Shown here: positions 1 to 64,000 of the stretch, in pieces
Position numbering within the stretch: the stretch's first letter is position 1
Layout: every line of letters begins with the position of its first letter
NCBI GenBank assembly: GCA_005883355.1
Contig: VAXG01000102.1
Location: 1 to 64,000 of the forward strand
Source of the DNA: Actinomycetota bacterium
GTDB lineage: Bacteria; Actinomycetota; Thermoleophilia; Gaiellales; Gaiellaceae
Length of the DNA: 64,000 bases
Direction: 5' to 3'
Translations under genes and position numbers: made by a program
Notes under the pieces: model-generated
Database searches by the model: none
What the model saw: only the letters and a program-made list of their open reading frames with translations
What the model was told of the DNA's origin: nothing

Positions 1-1070
1 TCGTTCAGGCGCCGGACATTGGCGGCGATCACCGGATCGTCCGGCTCGGTCAGCCGCTCTGCGGGCTCGTTGAGAAAACGAACTTCCGTCTCCGCGAACC
101 CCGACTGGCGGGCCAGGAGCTCGAGCGTCTCAGGCACGAGCGGCTGGGCGTGCGTCAGGTCGGCGAAGTAGTTGCGCAGCGCGATCGGCGAGAGCGGGTT
201 GATCGTCTCGGCGATGAGGACACCGCCTGGTCTCAGCTTCGCGGTAGCGAGCCGCAGCGTCTGCACGAGCGTCGGTGCGGGAAGGTGCTCGACGACCTGG
301 CTCATGAAGATCGCGCCGAGCGAACCGTCGGCTGCGGCTTCGAGGTACGCGACCAGGTCGGCCTGCTCGACGTCGAGTCCGTCGCCACGCGCGTACGCGA
401 CCATGTCGGCGTCGGCATCGATGCCGCGTGCCTCCACCCCGGCTTCGCGCAAGAGCCCCAGCAGCTCGCCACGCCCACAGCCGATGTCCAGAACCGGCGC
501 GTTCTCCCGCAGCTCCTCGAGGTAGCGCCGCTGCCGCTCGCGAATGGACTCGACGTTGCCGCGCATCCTGCTCTCGAACGCGAAGTAGTCGGGAACCGAG
601 GCCGCAGCCGGCTGGGCCGCGACCGTTGCAGGCGCGGGCGCCACACCGGCCGGCCCTCGCCGTTCGAGCCGCGCGAGTCGCTCCTCCAACTCACGGACTA
701 GTCGGTCCGACTGCCCGCGGGCGGCCGCAGAGGCGTCGGCTCTCTCAGACAACGCATCGACAAGCTTGAGGACCGAGTCGTTGAAGACCCGCTGGTCGGC
801 GGCAAGAGGCTCGACGTACCAACGCATGATCTTTCGGAGGACCCGCTTGACGACTCCTTTCGGACCACCGCCGGCGGGGCGCTCGGCCGTGACCGGCCAG
901 AAGCGCTCGGCAAGAGCCCGCGTCGAGGCGAAATCGGCGCCCTGCGAGTCCTCATGGACGGCACCACGTCGAAGCTCCTCGCGGAGCCGGTCGAACAGGG
1001 CGGCGACGTCGGTCTCCTCCGGCGAGGAAATACCTGCAGGCGCCGGGTTTCTCGCCTCCGGCCCGGACAT
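1..1070 (-). CDS. class I SAM-dependent methyltransferase, C-terminus beyond window
   Basis: This is an open frame from ATG at 1070 down to base 1 with no stop, so at least 356 residues are present and the 3' end lies outside the window. The SAM-binding motif I reads VLDIGCGRGE at residues 193-202, followed by acidic residues at the end of the next strand and a post-motif segment with EHLP near residue 261 and KLRPGGVL after it. The first 180 residues are charged and probably helical (WYVEPLAADQ, then a run of Leu/Glu/Arg heptads). This is a layout common among methyltransferases of polysaccharide clusters, which methylate a sugar or the glycan terminus. It follows the flippase gene by 26 bp on the same strand, so the two are probably co-transcribed. 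The acceptor cannot be told from sequence. Confidence 0.85.
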   Translation of the reverse strand, partial: MSGPEARNPAPAGISSPEETDVAALFDRLREELRRGAVHEDSQGADFASTRALAERFWPVTAERPAGGGPKGVVKRVLRKIMRWYVEPLAADQRVFNDSVLKLVDALSERADASAAARGQSDRLVRELEERLARLERRGPAGVAPAPATVAAQPAAASVPDYFAFESRMRGNVESIRERQRRYLEELRENAPVLDIGCGRGELLGLLREAGVEARGIDADADMVAYARGDGLDVEQADLVAYLEAAADGSLGAIFMSQVVEHLPAPTLVQTLRLATAKLRPGGVLIAETINPLSPIALRNYFADLTHAQPLVPETLELLARQSGFAETEVRFLNEPAERLTEPDDPVIAANVRRLN

Positions 1071-1096
1071 TCACAGGATTGTACGGGGTGAGCCTG

Positions 1097-2599
1097 TCAG
1101 TGGAGGGCACGCACGTAGTGCCATGCCTGGGCGAGACCGAGTTGCCGCATGGCCACCAGCAGAACGGCGTAGAGCGCCAGACCCGCTGCTGCCGCCGGCA
1201 CGGCACCGAGCACGAGCGACGCCCCGCCGAACGCTAGCGCTGTGGCCGCCCCGACGAGGATCGACAGACGCCCTAGGCCGACGACAGTCAGCACGAGCAT
1301 CCGCGGCGCGAGCGAGGCCATCAGCCCGAGCACGACGACAAGCGTCGAGACGCCGAGCGCGACCGTCACGCCCGTGAGCCCCCACAGCGCGCGGCCGGCG
1401 ATCGAGATGGGGATGTCGACAGCGACCGCAGCGATCGCCAGTGGGATCAGCAGCCGAGTGCGATGCATGACGAACAGCAGGGGATACGTGATCAGGAACG
1501 CCGCGTTCGCGACCATCCACGGGGAGAGGAACACCACGAGGCGACCGAGCTGGTCCCCGACGTGACCCGAGAATGCGTTGCCGAGCACCGCAGTGACCAC
1601 ACGTCCGCCGACGAGCGCCACGAGCCCCGCGGCGGCGCCGACGAAGGCGAGAGAGACCCACGCGGAGTGCACGACGTGATCCGCGGCGCTCTCGGCGTCG
1701 ACACCCCGGCGGGTCAGCGGCGCCGCGGAGATGAGTGACAGCGAGAACGCCGTCGCGCTGACGAACGTCGCCGCGAGCAGATACGCATACGACAGGCTCG
1801 TGACGCTGCCCTCGCCCGTGCCGGCGGCAAAGCGGAGCGCGATCACGTAGAGGCCCTGCAGAGCAACGGGCACGGCTGCGCCGTACAGGAGCCGCCAGAG
1901 GCGGTGGCCGAGCCGGAGTGGGACGCCTCGGTGCAGCCGCAGCCTGTTCCCCCGCACGAGCAGCACGATCATCGGCAGCCCGATCGCGATCGCGCCGTTC
2001 AGCGCCAGCCCCCATGCAAGCGTGACGAGCCCGTGGGAATCCGCGGCCAGCACGAAGAAGACGACGCCGCCGACGCCGCCGAGCGCGAAGCCGAGAGCAG
2101 CCGGGACGTAGCTGTCCTTCGCAGCGAGCGCGCTGGCGGCGAGGGCCGCGATCAACTGGGCGAACGCGGCGGGCACCAGCCACGGCAACGCGTCGGCGGC
2201 GACCACCGCCGACTTCTCCGGCAGCCGACCGGTGAACAACTCACCCCAGAAATGCGAGAAGACCGCCGCAAGGACCGTCGCAGGGATCGCAACGGCCAGG
2301 AACGCGAGTGCATAGGCGCGGAACTCCGAGCCGAGCCGTCCTTCCGCTTCGGCGCGAGTCAGGTCGGGGACGACCACCATCCGGAAAGCCTGAGCCCCGA
2401 GAACGAGCACGAGGTAGACGCCGTAGGCGGCCATGAATCCGTCCGTCTCCCGGTTGCGGCCGAACTTGTGCGCCAGGAAGGCACCGGCCACCGCAGCGGC
2501 AAGGCTCAGCGTCACATATGAGAGACCTGTAAAGGCACCGCTTCGAACGGCGCTCCGGCCGCGTTCCGGGCTACCCTTGGGCTGCTCGTCGGCGGGCAC
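1097..2599 (-). CDS. MurJ/Wzx-like polysaccharide flippase (MOP superfamily)
   Basis: A hydrophobic protein of about 500 residues with roughly 14 predicted membrane segments, the size and layout of the MOP exporter superfamily (MurJ, Wzx). The amino end ([11 protein letters not shown], then [14 protein letters not shown]) resembles MurJ-type lipid-linked oligosaccharide flippases, with an early amphipathic stretch and a polar GRNRETD loop. Its likely role is to turn polyprenyl-PP-linked glycans across the cytoplasmic membrane. I chose GTG 2599 because it leaves a 6-bp gap to the divergent gene. GTG 2623 and TTG 2620 are alternatives that would overlap that gene by up to 18 bp. It heads a minus-strand pair with the methyltransferase. 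A second flippase-like gene lies at 24522-25829, so substrate specificity is open. Confidence 0.8.
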
Positions 2600-2605
2600 C
2601 GCTGC

Positions 2606-4654
2606 ATGAAAGCAGACCAACACGACTCCACCTGGACGGACGACGCCGTAGCTGATCTACGGCGGGACTTCGGCGACTTCTTCACCGGCAGGACTTGCCT
2701 CGTCACCGGCGCCGACGGGTTCATGGGATCGCACCTCACCGATGCGCTCGTGCAACTCGATGCGAACGTGCATGCGTTCGTGCGCGCAACCTCGAGCGGT
2801 GCGCTGAACAACATCGCCCCGCTGCGCACACGGATCAAGGTGCACTTCGCGGATCTGACGGACAAGACGTCCATCGACTACCTCGTCAAAGACCTGCTCC
2901 ACGCCCCCGACAAGCCCTACGTCTTCCATCTGGGCGCGCAGGCACACGTCGGCGAATCGTGGCACCGCCCATACGAGACCGTGACGGCGAACACGATCGG
3001 GACGCTGAACCTGTTGCAGTCGATCGTCGACAGCGGTCTCGAGCTCGAGAAGTTCGACACCGCAGGCACCTCGGAGGAGTACGGAAACGTCCACGAGGAC
3101 GTGGCGCACCATCACGATTTCGACGAGGACGGCTTGATTCTCCACGAGCGCTCGCCGATCAATCCGAAGTCGATCTACGCCACCTCGAAGGTCGCCGCGG
3201 ACTTCCTGACGATGAACTACCACGACGCCTTCGGCGTGCCCGGTGTGGTCACACGGATGTTCAACAATTACGGACCCCGCCAGAACCCTCGCTACGTCAC
3301 CGGGACGATCATCACGCAGGCGCTCACGCGCGAGACCGTCGAGCTCGGCCAGCTCGAGCCGATGCGCGACTTCTGCTTCTGCACCGACGGCGTCCGCGGG
3401 CATCTGATGGTCGCGGCACGCGGAATCCCCGGCGACCTCTACGTCTACGGACAGGGCAAGAACATCTCGATGCGCGACTGGGCCGAGCTCATCCTCCGCG
3501 TTGGCCGCGAGCAGGGCCATTGGGAAGCACGCGAGATCGTCTCGACCGCAGATCGCTACCGGCCGGGAGCCAGCGAGGTGATGGCGCTGCGCGTGGGCTA
3601 CGACAAGCTCAACCGAGAAACCGACTGGGAGCCTCACGTGTCGTGGGAGGACGGCGTCGCACGGACGATCGCCTGGTACGCCGAGAACCGGCCGCGCTGG
3701 ATCGGCCGGGTCGACTGGCTGACGCAGACGAAGATCCTCGTCACAGGCGGCGGCGGCTTTCTCGGCTCGCACCTGGTCGAGCGCCTCGAAGCCGACGGCC
3801 ACGACGTCTTCGTCGCGCGGCGCGCCGATTACGACCTGACGAAATGGGACGACGCGGCGCGGCTGTTCGCCGACGCGAAGCCCGAGCAGGTGTTCCACCT
3901 GGCGGGCGATGTGGGCGGCATCGGCGCCAACCGTGTGAATCCGGGCCGTTTCTGGTACGCGAACCTGATGATGGGGGCGCACGTGCTCGAGTTGTCGCGC
4001 GAGCATGGCCTTGGCAAGCTCGTCATCGCCGGCACCGTGTGCGCGTACCCGAAATTCGCAGCCGTGCCGTTCCAAGAGGACGACCTCTGGAACGGCTACC
4101 CGGAGGAGACGAACGCGCCCTACGGCGTGGCGAAGAAGTCGATCCTCGTCGGCGCACAGTCCTATCGAGAGCAGTACGGGCTCGACTCGATCTTCCTGCT
4201 GCCCGCGAACCTGTACGGGCCTCGTGACAACTTCGACCTCGAGACGTCGCACGTCATCCCCGGGCTGATCCGGAAGATGCTCGACAACCCACAACACGTC
4301 ACGCTCTGGGGAGACGGATCGCCCACGCGCGAGTTTCTCTACGTGGACGACTGCGTCGAAGGCCTCGTGCTCGCTGCTGAACGATATGACGGAGCCGAGC
4401 CGGTGAATCTCGGCACCGGCGCCGAGATCTCGATCCGCGAGCTCGCGGAGCAGATCGCAGAGCTTGTCGGCTTCGAGGGCGAGATCGAGTGGGACACCTC
4501 GATGCCGAACGGCCAGCCTCGACGGAGCCTCGATGCGAGCCGTGCCCGTGAGCTCTTCGGCTTCGAGGCGCGCACACCGCTCCGCGACGGGCTCGAGCGG
4601 ACGATCGCGTGGTACCGCCAGCACGCGGGCGCGACCGCCGGCGCTCAGGCGTGA
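2606..4654 (+). CDS. fused nucleotide-sugar 4,6-dehydratase / GDP-L-fucose synthase-like SDR
   Basis: The 682-residue product carries two complete extended SDR domains in one frame. Domain 1 (about 30-365) has the NAD(P) motif TGADGFMG at 34-41, the dehydratase active-site signature TSEEYG at 155-160 and Tyr191/Lys195 in YATSK, as in GDP-mannose and related 4,6-dehydratases. Domain 2 (about 375-672) has a second Rossmann motif TGGGGFLG, a CAYP segment with Thr477, and Tyr506/Lys510, resembling GDP-L-fucose synthase (WcaG), the 3,5-epimerase/4-reductase that normally acts next. The linker is only about five residues and holds no ATG, GTG or TTG start, so this looks like a true fusion. It could convert an NDP-hexose to a 6-deoxyhexose, with GDP-mannose to GDP-fucose the obvious guess, but the substrate is inferred. 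Confidence 0.85.
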
Positions 4655-6330
4655 GCTCGCAGACGGCGGCGCCGCCCGCGGCGGTCGAGGCGATCGGCGC
4701 GCGGCTCGACCGGGCTCGTGAGATCCTGAGCTCACTCCGGCCCGCCTACGTGCTGGGCACTTTCGTGGCAGTGCAGTGGTTGGCGCTGCTCGCCCTTGCC
4801 GTGACCGTCAAGCACAACGGCTGGCTGTATTACGCCGGCGGTGATCAGCTCTGGCACTACTCGGGTGCCTATCTACTCGCGCACGGGCATCTGCCGCCCG
4901 CCTATGTCGGGTACGGCTGGTCGATCATGTTGCTGCCCGTCTCGTGGTTCGCCGGTGCAAGCCTCGTTTCCGCGCTGCCGGCCATTGTGGTGCTCAACAC
5001 GGTGATCCTGCTGCCGGTCGCACTTCTGTGTGTCTACGGGATCGCCAGCCGAATCGCCGGCCGACTGTTCGGCTACTTCGCCGCTCTGCTCTGGATCGTT
5101 CTCCCTTACCTCGGAATCCTGTTCGTGGAGCCGGGATATCACCAGAAGTACACGGAGCTCACGCTGCCTCAACTCCTCGGGCTGACCTCGGTGCCGGACT
5201 TCCCTGCAACGGTCGCGCTCCTGGTCTGCGCGTTCTTCTGTCTCCGCACGGTCGAGTCGGGTGGTTGGCGGCCGTCGGCAGCTGCAGGGCTGGCAGCTGG
5301 TTGGTCGATCGCTATCAAGCCGTCGAACACGATCTTCCTCGTCGCGCCGGTCCTATTGCTGATCGTGGAACGGCGCCGCGCGTTACCCATGTTTGTTGCG
5401 GGACTCTTGCCCGCCGCTCTGACCCTCGCCCTCTGGAAGTTCCGCGGCCTTGGCGAGCTCGCCGCTGCACCCATGGAGCCGGTGCAGCTCGCTTCTGGAG
5501 TCGGGGATCTGATTCGTCGAATTCACAGCCCGAGCCTGAACAGCTGGGCTCATCTCCATCAGGTGCTCAACGCGCTGCGCGAGCACTTCTGGGTGGCACG
5601 TGTCATGGAATGGCTTCCGATTGCCGGCTCCATCGCCCTTCTCGCCAGATCCCGACGCGCCTTCCTGCTCGTCGGAAGCTGGTTCATCGTCTTTCTGCTC
5701 GCGAAAGGGACATACATCCCTGCGTCGATCGACGACGCGAGCTTCTTCCGCATTCTGATGCCGGCGTTTCCCGCTTATCTGTTGCTGGCGGCGTCAGTCG
5801 TCCTCCTCGTGCCCGGAGCCCGTGCTCGACCGGCGCGACCCGCACCGATTCTGAGAGGCCGAACGCTGAGCATCGTCTTCGCCGCTGCCGTATTGGTGTT
5901 CGCAGTCCTGCCACTCAGCGTGATCGCGGCGACTCCTCGCCTCCACGACGGCGACCGACAAGCAGTTCGCCTGGGAGACAGTCTCGTCCCGGTCGCAGCC
6001 GCGCTCGGGATCGTGGCCAGAACCGAAGGAGGTGTCGTTCACCTCGAGTGGCGACCAGGTCCGGCGAGCGATGCAGCGGTCTTCTACCGGGTGTTGCGCG
6101 CCAGGGGCGCTGGCGGCGGTGCGGCCTGCGCCGGGAGGCTCCGCAACTCGTCGGACAACTGCCAGCTCTACATGGATGACCTCGGCTCGGTGCGAGTGCG
6201 GTCGTTCGACGATCGACCGGCCTCCGGAAGCTGGTCTTACCGCATCGGTGTCGCCGCCAACTGGCTGAACGACCCATCACTTGGTGACGTCTACGTCGTC
6301 AGTGCGCCCGTCAGCGTGGCGATTCCGTAA
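4651..6330 (+). CDS. GT-C-type polytopic membrane protein (GT39-like) with extracytoplasmic C-terminal domain
   Basis: About 559 residues starting at GTG 4651, whose GTGA overlap with the preceding stop indicates translational coupling. The first 430 residues hold about ten membrane segments. An acidic first loop follows the first segment (GGDQLWHYS), as in GT-C glycosyltransferases that use polyprenyl-phosphate sugars. After the last helix comes a soluble region of about 120 residues with alternating hydrophobic strands ([19 protein letters not shown]) that looks like a fibronectin-III-like beta sandwich outside the membrane. The role is probably to transfer a sugar to a lipid-linked or exported glycan. 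It overlaps the converging DUF2304 gene by 20 bp. A GT-C assignment is a family-level guess. Confidence 0.75.
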
Positions 6331-6676
6331 CACCCTCCCGCTGCTGTTGCTCCAGCAGGGCGAGACGCTGAGCGAGAATCGTGTTCTGGTCGGAGAGCCG
6401 TGAGATGACCGTCGAGTAGTGCAGCAGTACGACCAGGATGAAGAGAGCCCCGATGGCACCGAGAATCGCCGGCGGATACGTCTGGACGCCGAACCAGCCC
6501 GCGATCGTGTTGAGACCGTCCCGCCACACCGAGAGCGCGAGCAGGACGCCACCGGTCAGCAGCCAGAGCAGCGCGTAGCGCTCACGAAGCCGGCGTGAGC
6601 GGATCAGCTCGAAGACGACGACGAGCAAGAGGAAGGACGCGACCGCAGAGGCGATCGATACGGGCAGAGGTGTCAT
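6311..6676 (-). CDS. DUF2304 small membrane protein
   Basis: A 121-residue protein with three membrane helices (VASFLLLVVVFELI, LLWLLTGGVLLALSVW, ILGAIGALFILVVLLHY) followed by a short helical cytoplasmic tail rich in Gln and Leu. This matches DUF2304 in length and pattern. DUF2304 proteins are typically encoded next to DPM1-like GT2 enzymes and are thought to assist polyprenyl-phosphate sugar synthesis or flipping. That is exactly the context here: ATG 6676 overlaps the GT2 stop codon (ATGA). It is the last gene of the minus operon that starts at 9511. Confidence 0.85.
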   Translation of the reverse strand: MTPLPVSIASAVASFLLLVVVFELIRSRRLRERYALLWLLTGGVLLALSVWRDGLNTIAGWFGVQTYPPAILGAIGALFILVVLLHYSTVISRLSDQNTILAQRLALLEQQQREGVTESPR

Positions 6677-7458
6677 CGTCGGTGCTCCTTCTCTAGCGGG
6701 ACGGCGTAGCGGCGAAAGAGGCCGACGAAGATCGCGAGCAGCACTTTCGTCATGTAGTAGATCGAGCGCAGCGCGGTGATCGACGACGCCCCGCCGCCGC
6801 GCTCGCGCATCTCGACCGGGACCTCCAGCAGGCGCAACTTGTGCTTCACGCACATGATCGTCGCCTCCACCTCCGGGTAGTCGTGCGGGTAGTCGGCGGC
6901 GAAGAGCGCGATGCCCTTTCGGTTCACCGCCCGGAACCCCGACGTCGTGTCCGTGACCTTCTGGCGGACGACGGCCGAAACCACCAACGCGAACAGCCGG
7001 ATCCCGAGCCGGCGCGTGAAAGACGACTGGTAGCCGCTGCCGCTCGCGAAGCGCGACCCGACGCACAGGTCGGCCTGGCCGGCCACGACCGGCGCGAGAA
7101 TCGCCGGCAGCTGCGTCGGGTCGTGCTGTCCGTCGCCGTCGACCTGGACCGCGATGTCGTAGCCGTGCTCGAATGCGAAGCGATAGCCCGTCTGCACCGC
7201 ACCGCCGATGCCGAGGTTGAAGGGAAGGCGAAGCACGTGCGCACCGCGATCGGCAGCGATACCCGCGGTGCGATCCGTGGAGCCGTCATCGACCACGACG
7301 ATGTCGAAGCCCGGATCGAACGCGCGGAGCTCGTCGATCACGCGGCCGACGGTCTCTTCCTCGTTCAGTGCAGGAACGATCGCGATCCGCCGCAACTCGG
7401 CAATCTGCCCGAGCACCGCGTCGTGCGGGGGCGCCGGCACTTCCACGAGCTCAGCCAC
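6673..7458 (-). CDS. GT2 polyprenyl-phosphate mannosyl/glucosyltransferase-like (DPM1 type)
   Basis: A 261-residue GT-A enzyme. It opens with AIVPALNEEETVG, then VVDDGSTD and the metal-binding VDGDGQHDP, the signature of dolichol/polyprenyl-phosphate sugar synthases. These transfer a sugar from an NDP donor to polyprenyl phosphate at the inner face of the membrane, which would feed the GT-C enzymes of the island. The start is set at GTG 7458, which overlaps the upstream stop by 8 bp; upstream in-frame codons belong to the reading shadow of the neighbouring gene. The C-terminal end lacks clear membrane segments, so its association with the membrane may depend on the DUF2304 partner, whose ATG overlaps its stop. 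Confidence 0.9.
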   Translation of the reverse strand: MAELVEVPAPPHDAVLGQIAELRRIAIVPALNEEETVGRVIDELRAFDPGFDIVVVDDGSTDRTAGIAADRGAHVLRLPFNLGIGGAVQTGYRFAFEHGYDIAVQVDGDGQHDPTQLPAILAPVVAGQADLCVGSRFASGSGYQSSFTRRLGIRLFALVVSAVVRQKVTDTTSGFRAVNRKGIALFAADYPHDYPEVEATIMCVKHKLRLLEVPVEMRERGGGASSITALRSIYYMTKVLLAIFVGLFRRYAVPLEKEHRR

Positions 7459-8665
7459 CGGCGACCACCGGCGACCGCAGGCCCACGAGCTCGAGAATCT
7501 GGCGCGCCCGATGCGCATAGGTGTGCTCGTCGAGCACACGCTCGCGCGCGCGCCGTCCCATCGCCTCTGCCGCGCCGGGATCGTCGAGCAGCTCGCGATA
7601 GGCAGCGACTGCCTCGTCCGCGCTCGAGACGACGCGTAGCTCCGAGCCGACCTCGAACCAGCGCTCGATCCCTTCGTGCGGATTCGAGACGATCGCCGCT
7701 CCCGAAGCGGCGAGCTCGAACGGCCGACACGTCGACGACGCGTAAACGGTCGCATGCGAACGGCGCGTGATGTTCAGGTTGATCCTCGCGCGCGAGATCG
7801 CCTGTGCGAAGACGTTGAATGGGACATCGCCGATCATGCGCGCGTCTCCGGTATCACCCCGGAAGTCCATTCCACCGAGAGCGAAGTCGATCTCGGGATC
7901 GCGTCGGCTCGGTTCGCCGACGAGCGCCTGCATCCATTCGCGCCGGAACTTGTCCCCGTAGCCGTAGAAGAAGACGTCGTGCTCCTTCTCGACGGCCGCT
8001 GGCTGAAAGAGCTCCGGGTCGGCCGCCCAGAAGACCGCTTCCGCGCGCCGCGCACCCAACTCACGCAGACGTTCGAGCCCACCCTCCGAGTTCGAGAGCA
8101 CGAGATCGTACTCGGAGGGATCGGCACCGTGGTAGTAGTTGAACCCCGTGTCCATGCCTCCGAACTCCGGCAGGCTCATGGGCACGTCGCCGTCGTAGAA
8201 CACGACCGGGACGTCGAACTGCTCGCGCAGCCGCGTCGGGATGCCGCGCAGGTGTGCCATCGGCACCGTGAAGACGATCACCGCTGCGATGTCACGTTCC
8301 CGTTCGAGAAGCCGCTCGAGATGCCGCTGCCAGCGGGGCGTGACGTAGCGCCAGATCGCCTCGCGGGTGAGCCTGTCTCCCATCGTGTCTTCCGGGTTCT
8401 CCTCACCGCGCCGGAGCAGTGTGTCGCCTTTCAACCGAGCGGCGATCCCGCGGGCCCCGGCGAAGAGCTCGGCTTCGCGGTAGAGGGGATTCGGCGCCGT
8501 GCGCCACCACGGAGATTCGACCGCCCGCCCGCGGTACGGCGTGACGATGAGGTCGACGCCGACCTCGTTGAGGCCCTTCCAGATCTGCCACCACGCGGGC
8601 GTACAGCCGTAACGGAAGTCGAGGTCGGTCGCAGACGCTACGGCAAGGATCTTGGCGCCGGGCAC
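7451..8665 (-). CDS. CgeB-like GT-B glycosyltransferase
   Basis: A 404-residue protein of the GT-B type. The N-terminal half begins KILAVASATDLDFRYG and contains VVFYDGDVPMSL. The C-terminal half has NLNITRRSH and STCRPFELAASGAAIVSNP, the pattern seen in spore maturation protein CgeB and related family-1-like transferases, where Phe-Glu follows Arg-Pro in place of the GT4 E-x7-E motif. It probably adds a sugar to a growing glycan in the cytoplasm. GTG 8665 is the start, 45 bp after the deacetylase stop. A CATACT box 7 nt before it could be a weak internal promoter. Its stop overlaps the GT2 start by 8 bp. Confidence 0.8.
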   Translation of the reverse strand: MPGAKILAVASATDLDFRYGCTPAWWQIWKGLNEVGVDLIVTPYRGRAVESPWWRTAPNPLYREAELFAGARGIAARLKGDTLLRRGEENPEDTMGDRLTREAIWRYVTPRWQRHLERLLERERDIAAVIVFTVPMAHLRGIPTRLREQFDVPVVFYDGDVPMSLPEFGGMDTGFNYYHGADPSEYDLVLSNSEGGLERLRELGARRAEAVFWAADPELFQPAAVEKEHDVFFYGYGDKFRREWMQALVGEPSRRDPEIDFALGGMDFRGDTGDARMIGDVPFNVFAQAISRARINLNITRRSHATVYASSTCRPFELAASGAAIVSNPHEGIERWFEVGSELRVVSSADEAVAAYRELLDDPGAAEAMGRRARERVLDEHTYAHRARQILELVGLRSPVVAGG

Positions 8666-8710
8666 GGAGGTCAGTATGGCTAAGGCGTCTGCTTGCAGCG
8701 CTGAAAGCGC

Positions 8711-9511
8711 CTAGGGAGCGACGCTCTCGAGCTTGTGCGCAAAGCCGGCGAGTCCGTCCGAGCCGTTGATCCGCACGCGGCTCAGCTCGTAGGGCTTTGC
8801 CGGACTCGCCAGACCGTAATTCGTCGTGGTCGCGCCCCAATAGCCTGCGCGGCGGACCGCATCTATGACGCGCGCGTTGTAGCGCCCGCTCGGGTAGCAG
8901 AAGAACTCGACCGGAACGTGCAGCATCTTTCGGATTTCCACGCGCGAGCCGTGGACCTCCTGCCACAACCGCGCATCGTCGACGGTGGTCAGGTCGGGAT
9001 GCGTGATCGTGTGAGCGTCGATCTCCCACTTTGCAGCGATGAGGGCGCGCACCCGCCACAGCGGCAGGTTGAACTTCTGAACGGCGTTCACCTTGAGGTT
9101 GAGGACTCCGGGCCAGTGCAGCTTGCGTAGCACCGGCATCGCCTCTGTCGCCTGGCTGAGATAGCCGTCGTCGAACGAGATCACAACGGCACGGCGCGGC
9201 AGCGGCGAGCCGGTCAACCAGTACTCGTACACCTCCCGCAGCGTGACCGCGTGAAACCCCTGGTGCGCGAGCCACTTCATTTGCTTCGCGAAGTCGGCGG
9301 GGCGCACGAAGAGCTCCGGAAAGGCAACGCCCGCGGGGGGCGCCGCGATCACGTGATACATGAGAATCGGTACCGGCCTGTCGTGGCGGCGTCCCGCGAT
9401 ACCGCTCGGTGCCGCAAGAGCCGCTGCAGCACCAATGACCGCGATTGCCACCGCCGCCCGCCCGAAACGTCCGCTCGCCGCGCAGTCAGCTACTTTGAAG
9501 CGGGGTCGCAT
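8711..9511 (-). CDS. secreted or membrane-anchored polysaccharide deacetylase (CE4)
   Basis: About 266 residues from ATG 9511 (ATGs at 9541 and 9553 are also in frame). An N-terminal hydrophobic segment (AAVAIAVIGAAAALAA) suggests export with a signal anchor. The CE4/NodB fold is visible: ILMYHVI at the start of the barrel, the catalytic ISFDDGY with the metal-binding second Asp, ITHP with its His ligand, and FFCYPSGRYN. The enzyme would remove N- or O-acetyl groups from an extracellular glycan. It is the first gene of the minus operon ending with DUF2304. Its start codon overlaps that of the divergent phosphodiester glycosidase gene, so its promoter must lie inside that gene. Confidence 0.85.
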   Translation of the reverse strand: MRPRFKVADCAASGRFGRAAVAIAVIGAAAALAAPSGIAGRRHDRPVPILMYHVIAAPPAGVAFPELFVRPADFAKQMKWLAHQGFHAVTLREVYEYWLTGSPLPRRAVVISFDDGYLSQATEAMPVLRKLHWPGVLNLKVNAVQKFNLPLWRVRALIAAKWEIDAHTITHPDLTTVDDARLWQEVHGSRVEIRKMLHVPVEFFCYPSGRYNARVIDAVRRAGYWGATTTNYGLASPAKPYELSRVRINGSDGLAGFAHKLESVAP

Positions 9512-11207
9512 GTCGCGCAAGTTCCTAATTGCCGGTTTCATCTCCTGCCTCATAGTCGCATCGTCCGCGGATGCGAGGCCGACACAGGTGATGCCGGGTG
9601 TCAGCTACGAGCGGATCCTCCGTTGGACGGCGAACGGCCCGGTCGCCCTCTACATCGTCACGGCGCCCAAGCCCGGTGGTCTGTACACCCTGACGCCCTT
9701 GCTGTCGAACGGAACGATCGTCGGACGCGAGACGGTGTCGTCAATGCAACGAGACGTGTCCGCACAGATGACGACGATCGGTGTGAACGGCGACTTCTTC
9801 AGCTGGCACGGCGGCTGGCCGAGCGGCCTGCTGATGCGCGGCGGCGTCGTCGAGCATCAGTCCGCCCTGGGACGAGCATCAGTGGGTGTCGACACGAACG
9901 GCGATCTTCACGTCGATCGCATCCCCTGGTACGGACGCTGGCACGGAACAACGAACACGCTGTGGCAACCGATCGGGCAGCTGAACGAACCACCTCGCGC
10001 CGATGCGGTCGCCCTCTTCACACCCGTGTGGGGTTCGAACACACCCGCGCTACGCGGCACGACCGTCGTGCTCACGGGATTCCCACCGGCGGCCCCCCGC
10101 CGCGACCTGACGGGAATCGTGCAGTCGGTCCTCACCAACACGAGCGTGGCGATTCCTCCGGACGGGGCCGCACTTGTCGCACGCGGGAGAGCCGCTCAGA
10201 CATTGCGGGACGAAGCAGTCGTCGGCTCCCCTCTCACCGTTCGCATCCCGCTCGCGGACACCTGGGCATCTGTCACGGACGCCGTCAGCTCCGGCCCGAC
10301 GCTCGTGAAAGACGGACGGGCGCTCTTCAACGCCGGTGAGGCGCTGACAAAGGCGCAGTTGCGGGGCCGCGATCCGCGAACCGCGATCGGCCAGCGGGCC
10401 GACGGCGGCATCGTCCTCCTTGCAGTCGATGGGCGCAGGCCCGGCTGGAGTGTCGGGATGTCGAACTGGGACCTCGCCAACACGCTGATCACGTACGGCT
10501 GTGTCACCGGTTTCGCGCTCGACTCGGGCGGTTCGACGACCGTGGCCTTCGACGGGAAGGTCCTGAACCGACCGTCTGACCCGGCGGGAGAGCGACCGGT
10601 GGGGGAGGCACTCGTGATCGGTTACACGGGCGTGTTCGTGCCTGCGCCGATGTCAACCTTGTCTCCCAATGCCGACGGTGTCGCTGACGTGGAGAAGCTG
10701 TCGTACAAGCTCGTGCGGCCTGCGACCGTCAGCGCGAACCTCATCGCCCCGGATGGATCCGTCCGAGGGCTCGACTCCGGCGAGAAGGCCGCCGGCCGGT
10801 ACAGCGTCACCTGGGACGGAACGGATGTCAACGGGGCGCTCGCGGCTGAGGGGCGCTACCACTGGAATGTCTCTGCGACCGACGACCTCGGCCGCGCGTC
10901 GACGCACGACCAAGCCTTCACGCTCGACCGGACGCTCGGCTTCCTGGGCATCTCGAAGACGGCCCGCCGGATCACCTTCACGCTGGTGCGCGATGCACGA
11001 GTCCGGGTCACTGTGGAGACGCGTTACGGCGGGATCCTGCGCACGATCACCGCAGGCCCACGAGCTGCCGGTGCGGTGAACGTGGCTTGGAACGGGCGGG
11101 ATGGACGCGGCAAGCGAGTCGGGGCCGGGGCGTACGTCGTGCATGTGGCGGCAACGAGTGTGATCGGTCTCAGCGAGCTTCGCGCCCCGCTCGTGATTCG
11201 TCGCTAG
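9510..11207 (+). CDS. secreted phosphodiester glycosidase (NAGPA/DUF2233) with C-terminal FlgD-like Ig repeats
   Basis: A 565-residue exported protein with a typical signal peptide (KFLIAGFISCLIVASSADA). The body up to about residue 375 resembles the phosphodiester glycosidase domain: GVNGDFFSWHGG, SSGPTLVKDG, DPRTAIGQ and FALDSGGSTT. The rest contains two FlgD-type Ig-like modules, each with a WDGTD or WNGRD turn and a G-x-Y hydrophobic strand. The family cleaves sugar-1-phosphate diester bonds, so the enzyme may trim phosphodiester-linked surface glycan outside the cell. ATG 9510 was chosen for the signal peptide; a TACTTT box ends 13 nt upstream. Its stop shares a CTAG with the stop of the converging sugar transferase. 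Confidence 0.85.
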   Translation: MSRKFLIAGFISCLIVASSADARPTQVMPGVSYERILRWTANGPVALYIVTAPKPGGLYTLTPLLSNGTIVGRETVSSMQRDVSAQMTTIGVNGDFFSWHGGWPSGLLMRGGVVEHQSALGRASVGVDTNGDLHVDRIPWYGRWHGTTNTLWQPIGQLNEPPRADAVALFTPVWGSNTPALRGTTVVLTGFPPAAPRRDLTGIVQSVLTNTSVAIPPDGAALVARGRAAQTLRDEAVVGSPLTVRIPLADTWASVTDAVSSGPTLVKDGRALFNAGEALTKAQLRGRDPRTAIGQRADGGIVLLAVDGRRPGWSVGMSNWDLANTLITYGCVTGFALDSGGSTTVAFDGKVLNRPSDPAGERPVGEALVIGYTGVFVPAPMSTLSPNADGVADVEKLSYKLVRPATVSANLIAPDGSVRGLDSGEKAAGRYSVTWDGTDVNGALAAEGRYHWNVSATDDLGRASTHDQAFTLDRTLGFLGISKTARRITFTLVRDARVRVTVETRYGGILRTITAGPRAAGAVNVAWNGRDGRGKRVGAGAYVVHVAATSVIGLSELRAPLVIRR

Positions 11208-12700
11208 TAAGCGCCCCGTCGCGCAAGCACGGCTGGGAGCGTGCGGGCGAGAATGGTGATGTCGAGCCAGATCGACCAGTTCTCGATGTAGTAGAAGTCG
11301 AGCCGGACGAGATCGTCGAAGCTCAGGTCGATGCGGCCGGAGACCTGCCAGAGGCCGGTCATCCCCGGGAGCACGAGATACCTCTTGCGGTGCCACGGGA
11401 GCAGCTGCTCGTAGTCGCGAATGGGAAGAGGCCGCGGGCCGACGAGCGACATCTCGCCCCAGAGGACGTTGAGGACCTGCGGCATCTCGTCGAGCGAGAA
11501 GCGGCGCAGAAAGCGACCGACCGGCGTAACGCGAGGATCGTCCTTGATCTTGAAGAGCGGGCCCGAGGCCTCGTTGTTAGCCTCGAGCGCGCTCTGGCGC
11601 TGGGCTGCGTCGGCGTACATCGTCCGGAACTTCACCATTCCGAACGCGTGCTCTCCGAGGCCGACGCGCCGGTCGCGATAGAACACCGGGCCGCGCGAGC
11701 TGAGCTTGACCGCACCGGCGACCGCAAGCCAGAGCGGCGAGCCGGCGACGATGACGAAGCTCGATACGATGAGGTCGAAGCCGCGCTTCAACGCCCATTC
11801 CGATCCCGCGAGCGCCGGGGGGCGCAACTCGAACAACGGCGCGCCTTCGCCGGGAATGTATTCCGCCCGCTGCAGGAGCAGCTCGGTCGTGCGCGGCGCG
11901 ATCTTGACCTTGGCACCGAAACGATGGGCCTCCTCGACGAGCTCGAGCAGCTCGCGCTCGGCGAAACCGCCGTCCGTCACGATCAACTCGTGGACGTCGT
12001 GCTCGCGCAGCACGCGGGGCACTACGTCCAGGCCGCCCAGCGCGCGCAGGTCACCGGAATCGCCGCTCGGCGCGATCGCGCCGATGAACTCGTAGCGGAT
12101 CCCACTGCGATCGGCGCCGAGCGTGCGGCGCAGCGCCGCAAGCTGCTCGCCTTCTCCGACGAGCACCGTTCGCCGGCGCACACCCGTGAGCCGCAAGACG
12201 TCACGCGTCAGCACCTCGTAGCTCGCACGGAGGATCCCGATGAAGAACGCCGTGGTCACGACCGCGGTCGGTGTCAATCCGTAGGTCGTGAAGTGGTAGC
12301 CCGTCCCGAGGCCGAACGCCAGCGTGATCGCCGCGACGAGCACCATCGACAGAACGATCTGGCCCGCACCGGCTCTGAGCTCGCGTCGTCGATAGAGGCC
12401 GCCGACCCAGAAGACGAGCACCGTGATCACCGTGAGAAACGGGAGCCAGTTGCTCTCCGTCTCCCAGAGGATTCCCCACAGCGGCGGCCACTGCCCGAGA
12501 TAGAGCTCGCGAAAGATGAGCGCCACGAAGATCCCGAGGACGAGCCCCGCGAGGTCGAGCGTCACGAGGGCGGCGACACTGGTGAGGCGGCGCGCGACGG
12601 CCAGGAGCGTGGTGCGCGAGAGGAGGTAGGGCCGGGCCGAACGGATGTCTTCGACCGGCGCCGGCCGGGGCTCGGCCGGCACGGCTGGCTTCGTGCTCAC
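11204..12700 (-). CDS. polyprenyl glycosylphosphotransferase (WbaP/CpsE-type initiating sugar transferase)
   Basis: A 498-residue membrane protein with four or five N-terminal helices, a middle CoA-binding-like domain (RTVLVGEGEQ, then VHELIVTDGG), another helix, and the C-terminal bacterial sugar transferase domain from about residue 310. Diagnostic motifs are KFRTM, DDPRVTPVGRFLRR, SLDEMPQ and LVGPRPLP. It transfers a sugar-1-phosphate from a UDP sugar to undecaprenyl phosphate, the committing step of lipid-linked repeat-unit synthesis. The start is GTG 12700, supported by a TACACT box seven bases upstream. Earlier in-frame codons run through a palindromic spacer and are unlikely to be coding. 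This is the only initiating transferase seen in the window. Confidence 0.92.
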   Translation of the reverse strand: MSTKPAVPAEPRPAPVEDIRSARPYLLSRTTLLAVARRLTSVAALVTLDLAGLVLGIFVALIFRELYLGQWPPLWGILWETESNWLPFLTVITVLVFWVGGLYRRRELRAGAGQIVLSMVLVAAITLAFGLGTGYHFTTYGLTPTAVVTTAFFIGILRASYEVLTRDVLRLTGVRRRTVLVGEGEQLAALRRTLGADRSGIRYEFIGAIAPSGDSGDLRALGGLDVVPRVLREHDVHELIVTDGGFAERELLELVEEAHRFGAKVKIAPRTTELLLQRAEYIPGEGAPLFELRPPALAGSEWALKRGFDLIVSSFVIVAGSPLWLAVAGAVKLSSRGPVFYRDRRVGLGEHAFGMVKFRTMYADAAQRQSALEANNEASGPLFKIKDDPRVTPVGRFLRRFSLDEMPQVLNVLWGEMSLVGPRPLPIRDYEQLLPWHRKRYLVLPGMTGLWQVSGRIDLSFDDLVRLDFYYIENWSIWLDITILARTLPAVLARRGAY

Positions 12701-12713
12701 CCGCCGGAGTGTA
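12701..12713 (-). promoter_or_regulatory. leaderless-type -10 box before the sugar transferase
   Basis: TACACT at 12713-12708 is followed by seven bases and the GTG at 12700. TANNNT at this distance would put the transcription start on or next to the start codon. No convincing -35 is visible. Confidence 0.45.
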
Positions 12714-12722
12714 CTTCCGGCG
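12702..12722. promoter_or_regulatory. operator-like palindrome over the sugar transferase -10 box
   Basis: CGCCGGA at 12702-12708 and TCCGGCG at 12716-12722 form a perfect 7-bp inverted repeat with a 7-bp centre. The TACACT box lies mostly in the centre. A dimeric repressor bound here would block the promoter. This is inference from geometry only; in GC-rich DNA such palindromes also arise by chance. Confidence 0.35.
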
Positions 12723-12740
12723 CTTCCCGGGGCAGCTAGC

Positions 12741-12939
12741 GCCTCTGCCAGTAATGCCGTCGAGCTTCTGGGTCGTGAGCACCAAGCCAGAGGCCGCACT
12801 CAACCGCAGCAAGGCTGGTCTGCCTCGCTAAGGGCGAGGTGGACTCTGGCGCCGCGTGATCGCGGGCCAGAAGCCGGCACTAAGGCATCGCTCGCGATGC
12901 CGACCATAGGCGGTCGTGCCGGCTTCGCCGGTACGACCG
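12741..12939. other. hairpin-rich intergenic block, candidate structured RNA or leader
   Basis: Five inverted repeats follow each other: 12741-12747 with 12788-12794; 12823-12828 with 12834-12839; 12846-12856 with 12861-12870 (one bulge, TGAT loop); 12884-12890 with 12895-12901 (4-nt loop); and 12911-12923 with 12927-12939 (13 pairs, one G-T, 3-nt loop). An exact 11-bp match of 12870-12880 to the reverse complement of 12916-12926 competes with the last hairpin. No coding frame fits, and no T-run follows the stems, so they are not simple terminators. The strand is unknown. Confidence 0.4.
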
Positions 12940-12946
12940 TTGTGTA

Positions 12947-12982
12947 TTGCTGGCAGGGGCGCAGACGCTAGGCTCGCCCGAG
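12947..12982 (+). promoter_or_regulatory. promoter of the 12983 methyltransferase
   Basis: TTGCTG at 12947-12952, a 16-bp spacer, and TAGGCT at 12969-12974 precede the GTG at 12983 by eight bases. The reverse strand of the same site reads TAGCGT (12970-12965), so a minus-strand transcript through the hairpin block could also start here. Confidence 0.45.
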
Positions 12983-13609
12983 GTGGGCCTGGAGCAGTTG
13001 AGCGAGCGTTATGCCGAGCACAACCGTGTCGAGCGGGGTGCCGGCTTCATCTTCGCGGGCCCGGAGCGAGTCGAGCTCTTCCGGCGCTACGTCGGCGGGC
13101 CGGGACGGACGGTGCTCGATCTTGGTTGCCGCGACGGCGCGCTCACGCAGGCCTACGCCGGCGGCAACGAGATCGTCGGCGTCGACGCCGACCGCGAGGC
13201 GCTGGCCGCCGCCCAGAAGCTCGGCATCGAGACCCGCTGGGCTGACCTCGACGATGCGCTGCCGTTCGAAGACGGCATGTTCGACGTCGTGGTCGCCGGT
13301 GAACTGCTCGAGCATCTCCGCGATCCGCGGCGCGTCATCTCCGAGGTGCTCCGTGTCCTACGGCCGGGCGGCACGTTCGTCGCCTCCGTTCCGAACGCCT
13401 ACCGTCTGAAGAACAGGCTCCGCTTCGTGCTCGGCCGGAAGCCCGAGGAGGACCCGACCCATCTGCAGATGTTCTCGCCGAATGACGTTCGTGCCCTACT
13501 CGGCAGCTTCGATGACGTGCAACTGCATCTCATCGCGGGCCGTCTCGTCTCCCTTCACGCCCGGCTGTTCGCGAACGACATCGTCTTCTCGGGCCGCAAG
13601 TCGCGCTGA
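12983..13609 (+). CDS. class I SAM-dependent methyltransferase
   Basis: About 208 residues. Motif I is VLDLGCRDG, followed by EIVGVDAD (acidic end of strand 2), the AGELLEHL post-motif and LRPGGTFVASVPN. This is the compact Methyltransf_11 fold with no extra domains. The likely role is O-methylation of a sugar or lipid-linked intermediate. GTG 12983 is preferred over an upstream TTG at 12947 because TAGGCT lies eight bases before it and the TTG falls within the apparent -35 element. The gene is monocistronic: its 3' end overlaps the converging deacetylase-like gene by 55 bp. Confidence 0.8.
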   Translation: MGLEQLSERYAEHNRVERGAGFIFAGPERVELFRRYVGGPGRTVLDLGCRDGALTQAYAGGNEIVGVDADREALAAAQKLGIETRWADLDDALPFEDGMFDVVVAGELLEHLRDPRRVISEVLRVLRPGGTFVASVPNAYRLKNRLRFVLGRKPEEDPTHLQMFSPNDVRALLGSFDDVQLHLIAGRLVSLHARLFANDIVFSGRKSR

Positions 13610-14301
13610 AGCTCGTCGAGGTCCGTCACTGTCCTCCTCAGCGCGAGGAGACGGAGACCGACGCGCAGAGCGTTTGCGCGGCGGCCGTCGAGCAGATCCG
13701 TGTCGTGAAAGTACGCGTGCACGATCTGCCGCCGGAACGGCGCCATCAGGCCGCGTGCGAGCATCCCGATGGAGTGGGTGGTCGGCACCTCGAGGAGCCT
13801 GCGGCCCTCGCCGAGCTCGAGCCAGGCCGGCTCGTCGAGCTGCACGTGTGGCGCGCCCGGCTCTAGATACCCCGGCCTGAACGCGGTCGCCGTGCAGTCC
13901 GCGTAGCCGAGGTCGGCGACGACCCTCGCGACGTCCGCGTCCAGGTACCAGCCGCCGCCGCAGAAGAACGTCGGCTTCAGTCCGACCGACTCGAGCCAGC
14001 GGCCCTGCTCGCCCACGAGCGCGGGCGGGTCACCCGCGCTCGGCCGTGCGTGATCGGGTGCGGTCCAGTGCGTATGCAGCCCGAAGGGCCCCCGCGCCCG
14101 AGCCTCCCGTGCACGCTCGTGCCAGCGTTCCTCGTTTTCCCCCTCCGCCGGCGGACGCATCAGGGCGGCAATGGCGAAGCCGCCCGGCCTGCGCTCCTGG
14201 AGGGCGCTGAAGTGGCTCCAGACGTCGTCGTCCAATGGACGCTCCACATGACACGAGACGACCGCGTACCGCCCGTGCAGTATGTGTCCCGTGTGCGGCA
14301 T
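13555..14301 (-). CDS. deacetylase-like protein of unknown specificity
   Basis: A 248-residue protein that recalls the polysaccharide deacetylase barrel without its classic motifs. It begins with a strand YAVVSCHVERP, has GLHTHW with two His that could bind a metal, then LKPTFFCGGGWYLD, a region typical of deacetylase-like barrels, and ends with HAYFHDTDLLD. The usual FDDG signature is absent, so catalysis by the CE4 mechanism is doubtful. ATG 14301 is supported by TAGAGT six bases upstream, inside the divergent asnB gene. It may modify the glycan or may be a related glycoside hydrolase-like enzyme. I cannot name its reaction. Confidence 0.65.
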   Translation of the reverse strand: MPHTGHILHGRYAVVSCHVERPLDDDVWSHFSALQERRPGGFAIAALMRPPAEGENEERWHERAREARARGPFGLHTHWTAPDHARPSAGDPPALVGEQGRWLESVGLKPTFFCGGGWYLDADVARVVADLGYADCTATAFRPGYLEPGAPHVQLDEPAWLELGEGRRLLEVPTTHSIGMLARGLMAPFRRQIVHAYFHDTDLLDGRRANALRVGLRLLALRRTVTDLDELQRDLRPEKTMSFANSRA

Positions 14302-16126
14302 CGCCGGACTCTATTCGCCCGCGGGGCCGCCCAATCCCGAGCTCGTGGACGCCATGCGCGCTGCGCTCGTCCATCGCGGGCCCGACGAGGGATCGACCGA
14401 CGCCTTCGGTCGTTGCGTGCTCGGCCACCAGCGGCTGAAGGTCCTCGACCTCGACACGGGCTTCCAGCCAGTGTCGAACGAGGCGGGTGACGTCGTGGCG
14501 GTTTTCAACGGCGAGGCGTACAACTTCCTGTCGCTGCGCGACCAACTGGAGGGGCATGAGGTCCGAGGGACCGGTGACACACCGATCCTGCCGCATCTAT
14601 ACGAGGAGAGCGGGCCGCGGTTCGTGGAGCGGTTGCACGGAATGTTCGCGATCGCTCTCTGGGACGCAGGACGCGAACGCCTCGTGCTCGCTCGCGACCG
14701 GCTCGGCAAGAAGCCGCTCCTGTGGACACGACTACCCGACGGCACGCTGGCGTTCGCATCCGAGCTGAAGGCACTGCTGCGCCTGCCGCTGCTCTCCCGG
14801 GAGATCGATCTCGATGCCGTCGACGCGTACCTGGCGCTGCAGTACGTCCCGGGCGACCGGACCGCGCTGCGCGGGATCCACAAGCTCGCGCCCGGACACG
14901 TTCTCGTCGCGGAAGGCGCCACCGAGCGCATCGAGCGCTACTGGCACCCCGAGCCTGCAGAGTCGAGCGCGCACGAGAGCGAATGGCTCGAGCGTGTGCG
15001 TGCCACCGTCGGCGAGGCGGTGCGCAAGCGACTCGTCGCCGACGTACCGCTCGGCGCTCTGCTCTCCGGCGGGATCGACTCGAGCATCGTCGTCGCCCTG
15101 ATGGCACAGGCGTCCTCGCACCCGGTGCGCACCTTCACGGCGGGATTTCCGGACGCACGCTACGACGAGCGCGCGTACGCACGGGCCGTCGCGGCGCGCT
15201 ACGGAGCCATTCACGAGGAGGTCGAGATCGAGGAAGACATCGCGGCGACTCTGCCGCGACTTGCCGCAACGTTCGACGAGCCGCTCGGCGACGAAGCCGC
15301 GTTCCCGACCTTTCTGATCGCCGAGCAGGCGCGTCGCCACGTGACCGTGGCCCTTGCGGGCGACGGCGGCGACGAGTCGTTCGCGGGCTACGAGCGGTAC
15401 ATCGCGAACCAGCTCGCAGGCCGCGTTCCTGCGCCGGCGGCGCGGGTGGGTGCAGCCGCCCTGCGGCTCCTACCGGCGGCCCGACGTGACCCGCGATCGC
15501 TCCCGTTCCGTGGCGCGCGCTTCCTCGACGCCGCGTCGACACCCGGCGAGCGGCGGTACGCACGCCTGATGGAGGTCTTCCCGATCGAGCTGCGGCGCGA
15601 GCTCTGGTCCGACGGACGACTGGCTCGAGAGGCACCACTCGAGCCCGCGCGACCCGGCGTCACGGGCTTGCAGTTGCTCGACATCGAGACGTACCTGCCC
15701 GGCGACCTGCTGCCGAAAGCGGATCTCGCGTCGATGGCCCACTCGCTGGAGTTGCGCTCGCCGTTTCTCGATCACGAGGTCGTCGCTCTCGGTCTTGCGC
15801 TCCCCGACTCCCTCAAGACACGCGGCCGGGAGGGAAAGGTGGCGCTGCGTCGTACGTTTGCCCGCGATCTTCCGCCCGAGGTCGCCGCGCGCGGCAAGAC
15901 CGGCTTCGGCGTACCGCTCGGACGCTGGTTCCGGTCGGATCTCCACGACCTCGCGCACGATCTCCTCTCCAATGACCGCGGCTGGTTCCGGCCGGACAGC
16001 GTGCGACGGTTGCTCGGCGAGCACGAGTCCGGGCAGGCGGATCACGGGCACCGCCTGTGGTGTCTGCTGATGCTCGAGCTCTGGGTGCGCGAGCACGTGG
16101 AAGCGCCCGTCCTAGCACCCGCGTGA
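14291..16126 (+). CDS. asnB: glutamine-hydrolysing asparagine synthetase-like amidotransferase
   Basis: A 611-residue AsnB-type enzyme: an N-terminal Ntn glutaminase domain (1 to about 190) and a C-terminal ATP-pyrophosphatase domain with LLSGGIDSS starting near residue 257. The catalytic Cys must be residue 2, so GTG 14291 (fMet-Cys-Gly-Ile) is chosen over the ATG nine bases upstream, which would bury the Cys at position 5. Conserved glutaminase motifs HRGPDEG and FNGEAYN are present. In polysaccharide clusters such proteins may amidate uronic acids; free asparagine synthesis is the alternative. It heads a plus-strand operon: the next gene's GTG overlaps its stop (GTGA). Its start overlaps the divergent deacetylase-like gene. 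Confidence 0.9.
   Translation: MCGIAGLYSPAGPPNPELVDAMRAALVHRGPDEGSTDAFGRCVLGHQRLKVLDLDTGFQPVSNEAGDVVAVFNGEAYNFLSLRDQLEGHEVRGTGDTPILPHLYEESGPRFVERLHGMFAIALWDAGRERLVLARDRLGKKPLLWTRLPDGTLAFASELKALLRLPLLSREIDLDAVDAYLALQYVPGDRTALRGIHKLAPGHVLVAEGATERIERYWHPEPAESSAHESEWLERVRATVGEAVRKRLVADVPLGALLSGGIDSSIVVALMAQASSHPVRTFTAGFPDARYDERAYARAVAARYGAIHEEVEIEEDIAATLPRLAATFDEPLGDEAAFPTFLIAEQARRHVTVALAGDGGDESFAGYERYIANQLAGRVPAPAARVGAAALRLLPAARRDPRSLPFRGARFLDAASTPGERRYARLMEVFPIELRRELWSDGRLAREAPLEPARPGVTGLQLLDIETYLPGDLLPKADLASMAHSLELRSPFLDHEVVALGLALPDSLKTRGREGKVALRRTFARDLPPEVAARGKTGFGVPLGRWFRSDLHDLAHDLLSNDRGWFRPDSVRRLLGEHESGQADHGHRLWCLLMLELWVREHVEAPVLAPA
14302..14313 (-). promoter_or_regulatory. leaderless-type -10 box before the deacetylase-like gene
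   Basis: TAGAGT at 14313-14308 followed by six bases and ATG 14301. The box lies within the first codons of the divergent amidotransferase gene. Confidence 0.4.
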
Positions 16127-17355
16127 AACGCGCTCACCTCTGGCTGATCGCCTTCGCGGCGATCGCCCCACGTCTGGCCGTCCTCGTCCACGAGCGCGGA
16201 CGCATCCTTACGGCCTTCACCGACAAGAGCGACGATTTCGCGCAGACCTTCGTGCATCACGGGACGTTCGGCTTCATCCCGGGAGAGCCGTCTGCGTACA
16301 CGCAGCCGCTGTACGGCTTCTTCCTGGTCCCGATCTACTGGATTTTCGGGCGCACGTGGTGGGCGGTCGGCGGGGCGCAGGTCGCCGTCGCGACCGCGAC
16401 CGCGATCCTCGTCTATGCGATCGGCGCGCGCGTGCTGTCGCGGCGCGCGGGGACGATCGCCGCGATCCTCGCGACGCTCAACCCGTACCTCGTCTGGCAC
16501 GACGTCCACCTCAACCGGGAGGTGCTCGACCAATTGGTGGGTGTGGCGCTCATCCTCTGCACGCTCATCGCCGCCGACCGCCGCTCCGTGAGATGGGCGA
16601 CAGCTGCGGGAATCCTGGGTGGGGTCGCCGTGCTCGGCAACGTACGGCTGATCGGCATTCCGCTCGTCGTGGCCGCGTATCTCGTGATCCGCAACGGCTG
16701 GAGCTGGGCGCCCGTCGCGCTCGTCGCCGCCGCGGCGCTGGCGGTGACCCCGTGGGTCGTCCGCAACAAGGTCGAGGTCGGCTGTTTCGCGCTCACGACC
16801 GACGGTCGGGCGCTCTGGAAGGCGAACAACGCCCAGACGTACGGCCTGCTCGCACAGGGGAAGTGGATCGACGACGTCAAGGATCCACCGCATCATCCAT
16901 TCCCGAACCCCGAGGAGGCGCGAGACCTCTACCGGCAGACGGGGAAGAAGTACCACGTCGACGAGTGCGCGAACCAGGGCTACTACGAGCACAAGGCCTG
17001 GAAGTTCGTGCGCGGCCATCCTGGGGAGAAAGCGAAGCTTGCGGCGCAGGCGGTGCGCATGGAGTGGGATCCGCGTACGACGGCCTCCGCGACCGACTCC
17101 GGACACGGGGCGATCCGCAGCCTGGCGCAGCCGCTCTACACCTCAGTGCTGTACGCGCTCGGCTTGATCGGCATCGTCGTGACCGCGCGCTGGTTCGCCG
17201 GCCTGGCCCTCGCCGTGCTCGCCTACCAGACCTTGGCCGCGATGGTGTTCGTCGGCGCGACTCGCTATCGCATCGCGACGGACTTCTTGATCGCTCTCCT
17301 CGCTGCCGGTGCGATCGAATGGGTGCTGGCTCGGTGGCGGCGCAGGCCGCGATGA
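16123..17355 (+). CDS. GT39-like (ArnT/PMT type) membrane glycosyltransferase
   Basis: About 410 residues, starting at GTG 16123 inside the asnB stop (GTGA). The pattern of roughly ten helices with an acidic first extracytoplasmic loop (TDKSDDFAQTF) is that of GT-C enzymes. YTQPLYGFFLVPIYW and LVWHDVHLNREVL are typical of the GT39-like family in which helix-loop residues bind the polyprenyl-phosphate donor. A soluble loop near 225-310 (KWIDDVKDPP, YRQTGKKYHVDE) lies between helices. It would transfer a sugar to a glycan on the outer face of the membrane. The acceptor is unknown. Confidence 0.75.
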   Translation: MKRAHLWLIAFAAIAPRLAVLVHERGRILTAFTDKSDDFAQTFVHHGTFGFIPGEPSAYTQPLYGFFLVPIYWIFGRTWWAVGGAQVAVATATAILVYAIGARVLSRRAGTIAAILATLNPYLVWHDVHLNREVLDQLVGVALILCTLIAADRRSVRWATAAGILGGVAVLGNVRLIGIPLVVAAYLVIRNGWSWAPVALVAAAALAVTPWVVRNKVEVGCFALTTDGRALWKANNAQTYGLLAQGKWIDDVKDPPHHPFPNPEEARDLYRQTGKKYHVDECANQGYYEHKAWKFVRGHPGEKAKLAAQAVRMEWDPRTTASATDSGHGAIRSLAQPLYTSVLYALGLIGIVVTARWFAGLALAVLAYQTLAAMVFVGATRYRIATDFLIALLAAGAIEWVLARWRRRPR

Positions 17356-18410
17356 AGGTCCTGCACATCCAGCGAATCGGTGGAATCGGCGGCTCGGAGC
17401 GACACCTGCTGACCCTCTTGCCCGCGTTGGCCGCGCGCGGCGTCGACGTTCGCTTCCTCGGGCTCGACGACGACTCGCGCGCGCCCGGCCCGTTCTACGA
17501 GGCCCTGACCGTCCCGTACGCGCGCGTTCCCGCACCCCGCGATCTTGATCCTCGACTCGCGTGGCAGGTGCGCGCGCAGACGCGGGACGCGGACATCGTG
17601 CACACGCATCTCGTGCACGCCGACGTCTACGGAGCACTGGGAGCCGACCGGCTCGTCTCGACGAAGCACAACGACGACCCGTTCCGCGCGGGGGCGTTCC
17701 GCTTCTTCGAGCGTGCGCTTGCGCGCAAAGCTGCCAAGGTGATCGCAATCACCGAGGCGCTGGCGCACTTCCAGGTGGAGCGTGTCGGTCTGCCCGCGAA
17801 CAAGGTGGAGGTCATCCACTACGGCCTGGACGACCTGCCGGCGGCGTGGGGATCGAATCCCGCAGATGACGTTCCAGCGCAGGCGCGCGTGCTACTCGCC
17901 GTTTGCCGGCTCGAGCCGCAGAAAGGCCTGGACATCGCGGTTCGAGCTCTGCCGGATATCCGCACGCGTCATCCGACGGCCGAGCTCGTCGTCCTGGGGG
18001 AGGGCCCGCAGCGCCCGGACCTCGAGCAGCTTGCGGCGAATCTCGAGGTCCCGGTGCACCTGCTCGGTCGGGTCCCAGATGTTGCCGCCTGGCTGCAGCG
18101 CGCGGACGTGCTCGTCCATCCCGCGCGCTGGGAGGGCTTCGGCCTGGCTCTGCTCGAGGCGATGCTGGCGTCGAAGCCCGTCGTGGCAACGCGCGTCAGC
18201 TCGATTCCGGAGATCGTGGTCGACGGCCAGACGGGATTGCTCGTCCCGCCCGACGAACCACAGGTACTGGCGGCCGCGGTGACGCGAGTCCTCGACGAGC
18301 CCGGCGACTACGGCGAGCAGGGCCGGAGGCGGGCGCAGTCGCAGTTCAGCGTCTCGCGCATGGCCGACCGAACGCTCGCGCTCTACGAGACGGCACTTCG
18401 CCGGACCTAG
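17352..18410 (+). CDS. GT4 glycosyltransferase (paralogue of 18407-19510)
   Basis: A 352-residue GT-B enzyme with ATG 17352 overlapping the previous stop (ATGA). The N-terminal domain starts VLHIQRIGGIGGSE, a GT4 acceptor-domain start. The donor domain has LAVCRLEPQKGLD and an E-x7-E motif in WEGFGLALLEAM. It likely uses an NDP sugar in the cytoplasm to elongate a lipid-linked glycan. It shares HTHLVHADVYG and STKH with the converging gene at 18407-19510, so the two are paralogues. The stop codons of the pair overlap in a single CTAG. It is the last gene of the asnB operon. Confidence 0.88.
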   Translation: MKVLHIQRIGGIGGSERHLLTLLPALAARGVDVRFLGLDDDSRAPGPFYEALTVPYARVPAPRDLDPRLAWQVRAQTRDADIVHTHLVHADVYGALGADRLVSTKHNDDPFRAGAFRFFERALARKAAKVIAITEALAHFQVERVGLPANKVEVIHYGLDDLPAAWGSNPADDVPAQARVLLAVCRLEPQKGLDIAVRALPDIRTRHPTAELVVLGEGPQRPDLEQLAANLEVPVHLLGRVPDVAAWLQRADVLVHPARWEGFGLALLEAMLASKPVVATRVSSIPEIVVDGQTGLLVPPDEPQVLAAAVTRVLDEPGDYGEQGRRRAQSQFSVSRMADRTLALYETALRRT

Positions 18411-19510
18411 TTGCGGGCCCCGAGCGCCCCTTCGTAGAGCAGTTCCGTCCGGTCCGTGCAGCGCTCCTGCAGGAAGTGCTCGAGCGCGCGGCGGCGGCCG
18501 GCGTCCCCCATGTCCGCTGCATGCGGCAGATCCCCGGCCAGGCGCACGATCGCCTCCTCGAGCGGTTCCGCTTCCCCGGGAGGGACGAGGAGACCGGTGA
18601 CTCCGTCCTGCACCAGCTCGCCCAGGCCGCCGATCTCCGCCGCGATCACCGGACGTGCGCGCTCCATCGCCTCGAGCGCGACCATCCCGAAGCCTTCGCC
18701 CATCGACGGGACGACGACGATCGCCGCTTCCTCGATCGCTTGCTGCACCGGCGTGACGTAGCCGAGAAAACGGACCGAGTCCCCAAGCTCCAGCTCTCGA
18801 GCAAGCGCGCGCAGAGCGGGCTCGAGCGGGCCGCGCCCTGCGATGAGGAGCTGCAAGTCCGGAATTCTCCGTCGCGCTGCCGCAAGCGCGCGCAGCAAGA
18901 CGATGTGACCTTTGATCGGAATCAAGCGTCCGACGCAGAGCAACACGGGCGCAGCGCCGGCGTAAGGACGCGACGCACCATTCGGTTCGATGCCGTAGTG
19001 CACGATCTCGAAGCTCGAGCCGTCGAAGCCCTCCACCTCCTCGAGGTATCGCGCGAGACCGCGCGAGATCGCGATGTGGGTGTGCGCGAATGTCGCGATC
19101 GCACGGTCTCCGAGCGCAAAACCGGGGTTCTCGCGAAATTCGTTGAAGCCGTGCTTCGTCGACACGCGCAGGGGAACGCCCGTCAACGCTCCGGCGAGTT
19201 GCCCGTAGACGTCGGCGTGCACGAGATGTGTGTGGAGGATCGTCGGCCGTCGGCGCGCGAGGTATCCGGCGAGACGCAGGAACGCGAAAGGATCGACATC
19301 CGCGGCCAGGGGAATGGAGTCGAGCGGAATCCCCCGACCGGTCAGCTCTCTCGCAAAGTCCCAGGCACCCGGCTCGTGCTCGTGCAGCATCAGGAAGCGG
19401 ATGTCCCAGCCCCGCTCCTTCAGTCGCGGGAGCAGCGACAGCAGGTGCGCTTCCGAGCCCGAGATCCCGGCCACCTTCTGCAGGTGCAGCACGGTGCCGC
19501 TCTGGCTCAT
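18407..19510 (-). CDS. GT4 glycosyltransferase (paralogue of 17352-18410)
   Basis: A 367-residue GT-B enzyme: VLHLQKVAGISGSEAH at the N-terminus, CVGRLIPIKGH and E-x7-E in EGFGMVALE in the donor domain. ATG 19510 overlaps the preceding stop (ATGA), making it the seventh and last gene of the minus operon that begins with the flippase at 25829. It closely resembles its convergent neighbour, with the same HTHLVHADVYG segment. A duplicated and inverted gene is therefore likely. Its donor and acceptor sugars may differ. Confidence 0.88.
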   Translation of the reverse strand: MSQSGTVLHLQKVAGISGSEAHLLSLLPRLKERGWDIRFLMLHEHEPGAWDFARELTGRGIPLDSIPLAADVDPFAFLRLAGYLARRRPTILHTHLVHADVYGQLAGALTGVPLRVSTKHGFNEFRENPGFALGDRAIATFAHTHIAISRGLARYLEEVEGFDGSSFEIVHYGIEPNGASRPYAGAAPVLLCVGRLIPIKGHIVLLRALAAARRRIPDLQLLIAGRGPLEPALRALARELELGDSVRFLGYVTPVQQAIEEAAIVVVPSMGEGFGMVALEAMERARPVIAAEIGGLGELVQDGVTGLLVPPGEAEPLEEAIVRLAGDLPHAADMGDAGRRRALEHFLQERCTDRTELLYEGALGARN

Positions 19511-20499
19511 CGCGCCGCCGCCAGGACTCCGTCGGCCCAGGTCCCGACCGAGTGTCGTTGCGCGACACGCTTGCGTAACGTGTGTCCGATCTCTGCTCGT
19601 TCGCCCTCGTCGAGCGCGGCGAACCAGCGCAGGCGTTCGGCGAGGCTCTCGGGCGAGTCCCGCTCGAAGAGCAGCGGGTAGCCGTCGAACAGCTCGTCGA
19701 ACACCGGGTTGGACGCGAGCACGGGAAGACAGGCCGCAGCGGCCTCGTAGACGACCTTGTCCGGGGCTCCCGCCTCCATGTTGTTGACGAGGATGTCGGA
19801 GCGCGCGAGCAGCTCTGGAACCTGCGCACGCGGCACGGCGTCGCCGAGGGGGATACCGAGACGCTCGAGATCGCCACGATGTCTGCGCTCGAGGTCGTTC
19901 AGCGCGACCCCGTGGAGCTGGACCTCTGCGCCCTCGACCTGCTGCACGGCTCGGAGGATCGTCTCGATCCCCTTCGCCGGCGAGTAGCGTCCGAGCACGA
20001 GCGCCCGCAGGCCGCTGCGCCCGCTGCGATCGGTGCAGGCGAACTCGTCCACGTCGATGCCGTGCCCGATCGGCAGGACCTTCGGCGAGTCGAGAGGGAA
20101 CGAGCGGCGGTCGACGGTGACGATCGCGGTGGCCAGCCGTTCGGCGGCGCGCAACGTTGTCGACGCCTTCCAGTGCGTATACCAGAGCAGGAGCGGCGTA
20201 CGCCTCGGACGCACGAGCGGTGCGGCGAGCACGACGTAGAGCGGGATCATGTGCGCGACGACTGCGTCAGCGGGCAGCGCGCGTCGCAGCGCCTGTCCAA
20301 AACGCAACGCGCGGCCGAGCCGGCTCGCAGCGCCGAAGTTGTGCAACTCGACGTTCGGCGGCAGTCCGTCGGCGCGGCCCGACTGAGCGAGCACCACCAC
20401 TTCGTCGACCCGCTCCGCCAGTGCGCGGATCTTCGGAATCGTCGCCGCGAGCACGGGATGACCCGGATCGACGCTCTGCGTGAGGAAGACGAGCCGCAT
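19507..20499 (-). CDS. GT4-like glycosyltransferase
   Basis: A 330-residue GT-B protein beginning MRLVFLTQSVDP. The donor domain shows LVLGRYSPAKGIE, ILVNNMEAGAPDKVVYEAAA (a longer spacing than the canonical E-x7-E) and LPVLASNP. It probably transfers a hexose to a lipid-linked intermediate. ATG 20499 lies 6 bp after the GNAT stop. It belongs to the minus operon from 25829 to 18407. Confidence 0.82.
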   Translation of the reverse strand: MRLVFLTQSVDPGHPVLAATIPKIRALAERVDEVVVLAQSGRADGLPPNVELHNFGAASRLGRALRFGQALRRALPADAVVAHMIPLYVVLAAPLVRPRRTPLLLWYTHWKASTTLRAAERLATAIVTVDRRSFPLDSPKVLPIGHGIDVDEFACTDRSGRSGLRALVLGRYSPAKGIETILRAVQQVEGAEVQLHGVALNDLERRHRGDLERLGIPLGDAVPRAQVPELLARSDILVNNMEAGAPDKVVYEAAAACLPVLASNPVFDELFDGYPLLFERDSPESLAERLRWFAALDEGERAEIGHTLRKRVAQRHSVGTWADGVLAAAR

Positions 20500-20505
20500 C
20501 GGCCC

Positions 20506-21393
20506 CTAGAAGAAGTCCGTGTCGCCGAGCGTGAACCGCCACGCCCGCCGATCGGTTTCCAGCTCGCCTGCGAGCGCCTTGCCCATGAGATGGAGTGTCG
20601 TGCGCGTCGGGAAGAAGCCCAGCGACGCATACGCCGCCCGGTGCTCGGGCGCAGGAATCGCAACCAGCGCGCGCGAGCCTCGCCGGACCTCCGCGAGGCA
20701 CGCGCGCAGCAGAGGTTTCGGCGGCCCCACCAGGTCGGCGACATAGGCGACGGCCGTGCCTCTGTGCTCCTTGTGACCCAGGACCGCGTAGCTCCCGCCC
20801 GATGCGAGGGCCACGTAATCACGAGGTGACTCGATGTACCTCCAGTTCATGTACTCGGCGTCGCGGATCACGTGGTTCGGCCATGACTGCGCCGCATCGC
20901 CGGCATGGCGGAACCGTTGAATGCGCGCGTACGGCTCGAGCCGGCGCGGCCGGCGCGGGAACGGCCTGGCCCAGACGCGGATCCGCCCGATCTCCGTCCA
21001 GCCGAGCGGGCCGAGAAAGATGGGTGCGGTCGGTTTCGAGGCAAAGCCGAGCACGACCGCAACGCCGCGGTCCTCGGCCTCCTGCTCGTGCTTTCGCTCG
21101 AGTGCCGGAAATATCCCGAGCCCGCGCGCGGAGGTCTCCGTCGTCGCATGGACCGAGAAGCTCGCCTCGCGCTCCGTGCCGCCCAGCATCATGCGAAACA
21201 GTGAGTGCGACGCGACTCCGGCCACACGCCCGCCGACACGCGCGACCGACATCAGCGAACCGGTTCGGTTCTCCCGGAACCACCAGTCGAACTCCTCCCC
21301 GGACAGCGCGAGGTCGCCCCACGCATCGTCCAGCAGGCGCAGGTAGTCCGCCCGCTGCTCCGGCTCGTAGGAGGCGAGCTCGTACCCGGACAC
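20506..21393 (-). CDS. GNAT family N-acetyltransferase, two-domain type
   Basis: A 295-residue protein. The first half has the GNAT order of motifs: YLRLLDDAW, MSVARVGGRVAGVASH on the central strand, SVHATTETSARGLGIFPAL (an acetyl-CoA loop resembling R/Q-x-x-G-x-G/A) and VVLGFASKP. The second half repeats a strand-helix fold with YVADLVGP and ALVAIPAPEHRAAYASLGF. In an operon with glycosyltransferases and a deacetylase it may acetylate an amino sugar or the glycan. GTG 21393 follows the deacetylase stop directly. Confidence 0.75.
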   Translation of the reverse strand: MSGYELASYEPEQRADYLRLLDDAWGDLALSGEEFDWWFRENRTGSLMSVARVGGRVAGVASHSLFRMMLGGTEREASFSVHATTETSARGLGIFPALERKHEQEAEDRGVAVVLGFASKPTAPIFLGPLGWTEIGRIRVWARPFPRRPRRLEPYARIQRFRHAGDAAQSWPNHVIRDAEYMNWRYIESPRDYVALASGGSYAVLGHKEHRGTAVAYVADLVGPPKPLLRACLAEVRRGSRALVAIPAPEHRAAYASLGFFPTRTTLHLMGKALAGELETDRRAWRFTLGDTDFF

Positions 21394-22284
21394 TTACTTG
21401 GTTGACGTGCCCAGCGCCGCATTGAAAACGCGGCGAGCGTGTGTGCCCGTGACGGTGTCTTTGAGCGAGATCAGGTCGCAGGCCCCGGCCAGGACGAGCT
21501 CGAACGTTCGCGGGGAGTAGGGCTCGATGTTGTAGCGGCGCAGCTGCAGCGGGTCGGTCGTCCGCGAGTTGGCACCGGAGACCGCGGTGAACGCAACGTC
21601 GTAGCCCGCCTGGCGGACGAGCGAGAGGTGGACGGGCTTGTAGTGCGCCTCGGAGCCCTTCACGTAGGAGAACGCGCGCACCGGCCGGCCCAGCCGCTCT
21701 TCGAGGCGCAGCTTGGAGAGGGCGATCTCGCGCGCCGCCTCGTCCACCTCGAGATCGGCCAGCGGGCGATGCGAGATGCCGTGGGACTCGATGCGGACTC
21801 CTTCGCGCTCCAGGTCCACGAGCTCCTCCCATTCGATCGTCCTGTTGAGGATGCCCTGCGCGGCGAGATGCTCCTCGTGCGGCAACGGATGCCTGTCGTC
21901 GAGATAGCCGATCGGAACGAACAGCACGGCCGGGTATCCGTACTTGCGCAACATGCCGGCGGCGTTGGCGAGGTTGTCGTAATAGCCGTCGTCGAAGGTG
22001 ATCAGCACCGCCCGTTCGGGCAGAGGTTTTCCGTCGACGTAGTGTCCGAGCACGGCGTCGAGATCGACAACCGTGTAGTCGAGGTCGCGCAGCTGGTCCA
22101 TCTGCTCGTCGAAGATCGAAACGGGCATCGTCAACGGATTGCCCGGCAGGTCGTTCACCTTGTGGTACATGAGCACGCGCAGGCTGCGCTCGCCGTTACC
22201 GTTGGCGCCGATCGCGGACGCCGTCTCGCCGATCGTCCGGTAGACGGAGTTCTTCAGCAGCTGCTTGAAACGGTCTGCGCGCAC
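21394..22284 (-). CDS. polysaccharide deacetylase (CE4)
   Basis: A 296-residue CE4 enzyme with RVLMYHKVND, the catalytic ITFDDGYYDN, and SHGISHRPL (His metal ligands), followed by RAFSYVKGSEAHY and VAFTAVSGANS typical of the NodB fold. There is no signal peptide or strong hydrophobic N-terminus, so it may act in the cytoplasm on a lipid-linked intermediate or on a nucleotide-free sugar. That differs from the anchored deacetylase at 8711-9511. GTG 22284 follows the upstream GT4 stop by 7 bp in the same operon. Confidence 0.88.
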   Translation of the reverse strand: MRADRFKQLLKNSVYRTIGETASAIGANGNGERSLRVLMYHKVNDLPGNPLTMPVSIFDEQMDQLRDLDYTVVDLDAVLGHYVDGKPLPERAVLITFDDGYYDNLANAAGMLRKYGYPAVLFVPIGYLDDRHPLPHEEHLAAQGILNRTIEWEELVDLEREGVRIESHGISHRPLADLEVDEAAREIALSKLRLEERLGRPVRAFSYVKGSEAHYKPVHLSLVRQAGYDVAFTAVSGANSRTTDPLQLRRYNIEPYSPRTFELVLAGACDLISLKDTVTGTHARRVFNAALGTSTK

Positions 22285-22291
22285 GGCGCGC

Positions 22292-23395
22292 CTAGCTTAG
22301 CCCGGCGATGCGGCCGACGAGGTCCCGCAGCCGGGAGGCGAAGTCCTCCGGCGAGACCGTCCACAGTGCGGCGCTGGAATGCGCTCCCGCGCCGAGGCGC
22401 TCGGCGAGCTCACGCCCGTCGAGGACACGAACGAGGGCGCGGGCGAGACCGTCGGTATCGCCGGGTTCGACGAGCAGCCCGTTGCTTTCGTCCTGTACGA
22501 GATCCGGAATGCCGCCGACACGGGTCGCGACGACAGGCCGGGCGCGACAGAAGGCCTCCACGATCACCCGGCCCATGCCTTCGGATCGCGACGGCAGAAC
22601 GAGTAGCGTCGAGCCGTCGAGCGCCGCGGCGACTTCGCCCGGGGTCAGGCGCTCTGTCCAGCTCGTCTGCGCGCGGAGATCTTCGACGAGTTGCTCGACG
22701 ACCGGCCGCAGCGTTCCGGAGCCGACGAAGTGCAACTGCGCCCCCGGAACTCGAGGTGCGGCGCGCCGCCACGCCTCGGCCAGCCCGTCCACGTTCTTGT
22801 ACCGCTCGAGCACACCGACGAAGAGCGCCCGGGGACTCGAGGGGAGCGGCTTCGGCGGCTCCTGCAGGAAAGAGTCGAAGTCCATGTAGGCCGGAAACTC
22901 GTCCGCCGGCTCGAGACCGAGTTCGCGCACGAGGCCGGTGGTGTAGCCGGTCACGGTGCGGATGCCGTCCGCCCGGCGCAGCGCGGCGAGCGCGACGCGG
23001 TCGGCGACCGGGCTCAGCAGTCCGCGGAGCTGTGATCCGTAGAGGCGTGTCGGTGCGCGCCAGTCGCCGTGCAGATCCACGATCACGGCCGTGTGGGCGC
23101 GCGCGAGCTTGCGCGCACTGAGCGCGGCCGCGGTCTCGTGTGCACCCTGCGCGAGAACCGCGTGAGGCTTGAACGTGCGCAGCTCACGCGCGATGCGGAG
23201 CGGCAGCGCCGCGAAGAACGCCGGACCGTCGAGAGCCGGCAACTCTCGCGCCAGGTGGAACGCACCGTTGCTCTTGCTCCCTGCGGCGACAACCCGAAAG
23301 TCGAGCTCCGCGCCGATCGCATCCCATTTCCGAACCAGACTCGGCGACAGCGGCAGCTCGACGCGGCGCGAGACGAACAAGACGCGCGGCTTCAC
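22292..23395 (-). CDS. GT4 glycosyltransferase
   Basis: A 367-residue GT-B enzyme. N-terminal domain: KPRVLFVSRRVELPL and TAVIVDLHGDW. Donor domain: FVGVLERYKNVDGL, LPSRSEGMGRVIVEAF with E-x7-E, and RPVVATRVGGIPDLV. GTG 23395 overlaps the preceding stop (GTGA). It belongs to the seven-gene minus operon. Sugar specificity cannot be deduced. Confidence 0.88.
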   Translation of the reverse strand: MKPRVLFVSRRVELPLSPSLVRKWDAIGAELDFRVVAAGSKSNGAFHLARELPALDGPAFFAALPLRIARELRTFKPHAVLAQGAHETAAALSARKLARAHTAVIVDLHGDWRAPTRLYGSQLRGLLSPVADRVALAALRRADGIRTVTGYTTGLVRELGLEPADEFPAYMDFDSFLQEPPKPLPSSPRALFVGVLERYKNVDGLAEAWRRAAPRVPGAQLHFVGSGTLRPVVEQLVEDLRAQTSWTERLTPGEVAAALDGSTLLVLPSRSEGMGRVIVEAFCRARPVVATRVGGIPDLVQDESNGLLVEPGDTDGLARALVRVLDGRELAERLGAGAHSSAALWTVSPEDFASRLRDLVGRIAGLS

Positions 23396-24525
23396 GTGGC
23401 CGCGACGCGTCGCAGGACCTGCTCGAGCTCAGCGAGGATCCGCTCCGGCGCGTACTCGGCCACGGACGAGGCAGCTGCGCCGCGGAGACGGCGACGAAGC
23501 GGCTCGTCGGCGAAGTAGCGCCGGACGGCTTCGCCCAGGGCCGCCGTGTCTCCGGGCCCGGCGAGGAGCCCATTCACCCCGTCCTGGACGACTTCCGAGA
23601 CGCCGCCTGCTTCCATTGCGAGCACGGGAGTGCCGACCGCCAGAGCCTCGACGACCGTGTGCGGGAAGTTCTCCCAGCTCGAAGACAAGATCGTCGCGTC
23701 GGCTGCATGAAAGAGCTCGAGGATGCGCTCGCGAGGCTGCGCGCCGAGAAACGTCACACGGTCGCCGATCCCGAGCTCCCCGGCCCTGGCCTCGAGCGAT
23801 TGCCGCTCCGGGCCGTCGCCTGCGATCACGAGCCTGACACCGTCCGCGCCTGCAACCGCCTCGAGCGCGCGCTCGAGCGACTTCTGCGCCGTCAGACGAC
23901 CGGCGAAGACGAGCGTCGCACCGTTCAATCCGAGGGCACGGCGAAGCTCGTCCCGCTGACCGAGCTCGACCGACACCGGCGACGGATTCGGGAGAACGCT
24001 GACGCGATCCGGAGCCACGCCCCACCCGAGCGCGAGGTCGCGCAGGTACGCGCTCGGGGTGAACACGTGCGCTGCATGGCGCAGCTCGACGTCTCGCGCG
24101 AACCGCAAGAGCGCAACCGCCGGCCCGCCGCCGTGATCCTGAAACTCGTCGACGTCGCCTGCGACGAAGCCTCGGCGCCGCGAACGTTCGAACGCCGGAT
24201 CGGCGGTGAGCTTCACGACGAACGGCTTCCGGGCCATGGTCGATCCCAGCGCGCTGCGGCCGAACATGCCCGTCGTGTAAACGACGTCCACGTGACGCGC
24301 GCGATGGTGGACGAGCGCCGCGCCGCGATAGTGGCGCACTCCGATGCGATAGTGACGCGGCACCGCGCGAATCGGATAGGCGCGCGGGGCCGGGGGTGCG
24401 TCCGCCGTCGTCACGACCTCGACCTCGTGGCCCCGGCTGCGCAAGAACTCCGCCACGTCGGGCGCGTGGCTGGCGGGCCCGCCCACGTCGGGCGGCCAGA
24501 TCCCGGACACGATCAACACCCTCAT
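23392..24525 (-). CDS. GT4 glycosyltransferase
   Basis: A 377-residue GT-B enzyme opening RVLIVSGIWPPDVGGPASH, the classic glycine-rich start of GT4 proteins. The donor domain has FAGRLTAQKSLE, SSSWENFPHTVVEAL (E-x7-E) and VLAMEAGGVSEVV. ATG 24525 overlaps the flippase stop (ATGA); upstream in-frame codons are the flippase read in another frame. It probably extends a lipid-linked oligosaccharide before flipping. Confidence 0.9.
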   Translation of the reverse strand: MRVLIVSGIWPPDVGGPASHAPDVAEFLRSRGHEVEVVTTADAPPAPRAYPIRAVPRHYRIGVRHYRGAALVHHRARHVDVVYTTGMFGRSALGSTMARKPFVVKLTADPAFERSRRRGFVAGDVDEFQDHGGGPAVALLRFARDVELRHAAHVFTPSAYLRDLALGWGVAPDRVSVLPNPSPVSVELGQRDELRRALGLNGATLVFAGRLTAQKSLERALEAVAGADGVRLVIAGDGPERQSLEARAGELGIGDRVTFLGAQPRERILELFHAADATILSSSWENFPHTVVEALAVGTPVLAMEAGGVSEVVQDGVNGLLAGPGDTAALGEAVRRYFADEPLRRRLRGAAASSVAEYAPERILAELEQVLRRVAAT

Positions 24526-25829
24526 GGCAGAACCGCCTCGACTGGTTGCGGGGCGGCAGCACCCTGGCTCGCCGGTTCGCGCCGGATCCGAAGAAAGAGA
24601 ACCGTCCAGACCACGATGAACGCCACAGTGGAAGCGAGAACGGCGCCTGCGGCACCCGTCGCGCCCCAGGCCGCACCGAGTACGACGACGAGCGGAATGA
24701 GGACGAGCGTCTCGATTCCGTGTGCCCAGATGCGCAGCTTCGGACGCCCGATCGAGACCGGAAAGCTTTTCGTCCAGCCGAAGACGAACTGCAGCGCGCC
24801 CGCGACGACGATCAGCCGCAGCGCGTCCGTCGCGCCGACGTTCTTGGAGGTGAAGAGCAGGCGGACGAGGTCCGGGGCAAGCCACAGCAACAGCGGTACG
24901 GCGAGCAGGACTCCGGCAGCGGCGCCGAGCGAGTAACGACGAACGCCGGCGAACACGGCCGCGCGAGTGCCTCGTTCCCAGGCCCGGGTCTGCTCGGTCA
25001 GCAAAACCAGACGCGCGGGCGCCGAGAGCGCGGCGAACCCTTGTTGCGGCGCCTGCGCAACGCGGAAGTACCCGACCTGGCTCGGCGACGAGACGACACC
25101 GAGAAGCAACGGGCTCAGCGTGCTCCGCAGCGCGACGACACCGGTGGCCAGGCTGGACTGGAGAACGAAGCGGGCGATCTCAGGACGCTCCTCGCCGATC
25201 GGGACGGCGGGAACACGGGGATTGCGTCTGAAAGCCGCCCAGCCGGCTGCGAGCACCGCCGCGGTCGCCAGGAGCTGCGCCACCACGATTGCCGCGATCG
25301 TCTGCGTGAGCCCGTAGCCTGTGCCGATCGCGATCGCGCCGAGCCGCAGCGCCATCGAGAGAAAGAGGAAGAATGCGCGGATGTCGTAGCGGCCGCGAAG
25401 AATGAGAGCGACTCCGCCGACGTTCTCCGGCGCCTGCGCGAGGGGCAGGACGGACGCGATCAGCATCGGCTTCAGCAGGCGGTCGTCGCCGAAGAGTGCA
25501 TGCGCCGCCGGTGCCAGTGCAAGCAGACACACTCCGGCCAACACTCCGCCGGCCAGCTTCAGCTGCAACGCTCGACTGAAGAGGCGCCTCAACCGTCCCC
25601 AGTCGTCGCGCTCCTGGAAGCGGAACCCGTACTTGACCAACGCCTCCTCGATCGTCAGGTCGAGCAGTGTCTGGAAGAACCCGGTGGCTGCGATGACGAT
25701 TGCGTAGAGACCGAGCACACGCGTCGTGAACGCGTGAGCCGCGATCACCGTCCCGAAGAAACCAAGGACGACCGAGGCATAGATCCCAGCGGCTGCCGCC
25801 GACCGGCGCCAGAAGAGCCGCGAGCGCAT
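24522..25829 (-). CDS. Wzx-like polysaccharide flippase
   Basis: A 435-residue protein with about 12-14 membrane helices, of the polysaccharide-synthase (Wzx/MATE-like) type. The opening GIYASVVLGFFGTVIAAHAF with the polar FTTRVLGLY turn, and later EEALVKYG, match Wzx flippases, which move undecaprenyl-PP-linked repeat units outward. ATG 25829 was chosen because a TAGAAT box ends 10 bases upstream; ATG 25841 would place that box over the start. It heads the seven-gene minus operon and faces the O-antigen ligase/polymerase gene, so flippase and polymerase share a divergent promoter region. Confidence 0.85.
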   Translation of the reverse strand: MRSRLFWRRSAAAAGIYASVVLGFFGTVIAAHAFTTRVLGLYAIVIAATGFFQTLLDLTIEEALVKYGFRFQERDDWGRLRRLFSRALQLKLAGGVLAGVCLLALAPAAHALFGDDRLLKPMLIASVLPLAQAPENVGGVALILRGRYDIRAFFLFLSMALRLGAIAIGTGYGLTQTIAAIVVAQLLATAAVLAAGWAAFRRNPRVPAVPIGEERPEIARFVLQSSLATGVVALRSTLSPLLLGVVSSPSQVGYFRVAQAPQQGFAALSAPARLVLLTEQTRAWERGTRAAVFAGVRRYSLGAAAGVLLAVPLLLWLAPDLVRLLFTSKNVGATDALRLIVVAGALQFVFGWTKSFPVSIGRPKLRIWAHGIETLVLIPLVVVLGAAWGATGAAGAVLASTVAFIVVWTVLFLRIRREPASQGAAAPQPVEAVLP

Positions 25830-25845
25830 TAGAACGAACATTCTA
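25830..25845 (-). promoter_or_regulatory. -10 box before the flippase operon
   Basis: TAGAAT at 25845-25840, ten bases before ATG 25829, gives a leader of only a few bases. It lies back-to-back with TAGACT of the divergent gene. Confidence 0.4.
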
Positions 25846-25859
25846 GGGAGGGCAATACC

Positions 25860-25871
25860 TAGACTCGCTCC
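25860..25871 (+). promoter_or_regulatory. leaderless-type -10 box before the O-antigen ligase/polymerase gene
   Basis: TAGACT at 25860-25865 followed by six bases and ATG 25872. No SD sequence lies at a useful distance. Confidence 0.45.
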
Positions 25872-27206
25872 ATGGCCGTGGCGGAGACCCTGACGCTGAG
25901 GGCGCGGTCGATGGCGCGGGCGGGAATCGGCCCAGGTGCCGCCGCGCTCTCGCTCGCCGTCCCGTTCCTCTTCCTGCACATCAAATACCAGCCCGGCGTG
26001 CGAGTGCCGCTCGGGTCCACGCACCTCGGGCTCGAGCTGTCGGATGCGGCGGTGGTGGTAGTCGGCCTCCTCGCCCTACGAGAGGGAGTGCGTGCCGGAT
26101 TCGCGCCCCTTCGTCCCGCGCTGCCACTGTGGATCGCGTCGGTGGCGTTGATCCTGTGGATCTTCATCCGCTCGGGCTCGCTCGTGCACCTCGTCACGGC
26201 GGCGAAGTTCTCGGAGTACGCGTTGCTTGCGTTCTCGGCCCCGTTGATCTTGAGGCGACGCACAGACTGGGAGCTGGTTGCTGCGGCCACCGTCGCGTGG
26301 AGCGTCGTGGCGACCTGCTTCGGCTTGCTGCAATTCCTGGGCGTCCACATGGCCGACGCATGGGCGGCAGGACGGCGACAGCCGTCGTTTCTCGGCCATT
26401 CGGACTTCGCAGCACTCTCCGCGCTGGCACTCGGCATCGGGCTCGCCGCCGTGCTCCTTGCGAGCAGGCGCGTCGGCTGGGCGGGCGTCGCAAGCGGCGG
26501 ACTGGGACTCATCCTGTCCGGCGCAACCGCCGGACTGATCGGAATCGCGGCCGGAACGGCGGCGTTCCTCTACGCCGTCTCTCGCCGGCGAAGGCTCGCG
26601 GTTCGTGACGTCGCGGTGAGCGGCGTCGTCGCCGTCGTCGTCGCAGCGGGCGTGCTCGTCCTCCGCGCCGGAGATTTCGAGCACTTCCTCCGTTTCGTTC
26701 ATCTCAAGGGACGCGAGACTCAGACGGCGAACATCCAGACGTACTCGCACCACGCGCTGCTCGCCTACATCGGTTACCGCATCTGGCGTGACCACCCGCT
26801 CGTCGGTGCGGGCTGGCAGGCATCGACGAATCCTGGCGTCGTCGATCCGCAACTGCCTGCCGCGCGCAAGAAGTTCCCGGACGTCTCCCCGCTCGCCTTT
26901 CCGACCCGAGACCACGAGTGGGGCATCCAGAACGCCTACGTTCAGGCCGCGGCGGACCTCGGCCTGATCGGTCTCGTCATCTGGCTCGCCCCGTTTGCCT
27001 TGGCGCTTGTGCTCGCCTTCCGCGCGAATGCGCCGCCCGGCGCCGTGGCCGCCTTCACGATCCTGTCGGCGATGGGGATCTGGGGCGGCCAGGGCCTCGT
27101 GGCCGGAATCCCCCTGGATGCCGCGACCTGGCTTGGCTTCGGCCTGGCGGCCACGGCAGTTGCGCAGAGGAGTCAGGCGGCTCCTCAGGGAAAATGGCCG
27201 AGATGA
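25872..27206 (+). CDS. O-antigen ligase / Wzy-type polymerase
   Basis: A 444-residue integral membrane protein with about 11 helices and a large extracytoplasmic loop near residues 275-355 that contains HHALLAYIGYRIWRDHP and the H-x10-G-like LVGAGW motif of the Wzy_C/WaaL family. These enzymes polymerise or ligate lipid-linked glycans on the outer leaflet. Start ATG 25872 is backed by TAGACT six bases upstream. The epimerase ATG at 27203 overlaps its stop (ATGA), and it faces a Wzx-like flippase gene, the usual partner of a Wzy polymerase. Whether it polymerises or ligates cannot be told. Confidence 0.85.
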   Translation: MAVAETLTLRARSMARAGIGPGAAALSLAVPFLFLHIKYQPGVRVPLGSTHLGLELSDAAVVVVGLLALREGVRAGFAPLRPALPLWIASVALILWIFIRSGSLVHLVTAAKFSEYALLAFSAPLILRRRTDWELVAAATVAWSVVATCFGLLQFLGVHMADAWAAGRRQPSFLGHSDFAALSALALGIGLAAVLLASRRVGWAGVASGGLGLILSGATAGLIGIAAGTAAFLYAVSRRRRLAVRDVAVSGVVAVVVAAGVLVLRAGDFEHFLRFVHLKGRETQTANIQTYSHHALLAYIGYRIWRDHPLVGAGWQASTNPGVVDPQLPAARKKFPDVSPLAFPTRDHEWGIQNAYVQAAADLGLIGLVIWLAPFALALVLAFRANAPPGAVAAFTILSAMGIWGGQGLVAGIPLDAATWLGFGLAATAVAQRSQAAPQGKWPR

Positions 27207-28132
27207 AGGTTTTGGTGACAGGCGGGGCCGGATTCATCGGCTCGAATCTCGTCAAGGCTCTCGTCGAGCGTGGCGACCACGTCCGCGTGCTCGACAACTT
27301 CTCGACCGGCAGCCGGGCCAACCTCGAGGGCCTCGACGTCGAGGTCGTGGAGGGAGAGCTCCGCTCCTACGAGCGCGTGCACGCGGCAATGCGCGGCGTC
27401 GAGGTCGTCTACCACCTCGGCGCGCTCGGATCCGTGCCGCGCTCCCTGCAGGACCCGCTCACGTCGAACGCCGTGAACGTCGAGGGCACGCTCAACGTCC
27501 TCCTCGCCGCGCGCGACGAAGGCGTGCGGCGTGTGATCTTCTCGTCGTCCACCTCCGTCTACGGAACGACGCGGGAGCTGCCCACCCCGGAGTCGACTCC
27601 GCTCGACCCGATCTCGCCGTACGGCGTCACGAAGCTCGCGGCCGAGCGCTACTGCATCAGCTTCGCCCGCGTGTACGACTCCTTCGAGACCGTCGTCCTC
27701 AGATACTTCAACGTGTTCGGGCCGCGGCAGAGCCCCTATTCGCAGTACGCCGCCGCCGTACCGCTCTTCATCGCGGCGATCGACCAGGGGGAGCGGGTCA
27801 CGATCTACGGCGACGGCGAGCAGTCGCGTGACTTCACATATGTGGGCAACGTCGTCGATGCGACGATGCGGGCTGCCGATGCAAGCGGCGTGAGCGGTCG
27901 CACGTTCAATGTCGCCGCAGGCTCGCCCGCGAGCGTGAATCACGTCGCGGAGACGATCGGCGTCATTCTCGGCAAACCGGTCGAGAGGCAATTCGAGCCG
28001 CCGCGCGCGGGAGACATTCGCGACTCCTGGGCGGACATCTCCGCTGCGCGCGAGCTGCTCGGCTACGAGCCCCGCATCGACCTCGCCGCAGGGCTGGAAC
28101 GCACGGCCGAGGCGATCGTTGCCCGAGTCTGA
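27203..28132 (+). CDS. NAD-dependent nucleotide-sugar epimerase (UDP-hexose 4-epimerase-like)
   Basis: A 309-residue extended SDR: KVLVTGGAGFIGSN for NAD, SSSTSVYG for the catalytic Ser/Thr, and SPYGVTK with Tyr and Lys. RYFNVFGPRQ and RDFTYVGNVV are typical of UDP-galactose/UDP-GlcNAc 4-epimerases. It would invert C4 of a UDP sugar used by nearby transferases. ATG 27203 overlaps the preceding stop; ATG 27194, nine bases earlier in frame, sits after a weak AGGG and is an alternative. The substrate is inferred from family only. Confidence 0.88.
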   Translation: MKVLVTGGAGFIGSNLVKALVERGDHVRVLDNFSTGSRANLEGLDVEVVEGELRSYERVHAAMRGVEVVYHLGALGSVPRSLQDPLTSNAVNVEGTLNVLLAARDEGVRRVIFSSSTSVYGTTRELPTPESTPLDPISPYGVTKLAAERYCISFARVYDSFETVVLRYFNVFGPRQSPYSQYAAAVPLFIAAIDQGERVTIYGDGEQSRDFTYVGNVVDATMRAADASGVSGRTFNVAAGSPASVNHVAETIGVILGKPVERQFEPPRAGDIRDSWADISAARELLGYEPRIDLAAGLERTAEAIVARV

Positions 28133-29318
28133 TCAGCGGGTCCACATCCTCCGCGTCATCGCCCGGCTCAACATGGGTGGGCCTGCGCTCCACGTCGCGT
28201 ACCTGACGGAGGGCCTGAGGAAGCGCGGCTACGACACGACACTGGTCGCAGGCTCGCTCGCACGCGGAGAGGACTCGATGGCCTTCGTGGCGGATGCACA
28301 CGGCGTCGAGGTCGTGCGGATCGACGAGCTCGGCCGCGAGATCTCCCCACTCCGCGACCTGATGGCGACGATCCGGCTCGCCCGCCTGATCAGAAAGGAG
28401 CGTCCGCAGATCCTGCACACCCACACGGCGAAGGCGGGCACGGTCGGTCGTGTCGCCGCAATGCTCGCCGGCTCGCGGAAGCCGCCGATCGTCGTCCACA
28501 CGTTCCACGGGCACGTGCTGCGCGGGTACTTCGGGCCCGTGCGCTCGCTGCTCTTTCGGATGCTCGAACGCTGGTTGGCCGCACACACGACAGCGCTGAT
28601 CGCAGTGAGCCCTCAGGTCCGCGACGACCTGGTCGCCCTGGGGATCGCTCCCCGCGACCGCTTCGTCGTCATCCGCCTGGGCATCGAGCTGGACGAGCGA
28701 GTGGCTCCCGAGCAGAACGGCCGCGACGAGAGCCGTCGCTATCTCGGCATTCCCGGCGATCGCTTCGCCGTCGGCTGGATCGGCCGCATGACGGCCGTGA
28801 AGCGGACGGACGACGTGCTGATCGCCTTCAAGCGCCTACGCGACGGCGGAATCGACGCGGTGCTCTGCATGGTCGGCGACGGCCCCGACCGCCCTCAGCT
28901 GGAGCAGCGCGCGCACGAGCTCGGCGTCGCGCGCGAAACGCTCTTCCTCGGCTACCAGGAGGACGTGGCTCAGTTCTACGCAGCCTTCGACGCCCTTGTC
29001 CTTCCGTCGAGCAACGAGGGGACTCCCGTGAGCGTCATCGAGGCCCTTGCCGCCGAGCGGCCGGTCGTGGCCACGCGCGTCGGCGGCGTCCCCGACGTCG
29101 TCCGCGACGGCGAGGACGGCTTTCTGGTCGACGCAGGGGCGACAGACGAGCTCGCCGACCGGCTGACACGCCTCGCCCGAGATCCCGCGCTCCGGGCGCG
29201 GATGGGAAGACACGGCCGTGACCGCGTCGTGCCGCGCTACGCCGTGGAGCGGCTCGTCGCCGACGTCGACGAGCTCTACAGGTCGCTGCTCAGTGGGGCA
29301 AACGTGCGAAAACGCTGA
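28119..29318 (+). CDS. GT4 glycosyltransferase
   Basis: A 399-residue GT-B enzyme: HILRVIARLNMGGPALHV at the N-terminus, ILHTHTAKAG and VVHTFHGHVLRGYF in the acceptor domain (WbpH/WcfI-like pattern), then GWIGRMTAVKRTD and EGTPVSVIE (E-x7-E). The start is TTG 28119, which overlaps the epimerase stop by 14 bp; no ATG or GTG start fits before the first strand. It is the third gene of the 25872 operon. Its 3' end overlaps the converging glycosidase gene by 29 bp. Confidence 0.88.
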   Translation: MPESDQRVHILRVIARLNMGGPALHVAYLTEGLRKRGYDTTLVAGSLARGEDSMAFVADAHGVEVVRIDELGREISPLRDLMATIRLARLIRKERPQILHTHTAKAGTVGRVAAMLAGSRKPPIVVHTFHGHVLRGYFGPVRSLLFRMLERWLAAHTTALIAVSPQVRDDLVALGIAPRDRFVVIRLGIELDERVAPEQNGRDESRRYLGIPGDRFAVGWIGRMTAVKRTDDVLIAFKRLRDGGIDAVLCMVGDGPDRPQLEQRAHELGVARETLFLGYQEDVAQFYAAFDALVLPSSNEGTPVSVIEALAAERPVVATRVGGVPDVVRDGEDGFLVDAGATDELADRLTRLARDPALRARMGRHGRDRVVPRYAVERLVADVDELYRSLLSGANVRKR

Positions 29319-30403
29319 ACGCAGGCTTCTTCTTGCCCGACGCCGTGATCAGGCCGGACTGCCAGCCGACGTTGAGATTCGTATCGTCGCGAAGCATGAA
29401 CCACACCATCAGGTCGATGCGTGGATTCGCGCGGGCAATCGCGAACGACTGGCGCACGTACGCCGCCTGCCGCGCGTACGAAACGCCGAAGATCTGATCG
29501 GGCGGCGTCTGCCAACCGTACTCCGTGATCCAGATCCGCTTCTTGCCCCAGAGCTTGTTGACGAGGGCAATCAACGTATTCATGTTCCCGAGCGTCACGG
29601 CCGATCCGCCGGGCCGCGAAGCCGGCGTCTCGCTCGGCTTCCCGTAGTACGGATTGTGGGCGTACGCGTCGAGGTTCCGCAGCCCTGCCGCCTTGGTCAA
29701 CCGCATGAACGTGAGCGGCGAGAGGGACGGCCGGCTGGTATTCGGAGCGTTGTTGCCGCGCGGCCCGGTCACGCCGCAGGCGACCTTCTCGCCGGCGAAG
29801 TTGGTGAAGTGAACGCCCTCCCAGATCGCCGTGCAGATGCGCGCATAGGAGCGAGGACTGACGAAGCGGCCGCCGGAGACCTGCTGGAGCCAGTTTGGAT
29901 TGGCCGGCTCGTTCCAGGCCGTCCAGTACTTCACGGCCGGCAGATAGACCTCGTCGAACTGGTCGGTGTTCGCTATGTAGCGGCCGCCGTAGCGCGTGGC
30001 GGCTGCGTACGCGAAGTTCCGTAGGTCCGTGTAGTTGCTCGGTGGGACGTTGCGCGCAGCGCCGCCGTTCGCCCAGGAGGGCGTGTACAGGATCGTGAGC
30101 ATCACCTGCATCCCGTACTGCGCCGAATAGCGAATGGCGCGGTCGTAGAGGTCCCAGTCGTACGCGGGGTCGGCCGGATCCTGCGCATGGGCCGGGCGCC
30201 TCTTGGCGACGTCGTTCCAGTTCAGGTTGATGCGGACGATCTGCGTGCGGAGCTGCTTCAAGGTCGGGAACGTGAACGTGGGATTGCCGTGCAGCGTCAT
30301 CGCGTCGTCCTGGATGCCGACCAGCATGTGCGCCTTGGCCGACGCCACGGGCACGCACAGACCTGCAGCGACGAAAACGATCGCCGCCGCGACCCCGATG
30401 CGC

Positions 30404-30411
<8 letters not shown>
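29290..30411 (-). CDS. secreted clan GH-A glycoside hydrolase (GH5/GH39-like)
   Basis: A 373-residue exported protein with a signal peptide ([20 protein letters not shown]). The mature part is a TIM barrel with the two clan-A glutamates: Glu168 in AWNEP (acid/base) and Glu297 in ITEYGW (nucleophile). [11 protein letters not shown] and [10 protein letters not shown] are conserved barrel strands. It probably hydrolyses a glycan outside the cell, perhaps trimming the polymer made by the island. TTG 30411 overlaps the UXS stop by 8 bp, so it is translated from the same message. The precise family and substrate are open. Confidence 0.82.
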
Positions 30412-31342
<931 letters not shown>

Positions 31343-31355
31343 CGGCGGGATGCTA
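31343..31355 (-). promoter_or_regulatory. leaderless-type -10 box before UXS
   Basis: TAGCAT at 31355-31350 followed by seven bases and ATG 31342. The same hexamer precedes the genes at 34940 and 55536. Confidence 0.5.
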
Positions 31356-31380
31356 CCGGGGCGTCCGACAGGAGGCGTCA

Positions 31381-31399
31381 GGCTTTACCAGGGCTTTAC
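31381..31399 (-). promoter_or_regulatory. tandem GTAAAGCC repeat, candidate activator site
   Basis: Read on the minus strand, GTAAAGCC occurs at 31399-31392 and again at 31388-31381, exactly 11 bp apart. The pair lies upstream of where the -35 of the TAGCAT promoter would be. One-turn-spaced direct repeats are the usual site form for OmpR/PhoB-family response regulators. The rest of the 31343-31542 spacer shows nothing else I can support. Confidence 0.4.
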
Positions 31400-31542
31400 A
31401 CGTCTCGCGTCGGCCAATTTGAGCGCCGATTGACCAAGCTTTTGAGACAAAGCGTAACCCCGCCGAAAGCCGCGCGACCTCTCTCCGGCGCCGACCACTC
31501 GAGGACCCGCCACCCAGGGCCGACTTCGTTAGGAGCTGGCGG

Positions 31543-33096
31543 TCATGTAGCAGAGAGACGAATGTGGCGCGTAATGTCGTAATCGAAGAGATAGACCGTC
31601 AAGGGCCCGAGGCGATACGTCGCCGTCGCTCCCGCGACAAAACCCGGCGCTGCGGCGATGAATCGGTTGCTCGCATCGAGGATCAGGAACGTCGGACCGG
31701 GGTGTGGCTCGTACCACGAGCGGATTGTGAAGAAGTTGTAGGGGCAGAGCCGCGCAGCGCAGCGTTGAACTGGTGCGATGAGCAGACGCATACCACTCTG
31801 CCAGGTGATGTTCTGCGCGTCCCAGTAGCCGGCGTAGCCACGCGTCATGCCTTTCCGCTCGAGCAGGCGGACAAGCGGTGGCTCGTAGGTGCGGAGCGGG
31901 TTGCTTGCATAGATCTGCGCATGCCCGTTGGCGATGCCGGCGATGTTGATCGCGCCGACCGTTGCGACCGCGAGCGCAACCGCGAACTGCCCACGCCTTG
32001 ACTTCGCAGCGAGTAGCGCGACACCTGCCGCCCCTGCAAGCACGAGTGTGAGCAAGTAGTTGGCGCTGTCCGGCCCGAGTGCAGCGGCGTTTGGGGTAAT
32101 CACGAAGATGATCCCCAAGAGAATGGTTGCGCTACCCCAGTAGCATGCGTACGCGCGCGTTGTCGGCTCGGCGCGACGGACTGTCAGCTTGACGGCCGCG
32201 ACAACGGGTGCGACGACCGCAGAGAGCACGAGCAGGGCGAGGAGTGCTCGCAGCGGCTCCTGCGGGTAGCCGCCCGGAAGCGCATAGTTAGCACCGCCGA
32301 GGAGAGCGACCATGCGCCCGAGGTGCACCGTGTTCGCGGGGAGGTCGTGGAGCGGCGCGAGGCCGACGCTGAGACCGATCACGTGATAGCCCAGGCCGTG
32401 CATGAGCAGATTCGTCGCGACCGCGGACACCGTGCTCACGGCCAGTGTGATGGCTGCGCGGAGAGCGACGTCGATGCGTCTCGTTGTCCGCGCGAGGAGA
32501 GCAGCAGCGATCGCGAATGGGACGATCCCGGCGATCCAGAGCAGTGGATCGGAGGCAGCGTTCGCGCCTGCGAGCAGGCCAACAGCCAATGCCAGAGGCC
32601 ACGACCGCGTCCGCGTGAGCAACAGGAGGGCACCGCCGAGGACGGCGGCGGTGAACGAATTCGTGACATGCAAGGCGACCGTCATCAGGGAGCGGAGCGC
32701 GAAAGGCCCCACGACGAGCGCGGCTGCAGCAGCCGTCGGTCCCGCCCATCTGCCGGCCACTCGCGTCATAGACCACCCGAGCAGCACCGCAGCCGTAACT
32801 GCGAAGGCGTAGCCTGTCGCCTCCCAGAGCTGCGCGTGCCACGGCAGAGTTCGGGTCGCAAGCAGCCACCAGAGCGACGTCCACTCCCCGTAGTGCGGGA
32901 TGTAGACGGGGCCGCTGCCGCGGAGGCGCTCCGCGAGTACTAGCGGGCCCGAGGCATCGGTGTCCCATCCGACATCACGGACGAGCTCGGGACCAAGCAC
33001 TGCCACAGTAGCGAGGTACGCGGCGGCAGCGAGCGCTGGCAGCCATCGCATCACGATGATGAGCCGGTGGACCGCCGCTTTGTCGAGCGTTAGCAC
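31543..33096 (-). CDS. polytopic membrane protein, GT-C-like
   Basis: A 517-residue protein with about 11 membrane helices and a C-terminal extracytoplasmic tail of some 120 residues (RTYEPPLVRLLERKG, YNFFTIRSWYEPHPG) that contains two nearby cysteines (RCAARLC). The first loop has acidic residues (DTDASGPLVLAERL) and a YIPHYGEW segment, as in GT-C transferases. I cannot place it in a named family. GTG 33096 is 12 bp after the remnant stop codon; ATG 33051 is an alternative. No promoter box precedes it, so it is probably read through from 34940. Confidence 0.65.
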   Translation of the reverse strand: MLTLDKAAVHRLIIVMRWLPALAAAAYLATVAVLGPELVRDVGWDTDASGPLVLAERLRGSGPVYIPHYGEWTSLWWLLATRTLPWHAQLWEATGYAFAVTAAVLLGWSMTRVAGRWAGPTAAAAALVVGPFALRSLMTVALHVTNSFTAAVLGGALLLLTRTRSWPLALAVGLLAGANAASDPLLWIAGIVPFAIAAALLARTTRRIDVALRAAITLAVSTVSAVATNLLMHGLGYHVIGLSVGLAPLHDLPANTVHLGRMVALLGGANYALPGGYPQEPLRALLALLVLSAVVAPVVAAVKLTVRRAEPTTRAYACYWGSATILLGIIFVITPNAAALGPDSANYLLTLVLAGAAGVALLAAKSRRGQFAVALAVATVGAINIAGIANGHAQIYASNPLRTYEPPLVRLLERKGMTRGYAGYWDAQNITWQSGMRLLIAPVQRCAARLCPYNFFTIRSWYEPHPGPTFLILDASNRFIAAAPGFVAGATATYRLGPLTVYLFDYDITRHIRLSAT

Positions 33097-33108
33097 AGGC
33101 AGGCGGCC

Positions 33109-33257
33109 TCAGCGCAAATCCTTGTGAGATTCCAGATCGAACCACATCGCAAAGAGCGTGAACTGCGACCCGAAGATGAATAAGAGGGCGACGAGCACCG
33201 CCTTCCCACTTGGACCGCCTTGCCCATGATCCGTAAGCGCACCGCAGGCCAACGGGG
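33109..33257 (-). pseudogene. remnant of a GT2 gene 3' end (copy of 35034-35180)
   Basis: The last part of this stretch reads, in frame to a TGA at 33111-33109, VLVALLFIFGSQFT and then FAMWFDLESHKDLR, nearly the same as the C-terminus of the intact GT2 at 35034-35975. Upstream, RIMGKAVQVG matches RLMGNAVSVG of that gene but in a frame shifted by one base, so a 1-nt deletion separates the two parts near 33202. The match stops close to 33257, beside the stop codon of the 33261 gene. It is too short and shifted to encode a working protein. Confidence 0.85.
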
Positions 33258-33260
33258 GTT

Positions 33261-34940
33261 CTAGCGTGAACTCTCAGCGACGTACCAGGCGCGAATGCGC
33301 GAGTGGGCCGCGATGAAACGATCGAACGCTGGGTCGCTGACCGCAAGGCCGCGCCGCAACGCGTCCGGGGTCTCGTAGAAGGTCCCCTGCCAGACGACGC
33401 CGCGACGGTAGAGGACGATCGGTGTGCCGGCCTGAGGACGGTGGAATGTCCAAACCGGACGCAGGGTGCCGACGCCGGCGTCAGGCGGAAGAGGCGTGCC
33501 GTTCTCCACGATGTAATCCGCCGACGCTTCGGGCCCAGACTGGCCGGGCTGGCCACGCACGATTTGAATGCGGCCGTCGGTTCGCAGCAGCAAGGGCAAG
33601 GCCTCCGTTTGGCCAGCGTACGAGGCGACCACGATTGGGCCGTTCGTCGCACGTAGGCGCAACTCCGCGGCCAGCTGTGGCCAGCCGGTTCCTGCCCCCC
33701 AACCGGTCGCGTACTCGCCCCTGCTGCTTCCCGGGTAGGGGGCGGTCGAGGGATTGGCAAGCACACGAGCATCGAGGACCAGAGCTGTCGAAACGACAAC
33801 GAGTGCGACGCCCGCAGTGATCCACTTCGTCTGGTGTGACCGTCGCGTCGCCTGCGCGAGAACCTGCCCACCGCGTACGACTCCATACCCGGCAAATAGC
33901 GCGATAAGCGGTGACATCGGGACCAGATACCGCGTGAACGCACCGGGCAGGAAGATCAAATCGACGAACAGCGGAGCGAGAAGCCAGAGCAGGAAGATCG
34001 AGGCCAGTCGGACGTTTCGGCGGAACGCGAAGATGACGCCGACTACCACTGCGAGCGCGATCGGCACTGTTACGTAGCCGACTAGCTCCGGCCGGTAGGT
34101 AGGCCACGTTTCCTGGATCCAACGCCACGGATGCGCAACACCGTCGCCGAAGCTACGCACGATGCCCAACGACTCACGCGCCCTGGGATAGTCGTCCCAG
34201 AGCTCGCTCAGCGTGAGCACCAGGTAGACGATCGCGGTTAGCGCCAGGCTGGTGCCGGCACAGCCGATCCAGGACAGCAGCCGACGCCCAAGGCGGTCGC
34301 CTTTCCAGTCGAAGGCGAGCAGCGAAGCAGGCAGCAAGACGAGCGCGAACATGCCTGTCTCCTTCGTCAATAGCGCCGCTCCCATCGTGAGCCCGAGCAA
34401 CAGGCCTGTTACGACCTGCGGTCGCTCCGCCAGACGGACCTGAAGGTAGAGAGCAACGGCGAGCAGCGCCGTCACCAAGGGCTCCATTACTCCGATCACG
34501 TCGTGAACGAATGCCAGCGGGAGAACCGCATAGAACATGGCGGCAGTAAGAGCGGCGGGACGCCCGCCCAGGCGGCCGGCGAGCAGTGCGGCGATCACCA
34601 TCGTCCCAAGGCCGGCAAGGATCGAGACGATCCTCACCGCGTCGAGCGGACCGATGCCGGCGAATACAAGTCCCGCCCCAAGCCAGGACAGCAGTGGCAG
34701 CTTCCCGTACGCCAGGGCCACGAAGCGGTCGTTGACGCTGTCGTGCACCCGGAGCGCCCACGAGGCATAGGCGGCCTCGTCGATGAAGCCCGGAAAGCGC
34801 CGCAGGAGTGCAAGGCGAGTCGAGGCGTAGAACACCCCGACGAGAGCGAACGGGAGGATCCAGACGACCCGGGAAGAGAGGCCCTCCCTCAGCCGGGATG
34901 CGACGCGCCCGCGGCTGACGGTGTTGACGCCGATCCCCAC
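33261..34940 (-). CDS. GT39 family (ArnT/PMT-like) membrane glycosyltransferase
   Basis: A 559-residue protein with about 11 helices. After the first helix comes FIDEAAYASWALRVHDS with the Asp-Glu pair that is catalytic in GT39/ArnT. A soluble extracytoplasmic domain of about 160 residues follows the last helix (GPIVVASYAG, ADYIVENGTPLP). It would transfer a sugar from a polyprenyl-phosphate donor outside the membrane. GTG 34940 has TAGCAT eight bases upstream, so this gene seems to have its own promoter within the cluster. It lies between two copies of the GT2 3' end. Confidence 0.82.
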   Translation of the reverse strand: MGIGVNTVSRGRVASRLREGLSSRVVWILPFALVGVFYASTRLALLRRFPGFIDEAAYASWALRVHDSVNDRFVALAYGKLPLLSWLGAGLVFAGIGPLDAVRIVSILAGLGTMVIAALLAGRLGGRPAALTAAMFYAVLPLAFVHDVIGVMEPLVTALLAVALYLQVRLAERPQVVTGLLLGLTMGAALLTKETGMFALVLLPASLLAFDWKGDRLGRRLLSWIGCAGTSLALTAIVYLVLTLSELWDDYPRARESLGIVRSFGDGVAHPWRWIQETWPTYRPELVGYVTVPIALAVVVGVIFAFRRNVRLASIFLLWLLAPLFVDLIFLPGAFTRYLVPMSPLIALFAGYGVVRGGQVLAQATRRSHQTKWITAGVALVVVSTALVLDARVLANPSTAPYPGSSRGEYATGWGAGTGWPQLAAELRLRATNGPIVVASYAGQTEALPLLLRTDGRIQIVRGQPGQSGPEASADYIVENGTPLPPDAGVGTLRPVWTFHRPQAGTPIVLYRRGVVWQGTFYETPDALRRGLAVSDPAFDRFIAAHSRIRAWYVAESSR

Positions 34941-34954
34941 CCTGACGGATGCTA
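34941..34954 (-). promoter_or_regulatory. leaderless-type -10 box before the 34940 gene
   Basis: TAGCAT at 34954-34949, eight bases before GTG 34940. A GTCAGGG stretch directly before the GTG could act as a close SD instead. Confidence 0.45.
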
Positions 34955-35033
34955 CTGACTGCCCCCGCTGGCGCCTGACGCCCCCAGCCAGTCACATTGT
35001 CTCGTGCCGTGGCCGCCGCCGGGCGTACTACGG

Positions 35034-35975
35034 CTAGCGCAGATCCTTGTTCGACTCCATATCGAACCACATGGCGAAAAGCGTGAATTGGGAGCCGAAG
35101 ATCAGCAGGAGCGCGACGAGCACTACAGTGCCGACTGAGACGGCGTTGCCCATGAGCCGCAGAACGACCTCCGCGGTTCCGAGCCCGAGACCCAGCAGCG
35201 TCATCAGGAAGCCGAAGGCGTAGAAGAAGACGAGCGGGTGAAAGTCCCGGATCACGTACTTCTCGCGCATCCGCCAGAAGAAGCCCTTCACGAGCAACCA
35301 CGAGATCCTCGGGATGACCTTCCGGATCTTGATCCCCGACTGCTCGCCGACGCCGTAGACAGGACGTGACGGGATGTCGCGCACCCGTGCGTTCCACACG
35401 TTCAGATGAACGAGCATGTCGTTCGGCATGCCGTAGCCGGGGTAGATGCGATCCAGGTCGAGCTGTTCCAGAATCTCCCTGCTGGCCGCTGTATACCCAG
35501 ACTGCGAATCGGCGATGTGCCAGTACCCGGACGCGATCTTCGTCAGAAGCGAGAGCACGGCATTGCCCAGGTAGCGCGAGCGAGGAATGACGCGCCATGC
35601 CTCTCCGGAGATGAGGCGGTTCGCTTTCGCGTAGTCGAGCTCCCCTCGGGCAACGGGTAGAGCGATCTTCTTCAGGTCGGTCGGATCCATCTGATTGTCG
35701 GCGGCCATCACGCAGACGACGTCGACCCCCTCGGCAAGCGCACGCTGGTACCCGGTCACGATCGCCGCACCCACCCCTGAGTTGCGTTGATGCGTCACGA
35801 CCTCGACGCGCGGATCGCCCGTGCCGCGGGCTGCTGCTGCAGTCCCGTCGCGCGACGCGTCGTCGACGACGAAGATCCGATCGACGAAGTCGGGAACGCC
35901 CTGGATCGTCGTCGCGACGAGCGCCTCCTCGTCGTAGGCGGGAACGACCACCGCCACGGTCCTGTCCTCCAGCAT
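35034..35975 (-). CDS. GT2 glycosyltransferase with C-terminal membrane helices
   Basis: A 313-residue GT-A enzyme: VAVVVPAYDEEALV, VVDDASRDGT and MAADNQMDP (the metal-binding region), then SQSGYTAAS, as in polyprenyl-phosphate-sugar synthase-like enzymes. Two membrane helices near the C-terminus (FYAFGFLMTLLGLGLG and TVVLVALLLIFGSQF) precede the tail that recurs as a remnant at 33109-33257. ATG 35975 overlaps the Wzz-like stop (TGATG). It is the last of the six-gene operon from 41087. Confidence 0.88.
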   Translation of the reverse strand: MLEDRTVAVVVPAYDEEALVATTIQGVPDFVDRIFVVDDASRDGTAAAARGTGDPRVEVVTHQRNSGVGAAIVTGYQRALAEGVDVVCVMAADNQMDPTDLKKIALPVARGELDYAKANRLISGEAWRVIPRSRYLGNAVLSLLTKIASGYWHIADSQSGYTAASREILEQLDLDRIYPGYGMPNDMLVHLNVWNARVRDIPSRPVYGVGEQSGIKIRKVIPRISWLLVKGFFWRMREKYVIRDFHPLVFFYAFGFLMTLLGLGLGTAEVVLRLMGNAVSVGTVVLVALLLIFGSQFTLFAMWFDMESNKDLR

Positions 35976-36799
35976 CAGCGCGCGCGGCGGCGCATGAGCG
36001 GCTCCCACAGCAATGCTGCGAGCAGTCCGATCAGCAGCCCGAGGAACGCCGCCACGACGACCGAGTTCCTGCGGCTGCGTGCCGTCGTCTTCACCGCGGC
36101 CGCGCGCGTGAGCACTGCCGGCCGCTCGACCTCCTGCGCCTGGATGAGCAGCTGCTTCGCCTGCAGCTGGTCGTCGAGGACGTCGCCGAGATGGAGCGCG
36201 AACACGGCCTTCGCGGTCGCGTCCGACGCACTTCGCTCCTGGCGCTGGATTGCGTCGACCTGCTGTTGGTCGGCCGCTATGCGTTCTTCCAGGCCCGCGA
36301 TCTTCTTGTCGGCGAACGGCGACAACCGTTCGACCACGATCCCGGCAAGCGTGTTTGCCGCCACCTGCGCCTTCCGTCGAGTGGAAGCCTGCACGGTGAG
36401 CCGCACGAGCGGGTTGGCGGTCACCCGCAGCGTGCTCGCACCGGCACCGGTGGAGATGGTCTTGGTCGAGACGCTGCCTCTCAGGTCGTCGGGGCGCATT
36501 CCCGCCGCGGCTGCGGCCTGCGCGATCGAGTCCTGCGCGTGCGCGATCGTGCCGACCGTGGCGGGATTCGCCTGCGGCCCCTGGAGCAGGTTGCCGCCGA
36601 TGATGCTGTACGACGCGCCGAGGTAGACGGTGGAGCTCGCGTTCCAGACCTGGTTGCCCCCCAGCGAGACGAGGTAGCCGAGCACCGCGCCGACGAGGAG
36701 CCCGACGAGGGGGAGCCACCAGTGCGAGACGATCGCGCTCCAGTAGCGGCCGAGATCGACTTCTTGCTCGGCTTCGAGGTCGACGTCGCGGGTGCTCAA
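35975..36799 (-). CDS. Wzz-like chain-length determinant protein
   Basis: A 274-residue protein with the Wzz layout: a cytoplasmic N-terminus, helix 1 (WWLPLVGLLVGAVLGYL), a long periplasmic or extracellular region with helices (a heptad stretch AGLEERIAADQQQVDAIQ), and helix 2 near the C-terminus (SVVVAAFLGLLIGLLAALLW). No kinase domain is attached. Wzz proteins set the length of Wzy-polymerised chains. TTG 36799 overlaps the preceding stop (TTGA); there is no ATG in the first 90 codons that would keep helix 1. Confidence 0.85.
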   Translation of the reverse strand: MSTRDVDLEAEQEVDLGRYWSAIVSHWWLPLVGLLVGAVLGYLVSLGGNQVWNASSTVYLGASYSIIGGNLLQGPQANPATVGTIAHAQDSIAQAAAAAGMRPDDLRGSVSTKTISTGAGASTLRVTANPLVRLTVQASTRRKAQVAANTLAGIVVERLSPFADKKIAGLEERIAADQQQVDAIQRQERSASDATAKAVFALHLGDVLDDQLQAKQLLIQAQEVERPAVLTRAAAVKTTARSRRNSVVVAAFLGLLIGLLAALLWEPLMRRRAR

Positions 36800-37713
36800 G
36801 GCGCGGCGACTCTAGCGGAGGCCCATTCCCACTGGGCTTGCAAACCGTCTTGCAACGAGGTCGTCGCGCGCCAGCCGAGGTCGCGCTCGATCCGGGCCAC
36901 GTCGGCGGAAGTGCGCCTGACGTCTCCCGCCGCCGCCGGCCGTTCGACCAGGTCGAGCGTCCGACCCGACACCCGTTCAAGCGTCGCGATCGCCTCGCGC
37001 ATCGTCGCCTCCTCCCCGCCGCCGACGTTGTAGACGGTGCCCGTCCGCCCGCGCTCCATCGCCGCAATCGTCGCCTCGACCCCGTCGCTGACGTAGGTGA
37101 ACGAGCGTGACTGGAGCCCGTCACCGTACAGCTCGAACGACGAACCCCGCGCCAGCGCGCCGACGATGCGGGCGAGGGCCATGTCGGGACGCTGGCGCGG
37201 CCCGTAGAACGTGAAGTAGCGCAGGACGACCGCGTCGAGCCCAAAGCCTTGCGAGTAGGCGTACGCGAGCTGCTCGCAGCCAAGCTTCGTGATTCCGTAC
37301 GGGGAGATCGGACGCGGCTCGCTCTCCTCGGGTGTCGGGTACCGCTCCGCATCGCCGTAGATCGACGACGACGACGCGAAGACGACCCGTGTGCCGGCGG
37401 CGGCGGCTGCCTCGAAGACTCTTCGGCTCGCCAGCAGGTTCCGGCGCACGTACTCCTCGAAGACGTCGCCGAAGCTGCGCACACCCGGTTGCCCGGCGAG
37501 GTGGAAGACGCCGTCGACACCGGCAAGGTCGAGAGTCTCCTCTGCGAGATCGAGGCGTGCGACCTCGAGGCCGGCCGCGTTCTCTTCCTTCAGGGCCGCG
37601 TCGTAGTAGTCGGTGAAGCAGTCGACGGCGACGATGTCGTGACCGCCGTCCAGCAATCTCTCCGCGAGCTGCGAGCCGATGAATCCAGCCGCTCCGGTGA
37701 CTACAAACTTCAT
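36796..37713 (-). CDS. NAD-dependent nucleotide-sugar epimerase/dehydratase
   Basis: A 305-residue extended SDR with VVTGAAGFIGSQLAE, ASSSSIYG and SPYGITK (Tyr/Lys), and RYFTFYGPRQRPDM. The closest resemblance is to UDP-glucose or UDP-glucuronate 4-epimerases. It would supply an isomer such as UDP-galactose or UDP-galacturonate. ATG 37713 overlaps the ATP-grasp stop (ATGA). It is paralogous to the epimerase at 27203-28132, so the two may act on different sugars. Confidence 0.87.
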   Translation of the reverse strand: MKFVVTGAAGFIGSQLAERLLDGGHDIVAVDCFTDYYDAALKEENAAGLEVARLDLAEETLDLAGVDGVFHLAGQPGVRSFGDVFEEYVRRNLLASRRVFEAAAAAGTRVVFASSSSIYGDAERYPTPEESEPRPISPYGITKLGCEQLAYAYSQGFGLDAVVLRYFTFYGPRQRPDMALARIVGALARGSSFELYGDGLQSRSFTYVSDGVEATIAAMERGRTGTVYNVGGGEEATMREAIATLERVSGRTLDLVERPAAAGDVRRTSADVARIERDLGWRATTSLQDGLQAQWEWASARVAAP

Positions 37714-38681
37714 TCGGCGGGTGCGAGCGGCTTCAGCGTCCCGTCGCCGTTCGGCGTGAGGCTGAGATCGGAGAAGAAGCGCGTCATGACGATGCCCTCA
37801 CGGAAGTCGCCGAGGCGTGGCTCGGGATGCTCGCCGCGCGCAAGGGCGAGCGCAAGCTCCGGATAGCGTCCGCCCGCCGCAAGCGGCAACGGGAACCCGC
37901 CGCCGAACCGTGTGTTGATGTCGGTGAGGAAGTGCGCCCCGTCGGTCTCGCGAAAGCATTGGATGTTCGCCGGTCCGACGAGCTCGAGCTTCTCGGCGAC
38001 GTCCCGTGCGAGCTCGATCAATCGTTCGTCGCGAATGGTCATTCCCTTGATCGACTCGCCGCCCTTCGACTCGATCATCGTGCGGGGGATCGCATTGAGG
38101 CAGCGGCCTTCCAGATCGCAGAACACGTCGATCGAGAACTCCTCCCCGCCGAGACACACCTGCACGATCGAATCGACGGGCGTGTAGCCGAGGAAGAAGC
38201 CGAGCTGCGCGCCGTCGGCGGCGCGATAGATGTGCCGGGAGCCGAAGCCGTGGCGCGCCTTCACGAGCAGCGGAAACGTCGCGTCGTCGGGCACGCCGTT
38301 CGGGAGCCACGTCGGCGGCGACGCGATCCCACGCTCCTCGAACAGAAGGTGCGCCAGGTACTTGTCGCCGAGTCGCTCGACAATCTCCGCCTCCGGGAGC
38401 AGAACCACCGCACCGAGCTCGTCGCGCGAGCGTGCGAGCGTGACCTGGTCGAGATCGGTCAACGGCACGATCAGGCGCACGTCGTGCTGCTCGACGAGCG
38501 CCCGCAGCGCCGGAACGTAATCCGGGTCGTCGATCCTCGGCACGAGGGCGTGCTCGTCCGCGTGGTAGAGCGCGGGCGCAAGTGGATTGGCGTCCGCCGC
38601 CACGGTCGTGGCGCCCGCGCGGTGGAACGCGCCCACGATGTCCACGCGTTGCCCGGCACACGTGAAGAGAACGGCCGTCAC
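37710..38681 (-). CDS. ATP-grasp carboxylate-amine ligase-like protein
   Basis: A 323-residue ATP-grasp protein: an N-terminal pre-ATP-grasp Rossmann-like domain (VLFTCAGQRVDIVGAF), the ATP-binding loop KARHGFGSRHIY, and the metal-binding DINTRFGGGFPL with FREGI near the end. It resembles CarB-like and PylC-like ligases. Members in polysaccharide clusters may join an amino acid to a sugar carboxylate or amine. Adjacent to an epimerase and in an operon with Wzz and GTs, such a decoration role is plausible but unproven. GTG 38681 lies 5 bp after the previous stop. Confidence 0.75.
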   Translation of the reverse strand: MTAVLFTCAGQRVDIVGAFHRAGATTVAADANPLAPALYHADEHALVPRIDDPDYVPALRALVEQHDVRLIVPLTDLDQVTLARSRDELGAVVLLPEAEIVERLGDKYLAHLLFEERGIASPPTWLPNGVPDDATFPLLVKARHGFGSRHIYRAADGAQLGFFLGYTPVDSIVQVCLGGEEFSIDVFCDLEGRCLNAIPRTMIESKGGESIKGMTIRDERLIELARDVAEKLELVGPANIQCFRETDGAHFLTDINTRFGGGFPLPLAAGGRYPELALALARGEHPEPRLGDFREGIVMTRFFSDLSLTPNGDGTLKPLAPAE

Positions 38682-38686
38682 GGCGG

Positions 38687-39886
38687 TCAGTACAGCAGGA
38701 ACGGCAGGCTTGCGAGCGCCGAGGCGGCCAGGATTGCGACCACGACGAGGCGCAGGCGACCCGGCAGCCTGTCCACGGCATACCCGAAGGCGAGCGCCCA
38801 GGCCGGTGCGGTCGTGAGCATGTAGCTCGCCTTCAGCACATCACCGTCAGGGGTCGGATAGCTGATCGTGAAATAGAGGTAGCCCAGGATTCCCAGACCC
38901 GGCAGCAGGGCCGCCGGCAGCCGCGCGAAATCCCGCCGGGAACGCGCCAGCAACACCGCCCAGCCAACGATTGCGAGCAAAGTCGGGAGGAAGCCGAGGA
39001 TGCTCTGGCTCTCCCGGCTTCCACGCCAGACGCCGAAGTAGTCCCCCCAAACCTCGCTGTACGTCGTCGGAATCGCTTCGTTGAGAAAGTGCGGCCGGAT
39101 CGGATCCGTGATGACGGCGGGAAGCCCGAGACCGACGTAGAAGCGGGCGGGACGCCGGTTCCAGATCGCCTCGTGCTTCGTCGGCCGATCGAAGACGGGA
39201 TTGCCGTACTCGATCGCCTGCCGGACGTACCACGGCGCCGCGAGGACGGCGGTTGCCGCAACGATCACCAGCAACGGTCTCCAGGCGCGCGCCGCTGCAA
39301 AGCCCAGCACGACGGCGGCGAAGGTCCACAGTGAGAAGGCGCGCACCAGCTGCGCCATTCCCAGCGCCGCCCCCGTTGCGACTGCCAGCTGCCAGCGGTA
39401 GTCGTAACGCCCGAGCATGCGCGACGCGAGGAGCAACGCAACCGCGCACAGGAGCATCGACAGCGGCTCCGGATGGAACATCGCACCGACGCGCAAGACG
39501 ACCGGTAGGAAGCAGAAGAACGCGAGTGCGGAGAGCTGCAGCCACGGACGCCGCGGAAAGAGCTCGCGCGCGAGTAGCCACAGCACAACGGCCGTCGCGA
39601 GGAGCACGAACCAGTTCAGCACCTGCCCGAGCTTGTGCGGGTCTCCGGGATGAACGTGCTCGCCGACGACCGTCGCGGCACCGGCGAGGGCATAGAACAC
39701 GGGCGGCGTGTAGTACTCGCTGCGCGACTCCGGCCCCGGGATCTGGCCGTGGTGGATCAGCAGGTCGGCGTACTCGCGGTGCTGGCGCACGTCGTAGCCG
39801 GCACCGCTCGGATATGCGTAGACGTTCCAGCCGGCGACGAGCGCGAGAGCCGCGACGAGCGCGGCCGCGGCGAAGCTAGGACGCAA
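38687..39886 (-). CDS. GT39-like membrane glycosyltransferase
   Basis: About 399 residues with ten or so helices. The first loop has YDVRQHREYADLL with acidic residues that could serve as the GT-C catalytic pair. YYTPPVFYALAGA and HPEPLSMLL are typical of GT39-like membrane transferases. The start is TTG 39886, overlapping the WcaI-like stop by 11 bp; upstream in-frame sequence is the other gene's shadow. It sits second in the operon that begins at 41087. Confidence 0.75.
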   Translation of the reverse strand: MRPSFAAAALVAALALVAGWNVYAYPSGAGYDVRQHREYADLLIHHGQIPGPESRSEYYTPPVFYALAGAATVVGEHVHPGDPHKLGQVLNWFVLLATAVVLWLLARELFPRRPWLQLSALAFFCFLPVVLRVGAMFHPEPLSMLLCAVALLLASRMLGRYDYRWQLAVATGAALGMAQLVRAFSLWTFAAVVLGFAAARAWRPLLVIVAATAVLAAPWYVRQAIEYGNPVFDRPTKHEAIWNRRPARFYVGLGLPAVITDPIRPHFLNEAIPTTYSEVWGDYFGVWRGSRESQSILGFLPTLLAIVGWAVLLARSRRDFARLPAALLPGLGILGYLYFTISYPTPDGDVLKASYMLTTAPAWALAFGYAVDRLPGRLRLVVVAILAASALASLPFLLY

Positions 39887-41087
39887 GTCCCAGCAGCAGG
39901 TCGCGGTAGCGCCGCACGGCGACCGAGCGGTCGGCTTCTCGCTCGACCCATTCGCGCCCAAGCGCGCCCATCGCCTCCAGGTCGTACTTCCCGTCGTGCG
40001 CGTCGCGAAGCGCACGGGCGAGCAGCTCCGGTCTTCCGGGCGGAACGACGATGCCGCAACCGGCCTCGCTGACGAGCTGTGCGGTCTCGCTCTCGGCATC
40101 CGCCGCGACGATCACCGGTCGGCTGACGGCGAGGATCCCGTACAAGCGGCTGGGAACGACATAACCGGCGAGGCCGGCGGCGAGCCCGACGACGTGCACG
40201 TCTGCGGCCGACAGCGACTGAGGCAAGACCGCGCGCGACTGGTAGTAGAGGAACTGCACCTGGTCGACCTCGAGCAGTCCCGCAAGCGCGACGAGCTCGG
40301 CGTGACGCGCCCCCATGCCGATGATCATGATCAGGAGATCGTCGAGGTCACGCAGAAACGTCCCGGCGCGAATGAGCGAGTCGAGATCCTGCGCATGTCC
40401 GACGTTGCCCGAGTGCATGACGACGAACTTCTCGTCGACGCCCCAGCTTCGTGACCAGTGATTCGACTTGTCGAGCGGGCTCAGGCGAGTCGTATCGATC
40501 CAGTTCGGAATGACGAGCATGCGTTCCGCCGGCGCGCCCTTTTCCTCGAGGCGTCGGCGCATCGTGTCGCCGATCGCGACGATCCTTTCGGCCCGGCGCA
40601 GGTAGAGGCCGACGAGGCCGCGCAAGAGACTCATGACCACTGGATTCTCGAGTCGTTTCAGCTGAACGGCGATCTCGGGGAAGACGTCCTGGCTGATGAC
40701 GACGAGCGGTGCGCGGAAGCGGCGCGCTACGAGCAGGGCGACGTTCGCGACGATCGGCGGGTCGGTCATGCAGAGAACGACGTCTGGCCGCCGCCCGCGC
40801 AGACCGCGGAGCAGCGCACTCGTCAGGTAGGTCGCATAGTTGGACGCACGCGCGAAGAGCTTCGAGCGCTCGAACGACGTCGACGGAACCCGGAGGATCT
40901 CGACGCCATTACGGAAGCTGCGGTGTGGCTGCGCCTCCTGTCCATGCAACTGGCCGGTGACGACCTTGACGTCCAGATCCTCCGAAAGCGCCTCGCAGAG
41001 CTCCGTCAAGAGCTGGGCCGTCGCCTCGATACCCGGCCAGTAGTACTGGTTCAGGACGAGCAGACGCGGCTTGCGGCGGCCGGACAT
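39876..41087 (-). CDS. WcaI/WbuB-like GT4 glycosyltransferase
   Basis: A 403-residue GT-B enzyme with LVLNQYYWPGIEATAQ, typical of the WcaI/WbuB branch (fucosyl or N-acetylfucosaminyl transferases), then VISQDVFPEIAVQL and VVMHSGNVGHAQDLD. The donor site has VPSRLYGILAVSRPV in place of E-x7-E, as usual in this branch. It may add a 6-deoxy sugar such as the product of the fused enzyme at 2606; that link is inference. ATG 41087 has TAGCCT seven bases before it and heads the six-gene minus operon. Confidence 0.87.
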   Translation of the reverse strand: MSGRRKPRLLVLNQYYWPGIEATAQLLTELCEALSEDLDVKVVTGQLHGQEAQPHRSFRNGVEILRVPSTSFERSKLFARASNYATYLTSALLRGLRGRRPDVVLCMTDPPIVANVALLVARRFRAPLVVISQDVFPEIAVQLKRLENPVVMSLLRGLVGLYLRRAERIVAIGDTMRRRLEEKGAPAERMLVIPNWIDTTRLSPLDKSNHWSRSWGVDEKFVVMHSGNVGHAQDLDSLIRAGTFLRDLDDLLIMIIGMGARHAELVALAGLLEVDQVQFLYYQSRAVLPQSLSAADVHVVGLAAGLAGYVVPSRLYGILAVSRPVIVAADAESETAQLVSEAGCGIVVPPGRPELLARALRDAHDGKYDLEAMGALGREWVEREADRSVAVRRYRDLLLGLAS

Positions 41088-41100
41088 TCAGGCAAGGCTA
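41088..41100 (-). promoter_or_regulatory. leaderless-type -10 box before the 41087 operon
   Basis: TAGCCT at 41100-41095 followed by seven bases and ATG 41087. Only 19 bp separate this start from the divergent GTG at 41107. Confidence 0.45.
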
Positions 41101-41106
41101 GTACCG

Positions 41107-42300
41107 GTGAACGAACCCCGGCTCCGCATCCTCTTCGCCGCACCGGTGTGGGCGCCCTCGCGCGCGTTCGGCGGTCCGGTCGTCGCCGCCGGCGAGCTTG
41201 TCCGTCGGCTGGTCTCGCGAGGCAACGACGTCGACGTCGTCACGACGACGATCGTCGACCTCCATCGGCGCCCGGCCCTTCGATCCTCGGTCGGCGTCGT
41301 CGACCGCGCCACCGTCCACTATCTCTCGACACCGCTTCGCTACCGCTGGATGGGCATAACGCCGACGCTGCCCGCCGCACTTGCCCGGGTGAACCGGCCC
41401 GACGTCGTGCACATCTTCGGCTTCCGTGACCCGGTGACGACCGGGGTCGCTGCGTGGTGCCGCGTTGCTCGTATCCCCTACGTCTTCGAGCCGCTCGGGA
41501 TGTTCGAACCTCGCCTGCGGAAAGTGTTGCTGAAGCGGGCGCTCGACGCGACGCTGTATCGAGGAGTCGCCCGAGGAGCTGCCGCCGTGGTGGTGGCCTC
41601 GCAGCGAGAGGCCGACGGAGTCGTTGCCTCGGGCGTCCTGGCCGAGAAGGTACGTGTGCGGGGCAACGGATTTCCCGAGCCTTCGGGCGCGGAGGCGAAC
41701 GGCGACCTCCGTTCGCGCCTCGGCATTGCCGGCAACGCCCCGGTCATTCTCTACGTCGGGCGGATCGCGGCAGGCAAAGGCATCGAGCACCTGCTCGAGG
41801 CCGCGCGCCGGCTCACCGGAGCGCATCTCGTCATCTCAGGGCCGGACGACCGCCACGGGACGTCCGCGCTCGTCGAGCGAGCCCAAGAAGACGCGGCCAC
41901 CGCCGGGAGGATCCACACGCTTCCGCTGACGGACGAACCACCGCACGACCTGTATCCCCAGGCCGATGTGTTCGTACTCGCCTCAGCCGGGGAGAGCTTC
42001 GGCATCGTCGCGGCCGAGGCCGCCGCCGCCGGAACGCCCGTGATCGTCTCCGACCGCTGCGGCATCGCCAGCTTCTTCGAGGAAGGCGAGGCACTCATCG
42101 TCCCGTACGAGCGCGCCGCAGTCGTCGACGCTGTCAGCAGCGTCCTCGCTGATCCCGAGCTCCGCGCGCGGCTCGCGCGGGGCGGCATCGCTGCGGCGCG
42201 ACGCACGTCTTGGGATCACGTCACCGATCTCCAAGAGGAGATCTATCGCGAGGTTGCTTCACGTACGGCCGAGACGAAGTTCTCGACCGACGGCTCGTAG
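41107..42300 (+). CDS. GT4 glycosyltransferase
   Basis: A 397-residue GT-B enzyme: ILFAAPVWAPSRAFGGPVV at the N-terminus, VVHIFGFRDPVTTG, then YVGRIAAGKGIEHL and ESFGIVAAE (E-x7-E). GTG 41107 is the first start that keeps the first strand; an earlier TTG at 41071 would overlap the divergent gene. No clear promoter box precedes it. Its last 58 bases overlap the end of the converging fused GT2-GT4 gene. Confidence 0.88.
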   Translation: MNEPRLRILFAAPVWAPSRAFGGPVVAAGELVRRLVSRGNDVDVVTTTIVDLHRRPALRSSVGVVDRATVHYLSTPLRYRWMGITPTLPAALARVNRPDVVHIFGFRDPVTTGVAAWCRVARIPYVFEPLGMFEPRLRKVLLKRALDATLYRGVARGAAAVVVASQREADGVVASGVLAEKVRVRGNGFPEPSGAEANGDLRSRLGIAGNAPVILYVGRIAAGKGIEHLLEAARRLTGAHLVISGPDDRHGTSALVERAQEDAATAGRIHTLPLTDEPPHDLYPQADVFVLASAGESFGIVAAEAAAAGTPVIVSDRCGIASFFEEGEALIVPYERAAVVDAVSSVLADPELRARLARGGIAAARRTSWDHVTDLQEEIYREVASRTAETKFSTDGS

Positions 42301-44390
42301 CCCCAGTCGCGCACCAGGTCCCGCGAGCGCGCGCCCGCAGTGTGGCGCAGCTCAGTGTCGCTGGCCAGCTGCTCGAGTGCCGCGGCCGCGGCGCGCACAT
42401 CCTCGGCCGGAATGACGAAGCCATTCGCCCCATCGCGGACGAGGTCGTGCGCGGCGCCGACGCGGTCGGAAAGGAGGAGCGGCAGTCCCGACGCGGCCGC
42501 CTCGTTGACGACGACCCCCCAGGTTTCGTTCAGCGAGAGCAGCGCGAAGACATCCGCTCGCGCGTACTCCTCGGCGAGTGCTTCCTGCGTCAGGTCGCCG
42601 AGCAGCGTGAGCGGTACCCCCAGCTCCCGCGCGAGCTCCGTCAGCTGCTGTGAGCCCGGGCCACCACCTGCGACGACGACTCGGATTCGCTGGTCGCCGG
42701 TCGTCGCCGCCGCTCGAATGAGCGTATGGAGCCCCTTCTCCGGCACGAGCCTCGCAACGCTCAGAACCACCACGTGCTCCGGCGCGAAGCCGCCGCGCGC
42801 ACGCAGCTCGTCACGATTCGCGTGCAACCATCCGGCCCGCTTTCCCCAGGCGTCGACGTCGACGGTGTTCGCGAAGATCCGTACGTCGGCGGGCCGTGCG
42901 CCGCGTGCGACGACCGACTCCCGCGCTGCGTTCCCGACCACGAGAACGTTGGCCGCCTTCCGCACGAGTCTCGGAACGACCGCGCCCTTCACCGCCCGGC
43001 GCCAGCGTGCGCGTGGACCGAGGTCGTGGCTTTCGACCAGCAGGACGTAGGGGATTCCGTGCCCGCGCGACCAGGCGATCGCGGCTTGCGACGCGAACGT
43101 GCTCCAGCCCGAGATCACCACGACGTCGGGACTGAGGCGAGCGAGGGCGCGTCCGATCCCCGGGGTGATCGGATAGTCATGGCGGAGGAGCCCGTACAAC
43201 CCGGGGAAGCGTCGGCCACGCAGGAACTCCGCCCGATGCTCCGGCTCCACCGACCAGGTGCGATCGGCGACTGTCTCCGCCGCATAGATCACGGTGAGAT
43301 CGACCTCAGGCCGGGACGCGACGCGATCGAAGAGCGGTGAGCGGTACGGCGTCGGTTCTGGGGAGACGACGGCAACGCGGATCGCATCGCGCGGCTTGTT
43401 GAGCGTTTTCAGCCATGAGGTGGCTCGTTGACGCGCTTGGTGCGCGCGCAGGCGACGGTCCGCCCCGCGCAGAGCGAGCCGCGCCGGCTGCGAGAGGCCG
43501 AGCCCGAGCGCCTTGCGCGGCCGGCCTGCCGCAAGGAGCGTGCGGGCGGCCGCGCCGCGCACCTCGGCATCGACGCCGTGGTGACGCTCGAATGCCTCCA
43601 GCAGTCCGAGGTACGCATCGGCCGCCGCCGGAGTGATTTCTCGGCCGCTACCGAGGCCCCAGGCAAGTTCTGCCTCGTCGGCCGTGAGCCCAGGTGCAAT
43701 CCGGTCGATCTCACGCATTGCGACCTGACGCTGGAACGACGCCTGGAGCGCGCCGCGCCGCAGCGAGGCTTGCCCGGGATGCACTCGCTTGAGCACGAGC
43801 GGCTCCGCGAGGTTCGCGCCAGCGAGGGCAGAAAGCAGCCGAGCCCAAAGCTCATAGTCCTCGCTCTCGAGGTACGACGGGTCGTACCGCAATTGAGCAC
43901 GATCGACGCGCTTGCGATCGACGAGCACCGTCGGATGAAAGAACGGCGAGCCGAACAAGGCGAGCCAGCGGATGCCGGTCGCTCCCGAAGGGTTGCGGTG
44001 GAGCGTGCCCGGCCTGCCGGCAGCGTTGACATCGAGCACGGCCGAGCCGACAATCGCCGGCTGGTCGCGTCTCCCCAGCCGCTCGAGCTGGCGCTCGAGA
44101 CGGTCGCGGAGAGCAACATCGTCGGCGTCGAGTCGGGCGACGTAGCGGCCGCCTGCCTGCGCCAGCCCTCGGTTCAGCGAGGACGCCAGCCCGGCCTGCT
44201 CGTCGTTCGTCAGCACGACGAGACGCGGGTCTTCAACGGCCGACAGCAACGCCGACGTGGCGTCCGTGGAAGCGTCGTCGACAACGATCAGCTCCAGATC
44301 GTCCACCGTCTGCCGCAACACGCTCTGGACGGCTTCGCCGAGGAAGCGCGAGTCGTCGTGGACGGCCAGAAGCACGGAAACGAGCGGCAT
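42243..44390 (-). CDS. fused GT2-GT4 bifunctional glycosyltransferase
   Basis: A 715-residue protein with two complete glycosyltransferases. Residues 1-320 form a GT-A (GT2) domain: VSVLLAVHDDSRFL, VVDDASTDAT and RLDADDVAL with the metal-binding DAD. Residues about 337-715 form a GT-B (GT4) domain: VAVVSPEPTPYRSPLFD, LSVARLVPEKGLH and ETWGVVVNE (E-x7-E). The junction (NKPRDAI) has no in-frame start codon, so the two activities are made as one chain. The enzyme may add two successive sugars. ATG 44390 has TACGCT seven bases upstream, in a site shared with the divergent gene. Confidence 0.87.
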   Translation of the reverse strand: MPLVSVLLAVHDDSRFLGEAVQSVLRQTVDDLELIVVDDASTDATSALLSAVEDPRLVVLTNDEQAGLASSLNRGLAQAGGRYVARLDADDVALRDRLERQLERLGRRDQPAIVGSAVLDVNAAGRPGTLHRNPSGATGIRWLALFGSPFFHPTVLVDRKRVDRAQLRYDPSYLESEDYELWARLLSALAGANLAEPLVLKRVHPGQASLRRGALQASFQRQVAMREIDRIAPGLTADEAELAWGLGSGREITPAAADAYLGLLEAFERHHGVDAEVRGAAARTLLAAGRPRKALGLGLSQPARLALRGADRRLRAHQARQRATSWLKTLNKPRDAIRVAVVSPEPTPYRSPLFDRVASRPEVDLTVIYAAETVADRTWSVEPEHRAEFLRGRRFPGLYGLLRHDYPITPGIGRALARLSPDVVVISGWSTFASQAAIAWSRGHGIPYVLLVESHDLGPRARWRRAVKGAVVPRLVRKAANVLVVGNAARESVVARGARPADVRIFANTVDVDAWGKRAGWLHANRDELRARGGFAPEHVVVLSVARLVPEKGLHTLIRAAATTGDQRIRVVVAGGGPGSQQLTELARELGVPLTLLGDLTQEALAEEYARADVFALLSLNETWGVVVNEAAASGLPLLLSDRVGAAHDLVRDGANGFVIPAEDVRAAAAALEQLASDTELRHTAGARSRDLVRDWGYEPSVENFVSAVREATSR

Positions 44391-44408
44391 GGGCGTTAGC
44401 GTATTGCC
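44391..44408. promoter_or_regulatory. shared divergent -10 element
   Basis: Plus strand: TAGCGT at 44397-44402, six bases before GTG 44409. Minus strand: TACGCT at 44403-44398, seven bases before ATG 44390. Both boxes come from the same seven bases, TAGCGTA. Only 18 bp separate the two start codons. Confidence 0.5.
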
Positions 44409-45254
44409 GTGGCGCACGGCGAGCTTCCATCGTTCGACCTCGTGGTTGCCACCGTGGACCGAGTCGAGCAGCTGGGGCGGCTCCTGAATTCCCTCGACGC
44501 GCAGACGCACGCCGCATTCCGGGTCATGCTCGTCGACCAGAACGACGACGACCGCCTCGACCGGATACTGGCGAGCCACCCCGCGCTGGACGTGGTGCGG
44601 CTGCGCGCGCCGCGTGGGCTCTCCCACGCACGGAACGCGGCGCTCGGCCAGATCCGCGCCGGGCTCGTCACGTTCCCCGACGACGACTGCGTCTTCGCGC
44701 CCGACCTGCTCGAGCGCGTTGCGCGGCGATTCGCCATGGAACCAGAGCTGGACGGCCTCACCGGGCGGGCAATCGGCGAAGATGGGCAGTCGACGGCGTC
44801 ATGGGCGAGCGACTCGACGCTCCTGACCCGGCAGAATCTCTGGAACCGGGCGATCTCGTTCACGATCTTCCTGCGGCGGTCCGTCGTGGAGCGCGTAGGT
44901 GAGTTCGACGAGCAGCTCGGCCTGGGGGCAGTAGGGCCCTGGTCTTCGGGCGAAGAGACCGAATATCTCGTTCGCGCACTCGACTCGGGCGCGCGCATCC
45001 AGTACGACCCCCACCTTGTGATCGTCCACGAGGACAAAGTGCTTTCGCCTTCCGCGCTGCGATCGGTAGGCGCGCGCGACGGCGCCAGCATCGGGTACAT
45101 CCTGCGCAAGCACCGCTATCCGGTCCACACGGTGGGCCGCATGCTCGCCCGCCCACTTGGCGGGGCTCTGCTCGCCGTGGCACGGCGAGATTGGGCGCGG
45201 GTCCGTTTCCACCTCGCGACTCTCCGCGGGCGAGTGCTGGGCTACCGGTCGTGA
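44409..45254 (+). CDS. GT2 glycosyltransferase
   Basis: A 281-residue GT-A enzyme: LVVATVDRVEQLGRLL, LVDQNDDDRL, HARNAAL, then the metal-binding FPDDDCVF and GEETEYLVRAL, a GT2 pattern seen in rhamnosyl- and galactofuranosyl-like transferases. There are no membrane helices. GTG 44409 has TAGCGT six bases upstream. The next gene's GTG overlaps its stop (GTGA). The sugar it transfers cannot be told. Confidence 0.87.
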   Translation: MAHGELPSFDLVVATVDRVEQLGRLLNSLDAQTHAAFRVMLVDQNDDDRLDRILASHPALDVVRLRAPRGLSHARNAALGQIRAGLVTFPDDDCVFAPDLLERVARRFAMEPELDGLTGRAIGEDGQSTASWASDSTLLTRQNLWNRAISFTIFLRRSVVERVGEFDEQLGLGAVGPWSSGEETEYLVRALDSGARIQYDPHLVIVHEDKVLSPSALRSVGARDGASIGYILRKHRYPVHTVGRMLARPLGGALLAVARRDWARVRFHLATLRGRVLGYRS

Positions 45255-46030
45255 CGAAGCGGCCGTGGACGTTGCGCCGGGTCATGGGTGGCATCGGCCG
45301 CCGCGTGCCGCTGCGCCCCTTTCGCGTGCTCTTCCCCTATGCCGTGTGGCGGCCGCTCTTCCGGCTCTGGCTCGGAACGGTCCGCGCGCAGAGCGACCAC
45401 AGGAAGGCGATGCGCGAGCTCCTCGAGGTCTACCAGGACGCGTACGTGGGCGTCGACCTCGGTGCGATCGATTACGACGCGGGAGTGCACGCGAAGCATC
45501 GTCTGACGCGCTACCACGACTTCTTCGTCGACCGCATCGAGCGGGGCGAGCGGGTGCTCGACGTCGGCTGCGGCAAGGGCGAGCTCGCGTACGACATAGC
45601 GGAGCGCGCGGGCGCGAACGTCACAGCGATCGATGCGAGCCCATGGATGCTCCAGTTCGCGCGCACGCGATTTGCACATCCCCGCGTGACGTATGTGCAG
45701 GCCGACGCAGTTGACTACGCACCGGCTGAGATCGTCGACGTAGCCGTCCTGTCGAATGTACTCGAGCACATCGGCCCGCGCGTCGAGCTGCTGCGAGTGC
45801 TGCGTGAGCGAGCCGGCGCGAAGCGGTTGCTCATCCGAGTACCGGTCCTGGACCGTGACTGGACGGTCCCGCTGCGCCGGGAGGTCGGCCTGCCGCACTT
45901 CTCCGACCCCGAGCATCAAGTGGAGTACGACCCGCAGGTCCTGCGCGGCGAGCTCGCGGCGGCTGGCTGGGAGATGGGAGAGCCCCTGTTCGTCTGGGGC
46001 GAGATCTGGGTCGAGGCATTAGCGCGCTAG
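45251..46030 (+). CDS. class I SAM-dependent methyltransferase
   Basis: A 259-residue enzyme with motif I VLDVGCGKGE, NVTAIDASPWML, then AVLSNVLEHIGP and LLIRVPVLDRDWTVPLRRE. The basic N-terminal 60 residues (TLRRVMGGIGRR) may bind the membrane or a lipid-linked substrate. The C-terminal LPHFSDPEHQVEYD segment is common in methyltransferases of glycan clusters. GTG 45251 overlaps the GT2 stop (GTGA), suggesting that it methylates the sugar that the GT2 adds. Confidence 0.85.
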   Translation: MTKRPWTLRRVMGGIGRRVPLRPFRVLFPYAVWRPLFRLWLGTVRAQSDHRKAMRELLEVYQDAYVGVDLGAIDYDAGVHAKHRLTRYHDFFVDRIERGERVLDVGCGKGELAYDIAERAGANVTAIDASPWMLQFARTRFAHPRVTYVQADAVDYAPAEIVDVAVLSNVLEHIGPRVELLRVLRERAGAKRLLIRVPVLDRDWTVPLRREVGLPHFSDPEHQVEYDPQVLRGELAAAGWEMGEPLFVWGEIWVEALAR

Positions 46031-47089
46031 CTCAGCGAACAGCTGCGTGTGGCGGTCGAGCCACGGCTCGAGCGAGAAACGCTCGACGGCGCGCGTCCGC
46101 GCCGCCGCACGGTACGTCGGCAGATCGGCCAGGACTCGTGCGGCTGCGTCGGCGAGAGCCTCAGGCGAGGGCGGCTCGTCTCGCTCCCAACTCTCCGGAT
46201 GCGGCACGCCGACGCCGGCCTCGTTGCCGACGAGCTCCACCGTCCCCCCGCTCGCTGGATAGACGACAGGGACCCCGCAGGCCATCGCCTCGATCACCGC
46301 GCTAGGACACGGATCCTTCACCTTCGTGTGCAAGAACAGGTGGGCCCGCCGGATGAGCTTCGGTGCATCGCGCTGGGCGTAGCGGCCTACCAGCTCGACT
46401 CGCTCGCGAAGATCGAGCTCAGCCAGCAGAGGCTCAACGGACGAAACGAGTCGGCCGCTTACCAGCAGGCGTGCTTCGGGATGGATCCGGAGCAGGCACG
46501 CGAAGGTCCGGAGGCCCAGCTCGACCCTGTAGGCCTGCGTCTGGTCGCCGCCGAGCAACAGGACCGGGGGTCCCGCGGGATGCTCCGATGCGGGCACGAA
46601 GCGATCAACGTCGACGGCGTTGTGGAGGATCTCCCAGCTGCCGTTCGGCTCGCCCAGGTAGAGGTCAGACGAATCCTTGCTGAACCGACTCTGGTAGAGG
46701 ACGTGATCGGCGGCCTGGAGCGCGCGGCGCAGCGGACGGTTCAGGGCGTCTGTCCGCTCGCCCGCCCAACCCGGATACGCGACGCCGTCCTGGTTCACCA
46801 CCACCGGAATCGCGCGACGTTCCGCCAAGCGCAGCAGAGGTTCGAGATCGCGCGGCAGCCACGTCGATCCGAAGTAGAGAACGTTGAAGTCCGTCGGCCT
46901 GTTTGGGAACCTCGACGCCAAGCGCTGGACCTTCGCCGTTCCGCCGGCGACGGGCGCGCCCGGCTCCGGGATCGAGTCCTGTGCGTAGAAGACACGCGCA
47001 CCAGGCTTGGCGCGCTTCGGCGCGAGCAGACGCGCCCAGCGCCATCCCGCCCGCGCGTAGCGCCCGACGCGGGCGCGGTCAATCCGCAC
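46019..47089 (-). CDS. GT4-like glycosyltransferase
   Basis: A 356-residue GT-B protein. The N-terminus is basic (RIDRARVGRYARAGW), followed by VFYAQDSIPEPGAP and FNVLYFGSTWLPRDL. The donor domain has VLLLGGDQTQAYRVELGL and KDPCPSAVIEAMACGVP, where Asp replaces the first Glu of E-x7-E. GTG 47089 overlaps the preceding stop by 11 bp; the rest of the long open frame upstream is the neighbour's shadow. It is the last gene of the three-GT minus operon and overlaps the converging methyltransferase by 12 bp. Confidence 0.8.
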   Translation of the reverse strand: MRIDRARVGRYARAGWRWARLLAPKRAKPGARVFYAQDSIPEPGAPVAGGTAKVQRLASRFPNRPTDFNVLYFGSTWLPRDLEPLLRLAERRAIPVVVNQDGVAYPGWAGERTDALNRPLRRALQAADHVLYQSRFSKDSSDLYLGEPNGSWEILHNAVDVDRFVPASEHPAGPPVLLLGGDQTQAYRVELGLRTFACLLRIHPEARLLVSGRLVSSVEPLLAELDLRERVELVGRYAQRDAPKLIRRAHLFLHTKVKDPCPSAVIEAMACGVPVVYPASGGTVELVGNEAGVGVPHPESWERDEPPSPEALADAAARVLADLPTYRAAARTRAVERFSLEPWLDRHTQLFAELAR

Positions 47090-48188
47090 GCGCTTCGTCC
47101 TTTTTGACGAATCCCTCGAGCAGCTCGGCCCAACGGGAATCAAGGCGTTCCTCTGCGTGAGCCTCCGCGGTCGGCCGTCCTCTCCATCGCAACCGAGTCG
47201 CGAGCTCACCGTCGGCGTGGATCCGCAGCACCGCATCGGCGAGCGCCTCGACGTCGTCGACGGAGGCGACGAGGCCGTTCTGCCCGTCGACCACCAGCTC
47301 GGTCGCCTGCCCGACACGGGTTGTGACGAGCGGAATCCCCGCGGCCATCGACTCGAGAAGCGCCTTGGGGCCCCCTTCCTGCCGAGAGGTGACAAGCGAG
47401 ACGTCTAGCGCGTGATACACGCGCGCGAGCTCGTCACGCGAAGTGAGCACGTGATGCTTGTAGGGGATGTGCAGCCGGTCGAGCTCCTTGCGCACGTAAC
47501 CGCGCGCCGGGCCCGTGATGAGGACGAACAGCTCCGGAATCGATGTACGCAGCCGGTCCAGCACCGCCACCAGCGTGTCCGGCCCTTTCACCAGCTTCGG
47601 CTCCCGCCCGTCGCCGAGCCCGATGCCGTCCTTGAGGAACGAGCCGATCGTGAACGCAGAGCTCGGAACGCCCAGCAGCTCGCGCGCAGTGGACCGCGAG
47701 GATGGGCCTGCGACGGAGAAACGCGCGAGGTCGACACCGATCGGAATGCGGAAGATCCTGTCCGCCGCGACTCCGGCGTCGGCCACGAGCTCGTGCATCT
47801 CCGCATGCGTTACCTGAACTCGGTCGACGCGGGACGCATGCTTCTTGAGCGTCTCATAAGCATGATCGAATTCCGCGTAGCCGGCAGTTCCCGGACGGCC
47901 GTGGAAGTAGCTGAGGCCGAGCCGGTGGGACGACTGGAGCCAACGCGGTTGCAGCGCGCCGAAATGGTCGTGGTGAAAGACGGCCTGCCGACGCCCGAAC
48001 CGTGCCCAGGACGGTGGCGCCACCTCGTAGCCCAGCCGTCGCGCGGTTGCCGTCAGTCGTGCCCGGTCGTCGTCGATCGACCAGCCGAAACCATCCCCGA
48101 CAACGAAAAGCCGCGAGGCGTCCGGCCAGGCAGCTGTCCGCGCGAGCACATAGGCGCCGAGCGTCAGGCGTTGCAGTGCAGTCGTCAT
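47079..48188 (-). CDS. GT4 glycosyltransferase
   Basis: A 369-residue GT-B protein with LFVVGDGFGWSIDDD, AVFHHDHFGALQPRW and THAEMHELVADAG in the N-terminal domain and EGGPKALLE (E-x7-E) plus LVTTRVGQATELVV in the donor domain. ATG 48188 overlaps the stop of the gene before (ATGA). It is the middle gene of the operon 49177-46019. These three neighbouring GT-B proteins share an unusual N-terminal look and may be a recent family expansion. Confidence 0.83.
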   Translation of the reverse strand: MTTALQRLTLGAYVLARTAAWPDASRLFVVGDGFGWSIDDDRARLTATARRLGYEVAPPSWARFGRRQAVFHHDHFGALQPRWLQSSHRLGLSYFHGRPGTAGYAEFDHAYETLKKHASRVDRVQVTHAEMHELVADAGVAADRIFRIPIGVDLARFSVAGPSSRSTARELLGVPSSAFTIGSFLKDGIGLGDGREPKLVKGPDTLVAVLDRLRTSIPELFVLITGPARGYVRKELDRLHIPYKHHVLTSRDELARVYHALDVSLVTSRQEGGPKALLESMAAGIPLVTTRVGQATELVVDGQNGLVASVDDVEALADAVLRIHADGELATRLRWRGRPTAEAHAEERLDSRWAELLEGFVKKDEARAD

Positions 48189-49177
48189 CCGCGCAGGATC
48201 TCCAAGTAGCGATCGGCTACGTCCGAGAGAGCGGGCACACGGATCGCCGCACGACGCTCCTCGAGCTCCCGCCGCAACTGAGCGAACACGGCCGGAAGCT
48301 CCTCCGCGTCGTCGAACCCGATTCCTGCCTCGCCGACGAGCTCGGGATGGCCACCGCTGCGGAGAAAAGCGACCGGTAGCCCGCAGGCAAGCCCCTCGAG
48401 GAGCGCGTTCGAGCAGGGATCGTCGCGACTCGGCGCGAGGTAGAGGTCGTGGGCGCGCAGGAGGTCCGCGAGTGCCCCGGACGCAAGGGCCTCCGTCACT
48501 TGGATCCGCTCGTACGTCGCATGCGTGTTCCCGGCGAAGGTGAGATCGAAGGAATCAAAGTCGAGATTCCGGTCGAGCCAGGCCAGGACGTCGGCTCCCT
48601 TCCGTGGATTGTCTGACCAGCTCGTCGCGATCACGCGCAAACGACGGCCGGGGCGCGGCTCACGTGTAGCCGGCGGATGGAAGATGGCAGGGTCAGGCGC
48701 GTTCGGGATTACGATCGGGTCACGAAGGTCGAAGCCGAGCTCGCGGTGCTTCTGGAGGCTGTAGCGCGACTGCACGATCGTTGCGTCCGCGAGGGCGTGG
48801 TTGATCCCGACGATCCGGCGATCGCTCCCGTCGTCGAAGCCACGGTAGACGCCGATCGGCCCGTCGACGCGGTGCACCATCCGTACTCCGTCCCGTGCGA
48901 AGCGACGGAGCTTACGGAAGTCAAAATTGAAGGAGTTGAAAAGGCAGGCAGGCGTGCGACCCGAGAGGCGGTTCACCTCGACGGCGAGAGTGCGCCTCTC
49001 GAGTTCACCCACCAACGCGAGGAGGAACTGGTTCCCACCGCCGTAGGGCGGCCGGTGGAACTCGTGAAAGACAGCGATGTCCTTTGCCTCGCGTCGCGAC
49101 GCCAGCCAGTCCAGTTCGGTCCGGCCCCGGCGCGCAGACCTTCTTAACAGGACTTTTACCAATGCCCGCCTTGTCAT
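48185..49177 (-). CDS. GT4-like glycosyltransferase
   Basis: A 330-residue GT-B protein. The N-terminal part has AVFHEFHRPPYGGGNQFL, a start common in GT4s that act on secondary glycan positions, and MVHRVDGPIGVYRG. The donor domain has SRDDPCSNALLEGLACGLP, with Asp in place of the first Glu of E-x7-E. ATG 49177 begins after the hydrophobic-basic stretch; the longer open frame upstream is the shadow of the Ig-repeat gene. A weak GACAAT lies eight bases upstream. It heads the three-GT operon. Confidence 0.82.
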   Translation of the reverse strand: MTRRALVKVLLRRSARRGRTELDWLASRREAKDIAVFHEFHRPPYGGGNQFLLALVGELERRTLAVEVNRLSGRTPACLFNSFNFDFRKLRRFARDGVRMVHRVDGPIGVYRGFDDGSDRRIVGINHALADATIVQSRYSLQKHRELGFDLRDPIVIPNAPDPAIFHPPATREPRPGRRLRVIATSWSDNPRKGADVLAWLDRNLDFDSFDLTFAGNTHATYERIQVTEALASGALADLLRAHDLYLAPSRDDPCSNALLEGLACGLPVAFLRSGGHPELVGEAGIGFDDAEELPAVFAQLRRELEERRAAIRVPALSDVADRYLEILRG

Positions 49178-49248
49178 TTCCGGTGATTGTCGCGACTTGC
49201 GGCTACCATCCGGCGCTTCAGACAGTCTCAAGGGTCGCCCCGCAATAC

Positions 49249-49255
49249 AAAGGAG
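49249..49255 (+). promoter_or_regulatory. strong Shine-Dalgarno before the Ig-repeat gene
   Basis: AAAGGAG ends ten bases before ATG 49266. It is one of the few clear SD sequences in the window and supports that start rather than the earlier in-frame codons. Confidence 0.7.
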
Positions 49256-49265
49256 TCTCATTCTC

Positions 49266-50474
49266 ATGCGCATCAGCCGACTTCTGCTGCTCTCCGTCCT
49301 GGCCGCCGCAGTCGCCGGGGTGGTCATACCCAGCGCCGGTGCTCTGACGTTTCCCGACGAGATTTGCCCCGTAGCGCAAGGTACGGTGATCAAGGTTTGC
49401 CCAGCGGGTGAGACTGCAAAGCCGTACTCGATGCAGATCAAGGGTCGCGAAGGAACGGGCTGCGTCCCATATGTCAGGTTCAAGTCCGTCGGTGCGCTTC
49501 CGCCGGGCCTCACGTTGTCGTCGGACGGGTTGATCAGCGGAACGCCGACGCAGCCGGGTGAGTGGACTTTCTGGATCGATATGCAGGACATCCCGTCGTG
49601 GGAGGGCGGCATCTTTTGGTGTGGTGACGACAAATCAACGGAGAGGCAGTTCTCCATAACCATCAATCCTGGGATCAACATCGTGCAGAACGCGCTGAAC
49701 CCGAAGGTGACATTCCTGAACAAGCCGTACCCCGGCTTCCAGCTCAGCGCTTCCGGCGCTAGCAGTGCGCAGACCTGGTCGGTGAAGTCGGGCGCGCTCC
49801 CACCGGGAATGACCGTCGGCTCGAACGGGGTCGTTTCCGGGACCCCGACTGCAGCCGGCGACTTCACCTTCGTGATCCAGGTCTCCGACGGCGGTCGCTC
49901 GGATTCCGAGACGTACACGCTCACCGTCGTCGAGGAGCTGAAGATCACTCAGGCGAAGCCTCCGGCAGCCGAGGTCGGTCAGCCGTTCGCCATGGAGCCG
50001 AAGGCAACCGGCGGCCGGCCGGCGCTGAGCTGGTCGATCGAAGGGGGCGGCTCGCTCCCGGCCGGCTTGACACTCGATCCCACCACCGGCGCGATCAGCG
50101 GCAAGCCGACTCTTGCCGGCTCTTATCCCCTCAAGCTTGCCGTCCAGGACCAGCTCGGGCTGGTGCAGAGCGTGGACATCACAGTCGTCGTCGCTGCCAA
50201 GCTCAGCGCTGTCAAGAGCGCCCTGCCGGTCGTCAAGATCGGAAAGCTCTACAAAGCTCGCCTCACGGCACGCGGCGGTGCGACTCCACTCAAGTGGAGG
50301 ATCCTCGGCGGACTGCCGGGATTCCTGCCCACGGGAATCAAGTTCAGCGCGAAGACCGGCGAATTCTCCGGCGTCGCGACAGGCAAGACCGGCCTCTATC
50401 GGCTGAGGATGCAGGTGACGGACAAGCTCGGCGTCAAGGCGAGCCTGCCGATCGTCCTGAAGGTGGTCGCCTAG
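49266..50474 (+). CDS. secreted protein with four putative Ig-like (He_PIG) repeats
   Basis: A 402-residue exported protein. The signal peptide is RLLLLSVLAAAVAGVVIPSAGA. Four repeats of about 85 residues follow, each ending in a variant of the He_PIG signature: GLISGTPT, GVVSGTPT, GAISGKPT and GEFSGVAT, preceded by LPPGLTL or LPPGMTV. Cadherin-like Ig repeats of this type often bind glycans or link surface structures. There is no sorting signal, LPXTG or C-terminal anchor. It may be a matrix protein of the polysaccharide made here, but that is inference. Its 3' end overlaps the converging GT4 gene by 41 bp. Confidence 0.85.
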   Translation: MRISRLLLLSVLAAAVAGVVIPSAGALTFPDEICPVAQGTVIKVCPAGETAKPYSMQIKGREGTGCVPYVRFKSVGALPPGLTLSSDGLISGTPTQPGEWTFWIDMQDIPSWEGGIFWCGDDKSTERQFSITINPGINIVQNALNPKVTFLNKPYPGFQLSASGASSAQTWSVKSGALPPGMTVGSNGVVSGTPTAAGDFTFVIQVSDGGRSDSETYTLTVVEELKITQAKPPAAEVGQPFAMEPKATGGRPALSWSIEGGGSLPAGLTLDPTTGAISGKPTLAGSYPLKLAVQDQLGLVQSVDITVVVAAKLSAVKSALPVVKIGKLYKARLTARGGATPLKWRILGGLPGFLPTGIKFSAKTGEFSGVATGKTGLYRLRMQVTDKLGVKASLPIVLKVVA

Positions 50475-51588
50475 TTCCCGACAGGATCTCCCAGAGCGCG
50501 TTCGTATAGCGCTCCCAGGAGAAACTGCGCTCGACTGTCTCGCGGGCGCGGGTGCCGAGCTTCGACGCGGCACCCGCGTCCGCTACGAGCTCGACCACCG
50601 CCCGTTCGAGGGCGTCACCGTCAGCAGGCTCGACCAGGCGGCAGTTGATCCCGTTCTCGAGCCCGTAACCCTTCGCGACCGCGTCGGTGCGGGACACAAC
50701 CACGGGCTTGGCCATGGCCATCGCCTGGAGCAGCACGGTCGTCGCACCGGAATAGCTGTTGTCGCGCACGGGCAGTGCGACTATGCGGGCTGCCGCAATC
50801 CGATCGCGGACCTCCTCGAGCGGGATGTCCGTCTCGAGCGCGACGTTCGCCGGCAGCGATCCCAGAGAGCGAGCATGGTCCGCGCTTGCAACGATTCGGA
50901 AGCTCAGCTCCGGCCGGCGCACGGCGACGCCCTTGAGCAGGTCGAAGTCACGGCGGGGATCTGCGCCCACGGAGATGACGTCGGTGCCGGGAGACACCTC
51001 GGACATCGGCTGGAACGACTTCACATCGACGCCGAAGGGAACGAAGCGGATCGGCGGTGCACCCGGCCCGAGCCAGGAGCGGAGCCATTCGGCCTCGCTT
51101 TCCGCATACGTGATGATCGTGTGGCACGCGCGGAGTCCGTTCGCATACAGCCGGGGCATCAGCCGACCACGAAGCTGGACGAGACGCTCCGGTAGCCCGA
51201 TCGCGGTGTAGACGAGAGGCCGGCGGACGAGCCCGGCTCTCTTCAGGAACATCAGCGGAATCCCCACCGTGTCGACCGTCGAGAACACGACGTCCCCGGC
51301 GTTCATCGTCCGCAGGGACGGTAGGACGGACACGAAATCGCCTCCGTAGCCGCCGGCCCGATAGAGAGCCCGGTTGAGACCCCAATCGACTAATCGCGTC
51401 GACAGGGGAGCCCGATTGCGCTCCAGGTTGTGGCGCACCCCGACGCCCCGCGTCGCGAGCTCGTCCAGCCCGAACAGCCGGTAGCGCTCGAGCGCGCCGG
51501 GAGCCTGAGCCAGAGCGCTGCGGCGCTCCCCGGAGTCCCGGTAGGCGAAGAACACGTGGAGGGGTGGCGATCCTTCGATGGACGACAC
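50434..51588 (-). CDS. GT4-like glycosyltransferase with atypical donor motif
   Basis: A 384-residue GT-B protein: LHVFFAYRDSGERR, DVVFSTVDTVGIPL and TIITYAESEAEWL in the N-terminal half, VISVGADPRRDFD and VRDNSYSGATTVLLQAMAMAKP in the donor half. The second Glu of E-x7-E is replaced by Gln (LLQAM) and the first by Asn or Ser. This is common in a branch of GT4-like enzymes but could lower activity. GTG 51588 was chosen; upstream codons in the long frame would overlap the divergent oxygenase promoter. Confidence 0.8.
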   Translation of the reverse strand: MSSIEGSPPLHVFFAYRDSGERRSALAQAPGALERYRLFGLDELATRGVGVRHNLERNRAPLSTRLVDWGLNRALYRAGGYGGDFVSVLPSLRTMNAGDVVFSTVDTVGIPLMFLKRAGLVRRPLVYTAIGLPERLVQLRGRLMPRLYANGLRACHTIITYAESEAEWLRSWLGPGAPPIRFVPFGVDVKSFQPMSEVSPGTDVISVGADPRRDFDLLKGVAVRRPELSFRIVASADHARSLGSLPANVALETDIPLEEVRDRIAAARIVALPVRDNSYSGATTVLLQAMAMAKPVVVSRTDAVAKGYGLENGINCRLVEPADGDALERAVVELVADAGAASKLGTRARETVERSFSWERYTNALWEILSGTRRPPSGRSAGSP

Positions 51589-51606
51589 GGTAGAGAACGC
51601 GGCCGC

Positions 51607-51620
51607 TAAGGTTGCCGCCG
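51607..51620 (+). promoter_or_regulatory. -10 box before the PhyH-type oxygenase gene
   Basis: TAAGGT at 51607-51612, eight bases before ATG 51621. The TTG at 51612 overlaps the box and is therefore an unlikely start. Confidence 0.4.
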
Positions 51621-52562
51621 ATGCACCGAAAGAGGACACGTTTCGCGGCGCGCGTGCACCGTGTGGCTACGGCCCTCGAGCGCCGGGGCATCGTCGCAAC
51701 GTATGAGCTGAATGATCGCCTGCTGGCGAACCGCTCCGCGCGTCGCCGCTACACGCATGAGCCCCCGGTGCTCGACGAGCTCCAGCAGGGAGTCCTGGAC
51801 CAGCTGCGCCCTGAGGGCTACGCGACCATCCCCTTCTCGGAGCTCGCGCCGGAGCTCTGGGGTGAGCTGGAGCAGGAGGCTGCCCGCTTCGTCGCCGAGA
51901 CCGAGACGGAGCTCGCGCGAGAAAAAGAGGGCAGCGAGTCGGCGTTGCGCCGCCGTGAGGGGAAGGAGTTTCTTGTCCGCAAGTACGCCTACGACGTCGA
52001 ACTGAGCCTCGACGATCCGTGGCTACGGCTCGGGCTGAACACGCGCATGCTCGACATCGCAAACGCGTACCTGGGGATGTGGGCCAAGCTCGAGTACGTG
52101 GATGTCTGGTACACGCCGCCGCTCGAGGACCCGGAACGGCGCTCCTCCCAGCGGTGGCATCGCGACTTCAACGACCGCCATCTGTTGAAGGCGTTTCTCT
52201 ATCTCGTGGACGTCGACGAGGAGACCGGCCCCTTCGAGTACGTGCCGCGCACCGCGCCCGGCAACGAGCTCGAACACCTCTGGCCCTGGCGCCCTCTCGG
52301 CGAGAACTACCCGCCGGAGCAAGAGCTCGCCGAAAAGATCGCCGACCGGACGGTGAGCTTTACGGCACCAAAGGGGACGATCATCTTCTGCAACACGTGC
52401 GGGTTCCACCGCGGCGGCTTCGCGACGGGAAAGGCGCGCGCTCTTGCAACTGTCACGTACTCCTCGCCTGCGTCGCTGGCGTCCCTGACAGAGCGAAACT
52501 TCTCGATCCAGTCGGACGGGTCGAACGGGCTCCGTCCCGCGCAGCGCTACTCGGTCAGCTAG
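51621..52562 (+). CDS. PhyH-family 2-oxoglutarate/Fe(II)-dependent oxygenase
   Basis: A 313-residue protein. The double-stranded beta-helix metal site is visible: His180 and Asp182 in WHRDFND and the distal His263 in FHRGG, with GKARALATV nearby where an Arg would bind 2-oxoglutarate. DVWYTPPLED and FLYLVDVDEETGPFEYVP are typical of the phytanoyl-CoA dioxygenase superfamily. It would hydroxylate or oxidise a small substrate or a sugar moiety; a glycan-modifying role is suggested only by its position among glycosyltransferases. ATG 51621 is supported by TAAGGT. Its stop overlaps the converging GT2 by 8 bp. Confidence 0.83.
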   Translation: MHRKRTRFAARVHRVATALERRGIVATYELNDRLLANRSARRRYTHEPPVLDELQQGVLDQLRPEGYATIPFSELAPELWGELEQEAARFVAETETELAREKEGSESALRRREGKEFLVRKYAYDVELSLDDPWLRLGLNTRMLDIANAYLGMWAKLEYVDVWYTPPLEDPERRSSQRWHRDFNDRHLLKAFLYLVDVDEETGPFEYVPRTAPGNELEHLWPWRPLGENYPPEQELAEKIADRTVSFTAPKGTIIFCNTCGFHRGGFATGKARALATVTYSSPASLASLTERNFSIQSDGSNGLRPAQRYSVS

Positions 52563-53367
52563 ACCTCCTCAGGAACGGCCCAGCGTCGACCGTGACGAGT
52601 TCGCCACGCATGTACTTCTCGGGCTTCCAGGCCGAGGACTCGAGACGCGGCCAGCGGCGCAGCCGTCGCTTGATCGCCCCGCGCATGCTCCGGTCGTGCA
52701 TCGCACTCTCCTCGAGGATCGGCCGGCCGGATGGCGCTTCACTCGGCTCTGGATCTCGATGCGAACGTCTGAGGAAGCACGTATGCAGGCAGCGGAGCGG
52801 CGTCTCTTCCCACGACAGCCGCTCGCCGATGTTGTCCACGCTGCGCTCGCCGTATCCCCCTCGGAAGACGATCGTTCCGCCGTGCAGGCGCTCGGACCCA
52901 TCGCCAGCCCAGGAATCGATCGCCGCAAAGTTGTAGAGCTTGGTGATCGAACGTGACGGAGGAGAGAGGTAGCCCGTCGCCGTCTGCTCCTCTGAATCGA
53001 CCGCGATGCAGTTCAACACGTTGGAGGCAACCTTGAAGGCGTGACGAAAGGCGCCGCCGAGGAGTTCCTCGCGGAAGGTGAGGAGCCGCGGAGGGTCGTA
53101 GAGCTCGTCGCCGTCGACTCCGAAGACCCAGGTGTCGGTGCCGGCATACGGCTCGAGCAATTCGTGGGACAGACCCGCGTGATGTAGGCGGCTGGCATCG
53201 AGATGGTCGTACTCGCGCTCGAGCGCGCGCATGATCTCCCAGGTGCGGTCGGTCGAGACATGGTCGACGGCGTGGATCCGGTCGCAGAACTCTGCGACGT
53301 TTCTGATCGCCTGCTCGACGAAGATGTCCTCGTTGTGGACGAGCACGATCCCGACGACCTGGCTCAT
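52555..53367 (-). CDS. GT2-like glycosyltransferase
   Basis: A 270-residue GT-A protein starting VGIVLVHNEDIFVEQAI, with HAVDHVSTDRT and VFGVDGDELYDP, the latter a DxD metal site. A later GYLSPPSRSITKLYNF and an Arg-rich C-terminus (IKRRLRRWPRLE) may bind membrane lipid. It is encoded 13 bp after the Wzt-like ATPase, so it is probably part of the ABC-exported glycan pathway. ATG 53367 was chosen; the longer upstream frame would overlap the ATPase. Confidence 0.83.
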   Translation of the reverse strand: MSQVVGIVLVHNEDIFVEQAIRNVAEFCDRIHAVDHVSTDRTWEIMRALEREYDHLDASRLHHAGLSHELLEPYAGTDTWVFGVDGDELYDPPRLLTFREELLGGAFRHAFKVASNVLNCIAVDSEEQTATGYLSPPSRSITKLYNFAAIDSWAGDGSERLHGGTIVFRGGYGERSVDNIGERLSWEETPLRCLHTCFLRRSHRDPEPSEAPSGRPILEESAMHDRSMRGAIKRRLRRWPRLESSAWKPEKYMRGELVTVDAGPFLRRSS

Positions 53368-53380
53368 CCGGGGCCGCGAG

Positions 53381-54640
53381 CTACCGCTCTTCAGTCGTCC
53401 ATTCGACCAACGGGCGGATCGCGCCCCGCAACTGCCCTCCGAACAGCCCGCGGGCCGAGTCGCCCTCACCTGGGTCGTAGACGTGGAACGAGACGGCCTG
53501 ATATTCGCCGGTGTGCGGCTGGAGCTTGGCGCCGAGCGAGACGATCCCGACGTCGACCGTGACGAAGCCTTCGTTCAGTAGGTTCTCCGGGATCCAGGCA
53601 GTGGAAACGTAGTCCCCCGGCGGCGCAGAGTCGTGCCAGCGTGGATCCGTGTCGAGAACGTTGAAGAGCGTGTCGCCCTCGCCGTTGAAGAGCTTGACCT
53701 TCGGAAAGAGCGCGTGACCGGGCCGCAAGACGCGGAACGCCACCTCGATCCCGATCGGACGGCGGACGTCGGGCGTGTCCACCGTGTCGTCACCCTGGAC
53801 GACACGCACCCAGCGCATCCTCGCCACACCGTCTCCGGGACCGTTGTCGTCGTCGGGCCACTCCCGGAACGAGCCCGTGCCGTGTCCGGACTGGAGGTAG
53901 TAGGCGACGATGTCCGGGCTCGGGCCGTCGCGGATGACGCGGCCGTTGTCGAGCAGAATCGTGCGCTCGCACAGCCGCGCAACCGCCTGCATGTTGTGTG
54001 AGACGAAAACCACGGTACGGCCGGACGCCCCGAAATCCTGCATCCGTCCGAGGCAGCGCTTCTGGAACTCAGCATCCCCTACGGCCAGCACCTCGTCGAC
54101 GAGCAGGATCTCGGGCTCGAGATGCGCGGCGACTGCGAACGCGAGCCGCACGTACATCCCGCTCGAGTACCGCTTCACGGGAGTGTCGATGAACTTCTCG
54201 ACGCCGGCGAACTCGACGATCTCGGGGAACTTGCGCTGGATCTCGCGCCGCCTCATTCCGAGCACGGCGCCGTTCAGGAAGACATTCTCCCGCCCGGTCA
54301 GTTCGGGGTGGAATCCGGTCCCGACCTCGAGGAGGCTGCCCACGCGCCCGCGGATCTCCGCACGTCCCTCGGTCGGTGTGGTAATGCGCGTCAGCAGTTT
54401 CAGCAAGGTCGACTTCCCCGCTCCGTTACGTCCGATGATTCCGACCACCTGGCCGGTGGGCACGTCGAACGAGACGTCGCGAAGCGCCCAGATGTCCTGA
54501 TGGTGATGCTGATGGTGCAGTCCCCCGGTGAGACGGCGGGCGCTGCGGGCCAGCGACTCGCGCAACGTGCCGTAACCCGCCTGCAGCTCGCCGATCCGGT
54601 AACGCTTCGAGAGCCCCTCGGCTGAGATCGAGACCGCCAT
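53381..54640 (-). CDS. wzt: Wzt-like polysaccharide ABC transporter ATPase with carbohydrate-binding C-terminus
   Basis: A 419-residue ATPase. The nucleotide-binding domain has Walker A GRNGAGKST at 70-78, the ABC signature KRYSSGMYVRLAFA and Walker B LLVDEVLAVGD, followed by VFVSHNM. Residues about 265-419 form a second, beta-rich domain (IGIEVAFRVLRPG, VSFHVYD) like the Wzt_C domain that binds the modified end of the exported glycan. A His-rich stretch (HHQHHH) lies before the first strand. ATG 54640 overlaps the permease stop (TGATG). This is the ATPase of an ABC-2 exporter for a complete lipid-linked polymer. Confidence 0.93.
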   Translation of the reverse strand: MAVSISAEGLSKRYRIGELQAGYGTLRESLARSARRLTGGLHHQHHHQDIWALRDVSFDVPTGQVVGIIGRNGAGKSTLLKLLTRITTPTEGRAEIRGRVGSLLEVGTGFHPELTGRENVFLNGAVLGMRRREIQRKFPEIVEFAGVEKFIDTPVKRYSSGMYVRLAFAVAAHLEPEILLVDEVLAVGDAEFQKRCLGRMQDFGASGRTVVFVSHNMQAVARLCERTILLDNGRVIRDGPSPDIVAYYLQSGHGTGSFREWPDDDNGPGDGVARMRWVRVVQGDDTVDTPDVRRPIGIEVAFRVLRPGHALFPKVKLFNGEGDTLFNVLDTDPRWHDSAPPGDYVSTAWIPENLLNEGFVTVDVGIVSLGAKLQPHTGEYQAVSFHVYDPGEGDSARGLFGGQLRGAIRPLVEWTTEER

Positions 54641-55536
54641 CAGATCGTGTCGGCGAACCGTGGCTCGGAGCGGCGGAAGAACGCGAGGCCCGCGACCAAT
54701 AACCCAATGGCGACGGCGATGCCGATCGCCGCCTTGGCCGGGTCGGGCGCGGGCCCGCTGAGGATTGCCCAGCGCCAGCCACTGACGACGGTCGTCATCG
54801 GATTGACGGAGAGAATCCACTGCCACTTTTGCGGAATCTCGTTCACGGCATACGGAACGCCCGACAGCAGAGGAAGCACCTGAAGGAACACGGGGATTGC
54901 GTACGGCACGTCGCGGTAGCGAACGTTGAGCGCGGAGAGAAGGAAGCCGATGCCGAGCGCCGTCACGAACGCGAGACCGAGGAACACTGGGGCAAGCGCG
55001 AATTCGGGGCCGGTCGGCCACTCGCTATAGCGCACCATCAGCGCCAGGAGCACGAGCAGGCCGATCATGAAGTCGACTGCGGGAACGAGCACTCCAGCGA
55101 TGGGAAGCAACACCCGCGGAAAGTAGACCTTCGTGACGAGGTTCACATTGGTGACGAGACTCGTGCTGGAAAGGGTCAGCGCGGAGGTGAAGTACTGCAT
55201 CGGGAGCAAGCCCGAGAAGACGAGGATCGGGTACTGGATATTCGCGTTCGGAAACTTCGCGAACTTGCCGAAGATGACGACGTAGACGGTGGCCGTGAAC
55301 ACCGGCACGAGTAGTGCCCACGCAAAGCCGAGGAACGACTGCTTGTAGCGAACCTTGATGTCGCGCCAGACGAATGTGAGCAGCAGCTCGCGGTAATGCC
55401 AGAGCTCCGCGAGGTCGAGGTGAGGCCAGCGCGGCGCCGGACGGATGACGAACACGCGGTCGACGCGATCATCGTGCGAAGGCGGCGAAACGGGCGCCGG
55501 CTTGGCCTCGCGGACCTTGACCCTGGTCTCTGTCAC
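54640..55536 (-). CDS. wzm: Wzm-like polysaccharide ABC transporter permease (ABC-2)
   Basis: A 298-residue protein with a cytoplasmic N-terminus, six membrane helices and the ABC-2 pattern: ELLLTFVWRDIKVRYKQSFLG before helix 1, PMQYFTSALTLSSTSLV, then LLSALNVRYRDVPYAIPV and SVNPMTTVVSGWRWAIL at the end. It forms the membrane channel with the Wzt-like ATPase. GTG 55536 is supported by TAGCAT seven bases upstream. The upstream GT-like gene ends 23 bp before, so the exporter has its own promoter and heads a three-gene operon. Confidence 0.92.
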   Translation of the reverse strand: MTETRVKVREAKPAPVSPPSHDDRVDRVFVIRPAPRWPHLDLAELWHYRELLLTFVWRDIKVRYKQSFLGFAWALLVPVFTATVYVVIFGKFAKFPNANIQYPILVFSGLLPMQYFTSALTLSSTSLVTNVNLVTKVYFPRVLLPIAGVLVPAVDFMIGLLVLLALMVRYSEWPTGPEFALAPVFLGLAFVTALGIGFLLSALNVRYRDVPYAIPVFLQVLPLLSGVPYAVNEIPQKWQWILSVNPMTTVVSGWRWAILSGPAPDPAKAAIGIAVAIGLLVAGLAFFRRSEPRFADTI

Positions 55537-55549
55537 CCGGGCGATGCTA
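55537..55549 (-). promoter_or_regulatory. leaderless-type -10 box before the wzm-wzt operon
   Basis: TAGCAT at 55549-55544, seven bases before GTG 55536. It lies in the short gap after the 55560 gene. Confidence 0.5.
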
Positions 55550-55559
55550 GCGGCCGCTG

Positions 55560-56423
55560 CTACGGGCCCCGGCCGACTAGGCGGGCTGCAGCGCGCAGAA
55601 ACCGTGGCCAGAAGCGCTGCTCGAGCCAGCCGACGCGCTGCTCGAGCTCGCTGACGTACTGCTCCAGCCGCGGGAGGTCGACCTCGCCGACTGCCGCGCA
55701 TTCCACGGCGTAGGCGGCATCGTCCACGACGTCGGGAGTGCGGAACGAGACACCGCCGGTGTCCCGCAAGGATCGCAATGCGTCGCGGAGCCTCGGATCC
55801 TCCACCAGGGACTCGGCGGGCTCGCCACTCTCGCGCACGCCGTCCGGGAACTGGAACACTTCGAGTGGGTACCAGGCACGGAGAGGTACCTGGCGGCCGA
55901 GGGTCACCGTTCCATCAGGGTGTACCACAGCGCTCGGGTCCCCGCGATGGACGGGTCGCAGCGCCAGCGCGGGTGTTGCACCTAATCCGTTCACCACCGC
56001 GTGGCGAAGCGTCATCCGCTCGCTGAAGACCCCGTCCTCGTCACCTTGAGCGACGAACAACCGCCGAAGCCCCTGGACGATCGTGTAGCGCGGCGGGATT
56101 GGCGCGAGCACGTCCTCGAGACTCTCGCCGCGCGGCCACCAGAACTCGGCCGCCTCGGCGTTGATGACCCAGTCGGCTTCGAACTCGGTTGCCGCCAGGC
56201 GCGCCATGCGTGTGCGCACGTCGGTCGCGCCGCCGTCGCCCTGCTCGGTCAGCACGCGCACGGACCCGTCCCGCTCGTAGGGCGCGAGAAGCTCCGCCGT
56301 CTCCTGCGAGGCCTCGCCGATCGCGGCTACCACGAAGTCAACACCGGCATTCAGGTGATAGGCGATCTGCGTGTCGACGACGTCCGACTCGTCTCGGACG
56401 ACCAGCGTCATTACGAGCTTCAT
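55560..56423 (-). CDS. degenerate GT2-like (PF13704-type) protein, third of three tandem paralogues
   Basis: A 287-residue paralogue of the two genes upstream, starting MKLVMTLVVRDESDVVD like them. The nucleotide-binding region that reads ATDHDSQDGT in the 58434 gene is AAIGEASQET here. The DAD metal site (INTDADEF) is INAEAAEF, with Glu90, Ala91 and Ala92. Both halves of the active site are lost, so catalysis by the GT-A mechanism is unlikely. The reading frame and the rest of the fold are intact, so it may be a regulatory or scaffold partner. ATG 56423 overlaps the previous stop (ATGA). It is the last gene of the operon from 63601. Confidence 0.85.
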   Translation of the reverse strand: MKLVMTLVVRDESDVVDTQIAYHLNAGVDFVVAAIGEASQETAELLAPYERDGSVRVLTEQGDGGATDVRTRMARLAATEFEADWVINAEAAEFWWPRGESLEDVLAPIPPRYTIVQGLRRLFVAQGDEDGVFSERMTLRHAVVNGLGATPALALRPVHRGDPSAVVHPDGTVTLGRQVPLRAWYPLEVFQFPDGVRESGEPAESLVEDPRLRDALRSLRDTGGVSFRTPDVVDDAAYAVECAAVGEVDLPRLEQYVSELEQRVGWLEQRFWPRFLRAAARLVGRGP

Positions 56424-57445
56424 GGAGGTGCGGAACCGTACACGGCGCCGGTTCCTCTACGGTCGATGCGAGCGGCCAGCTCGTCCGCCCGCCGTTGAAG
56501 CCGGACGCCGTGCGCCTCGGCCAGGAGCACGGACTCGAGGGCGCGCGAGGCATCCTCCGCAAACGAGGGAGACTCGAACCGAAGTTGCGGTTCGCCCCCG
56601 CTGGGATCGACGAAGTGACCGGACGCGTCTCGCAGAGCCCGTAGCGCATCCCGGAGACGCGTGTCTTCGACGAGCCAGCCGTCCTCGAGCCCACGGCCGA
56701 GCGTCGTGTCGTCGACGACGACCCGCTCGTAGAACGCGGTGGGCCGACCCTTCTCGAAGACGTTCCTCGCCCGTGCGATGTCTCCACGGAGGTTCAGTGC
56801 CCAGGCCGTCCAGGTGTTTTCGTGCTTTCCGGCTGACTGTACGGACGTCCTGAGTGGGAAGTGGAGGACCTCGAGCGGCGACCACCCTGTCAGCTCACGG
56901 TCCGACAGACCGGAGACGTGGTGGTTTCCCTGCTGCACGACGACGCGAGGGTCCCCGCGGTGAGCGACCTTCGCGACGTGACGGTACGGCGTCGCGGGAT
57001 CGTTTAGCGGCGCTGTCAGCGCAAGACGTGCGGTCATTCGTTCGGCAAACCATTCGGAGCCCGGCCGAGGCACGAAGGGACGCGAGACAGCGCTCACCAC
57101 CCCGTACCCCCGCGGCACCGCCGCGAGCACTTGCTTGAGGGACGCTTCGCGCGGCCACCAGAACTCGTCTGCGTCCGAGTTGATCACCCAGTCTGCGTCG
57201 TGCTCGGTCGCCGCGACTCGCGCCATGTGCGTCACCCATTCGCTCTGCCGGATGCGTTCGTCCTCACGCCGGATCAGATGGACATACCCGCGACGCGCAT
57301 AAGACTCGAGAATCTCCGTCGTGCCGTCGCTCGACCGGTGGTCGGTCGCGATCACGATGTCCACGCCTGCCTTGAGGTGATAGACGAGGTGCGCTTCGAC
57401 GATGTCGGCTTCGTCTCGCAAGAGCAGTGTCATGGCCAGCTTCAT
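56420..57445 (-). CDS. GT2-like (PF13704-type) glycosyltransferase, second of three paralogues
   Basis: A 341-residue protein of the PF13704-type GT-A family: LAMTLLLRDEADIV, VYHLKAGVDIVIATDHRSSDGT and INSDADEFWWPRE with the DAD site at 91-93. It probably transfers a hexose to a glycan or glycolipid. The C-terminal 100 residues are helical (LESVLLAEAHGVRLQRR). ATG 57445 overlaps the previous stop (ATGA). Compared with its neighbours it carries a longer loop around residue 200 and a different tail. Confidence 0.87.
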   Translation of the reverse strand: MKLAMTLLLRDEADIVEAHLVYHLKAGVDIVIATDHRSSDGTTEILESYARRGYVHLIRREDERIRQSEWVTHMARVAATEHDADWVINSDADEFWWPREASLKQVLAAVPRGYGVVSAVSRPFVPRPGSEWFAERMTARLALTAPLNDPATPYRHVAKVAHRGDPRVVVQQGNHHVSGLSDRELTGWSPLEVLHFPLRTSVQSAGKHENTWTAWALNLRGDIARARNVFEKGRPTAFYERVVVDDTTLGRGLEDGWLVEDTRLRDALRALRDASGHFVDPSGGEPQLRFESPSFAEDASRALESVLLAEAHGVRLQRRADELAARIDRRGTGAVYGSAPP

Positions 57446-58434
57446 GCCTGCCCCCTCCTGCGGGAACGGGCCCAGCCTCGCGCCTCGATCGTCTCCAGCC
57501 GCGTTCGCAGGATGTCGAGGCGTCTGACGAGCCGCACCAGGTCGGCGTCCCGCAACGCGGCTTCGTCGCGAGCGAATCGCACCGCGGCCTCCGCAACTTT
57601 CGGCGGAGACACCGCAGCCCCGCCCGCGAGCTCGTGCAGGGCGTCACGAAGGCGGTTGTCGATGACGAGCGCGCCTGACGCGACGCCGCGGCCGAGCGCC
57701 TCGTCCTCGACGACCAGCTGCCGATAGACATCTTCGATTGTTCCGTGCTCGCGGGCCTGAAGACCCTTGACGTACTGCCCGAGCGGCTTGTCGCCCCGCG
57801 CACGCCGTACGTTCTTGCGCTCGTACTGCTCCAGGCTGCGGAACGGGAAATGGAAGACGTCGGCCGGATGAAGCCCCGGCAGCGGCGCGAGCCGCTTGCT
57901 GACGACCCGATGCGAGCCGAACCAGACGACGATGTCCGGGTCAGCCCTGTGGGCGACCTTGGCGTGCGGCCGGTAGGGGCTCGTGGGATCGTTGAGCGGC
58001 GCTTGGGCGGAGAAGCGCGCAGTCATGCGCTCTGCGAACGGAGCGCCGTCGTCAGGCCGCGGCACGAAGTGGCAGGTAAGCGCCCAGAAGATCCCGATTC
58101 TCTCGGGGATTGCTCGGAACACTGCCTCCAGGGAGCCGGCGCGGGGCATCCAGAACTCGTCCGCATCGGTGTTGATCACCCAGTCCGCGGCGTGATCTGT
58201 CGCGGCCAGGCGTGCCATGTGGGTGCGCCACTCACCGTCCTTCATCTCACCCTGGACCCGGAACAGTCGCAGGACGCCGTCGCGCTCGTACGACTCGAGA
58301 ATCTCGGTGGTCCCATCCTGCGAGTCGTGGTCCGTGGCAAGAACGAAGTCGACCCCGGCATTCAGGTGATAGGAAATCTGGGAGTCGACGACGTCGGCTT
58401 CGTCGCGCACGACCAATGTCATCACGAGCTTCAT
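57442..58434 (-). CDS. GT2-like (PF13704-type) glycosyltransferase, first of three paralogues
   Basis: A 330-residue GT-A enzyme: LVMTLVVRDEADVVD, SYHLNAGVDFVLATDHDSQDGT, and INTDADEFWMPRA with DAD at 90-92. It is closely related to the two genes downstream, presumably through tandem duplication. The C-terminus is a long basic helix (LVRRLDILRTRLETIEARG). ATG 58434 lies 2 bp after the GT-B stop. In the middle, CHFVPRPDDGAP resembles the loop of the second paralogue. Confidence 0.87.
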   Translation of the reverse strand: MKLVMTLVVRDEADVVDSQISYHLNAGVDFVLATDHDSQDGTTEILESYERDGVLRLFRVQGEMKDGEWRTHMARLAATDHAADWVINTDADEFWMPRAGSLEAVFRAIPERIGIFWALTCHFVPRPDDGAPFAERMTARFSAQAPLNDPTSPYRPHAKVAHRADPDIVVWFGSHRVVSKRLAPLPGLHPADVFHFPFRSLEQYERKNVRRARGDKPLGQYVKGLQAREHGTIEDVYRQLVVEDEALGRGVASGALVIDNRLRDALHELAGGAAVSPPKVAEAAVRFARDEAALRDADLVRLVRRLDILRTRLETIEARGWARSRRRGQA

Positions 58435-58436
58435 CT

Positions 58437-59405
58437 TCAGTCGAGGAAGACCTCGCGAAAGCGCTTCATCACTCGCTCGACGCTATATCGCTCGTGAATA
58501 TCGGAAGGTACCGGCACGGTCCGCCGCGGCAGGCTCATCAGATCGGTGAGCACGTGATCGTAGTCCGCGTACGCAAGCAGGAGCTCGTCGGAAAGGAGAT
58601 CGAGCTGCGCGAGCCGTGGCGAACCGACGTACGTCATCACGGGGACGCCGGCGAAAGCGAACTCGGCGACTGCCAAACCGAAAGTCTCGCCGATTGCATG
58701 CGCGTGGATCATGTAGTCGCAGGTGTTGACGAAACGCCGGATCTCCGAACGGTCGGTCATCTGCGGGAGGTGAATCACACGCGCGTGCTCGCAGAAGGGC
58801 TCGACGTTGATGAACAGGAACCAGAGGTCGTCCCGCTTTTCCAGCGCAGCCCGGATCGCGTCCTTGACAAAGTCGATGCTGAATGTTCCCTGGCCGCCGT
58901 GCCTCCCGAAGATGACGGCCTCGCCGGGAAGTGACAGCTCCTCGCGCAAGTCGTCGGCGACGTCCGGGAGCGTGACGATGTGCGGAACGACGGGCGGCTT
59001 CCTCCGCTTCGACACCCTGACAACTCGTCCCCGGGGCAGCCGGAACTGGTGAGCGGCCGTGTGGGAGACCCACTCCGACACGGTCGCGAAACGATGGCCA
59101 TGCGGATGCGACGCATCATGGAACGAATGAACGAGCTCGGGGATCCTGTCGGTGATGAGCCCGGGGGCCCCGCGCTTGATCACGTACAGGGCATCGCAGG
59201 CGATGTCGCGAGGCGTCGAATACAGGACAAGCTCGAAGTGCTCCTCGAACCGGCGCTTCACACCCGGAATGATCTTCGGCGTTTCCGCGGGCACGAAGAC
59301 GGTCACGTCATGTCCGAGGGTTTGGTTCGCGGCAAGTGCGTAGTCGAACAACGCGACTTCTGTCCCACGCTCGGTGAGCTGCTTCGTGTGGAAGCCCAAC
59401 CTCAT
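58437..59405 (-). CDS. GT4-like glycosyltransferase
   Basis: A 322-residue GT-B protein: RLGFHTKQLTERGTEVALF, a start typical of a distinct branch that often travels with PF13704-type GT2 genes, as it does here. The donor domain has IGETFGLAVAEFAFAGVPVM (E-x7-E) and a basic RVVRVSKRRKPP stretch. ATG 59405 overlaps the preceding stop (ATGA). It is likely to work on the same glycan as the three GT2-like neighbours. Confidence 0.85.
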   Translation of the reverse strand: MRLGFHTKQLTERGTEVALFDYALAANQTLGHDVTVFVPAETPKIIPGVKRRFEEHFELVLYSTPRDIACDALYVIKRGAPGLITDRIPELVHSFHDASHPHGHRFATVSEWVSHTAAHQFRLPRGRVVRVSKRRKPPVVPHIVTLPDVADDLREELSLPGEAVIFGRHGGQGTFSIDFVKDAIRAALEKRDDLWFLFINVEPFCEHARVIHLPQMTDRSEIRRFVNTCDYMIHAHAIGETFGLAVAEFAFAGVPVMTYVGSPRLAQLDLLSDELLLAYADYDHVLTDLMSLPRRTVPVPSDIHERYSVERVMKRFREVFLD

Positions 59406-62365
59406 GGCGCTCCCTCCGGCGAGAGCGAGCGCGCGCGAGTCCGTGACTTGGCGGCCAACGCTGGCGAGTGAGGCACGCCGGCAGGCGGACCGCGATGCTC
59501 GGCCTGACGCAGGTCGTGTCGAAGACTCACCGCAAGGATCGCAAGCGTGGTCACGAGTGCCAGCCCGAGCTTGCGGACGTCGCCGGTTGGCCACGCCGTT
59601 TCCCCGAGCGGGTAGTAGGCGAACGGGACGAACCAGAGAAGGCTGAGGCGCGGGCGAGCGAGAGCGATCGGGACGAGCAGCAGGAGGAAGTAATGGATCC
59701 AGAGGATCGGCGACGCCGCGAGCGCCGCGGCCAGTGCGAGCGTGAGCGTGGCGGAATCCCGGCTGTACGGCGCTAGACGCTCGTCGCGCGCGATCCAGGC
59801 AGCGGCGCCGAGCAGCGCTGCGGCCACCGCCAGCGACACGACCACACCGACCACTTGAGGAAGGTGCGCGCGCACCACGAGGGCAATGACGGAGAACGAC
59901 GACGACGCCTCCTCGTTGGTCAGCCGGCGCAGAACAGCCGGATAATCAGTGAGTCCAGCAAACGCGATCACGGCCCAGGGAAGGAAGACCAGCGTTGCCG
60001 TCGCGAGAACCGCGACCACGCCGGCGCGAAACCGGCTCGTAAGTACAAGCCACGCAGCGAGCGGCCACAGGAAGAGCTTCAGCGCAATCGCCGCACCTGT
60101 CGCCGCGCTTGCGACGGCGATCCGGTCGCGCCAACGCCACGCGGCGGCGACAGCGAGCAGCAAGAAGGGCGCCACCGTCCCGAGGTCGACGGCGCTGGTA
60201 GTGAACGGAAAGGCCACGCTGAGGGCATAGCAGCGCCAGTCCCGAACGCCGAGCAACCAGAGAGCCACGCCGACCGCCGCGAGGCAGCAGAGCATCCAAG
60301 CCACAGTGGCTGCCGTCGGCCCAACCGCATGGAGCGGCGCCGCCAGGAAACCCAGGAGGGGCGGATACGCGTACGTCTCGTCACCGCGAAACGCATAGGG
60401 CGAGTTGAGGTGGACAAGCTTCGACGCGGCGTGCAAGAAGACGGCGAGGTCGTGCGGCGTCTGCCCCCCGGTGAGCGCTGAATGCAGCCTCGGGATGTAG
60501 TGCTGGGCCGACCATGCGGCCGCGACTACGGCGGCGGCCGCAGTCCCGAAGGCTTTGACTCCGGTAGGGACGTGCAGGGCGTGAAGAGGCCGTCTACCGC
60601 TCGCCCGTGCGCCGACGAGCCCGGCCGACGCAAGCATGAGGAACGCTGGGCTCACGGGTGCGGCGTACTCGGGCACAGCCGGGACGACCAGCGCTGTCGC
60701 CGCGATCACGACGAGGCCGGCGATGGAAGGCGCGAGCGCGATGAGAGCACCAACCGGACGTCGCACTGCGAGTGCTACGAACCCGATGACGATCCAGATG
60801 AAGAGTCGCGGGAAGCCGTGCGACGCCTGGTTCAATCGGTGGACAAGATCCTGGCTCCCGTTACGAGTTGGGATGCGACTGGCCAGATGACCGACATCGC
60901 GGCCAAACTTCTCGACCCGACGCTGATCTCGCCGATTACTGAAGACGTACTGGTGCTCCGTGGGAGACCGCCAGACCTCGAGAGCCTGCCCTCCCGGGGT
61001 CCAGAGGACGGGCCCGATCGCCGACGCTGGGATCGGCTGTCCCTCCGTCGGCCGCGGAAGGCGCTTCCCGTTGACGACGATGAACTGCGTCTTTTCAGCT
61101 CGTGAAGGTCCCCCATTTCCCGTCGGCTCAGGCGCGTACACCCAGCTCCACAGGTCACCCCAGAGCGTGCTGGAGATGCTCGTCGCAAAGGTCCTTGGAT
61201 GCCGGCGGATTGCTTCCCGGGTCGCAGCCGCCAGATCAGCGCCGTTTACGGTGCCCGTCAGATCCCCGAACACGCGGTCGCTGCCAGAGGAGAAGAACTC
61301 GTGCGTGTCGACGCCATACGAGCGATACGGCTCCCTCGTGAGCAGGTCGCGTCGCACCACTCGCGCAACCCTCCGAGAAGCAGGACCGTTGTCCGGAGAG
61401 ACAATGCGATCCAGTTCGAAGGCTCTGTACAGGAACTGATTTGAGAGGTCAAGCGTCATCGCCCGCGTGTACTGCGTCGGGCTCTGTCCGGGCCAGCCCT
61501 TCACGGCCACTATCCCGACGACGGCAACTACGAGAACGGCCGTCAGTAAAGTTACGCGGCGGCGCCATGAAGTGGGAAAGAGCAGCGGCAACGTCAGGAG
61601 CGCAATCGCGACCAGCGTCGTGCTTGGCTTGAGCCCAACTGCGTCGCCGTACCGCAGTTGGGCGAGAGCCTTCCAGCCCTGCGTCACGGCGACGGAGGCG
61701 CCGAACCAGACCGCGAGCCACGCCAACCGGTCGCGCCACGGAGCCCGGAGGAGCAGCGGCAGCAACACCATCACGATCAGCACCTGATTCGCAGGGCGAA
61801 CGAGCACCAGCGCACCCGCTCCGAGCCCGACAAAGAGAAAGGCCTTCACGGACGGCCGCTGGATCGCTCTCGACAGGAGCAGGGCCCAGCCCGCGAATGC
61901 GGCTGCGAAGAGCGCATCGCTCGACAACTGGTGGAAGAGGATCCCGTAGCCCGGGTACACGAGCAAGAGGACGCTCGTGAGGATGGCGGCCCGCGACCCG
62001 ATCGTAAGAGCGATACGACCCCAGGCGACGATCGAGAGCGCGTAGAGCACGGCCAGCCAAACCTCGGCCGCCCAACCACCGACCTCGAGCGGCACCCCGA
62101 CCCCGAGCGCCGCCAGCGGCCCGCGCGTGTTGAGAACCGCCGGGTAGACCGGCTCGTGGTAGCCGAGCTGGACGAAAGTCTCGAGATATCGGGACATGTC
62201 GCGTCCCGGATAGGCAGGAAGGACGAGGCTCTGGATGCCGAAAACCGCGAGAGCCAGCACGAAGAGTGCGCCCGCGGAACCGCGCGTCCCGACCCATCCT
62301 TCGAGCGACCGCCACCTCACGGCCAGGCGAGGCCGAACTGCGTTCACGGGCGACACGGAAGCCAA
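59402..62365 (-). CDS. fused GT-C protein: GT39-like plus GT87 (DUF2029)-like
   Basis: A 987-residue membrane protein. The first part (about 1-600) has some 11 helices and a large extracytoplasmic loop at about 310-510 (RVFGDLTGTVNGADL, GQPIPASAIG), as in GT39-like transferases. The second part (about 600-960) is a GT87 module: LVHLNSPYAFRGDETYAYPP with the YAYPP motif, VRDWRCYAL and WPLAAWLVLTSRF. Two polyprenyl-phosphate-dependent transferases may be joined in one chain. The start is TTG 62365, with GTG 62359 and 62350 as alternatives. It lies 36 bp after the upstream GT2. Confidence 0.78.
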   Translation of the reverse strand: MASVSPVNAVRPRLAVRWRSLEGWVGTRGSAGALFVLALAVFGIQSLVLPAYPGRDMSRYLETFVQLGYHEPVYPAVLNTRGPLAALGVGVPLEVGGWAAEVWLAVLYALSIVAWGRIALTIGSRAAILTSVLLLVYPGYGILFHQLSSDALFAAAFAGWALLLSRAIQRPSVKAFLFVGLGAGALVLVRPANQVLIVMVLLPLLLRAPWRDRLAWLAVWFGASVAVTQGWKALAQLRYGDAVGLKPSTTLVAIALLTLPLLFPTSWRRRVTLLTAVLVVAVVGIVAVKGWPGQSPTQYTRAMTLDLSNQFLYRAFELDRIVSPDNGPASRRVARVVRRDLLTREPYRSYGVDTHEFFSSGSDRVFGDLTGTVNGADLAAATREAIRRHPRTFATSISSTLWGDLWSWVYAPEPTGNGGPSRAEKTQFIVVNGKRLPRPTEGQPIPASAIGPVLWTPGGQALEVWRSPTEHQYVFSNRRDQRRVEKFGRDVGHLASRIPTRNGSQDLVHRLNQASHGFPRLFIWIVIGFVALAVRRPVGALIALAPSIAGLVVIAATALVVPAVPEYAAPVSPAFLMLASAGLVGARASGRRPLHALHVPTGVKAFGTAAAAVVAAAWSAQHYIPRLHSALTGGQTPHDLAVFLHAASKLVHLNSPYAFRGDETYAYPPLLGFLAAPLHAVGPTAATVAWMLCCLAAVGVALWLLGVRDWRCYALSVAFPFTTSAVDLGTVAPFLLLAVAAAWRWRDRIAVASAATGAAIALKLFLWPLAAWLVLTSRFRAGVVAVLATATLVFLPWAVIAFAGLTDYPAVLRRLTNEEASSSFSVIALVVRAHLPQVVGVVVSLAVAAALLGAAAWIARDERLAPYSRDSATLTLALAAALAASPILWIHYFLLLLVPIALARPRLSLLWFVPFAYYPLGETAWPTGDVRKLGLALVTTLAILAVSLRHDLRQAEHRGPPAGVPHSPALAAKSRTRARSLSPEGAP

Positions 62366-62401
62366 GTGTGCCTGGGACGCCGGACCGTCGTGCGGGTTCG
62401 A

Positions 62402-63601
62402 CTACGGTTCGTCGCGGCGCCGGCGGAGGCCGATGATCGACAAGAGGAAAGAAGTAAAGAAGATCTGAGCCCCGACTGCGATGACAGTGGCCGCCAAAAT
62501 CGCGAGCCGCTCTTCCTGCAGGCTTCCGAAACCGTGAGCCGCCCAGCGCCCGAGCACAATGCCGATCAGCGCGAAACCCCCCGCCGCGACGGCGAACGCC
62601 AGTAAGAGCCCGTGCTCGAGCCGAAGCCGCGCGCGAAGCTTCTGGAAGAGCTGATCCTGCTCGCTGATGAAGTAGACGCCGAACGCGCGCGCGGATAGCC
62701 CGAGGCCAATCGCCTGCGCGCCGAGGAGGATGAGCAGGCAACCGAAGATCAGGGAATGCACATAGAGGTTGCGACCGAAGACCGGCACGTGCACAAACAC
62801 AAGGAGCGTTATCAGCGAACCCGCGAGGAACATGACGGCGCCCGGCAGAATGAAGAGGAACGTCGGGTTGTAAACGAGGATCACCCGAAGGTGTCGCCAG
62901 CCGTCGCGGAACGGCGAGAGCTTCGAATCACCGATGCGCGGGTGGAGCTTGATCGGAACTTCGCTGACTTCGAGACGCTCGCGGGTGGCCCGGATTACCA
63001 TCTCGGATGCGAACTCCATACCGACGGTCCGCAGGTTCAGGACCGGCAGCACGTCCCTTCGAAGAGCGCGCATGCCGCAGTGAGCATCGTGCACATTCGT
63101 CCGGTGGACCACGTTGAGGAAGCCGGACAGCAGCGGGTTGCCAAGCCTGCTCAGCAGCGGCATCGCGTCGGGGGCGATGCTGCTCATGCGGTTACCGACC
63201 ACGAGCTGCGCGCCGTCGTCGAGCGCTTGCACGAAGCGTGGAATCTCGCGGAAGTCGTAAGTCAGGTCGGCGTCCACCATGACGATGTAGTCGCCCTGGG
63301 CGACGGCGAGGCCTGCGAGATACGCGCTTCCGTAACCGCGCCGCTGCTCCTCGATGACGAGCGCCCCGCCGGCACGCGCAAGATCGCCGCTCCCGTCCGT
63401 CGAGCCGTTGTCCACGACGATAACTTCACCCTCCAGCCCGCTTTCGTCGAGCACGGTGCGGGCGCTTGTCACGCATTCCGAGATCGTCTCCGCCTCGTCG
63501 AGACAGGGGATGACGACGGAGACGCGAGGCTTCGCGGCGCTGCTGCGCTGAATGCCTTCGCTCTCTCGGACTGGAAGGATGTGCCTCGTGCGCGTCTGCA
63601 T
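62402..63601 (-). CDS. GT2 polyprenyl-phosphate sugar synthase-like with membrane C-terminus
   Basis: A 399-residue protein. The GT-A domain has VSVVIPCLDEAETIS, VVDNGSTDGS, MVDADLTYD and AHCGMRALRRDVLP, as in DPM1-like enzymes. Four hydrophobic segments follow (FLFILPGAVMFLAGSLITLL, SLIFGCLLILLGAQAIGL and two more). It probably makes a polyprenyl-phosphate sugar for the GT-C fusion encoded downstream. ATG 63601 overlaps the start region of the divergent GT4 gene by 14 bp; no other start fits before the first strand. It heads the minus operon that ends with the degenerate GT2-like gene. Confidence 0.88.
   Translation of the reverse strand: MQTRTRHILPVRESEGIQRSSAAKPRVSVVIPCLDEAETISECVTSARTVLDESGLEGEVIVVDNGSTDGSGDLARAGGALVIEEQRRGYGSAYLAGLAVAQGDYIVMVDADLTYDFREIPRFVQALDDGAQLVVGNRMSSIAPDAMPLLSRLGNPLLSGFLNVVHRTNVHDAHCGMRALRRDVLPVLNLRTVGMEFASEMVIRATRERLEVSEVPIKLHPRIGDSKLSPFRDGWRHLRVILVYNPTFLFILPGAVMFLAGSLITLLVFVHVPVFGRNLYVHSLIFGCLLILLGAQAIGLGLSARAFGVYFISEQDQLFQKLRARLRLEHGLLLAFAVAAGGFALIGIVLGRWAAHGFGSLQEERLAILAATVIAVGAQIFFTSFLLSIIGLRRRRDEP
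63573..63579 (+). promoter_or_regulatory. Shine-Dalgarno deciding the start of the edge GT4
   Basis: GGAAGGA ends eight bases before GTG 63588. The ATG at 63579 overlaps the end of this motif, so the GTG is preferred. Confidence 0.6.
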
Positions 63602-64000
63602 CGTCTACGACTGCCTCTACCCCTTCACGATCGGCGGGGCCGAACGGTGGTACCGGAACCTGGCCGAACGGTTGGCCTCCGGCGGTCACGAGGTTACCTT
63701 CCTCACCCGCCGACAGTGGGCGCGAGGGGCCGATCCGGCAGTGCCGGGGGTGCGCGTCCGGGTCGTCTCGCCCCGGATGGACTTGTACGCCCACGGGAGA
63801 CGCCGGATCCTGCCGCCGGTGCTCTTCGGACTCGGCGTGCTTGTCCACCTGCTCCGGCACAGGGGGCGCTACGACGTCGTCCACACCGCCTCGTTCCCAT
63901 ACTTCTCCCTCCTCGCGGCGGGAGCCGTGGGCAAGCGCGGCGGCTTCCGGCTTCTCGTCGATTGGCACGAGGTCTGGACGCGCGGCTACTGGCGCGAGTA
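63588..64000 (+). CDS. GT4 glycosyltransferase, 3' end beyond window
   Basis: The open frame runs from GTG 63588 to the window end with no stop (137 codons seen). RVCIVYDCLYPFTIGGAER is the start of a GT4 acceptor domain with the conserved glycine pair; GHEVTFLTRR, YDVVHTASFPYFSLL and LLVDWHEVWTRGYW follow in the expected order. Only the N-terminal domain is in view, so the donor motif cannot be checked. It diverges from the GT2 operon, with the two coding sequences overlapping by 14 bp. Confidence 0.85.
   Translation, partial: MRVCIVYDCLYPFTIGGAERWYRNLAERLASGGHEVTFLTRRQWARGADPAVPGVRVRVVSPRMDLYAHGRRRILPPVLFGLGVLVHLLRHRGRYDVVHTASFPYFSLLAAGAVGKRGGFRLLVDWHEVWTRGYWRE

Follow-up and report, generated by a model that had tools for sequence, protein, structure and literature searches.

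RESULTS

A divergent glycosyltransferase gene pair separated by 18 bp

The window (the whole 64,000-nucleotide stretch of DNA analyzed here) carries two divergent genes, starting at ATG 44390 on the minus strand and at GTG 44409 on the plus strand, in a region rich in glycosyltransferase genes. The gap between them reads GGGCGT-TAGCGTA-TTGCC and is bounded by CAT (44388-44390) on the left and GTG (44409-44411) on the right (Table 1). Pfam matches agree with the products named in the first-pass annotation, a GT2-GT4 fusion on the minus strand and, on the plus strand, a GT2 enzyme followed by a methyltransferase. The starts of both genes are computed, and the same two codons were also chosen by promoter-blind gene calls based on codon usage and start-codon type. 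A minus-gene start at GTG 44627 was considered and rejected, as it would create a 219-bp overlap with the plus gene, and similarity to orthologues begins at residues 1-4. Not all members of the genus have the GT2-GT4 fusion; genomes G002 and G005 carry two separate reading frames in its place (L055, L056, L076, and L077). A contig search with P0002 returned only distant glycosyltransferases, in other groups.

Table 1. Coordinates of the divergent gap, its predicted promoter elements, and the flanking genes
Feature	Position	Strand	Basis
GT2-GT4 fusion glycosyltransferase, 715 aa; predicted leaderless, ATG at +1	42243..44390	-	PF00535 (residues 5-131), PF00534 (residues 526-690)
Whole intergenic gap, 18 bp	44391..44408		Sequence; divergent gaps pile up at 17-20 bp
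Symmetric core TAGCGTA (TANNNTA); predicted shared -10 element, both directions	44397..44403		Sequence; orthologues
Predicted -10 hexamer TAGCGT, 6 nt before GTG 44409	44397..44402	+	Sequence; genome's dominant leaderless spacing, 6-7 nt
Predicted -10 hexamer TACGCT, 7 nt before ATG 44390	44398..44403	-	Sequence
GT2 glycosyltransferase, 281 aa; predicted leaderless, GTG at +1	44409..45254	+	PF00535
Methyltransferase, next gene of the plus operon, overlapping the GT2 stop	45251..46030	+	PF13649

The sequence of the gap confirmed that TAGCGTA lies 6 nt before the plus start and 7 nt before the minus start, as the first-pass annotation had stated. On its own strand, each of the two start codons is preceded by C, as are most leaderless starts of the family, and no Shine-Dalgarno-like sequence was found before either start. 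For the plus gene, TAG at 44397 is an in-frame stop codon, which rules out a standard plus start farther upstream in that stretch. TAGCGTA occurs once in the 64-kb window against 1.4 copies expected, an unremarkable count; the position of the heptamer matters, not its copy number.

TANNNT as a start signal in the genome and its family

A total of 1.56 Mb, drawn from three family genomes (G026, G075, and G000, the last being the window's own genome), was sampled for the sequences preceding predicted starts. TANNNT displayed a sharp peak at spacers of 6 and 7 nt and was absent or rare beyond 6-10 nt. At 6-9 nt before starts it was enriched approximately 100-fold over internal in-frame ATG and GTG codons, where it was seen at about 0.05%. 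TANNNT placed 6-7 nt before the start codon is a major start signal in the window's genome. The high GC content, these leaderless TANNNT signals, and the genome sizes in a phylum sample may point to an actinobacterial lineage. Shine-Dalgarno-like sequences were found for 14/217 leaderless genes compared to 356/1246, C occupied position -1 in 82/123 genes with 6-nt spacing, and TACGCT, the hexamer on the minus side of the gap, ranked second in frequency among leaderless -10 hexamers in the three genomes. When the 217 leaderless promoters were aligned, no -35 or extended -10 signal stood out, and every position upstream of the hexamer, the -35 region included, carried at most about 0.06 bit; with no detectable -35 signal, the -10 box makes up nearly all of the visible promoter. 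Only about 0.1% of shuffled or composition-matched random 18-bp gaps contained TANNNT at a spacer of 6 or 7 on both strands, and the weight given to the gap at 44391-44408 derives from the genome-wide peak at these same spacers, beyond this chance estimate alone.

Symmetric boxes recur between closely spaced divergent starts

Of the 206 divergent pairs in the stretches sampled, 15 have gaps of 17-20 bp, compared to 3 and 6 in the adjacent 4-bp bins. In six of these 15 pairs, TANNNTA lies 5-7 nt from each start; four of the six are in the window's genome. Besides the pair at 44391-44408, three divergent pairs of that genome (C158:1837-1861, C9:27803-27828, and C73:46874-46897; L149, L041, and L042) have TANNNTA within gaps of 18-20 bp. 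The full heptamer was present at 10/16 leaderless genes with a divergent neighbor 17-20 bp away versus 3/180 other leaderless genes, the latter comprising 1/108 codirectional genes and 2/72 divergent genes more than 40 bp apart (Fisher P of about 1e-4 with each pair counted once). The base immediately following the hexamer of these one-sided promoters was C in 112/180 and A in 3/180, and A was rarer there than at the positions that follow (75/720; P = 4e-5).

Across 103 genomes of the family, 94 sites were found in which TANNNTA is flanked by a start-like codon 6 nt away on each side. The same count returned 6 sites when the spacing was set to 12 nt on both sides and 30 sites for a reversed-letter pattern; since reversal turns TA into AT and is a poor dinucleotide match, the shifted-spacing control was relied on. 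When the left spacer was kept at 6, the right one peaked at 5-8. When loci with 6-nt spacers on both sides were examined, both codons were the predicted starts of two divergent genes in 21/30. A phylum-wide count of one spacing outside the family gave, by eye, no clear excess over the reversed-pattern control. Pairs that recur across genomes include a QueF-like protein with a nucleoside deoxyribosyltransferase-like protein, formiminotransferase with a methyltransferase, and a dihydrodipicolinate synthase family protein or cobalamin adenosyltransferase, each with a GNAT protein. In several genera, a TANNNTA box is also shared by the divergent genes for a UPF0047 protein (133 aa) and for an approximately 500-aa protein lacking a Pfam match (L006, L022, L180, and L181).

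Two further divergent sites in the window were inspected. At 41088-41106, a divergent pair is separated by a 19-bp gap in which the minus gene has TAGCCT at a spacer of 7 and the plus side has no TANNNT. The first-pass annotation had described a sister site at 12965-12974 in which two hexamers share a central TA. The sequence there is indeed ACGCTAGGCT, with TAGGCT 8 nt before GTG 12983, but its minus-strand TAGCGT has no gene start nearby. The site was therefore not accepted as a further promoter shared by two genes: the start of the minus gene is at 12700, with its own TACACT 7 nt upstream. The box at 12965-12974 serves the plus gene only.

Overlapping boxes are conserved in orthologous pairs

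The orthologous divergent pair was located in 16 genomes representing three genera. Overlapping divergent -10 boxes were kept in all 16, although the GT2 proteins are merely 53-71% identical. In the window's genus, TAGCGTA was found in 7/7 pairs; on each side the start codon is 5-7 nt away from the heptamer, and the gaps span 17-20 bp. Among the pairs of the two other genera, 7/9 carry TAGCCTA, so that 14/16 conform to TANNNTA. The boxes persisted while the inner bases, the length of the gap, and the length of the plus-protein N terminus varied. In G002, G005, and G004, for example, the plus gene has fewer N-terminal codons, yet its GTG still falls 6-8 nt after TAGCGT. The first-pass annotation had proposed conservation of the 18-bp gap in relatives as a check; the overlapping boxes are kept in these relatives, and the gap itself varies in length. 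In most pairs from genera g18 and g37, 10-11 nt separate the minus start from its box; this would leave a leader of 3-4 nt, and the minus transcript there would not be strictly leaderless.

The two pairs lacking the full heptamer, in G100 and G106, have TAGCCTC as the plus box together with a displaced minus box, TATCGT, that shares its central TA. At these loci (L083 in G100 and L091 in G106, which belong to two different genera), ANNNTANNNT replaces TANNNTA, corresponding to another known bidirectional geometry. By our reckoning, this 10-bp arrangement, seen also at the 12965 site, fits the rarer class, in which about 23 bp separate the start sites.

These comparisons bear on whether the box could act in one direction only, for instance for the plus gene, with the minus gene transcribed from another promoter located within the opposite gene and the symmetry being incidental. 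The loss of the symmetric A in G100 and G106, where the plus box is retained, is what such a box would allow. The same two genomes, however, carry a different overlapping minus box, and no other TANNNT was found within 150 bp upstream of ATG 44390 or GTG 44409. The A that completes the symmetry, so scarce after the hexamer of one-sided promoters, is present in 14/16 orthologues. We consider a one-directional box unlikely. Conservation might also reflect part of a transcription factor operator kept for regulation, with no -10 box present, and all three inner bases (GCG) are invariant within the genus, as an operator would require. Other genera, though, have GCC at these positions but retain the outer TA/TA and the distance from the plus start codon, and sites at other gene pairs have only TANNNTA in common, their inner bases being varied; an operator is hence highly improbable.

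That a single -10 element serves both divergent genes, whose 5' untranslated regions would be very short or absent, as the first-pass annotation had proposed, is supported by sequence together with conservation. The position and spacing of the box, its enrichment across the lineage, and its conservation converge on TAGCGTA, which is very probably the core of a bidirectional promoter from which both predicted mRNAs would be leaderless or nearly so.

DISCUSSION

Comparison with known bidirectional promoters and leaderless genes

Prokaryotic bidirectional promoters described by the Grainger laboratory have a near-symmetric -10 element, and -11A of each promoter pairs with -7T of the other when 18 bp separate the start sites (PMC10268837, PMC12825309). 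TAGCGTA resembles them in being nearly symmetric, with an outer TA at both ends and TANNNT on both strands, and its predicted geometry matches the class whose start sites are separated by about 18 bp. With ATG and GTG placed at +1, the predicted start sites are 19 apart, one above the commonest published distance. A T at -18 from each start site is common, though not required, in the 18-bp class. Here, the T of the opposite ATG falls at -19 for the plus gene, and the opposite GTG start gives C instead of T at the corresponding place for the minus gene. The divergent RNA of bidirectional promoters is often antisense and noncoding, according to a published introduction. The present locus differs from the Grainger-type promoters in that two leaderless coding mRNAs are predicted and the promoter would lie wholly within the 18-bp gap, as judged from sequence.

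In leaderless genes, TANNNT about 12 bp upstream of the start has been read as a signal (Zheng et al. 2011; PMC3160421), and start-site maps of M. tuberculosis place TANNNT at leaderless starts (PMC10937400). The gap resembles these genes in the equal distance of TANNNT from the start, the weak inner bases, and the high-GC genome, but those accounts assign one gene to each box, whereas the TAGCGTA box would serve two. Our literature search found no report of leaderless genes with bidirectional or overlapping divergent promoters, which, given partial journal coverage, is weak evidence of novelty.

A model for divergent transcription from one site

We propose that RNA polymerase with the housekeeping sigma factor recognizes TAGCGTA either way round. 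The DNA would open and transcription would begin at or beside GTG 44409 in one orientation and at or beside ATG 44390 in the other. Transcription both ways, and start codons that double as transcription start sites, are thus predictions of the model. Because both mRNAs would be leaderless or nearly so, the 18-bp gap would constitute the entire promoter and leader, and the -35 regions would fall inside the first codons of the opposite gene. The likely use of such an arrangement is to express both genes compactly and at a low level from a single site.

Two polymerases could not occupy TAGCGTA together, and the first-pass annotation had reasoned that expression of the two transcription units would be mutually exclusive or strictly balanced. 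Read as a regulatory switch, the locus would express either the GT2-GT4 gene or the GT2-methyltransferase operon, one polymerase excluding the other. Steric exclusion is physically unavoidable at overlapping boxes, and in E. coli bidirectional promoters strong activation of one direction represses the other (PMC12825309). Competition appears there only upon such activation, however, and basal activity was too low for polymerases to compete at any of the five promoters tested (5/5; PMC12825309). The pairs with such sites in the family are unrelated, ordinary metabolic and housekeeping-type genes with no obvious antagonism, and both genes at the present locus encode glycosyltransferases in one region, for which joint expression would be the simpler expectation. 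Exclusive or strictly balanced expression is not supported, a switch at this locus appears very unlikely, and strong mutual exclusion would not be expected unless one direction were activated.

The shared box described here would be a two-way promoter rather than a switch, and a broader reading may apply to the lineage. In a lineage without a -35 signal, a bare 7-bp TANNNTA with 5-7 bp on each side could form a complete two-gene promoter, with start codons at +1, maintained by selection as a standard divergent arrangement. One-sided promoters would avoid the symmetric A, so that a single base after the -10 box would set directionality. We regard the chances that this generalization holds as evenly balanced.

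Implications

Shared two-way promoters are already known; the feature added here is that both start codons would stand where transcription should start. Bidirectional promoters have been recognized through RNA start-site maps. Since leaderless start codons would mark both ends of the promoter, shared promoters and their conservation can be traced across approximately 100 genomes without RNA. It becomes testable whether selection favors symmetric promoters where two genes need them and disfavors them where they do not; the symmetric base is carried by 10/16 closely spaced divergent genes and by 3/180 others.
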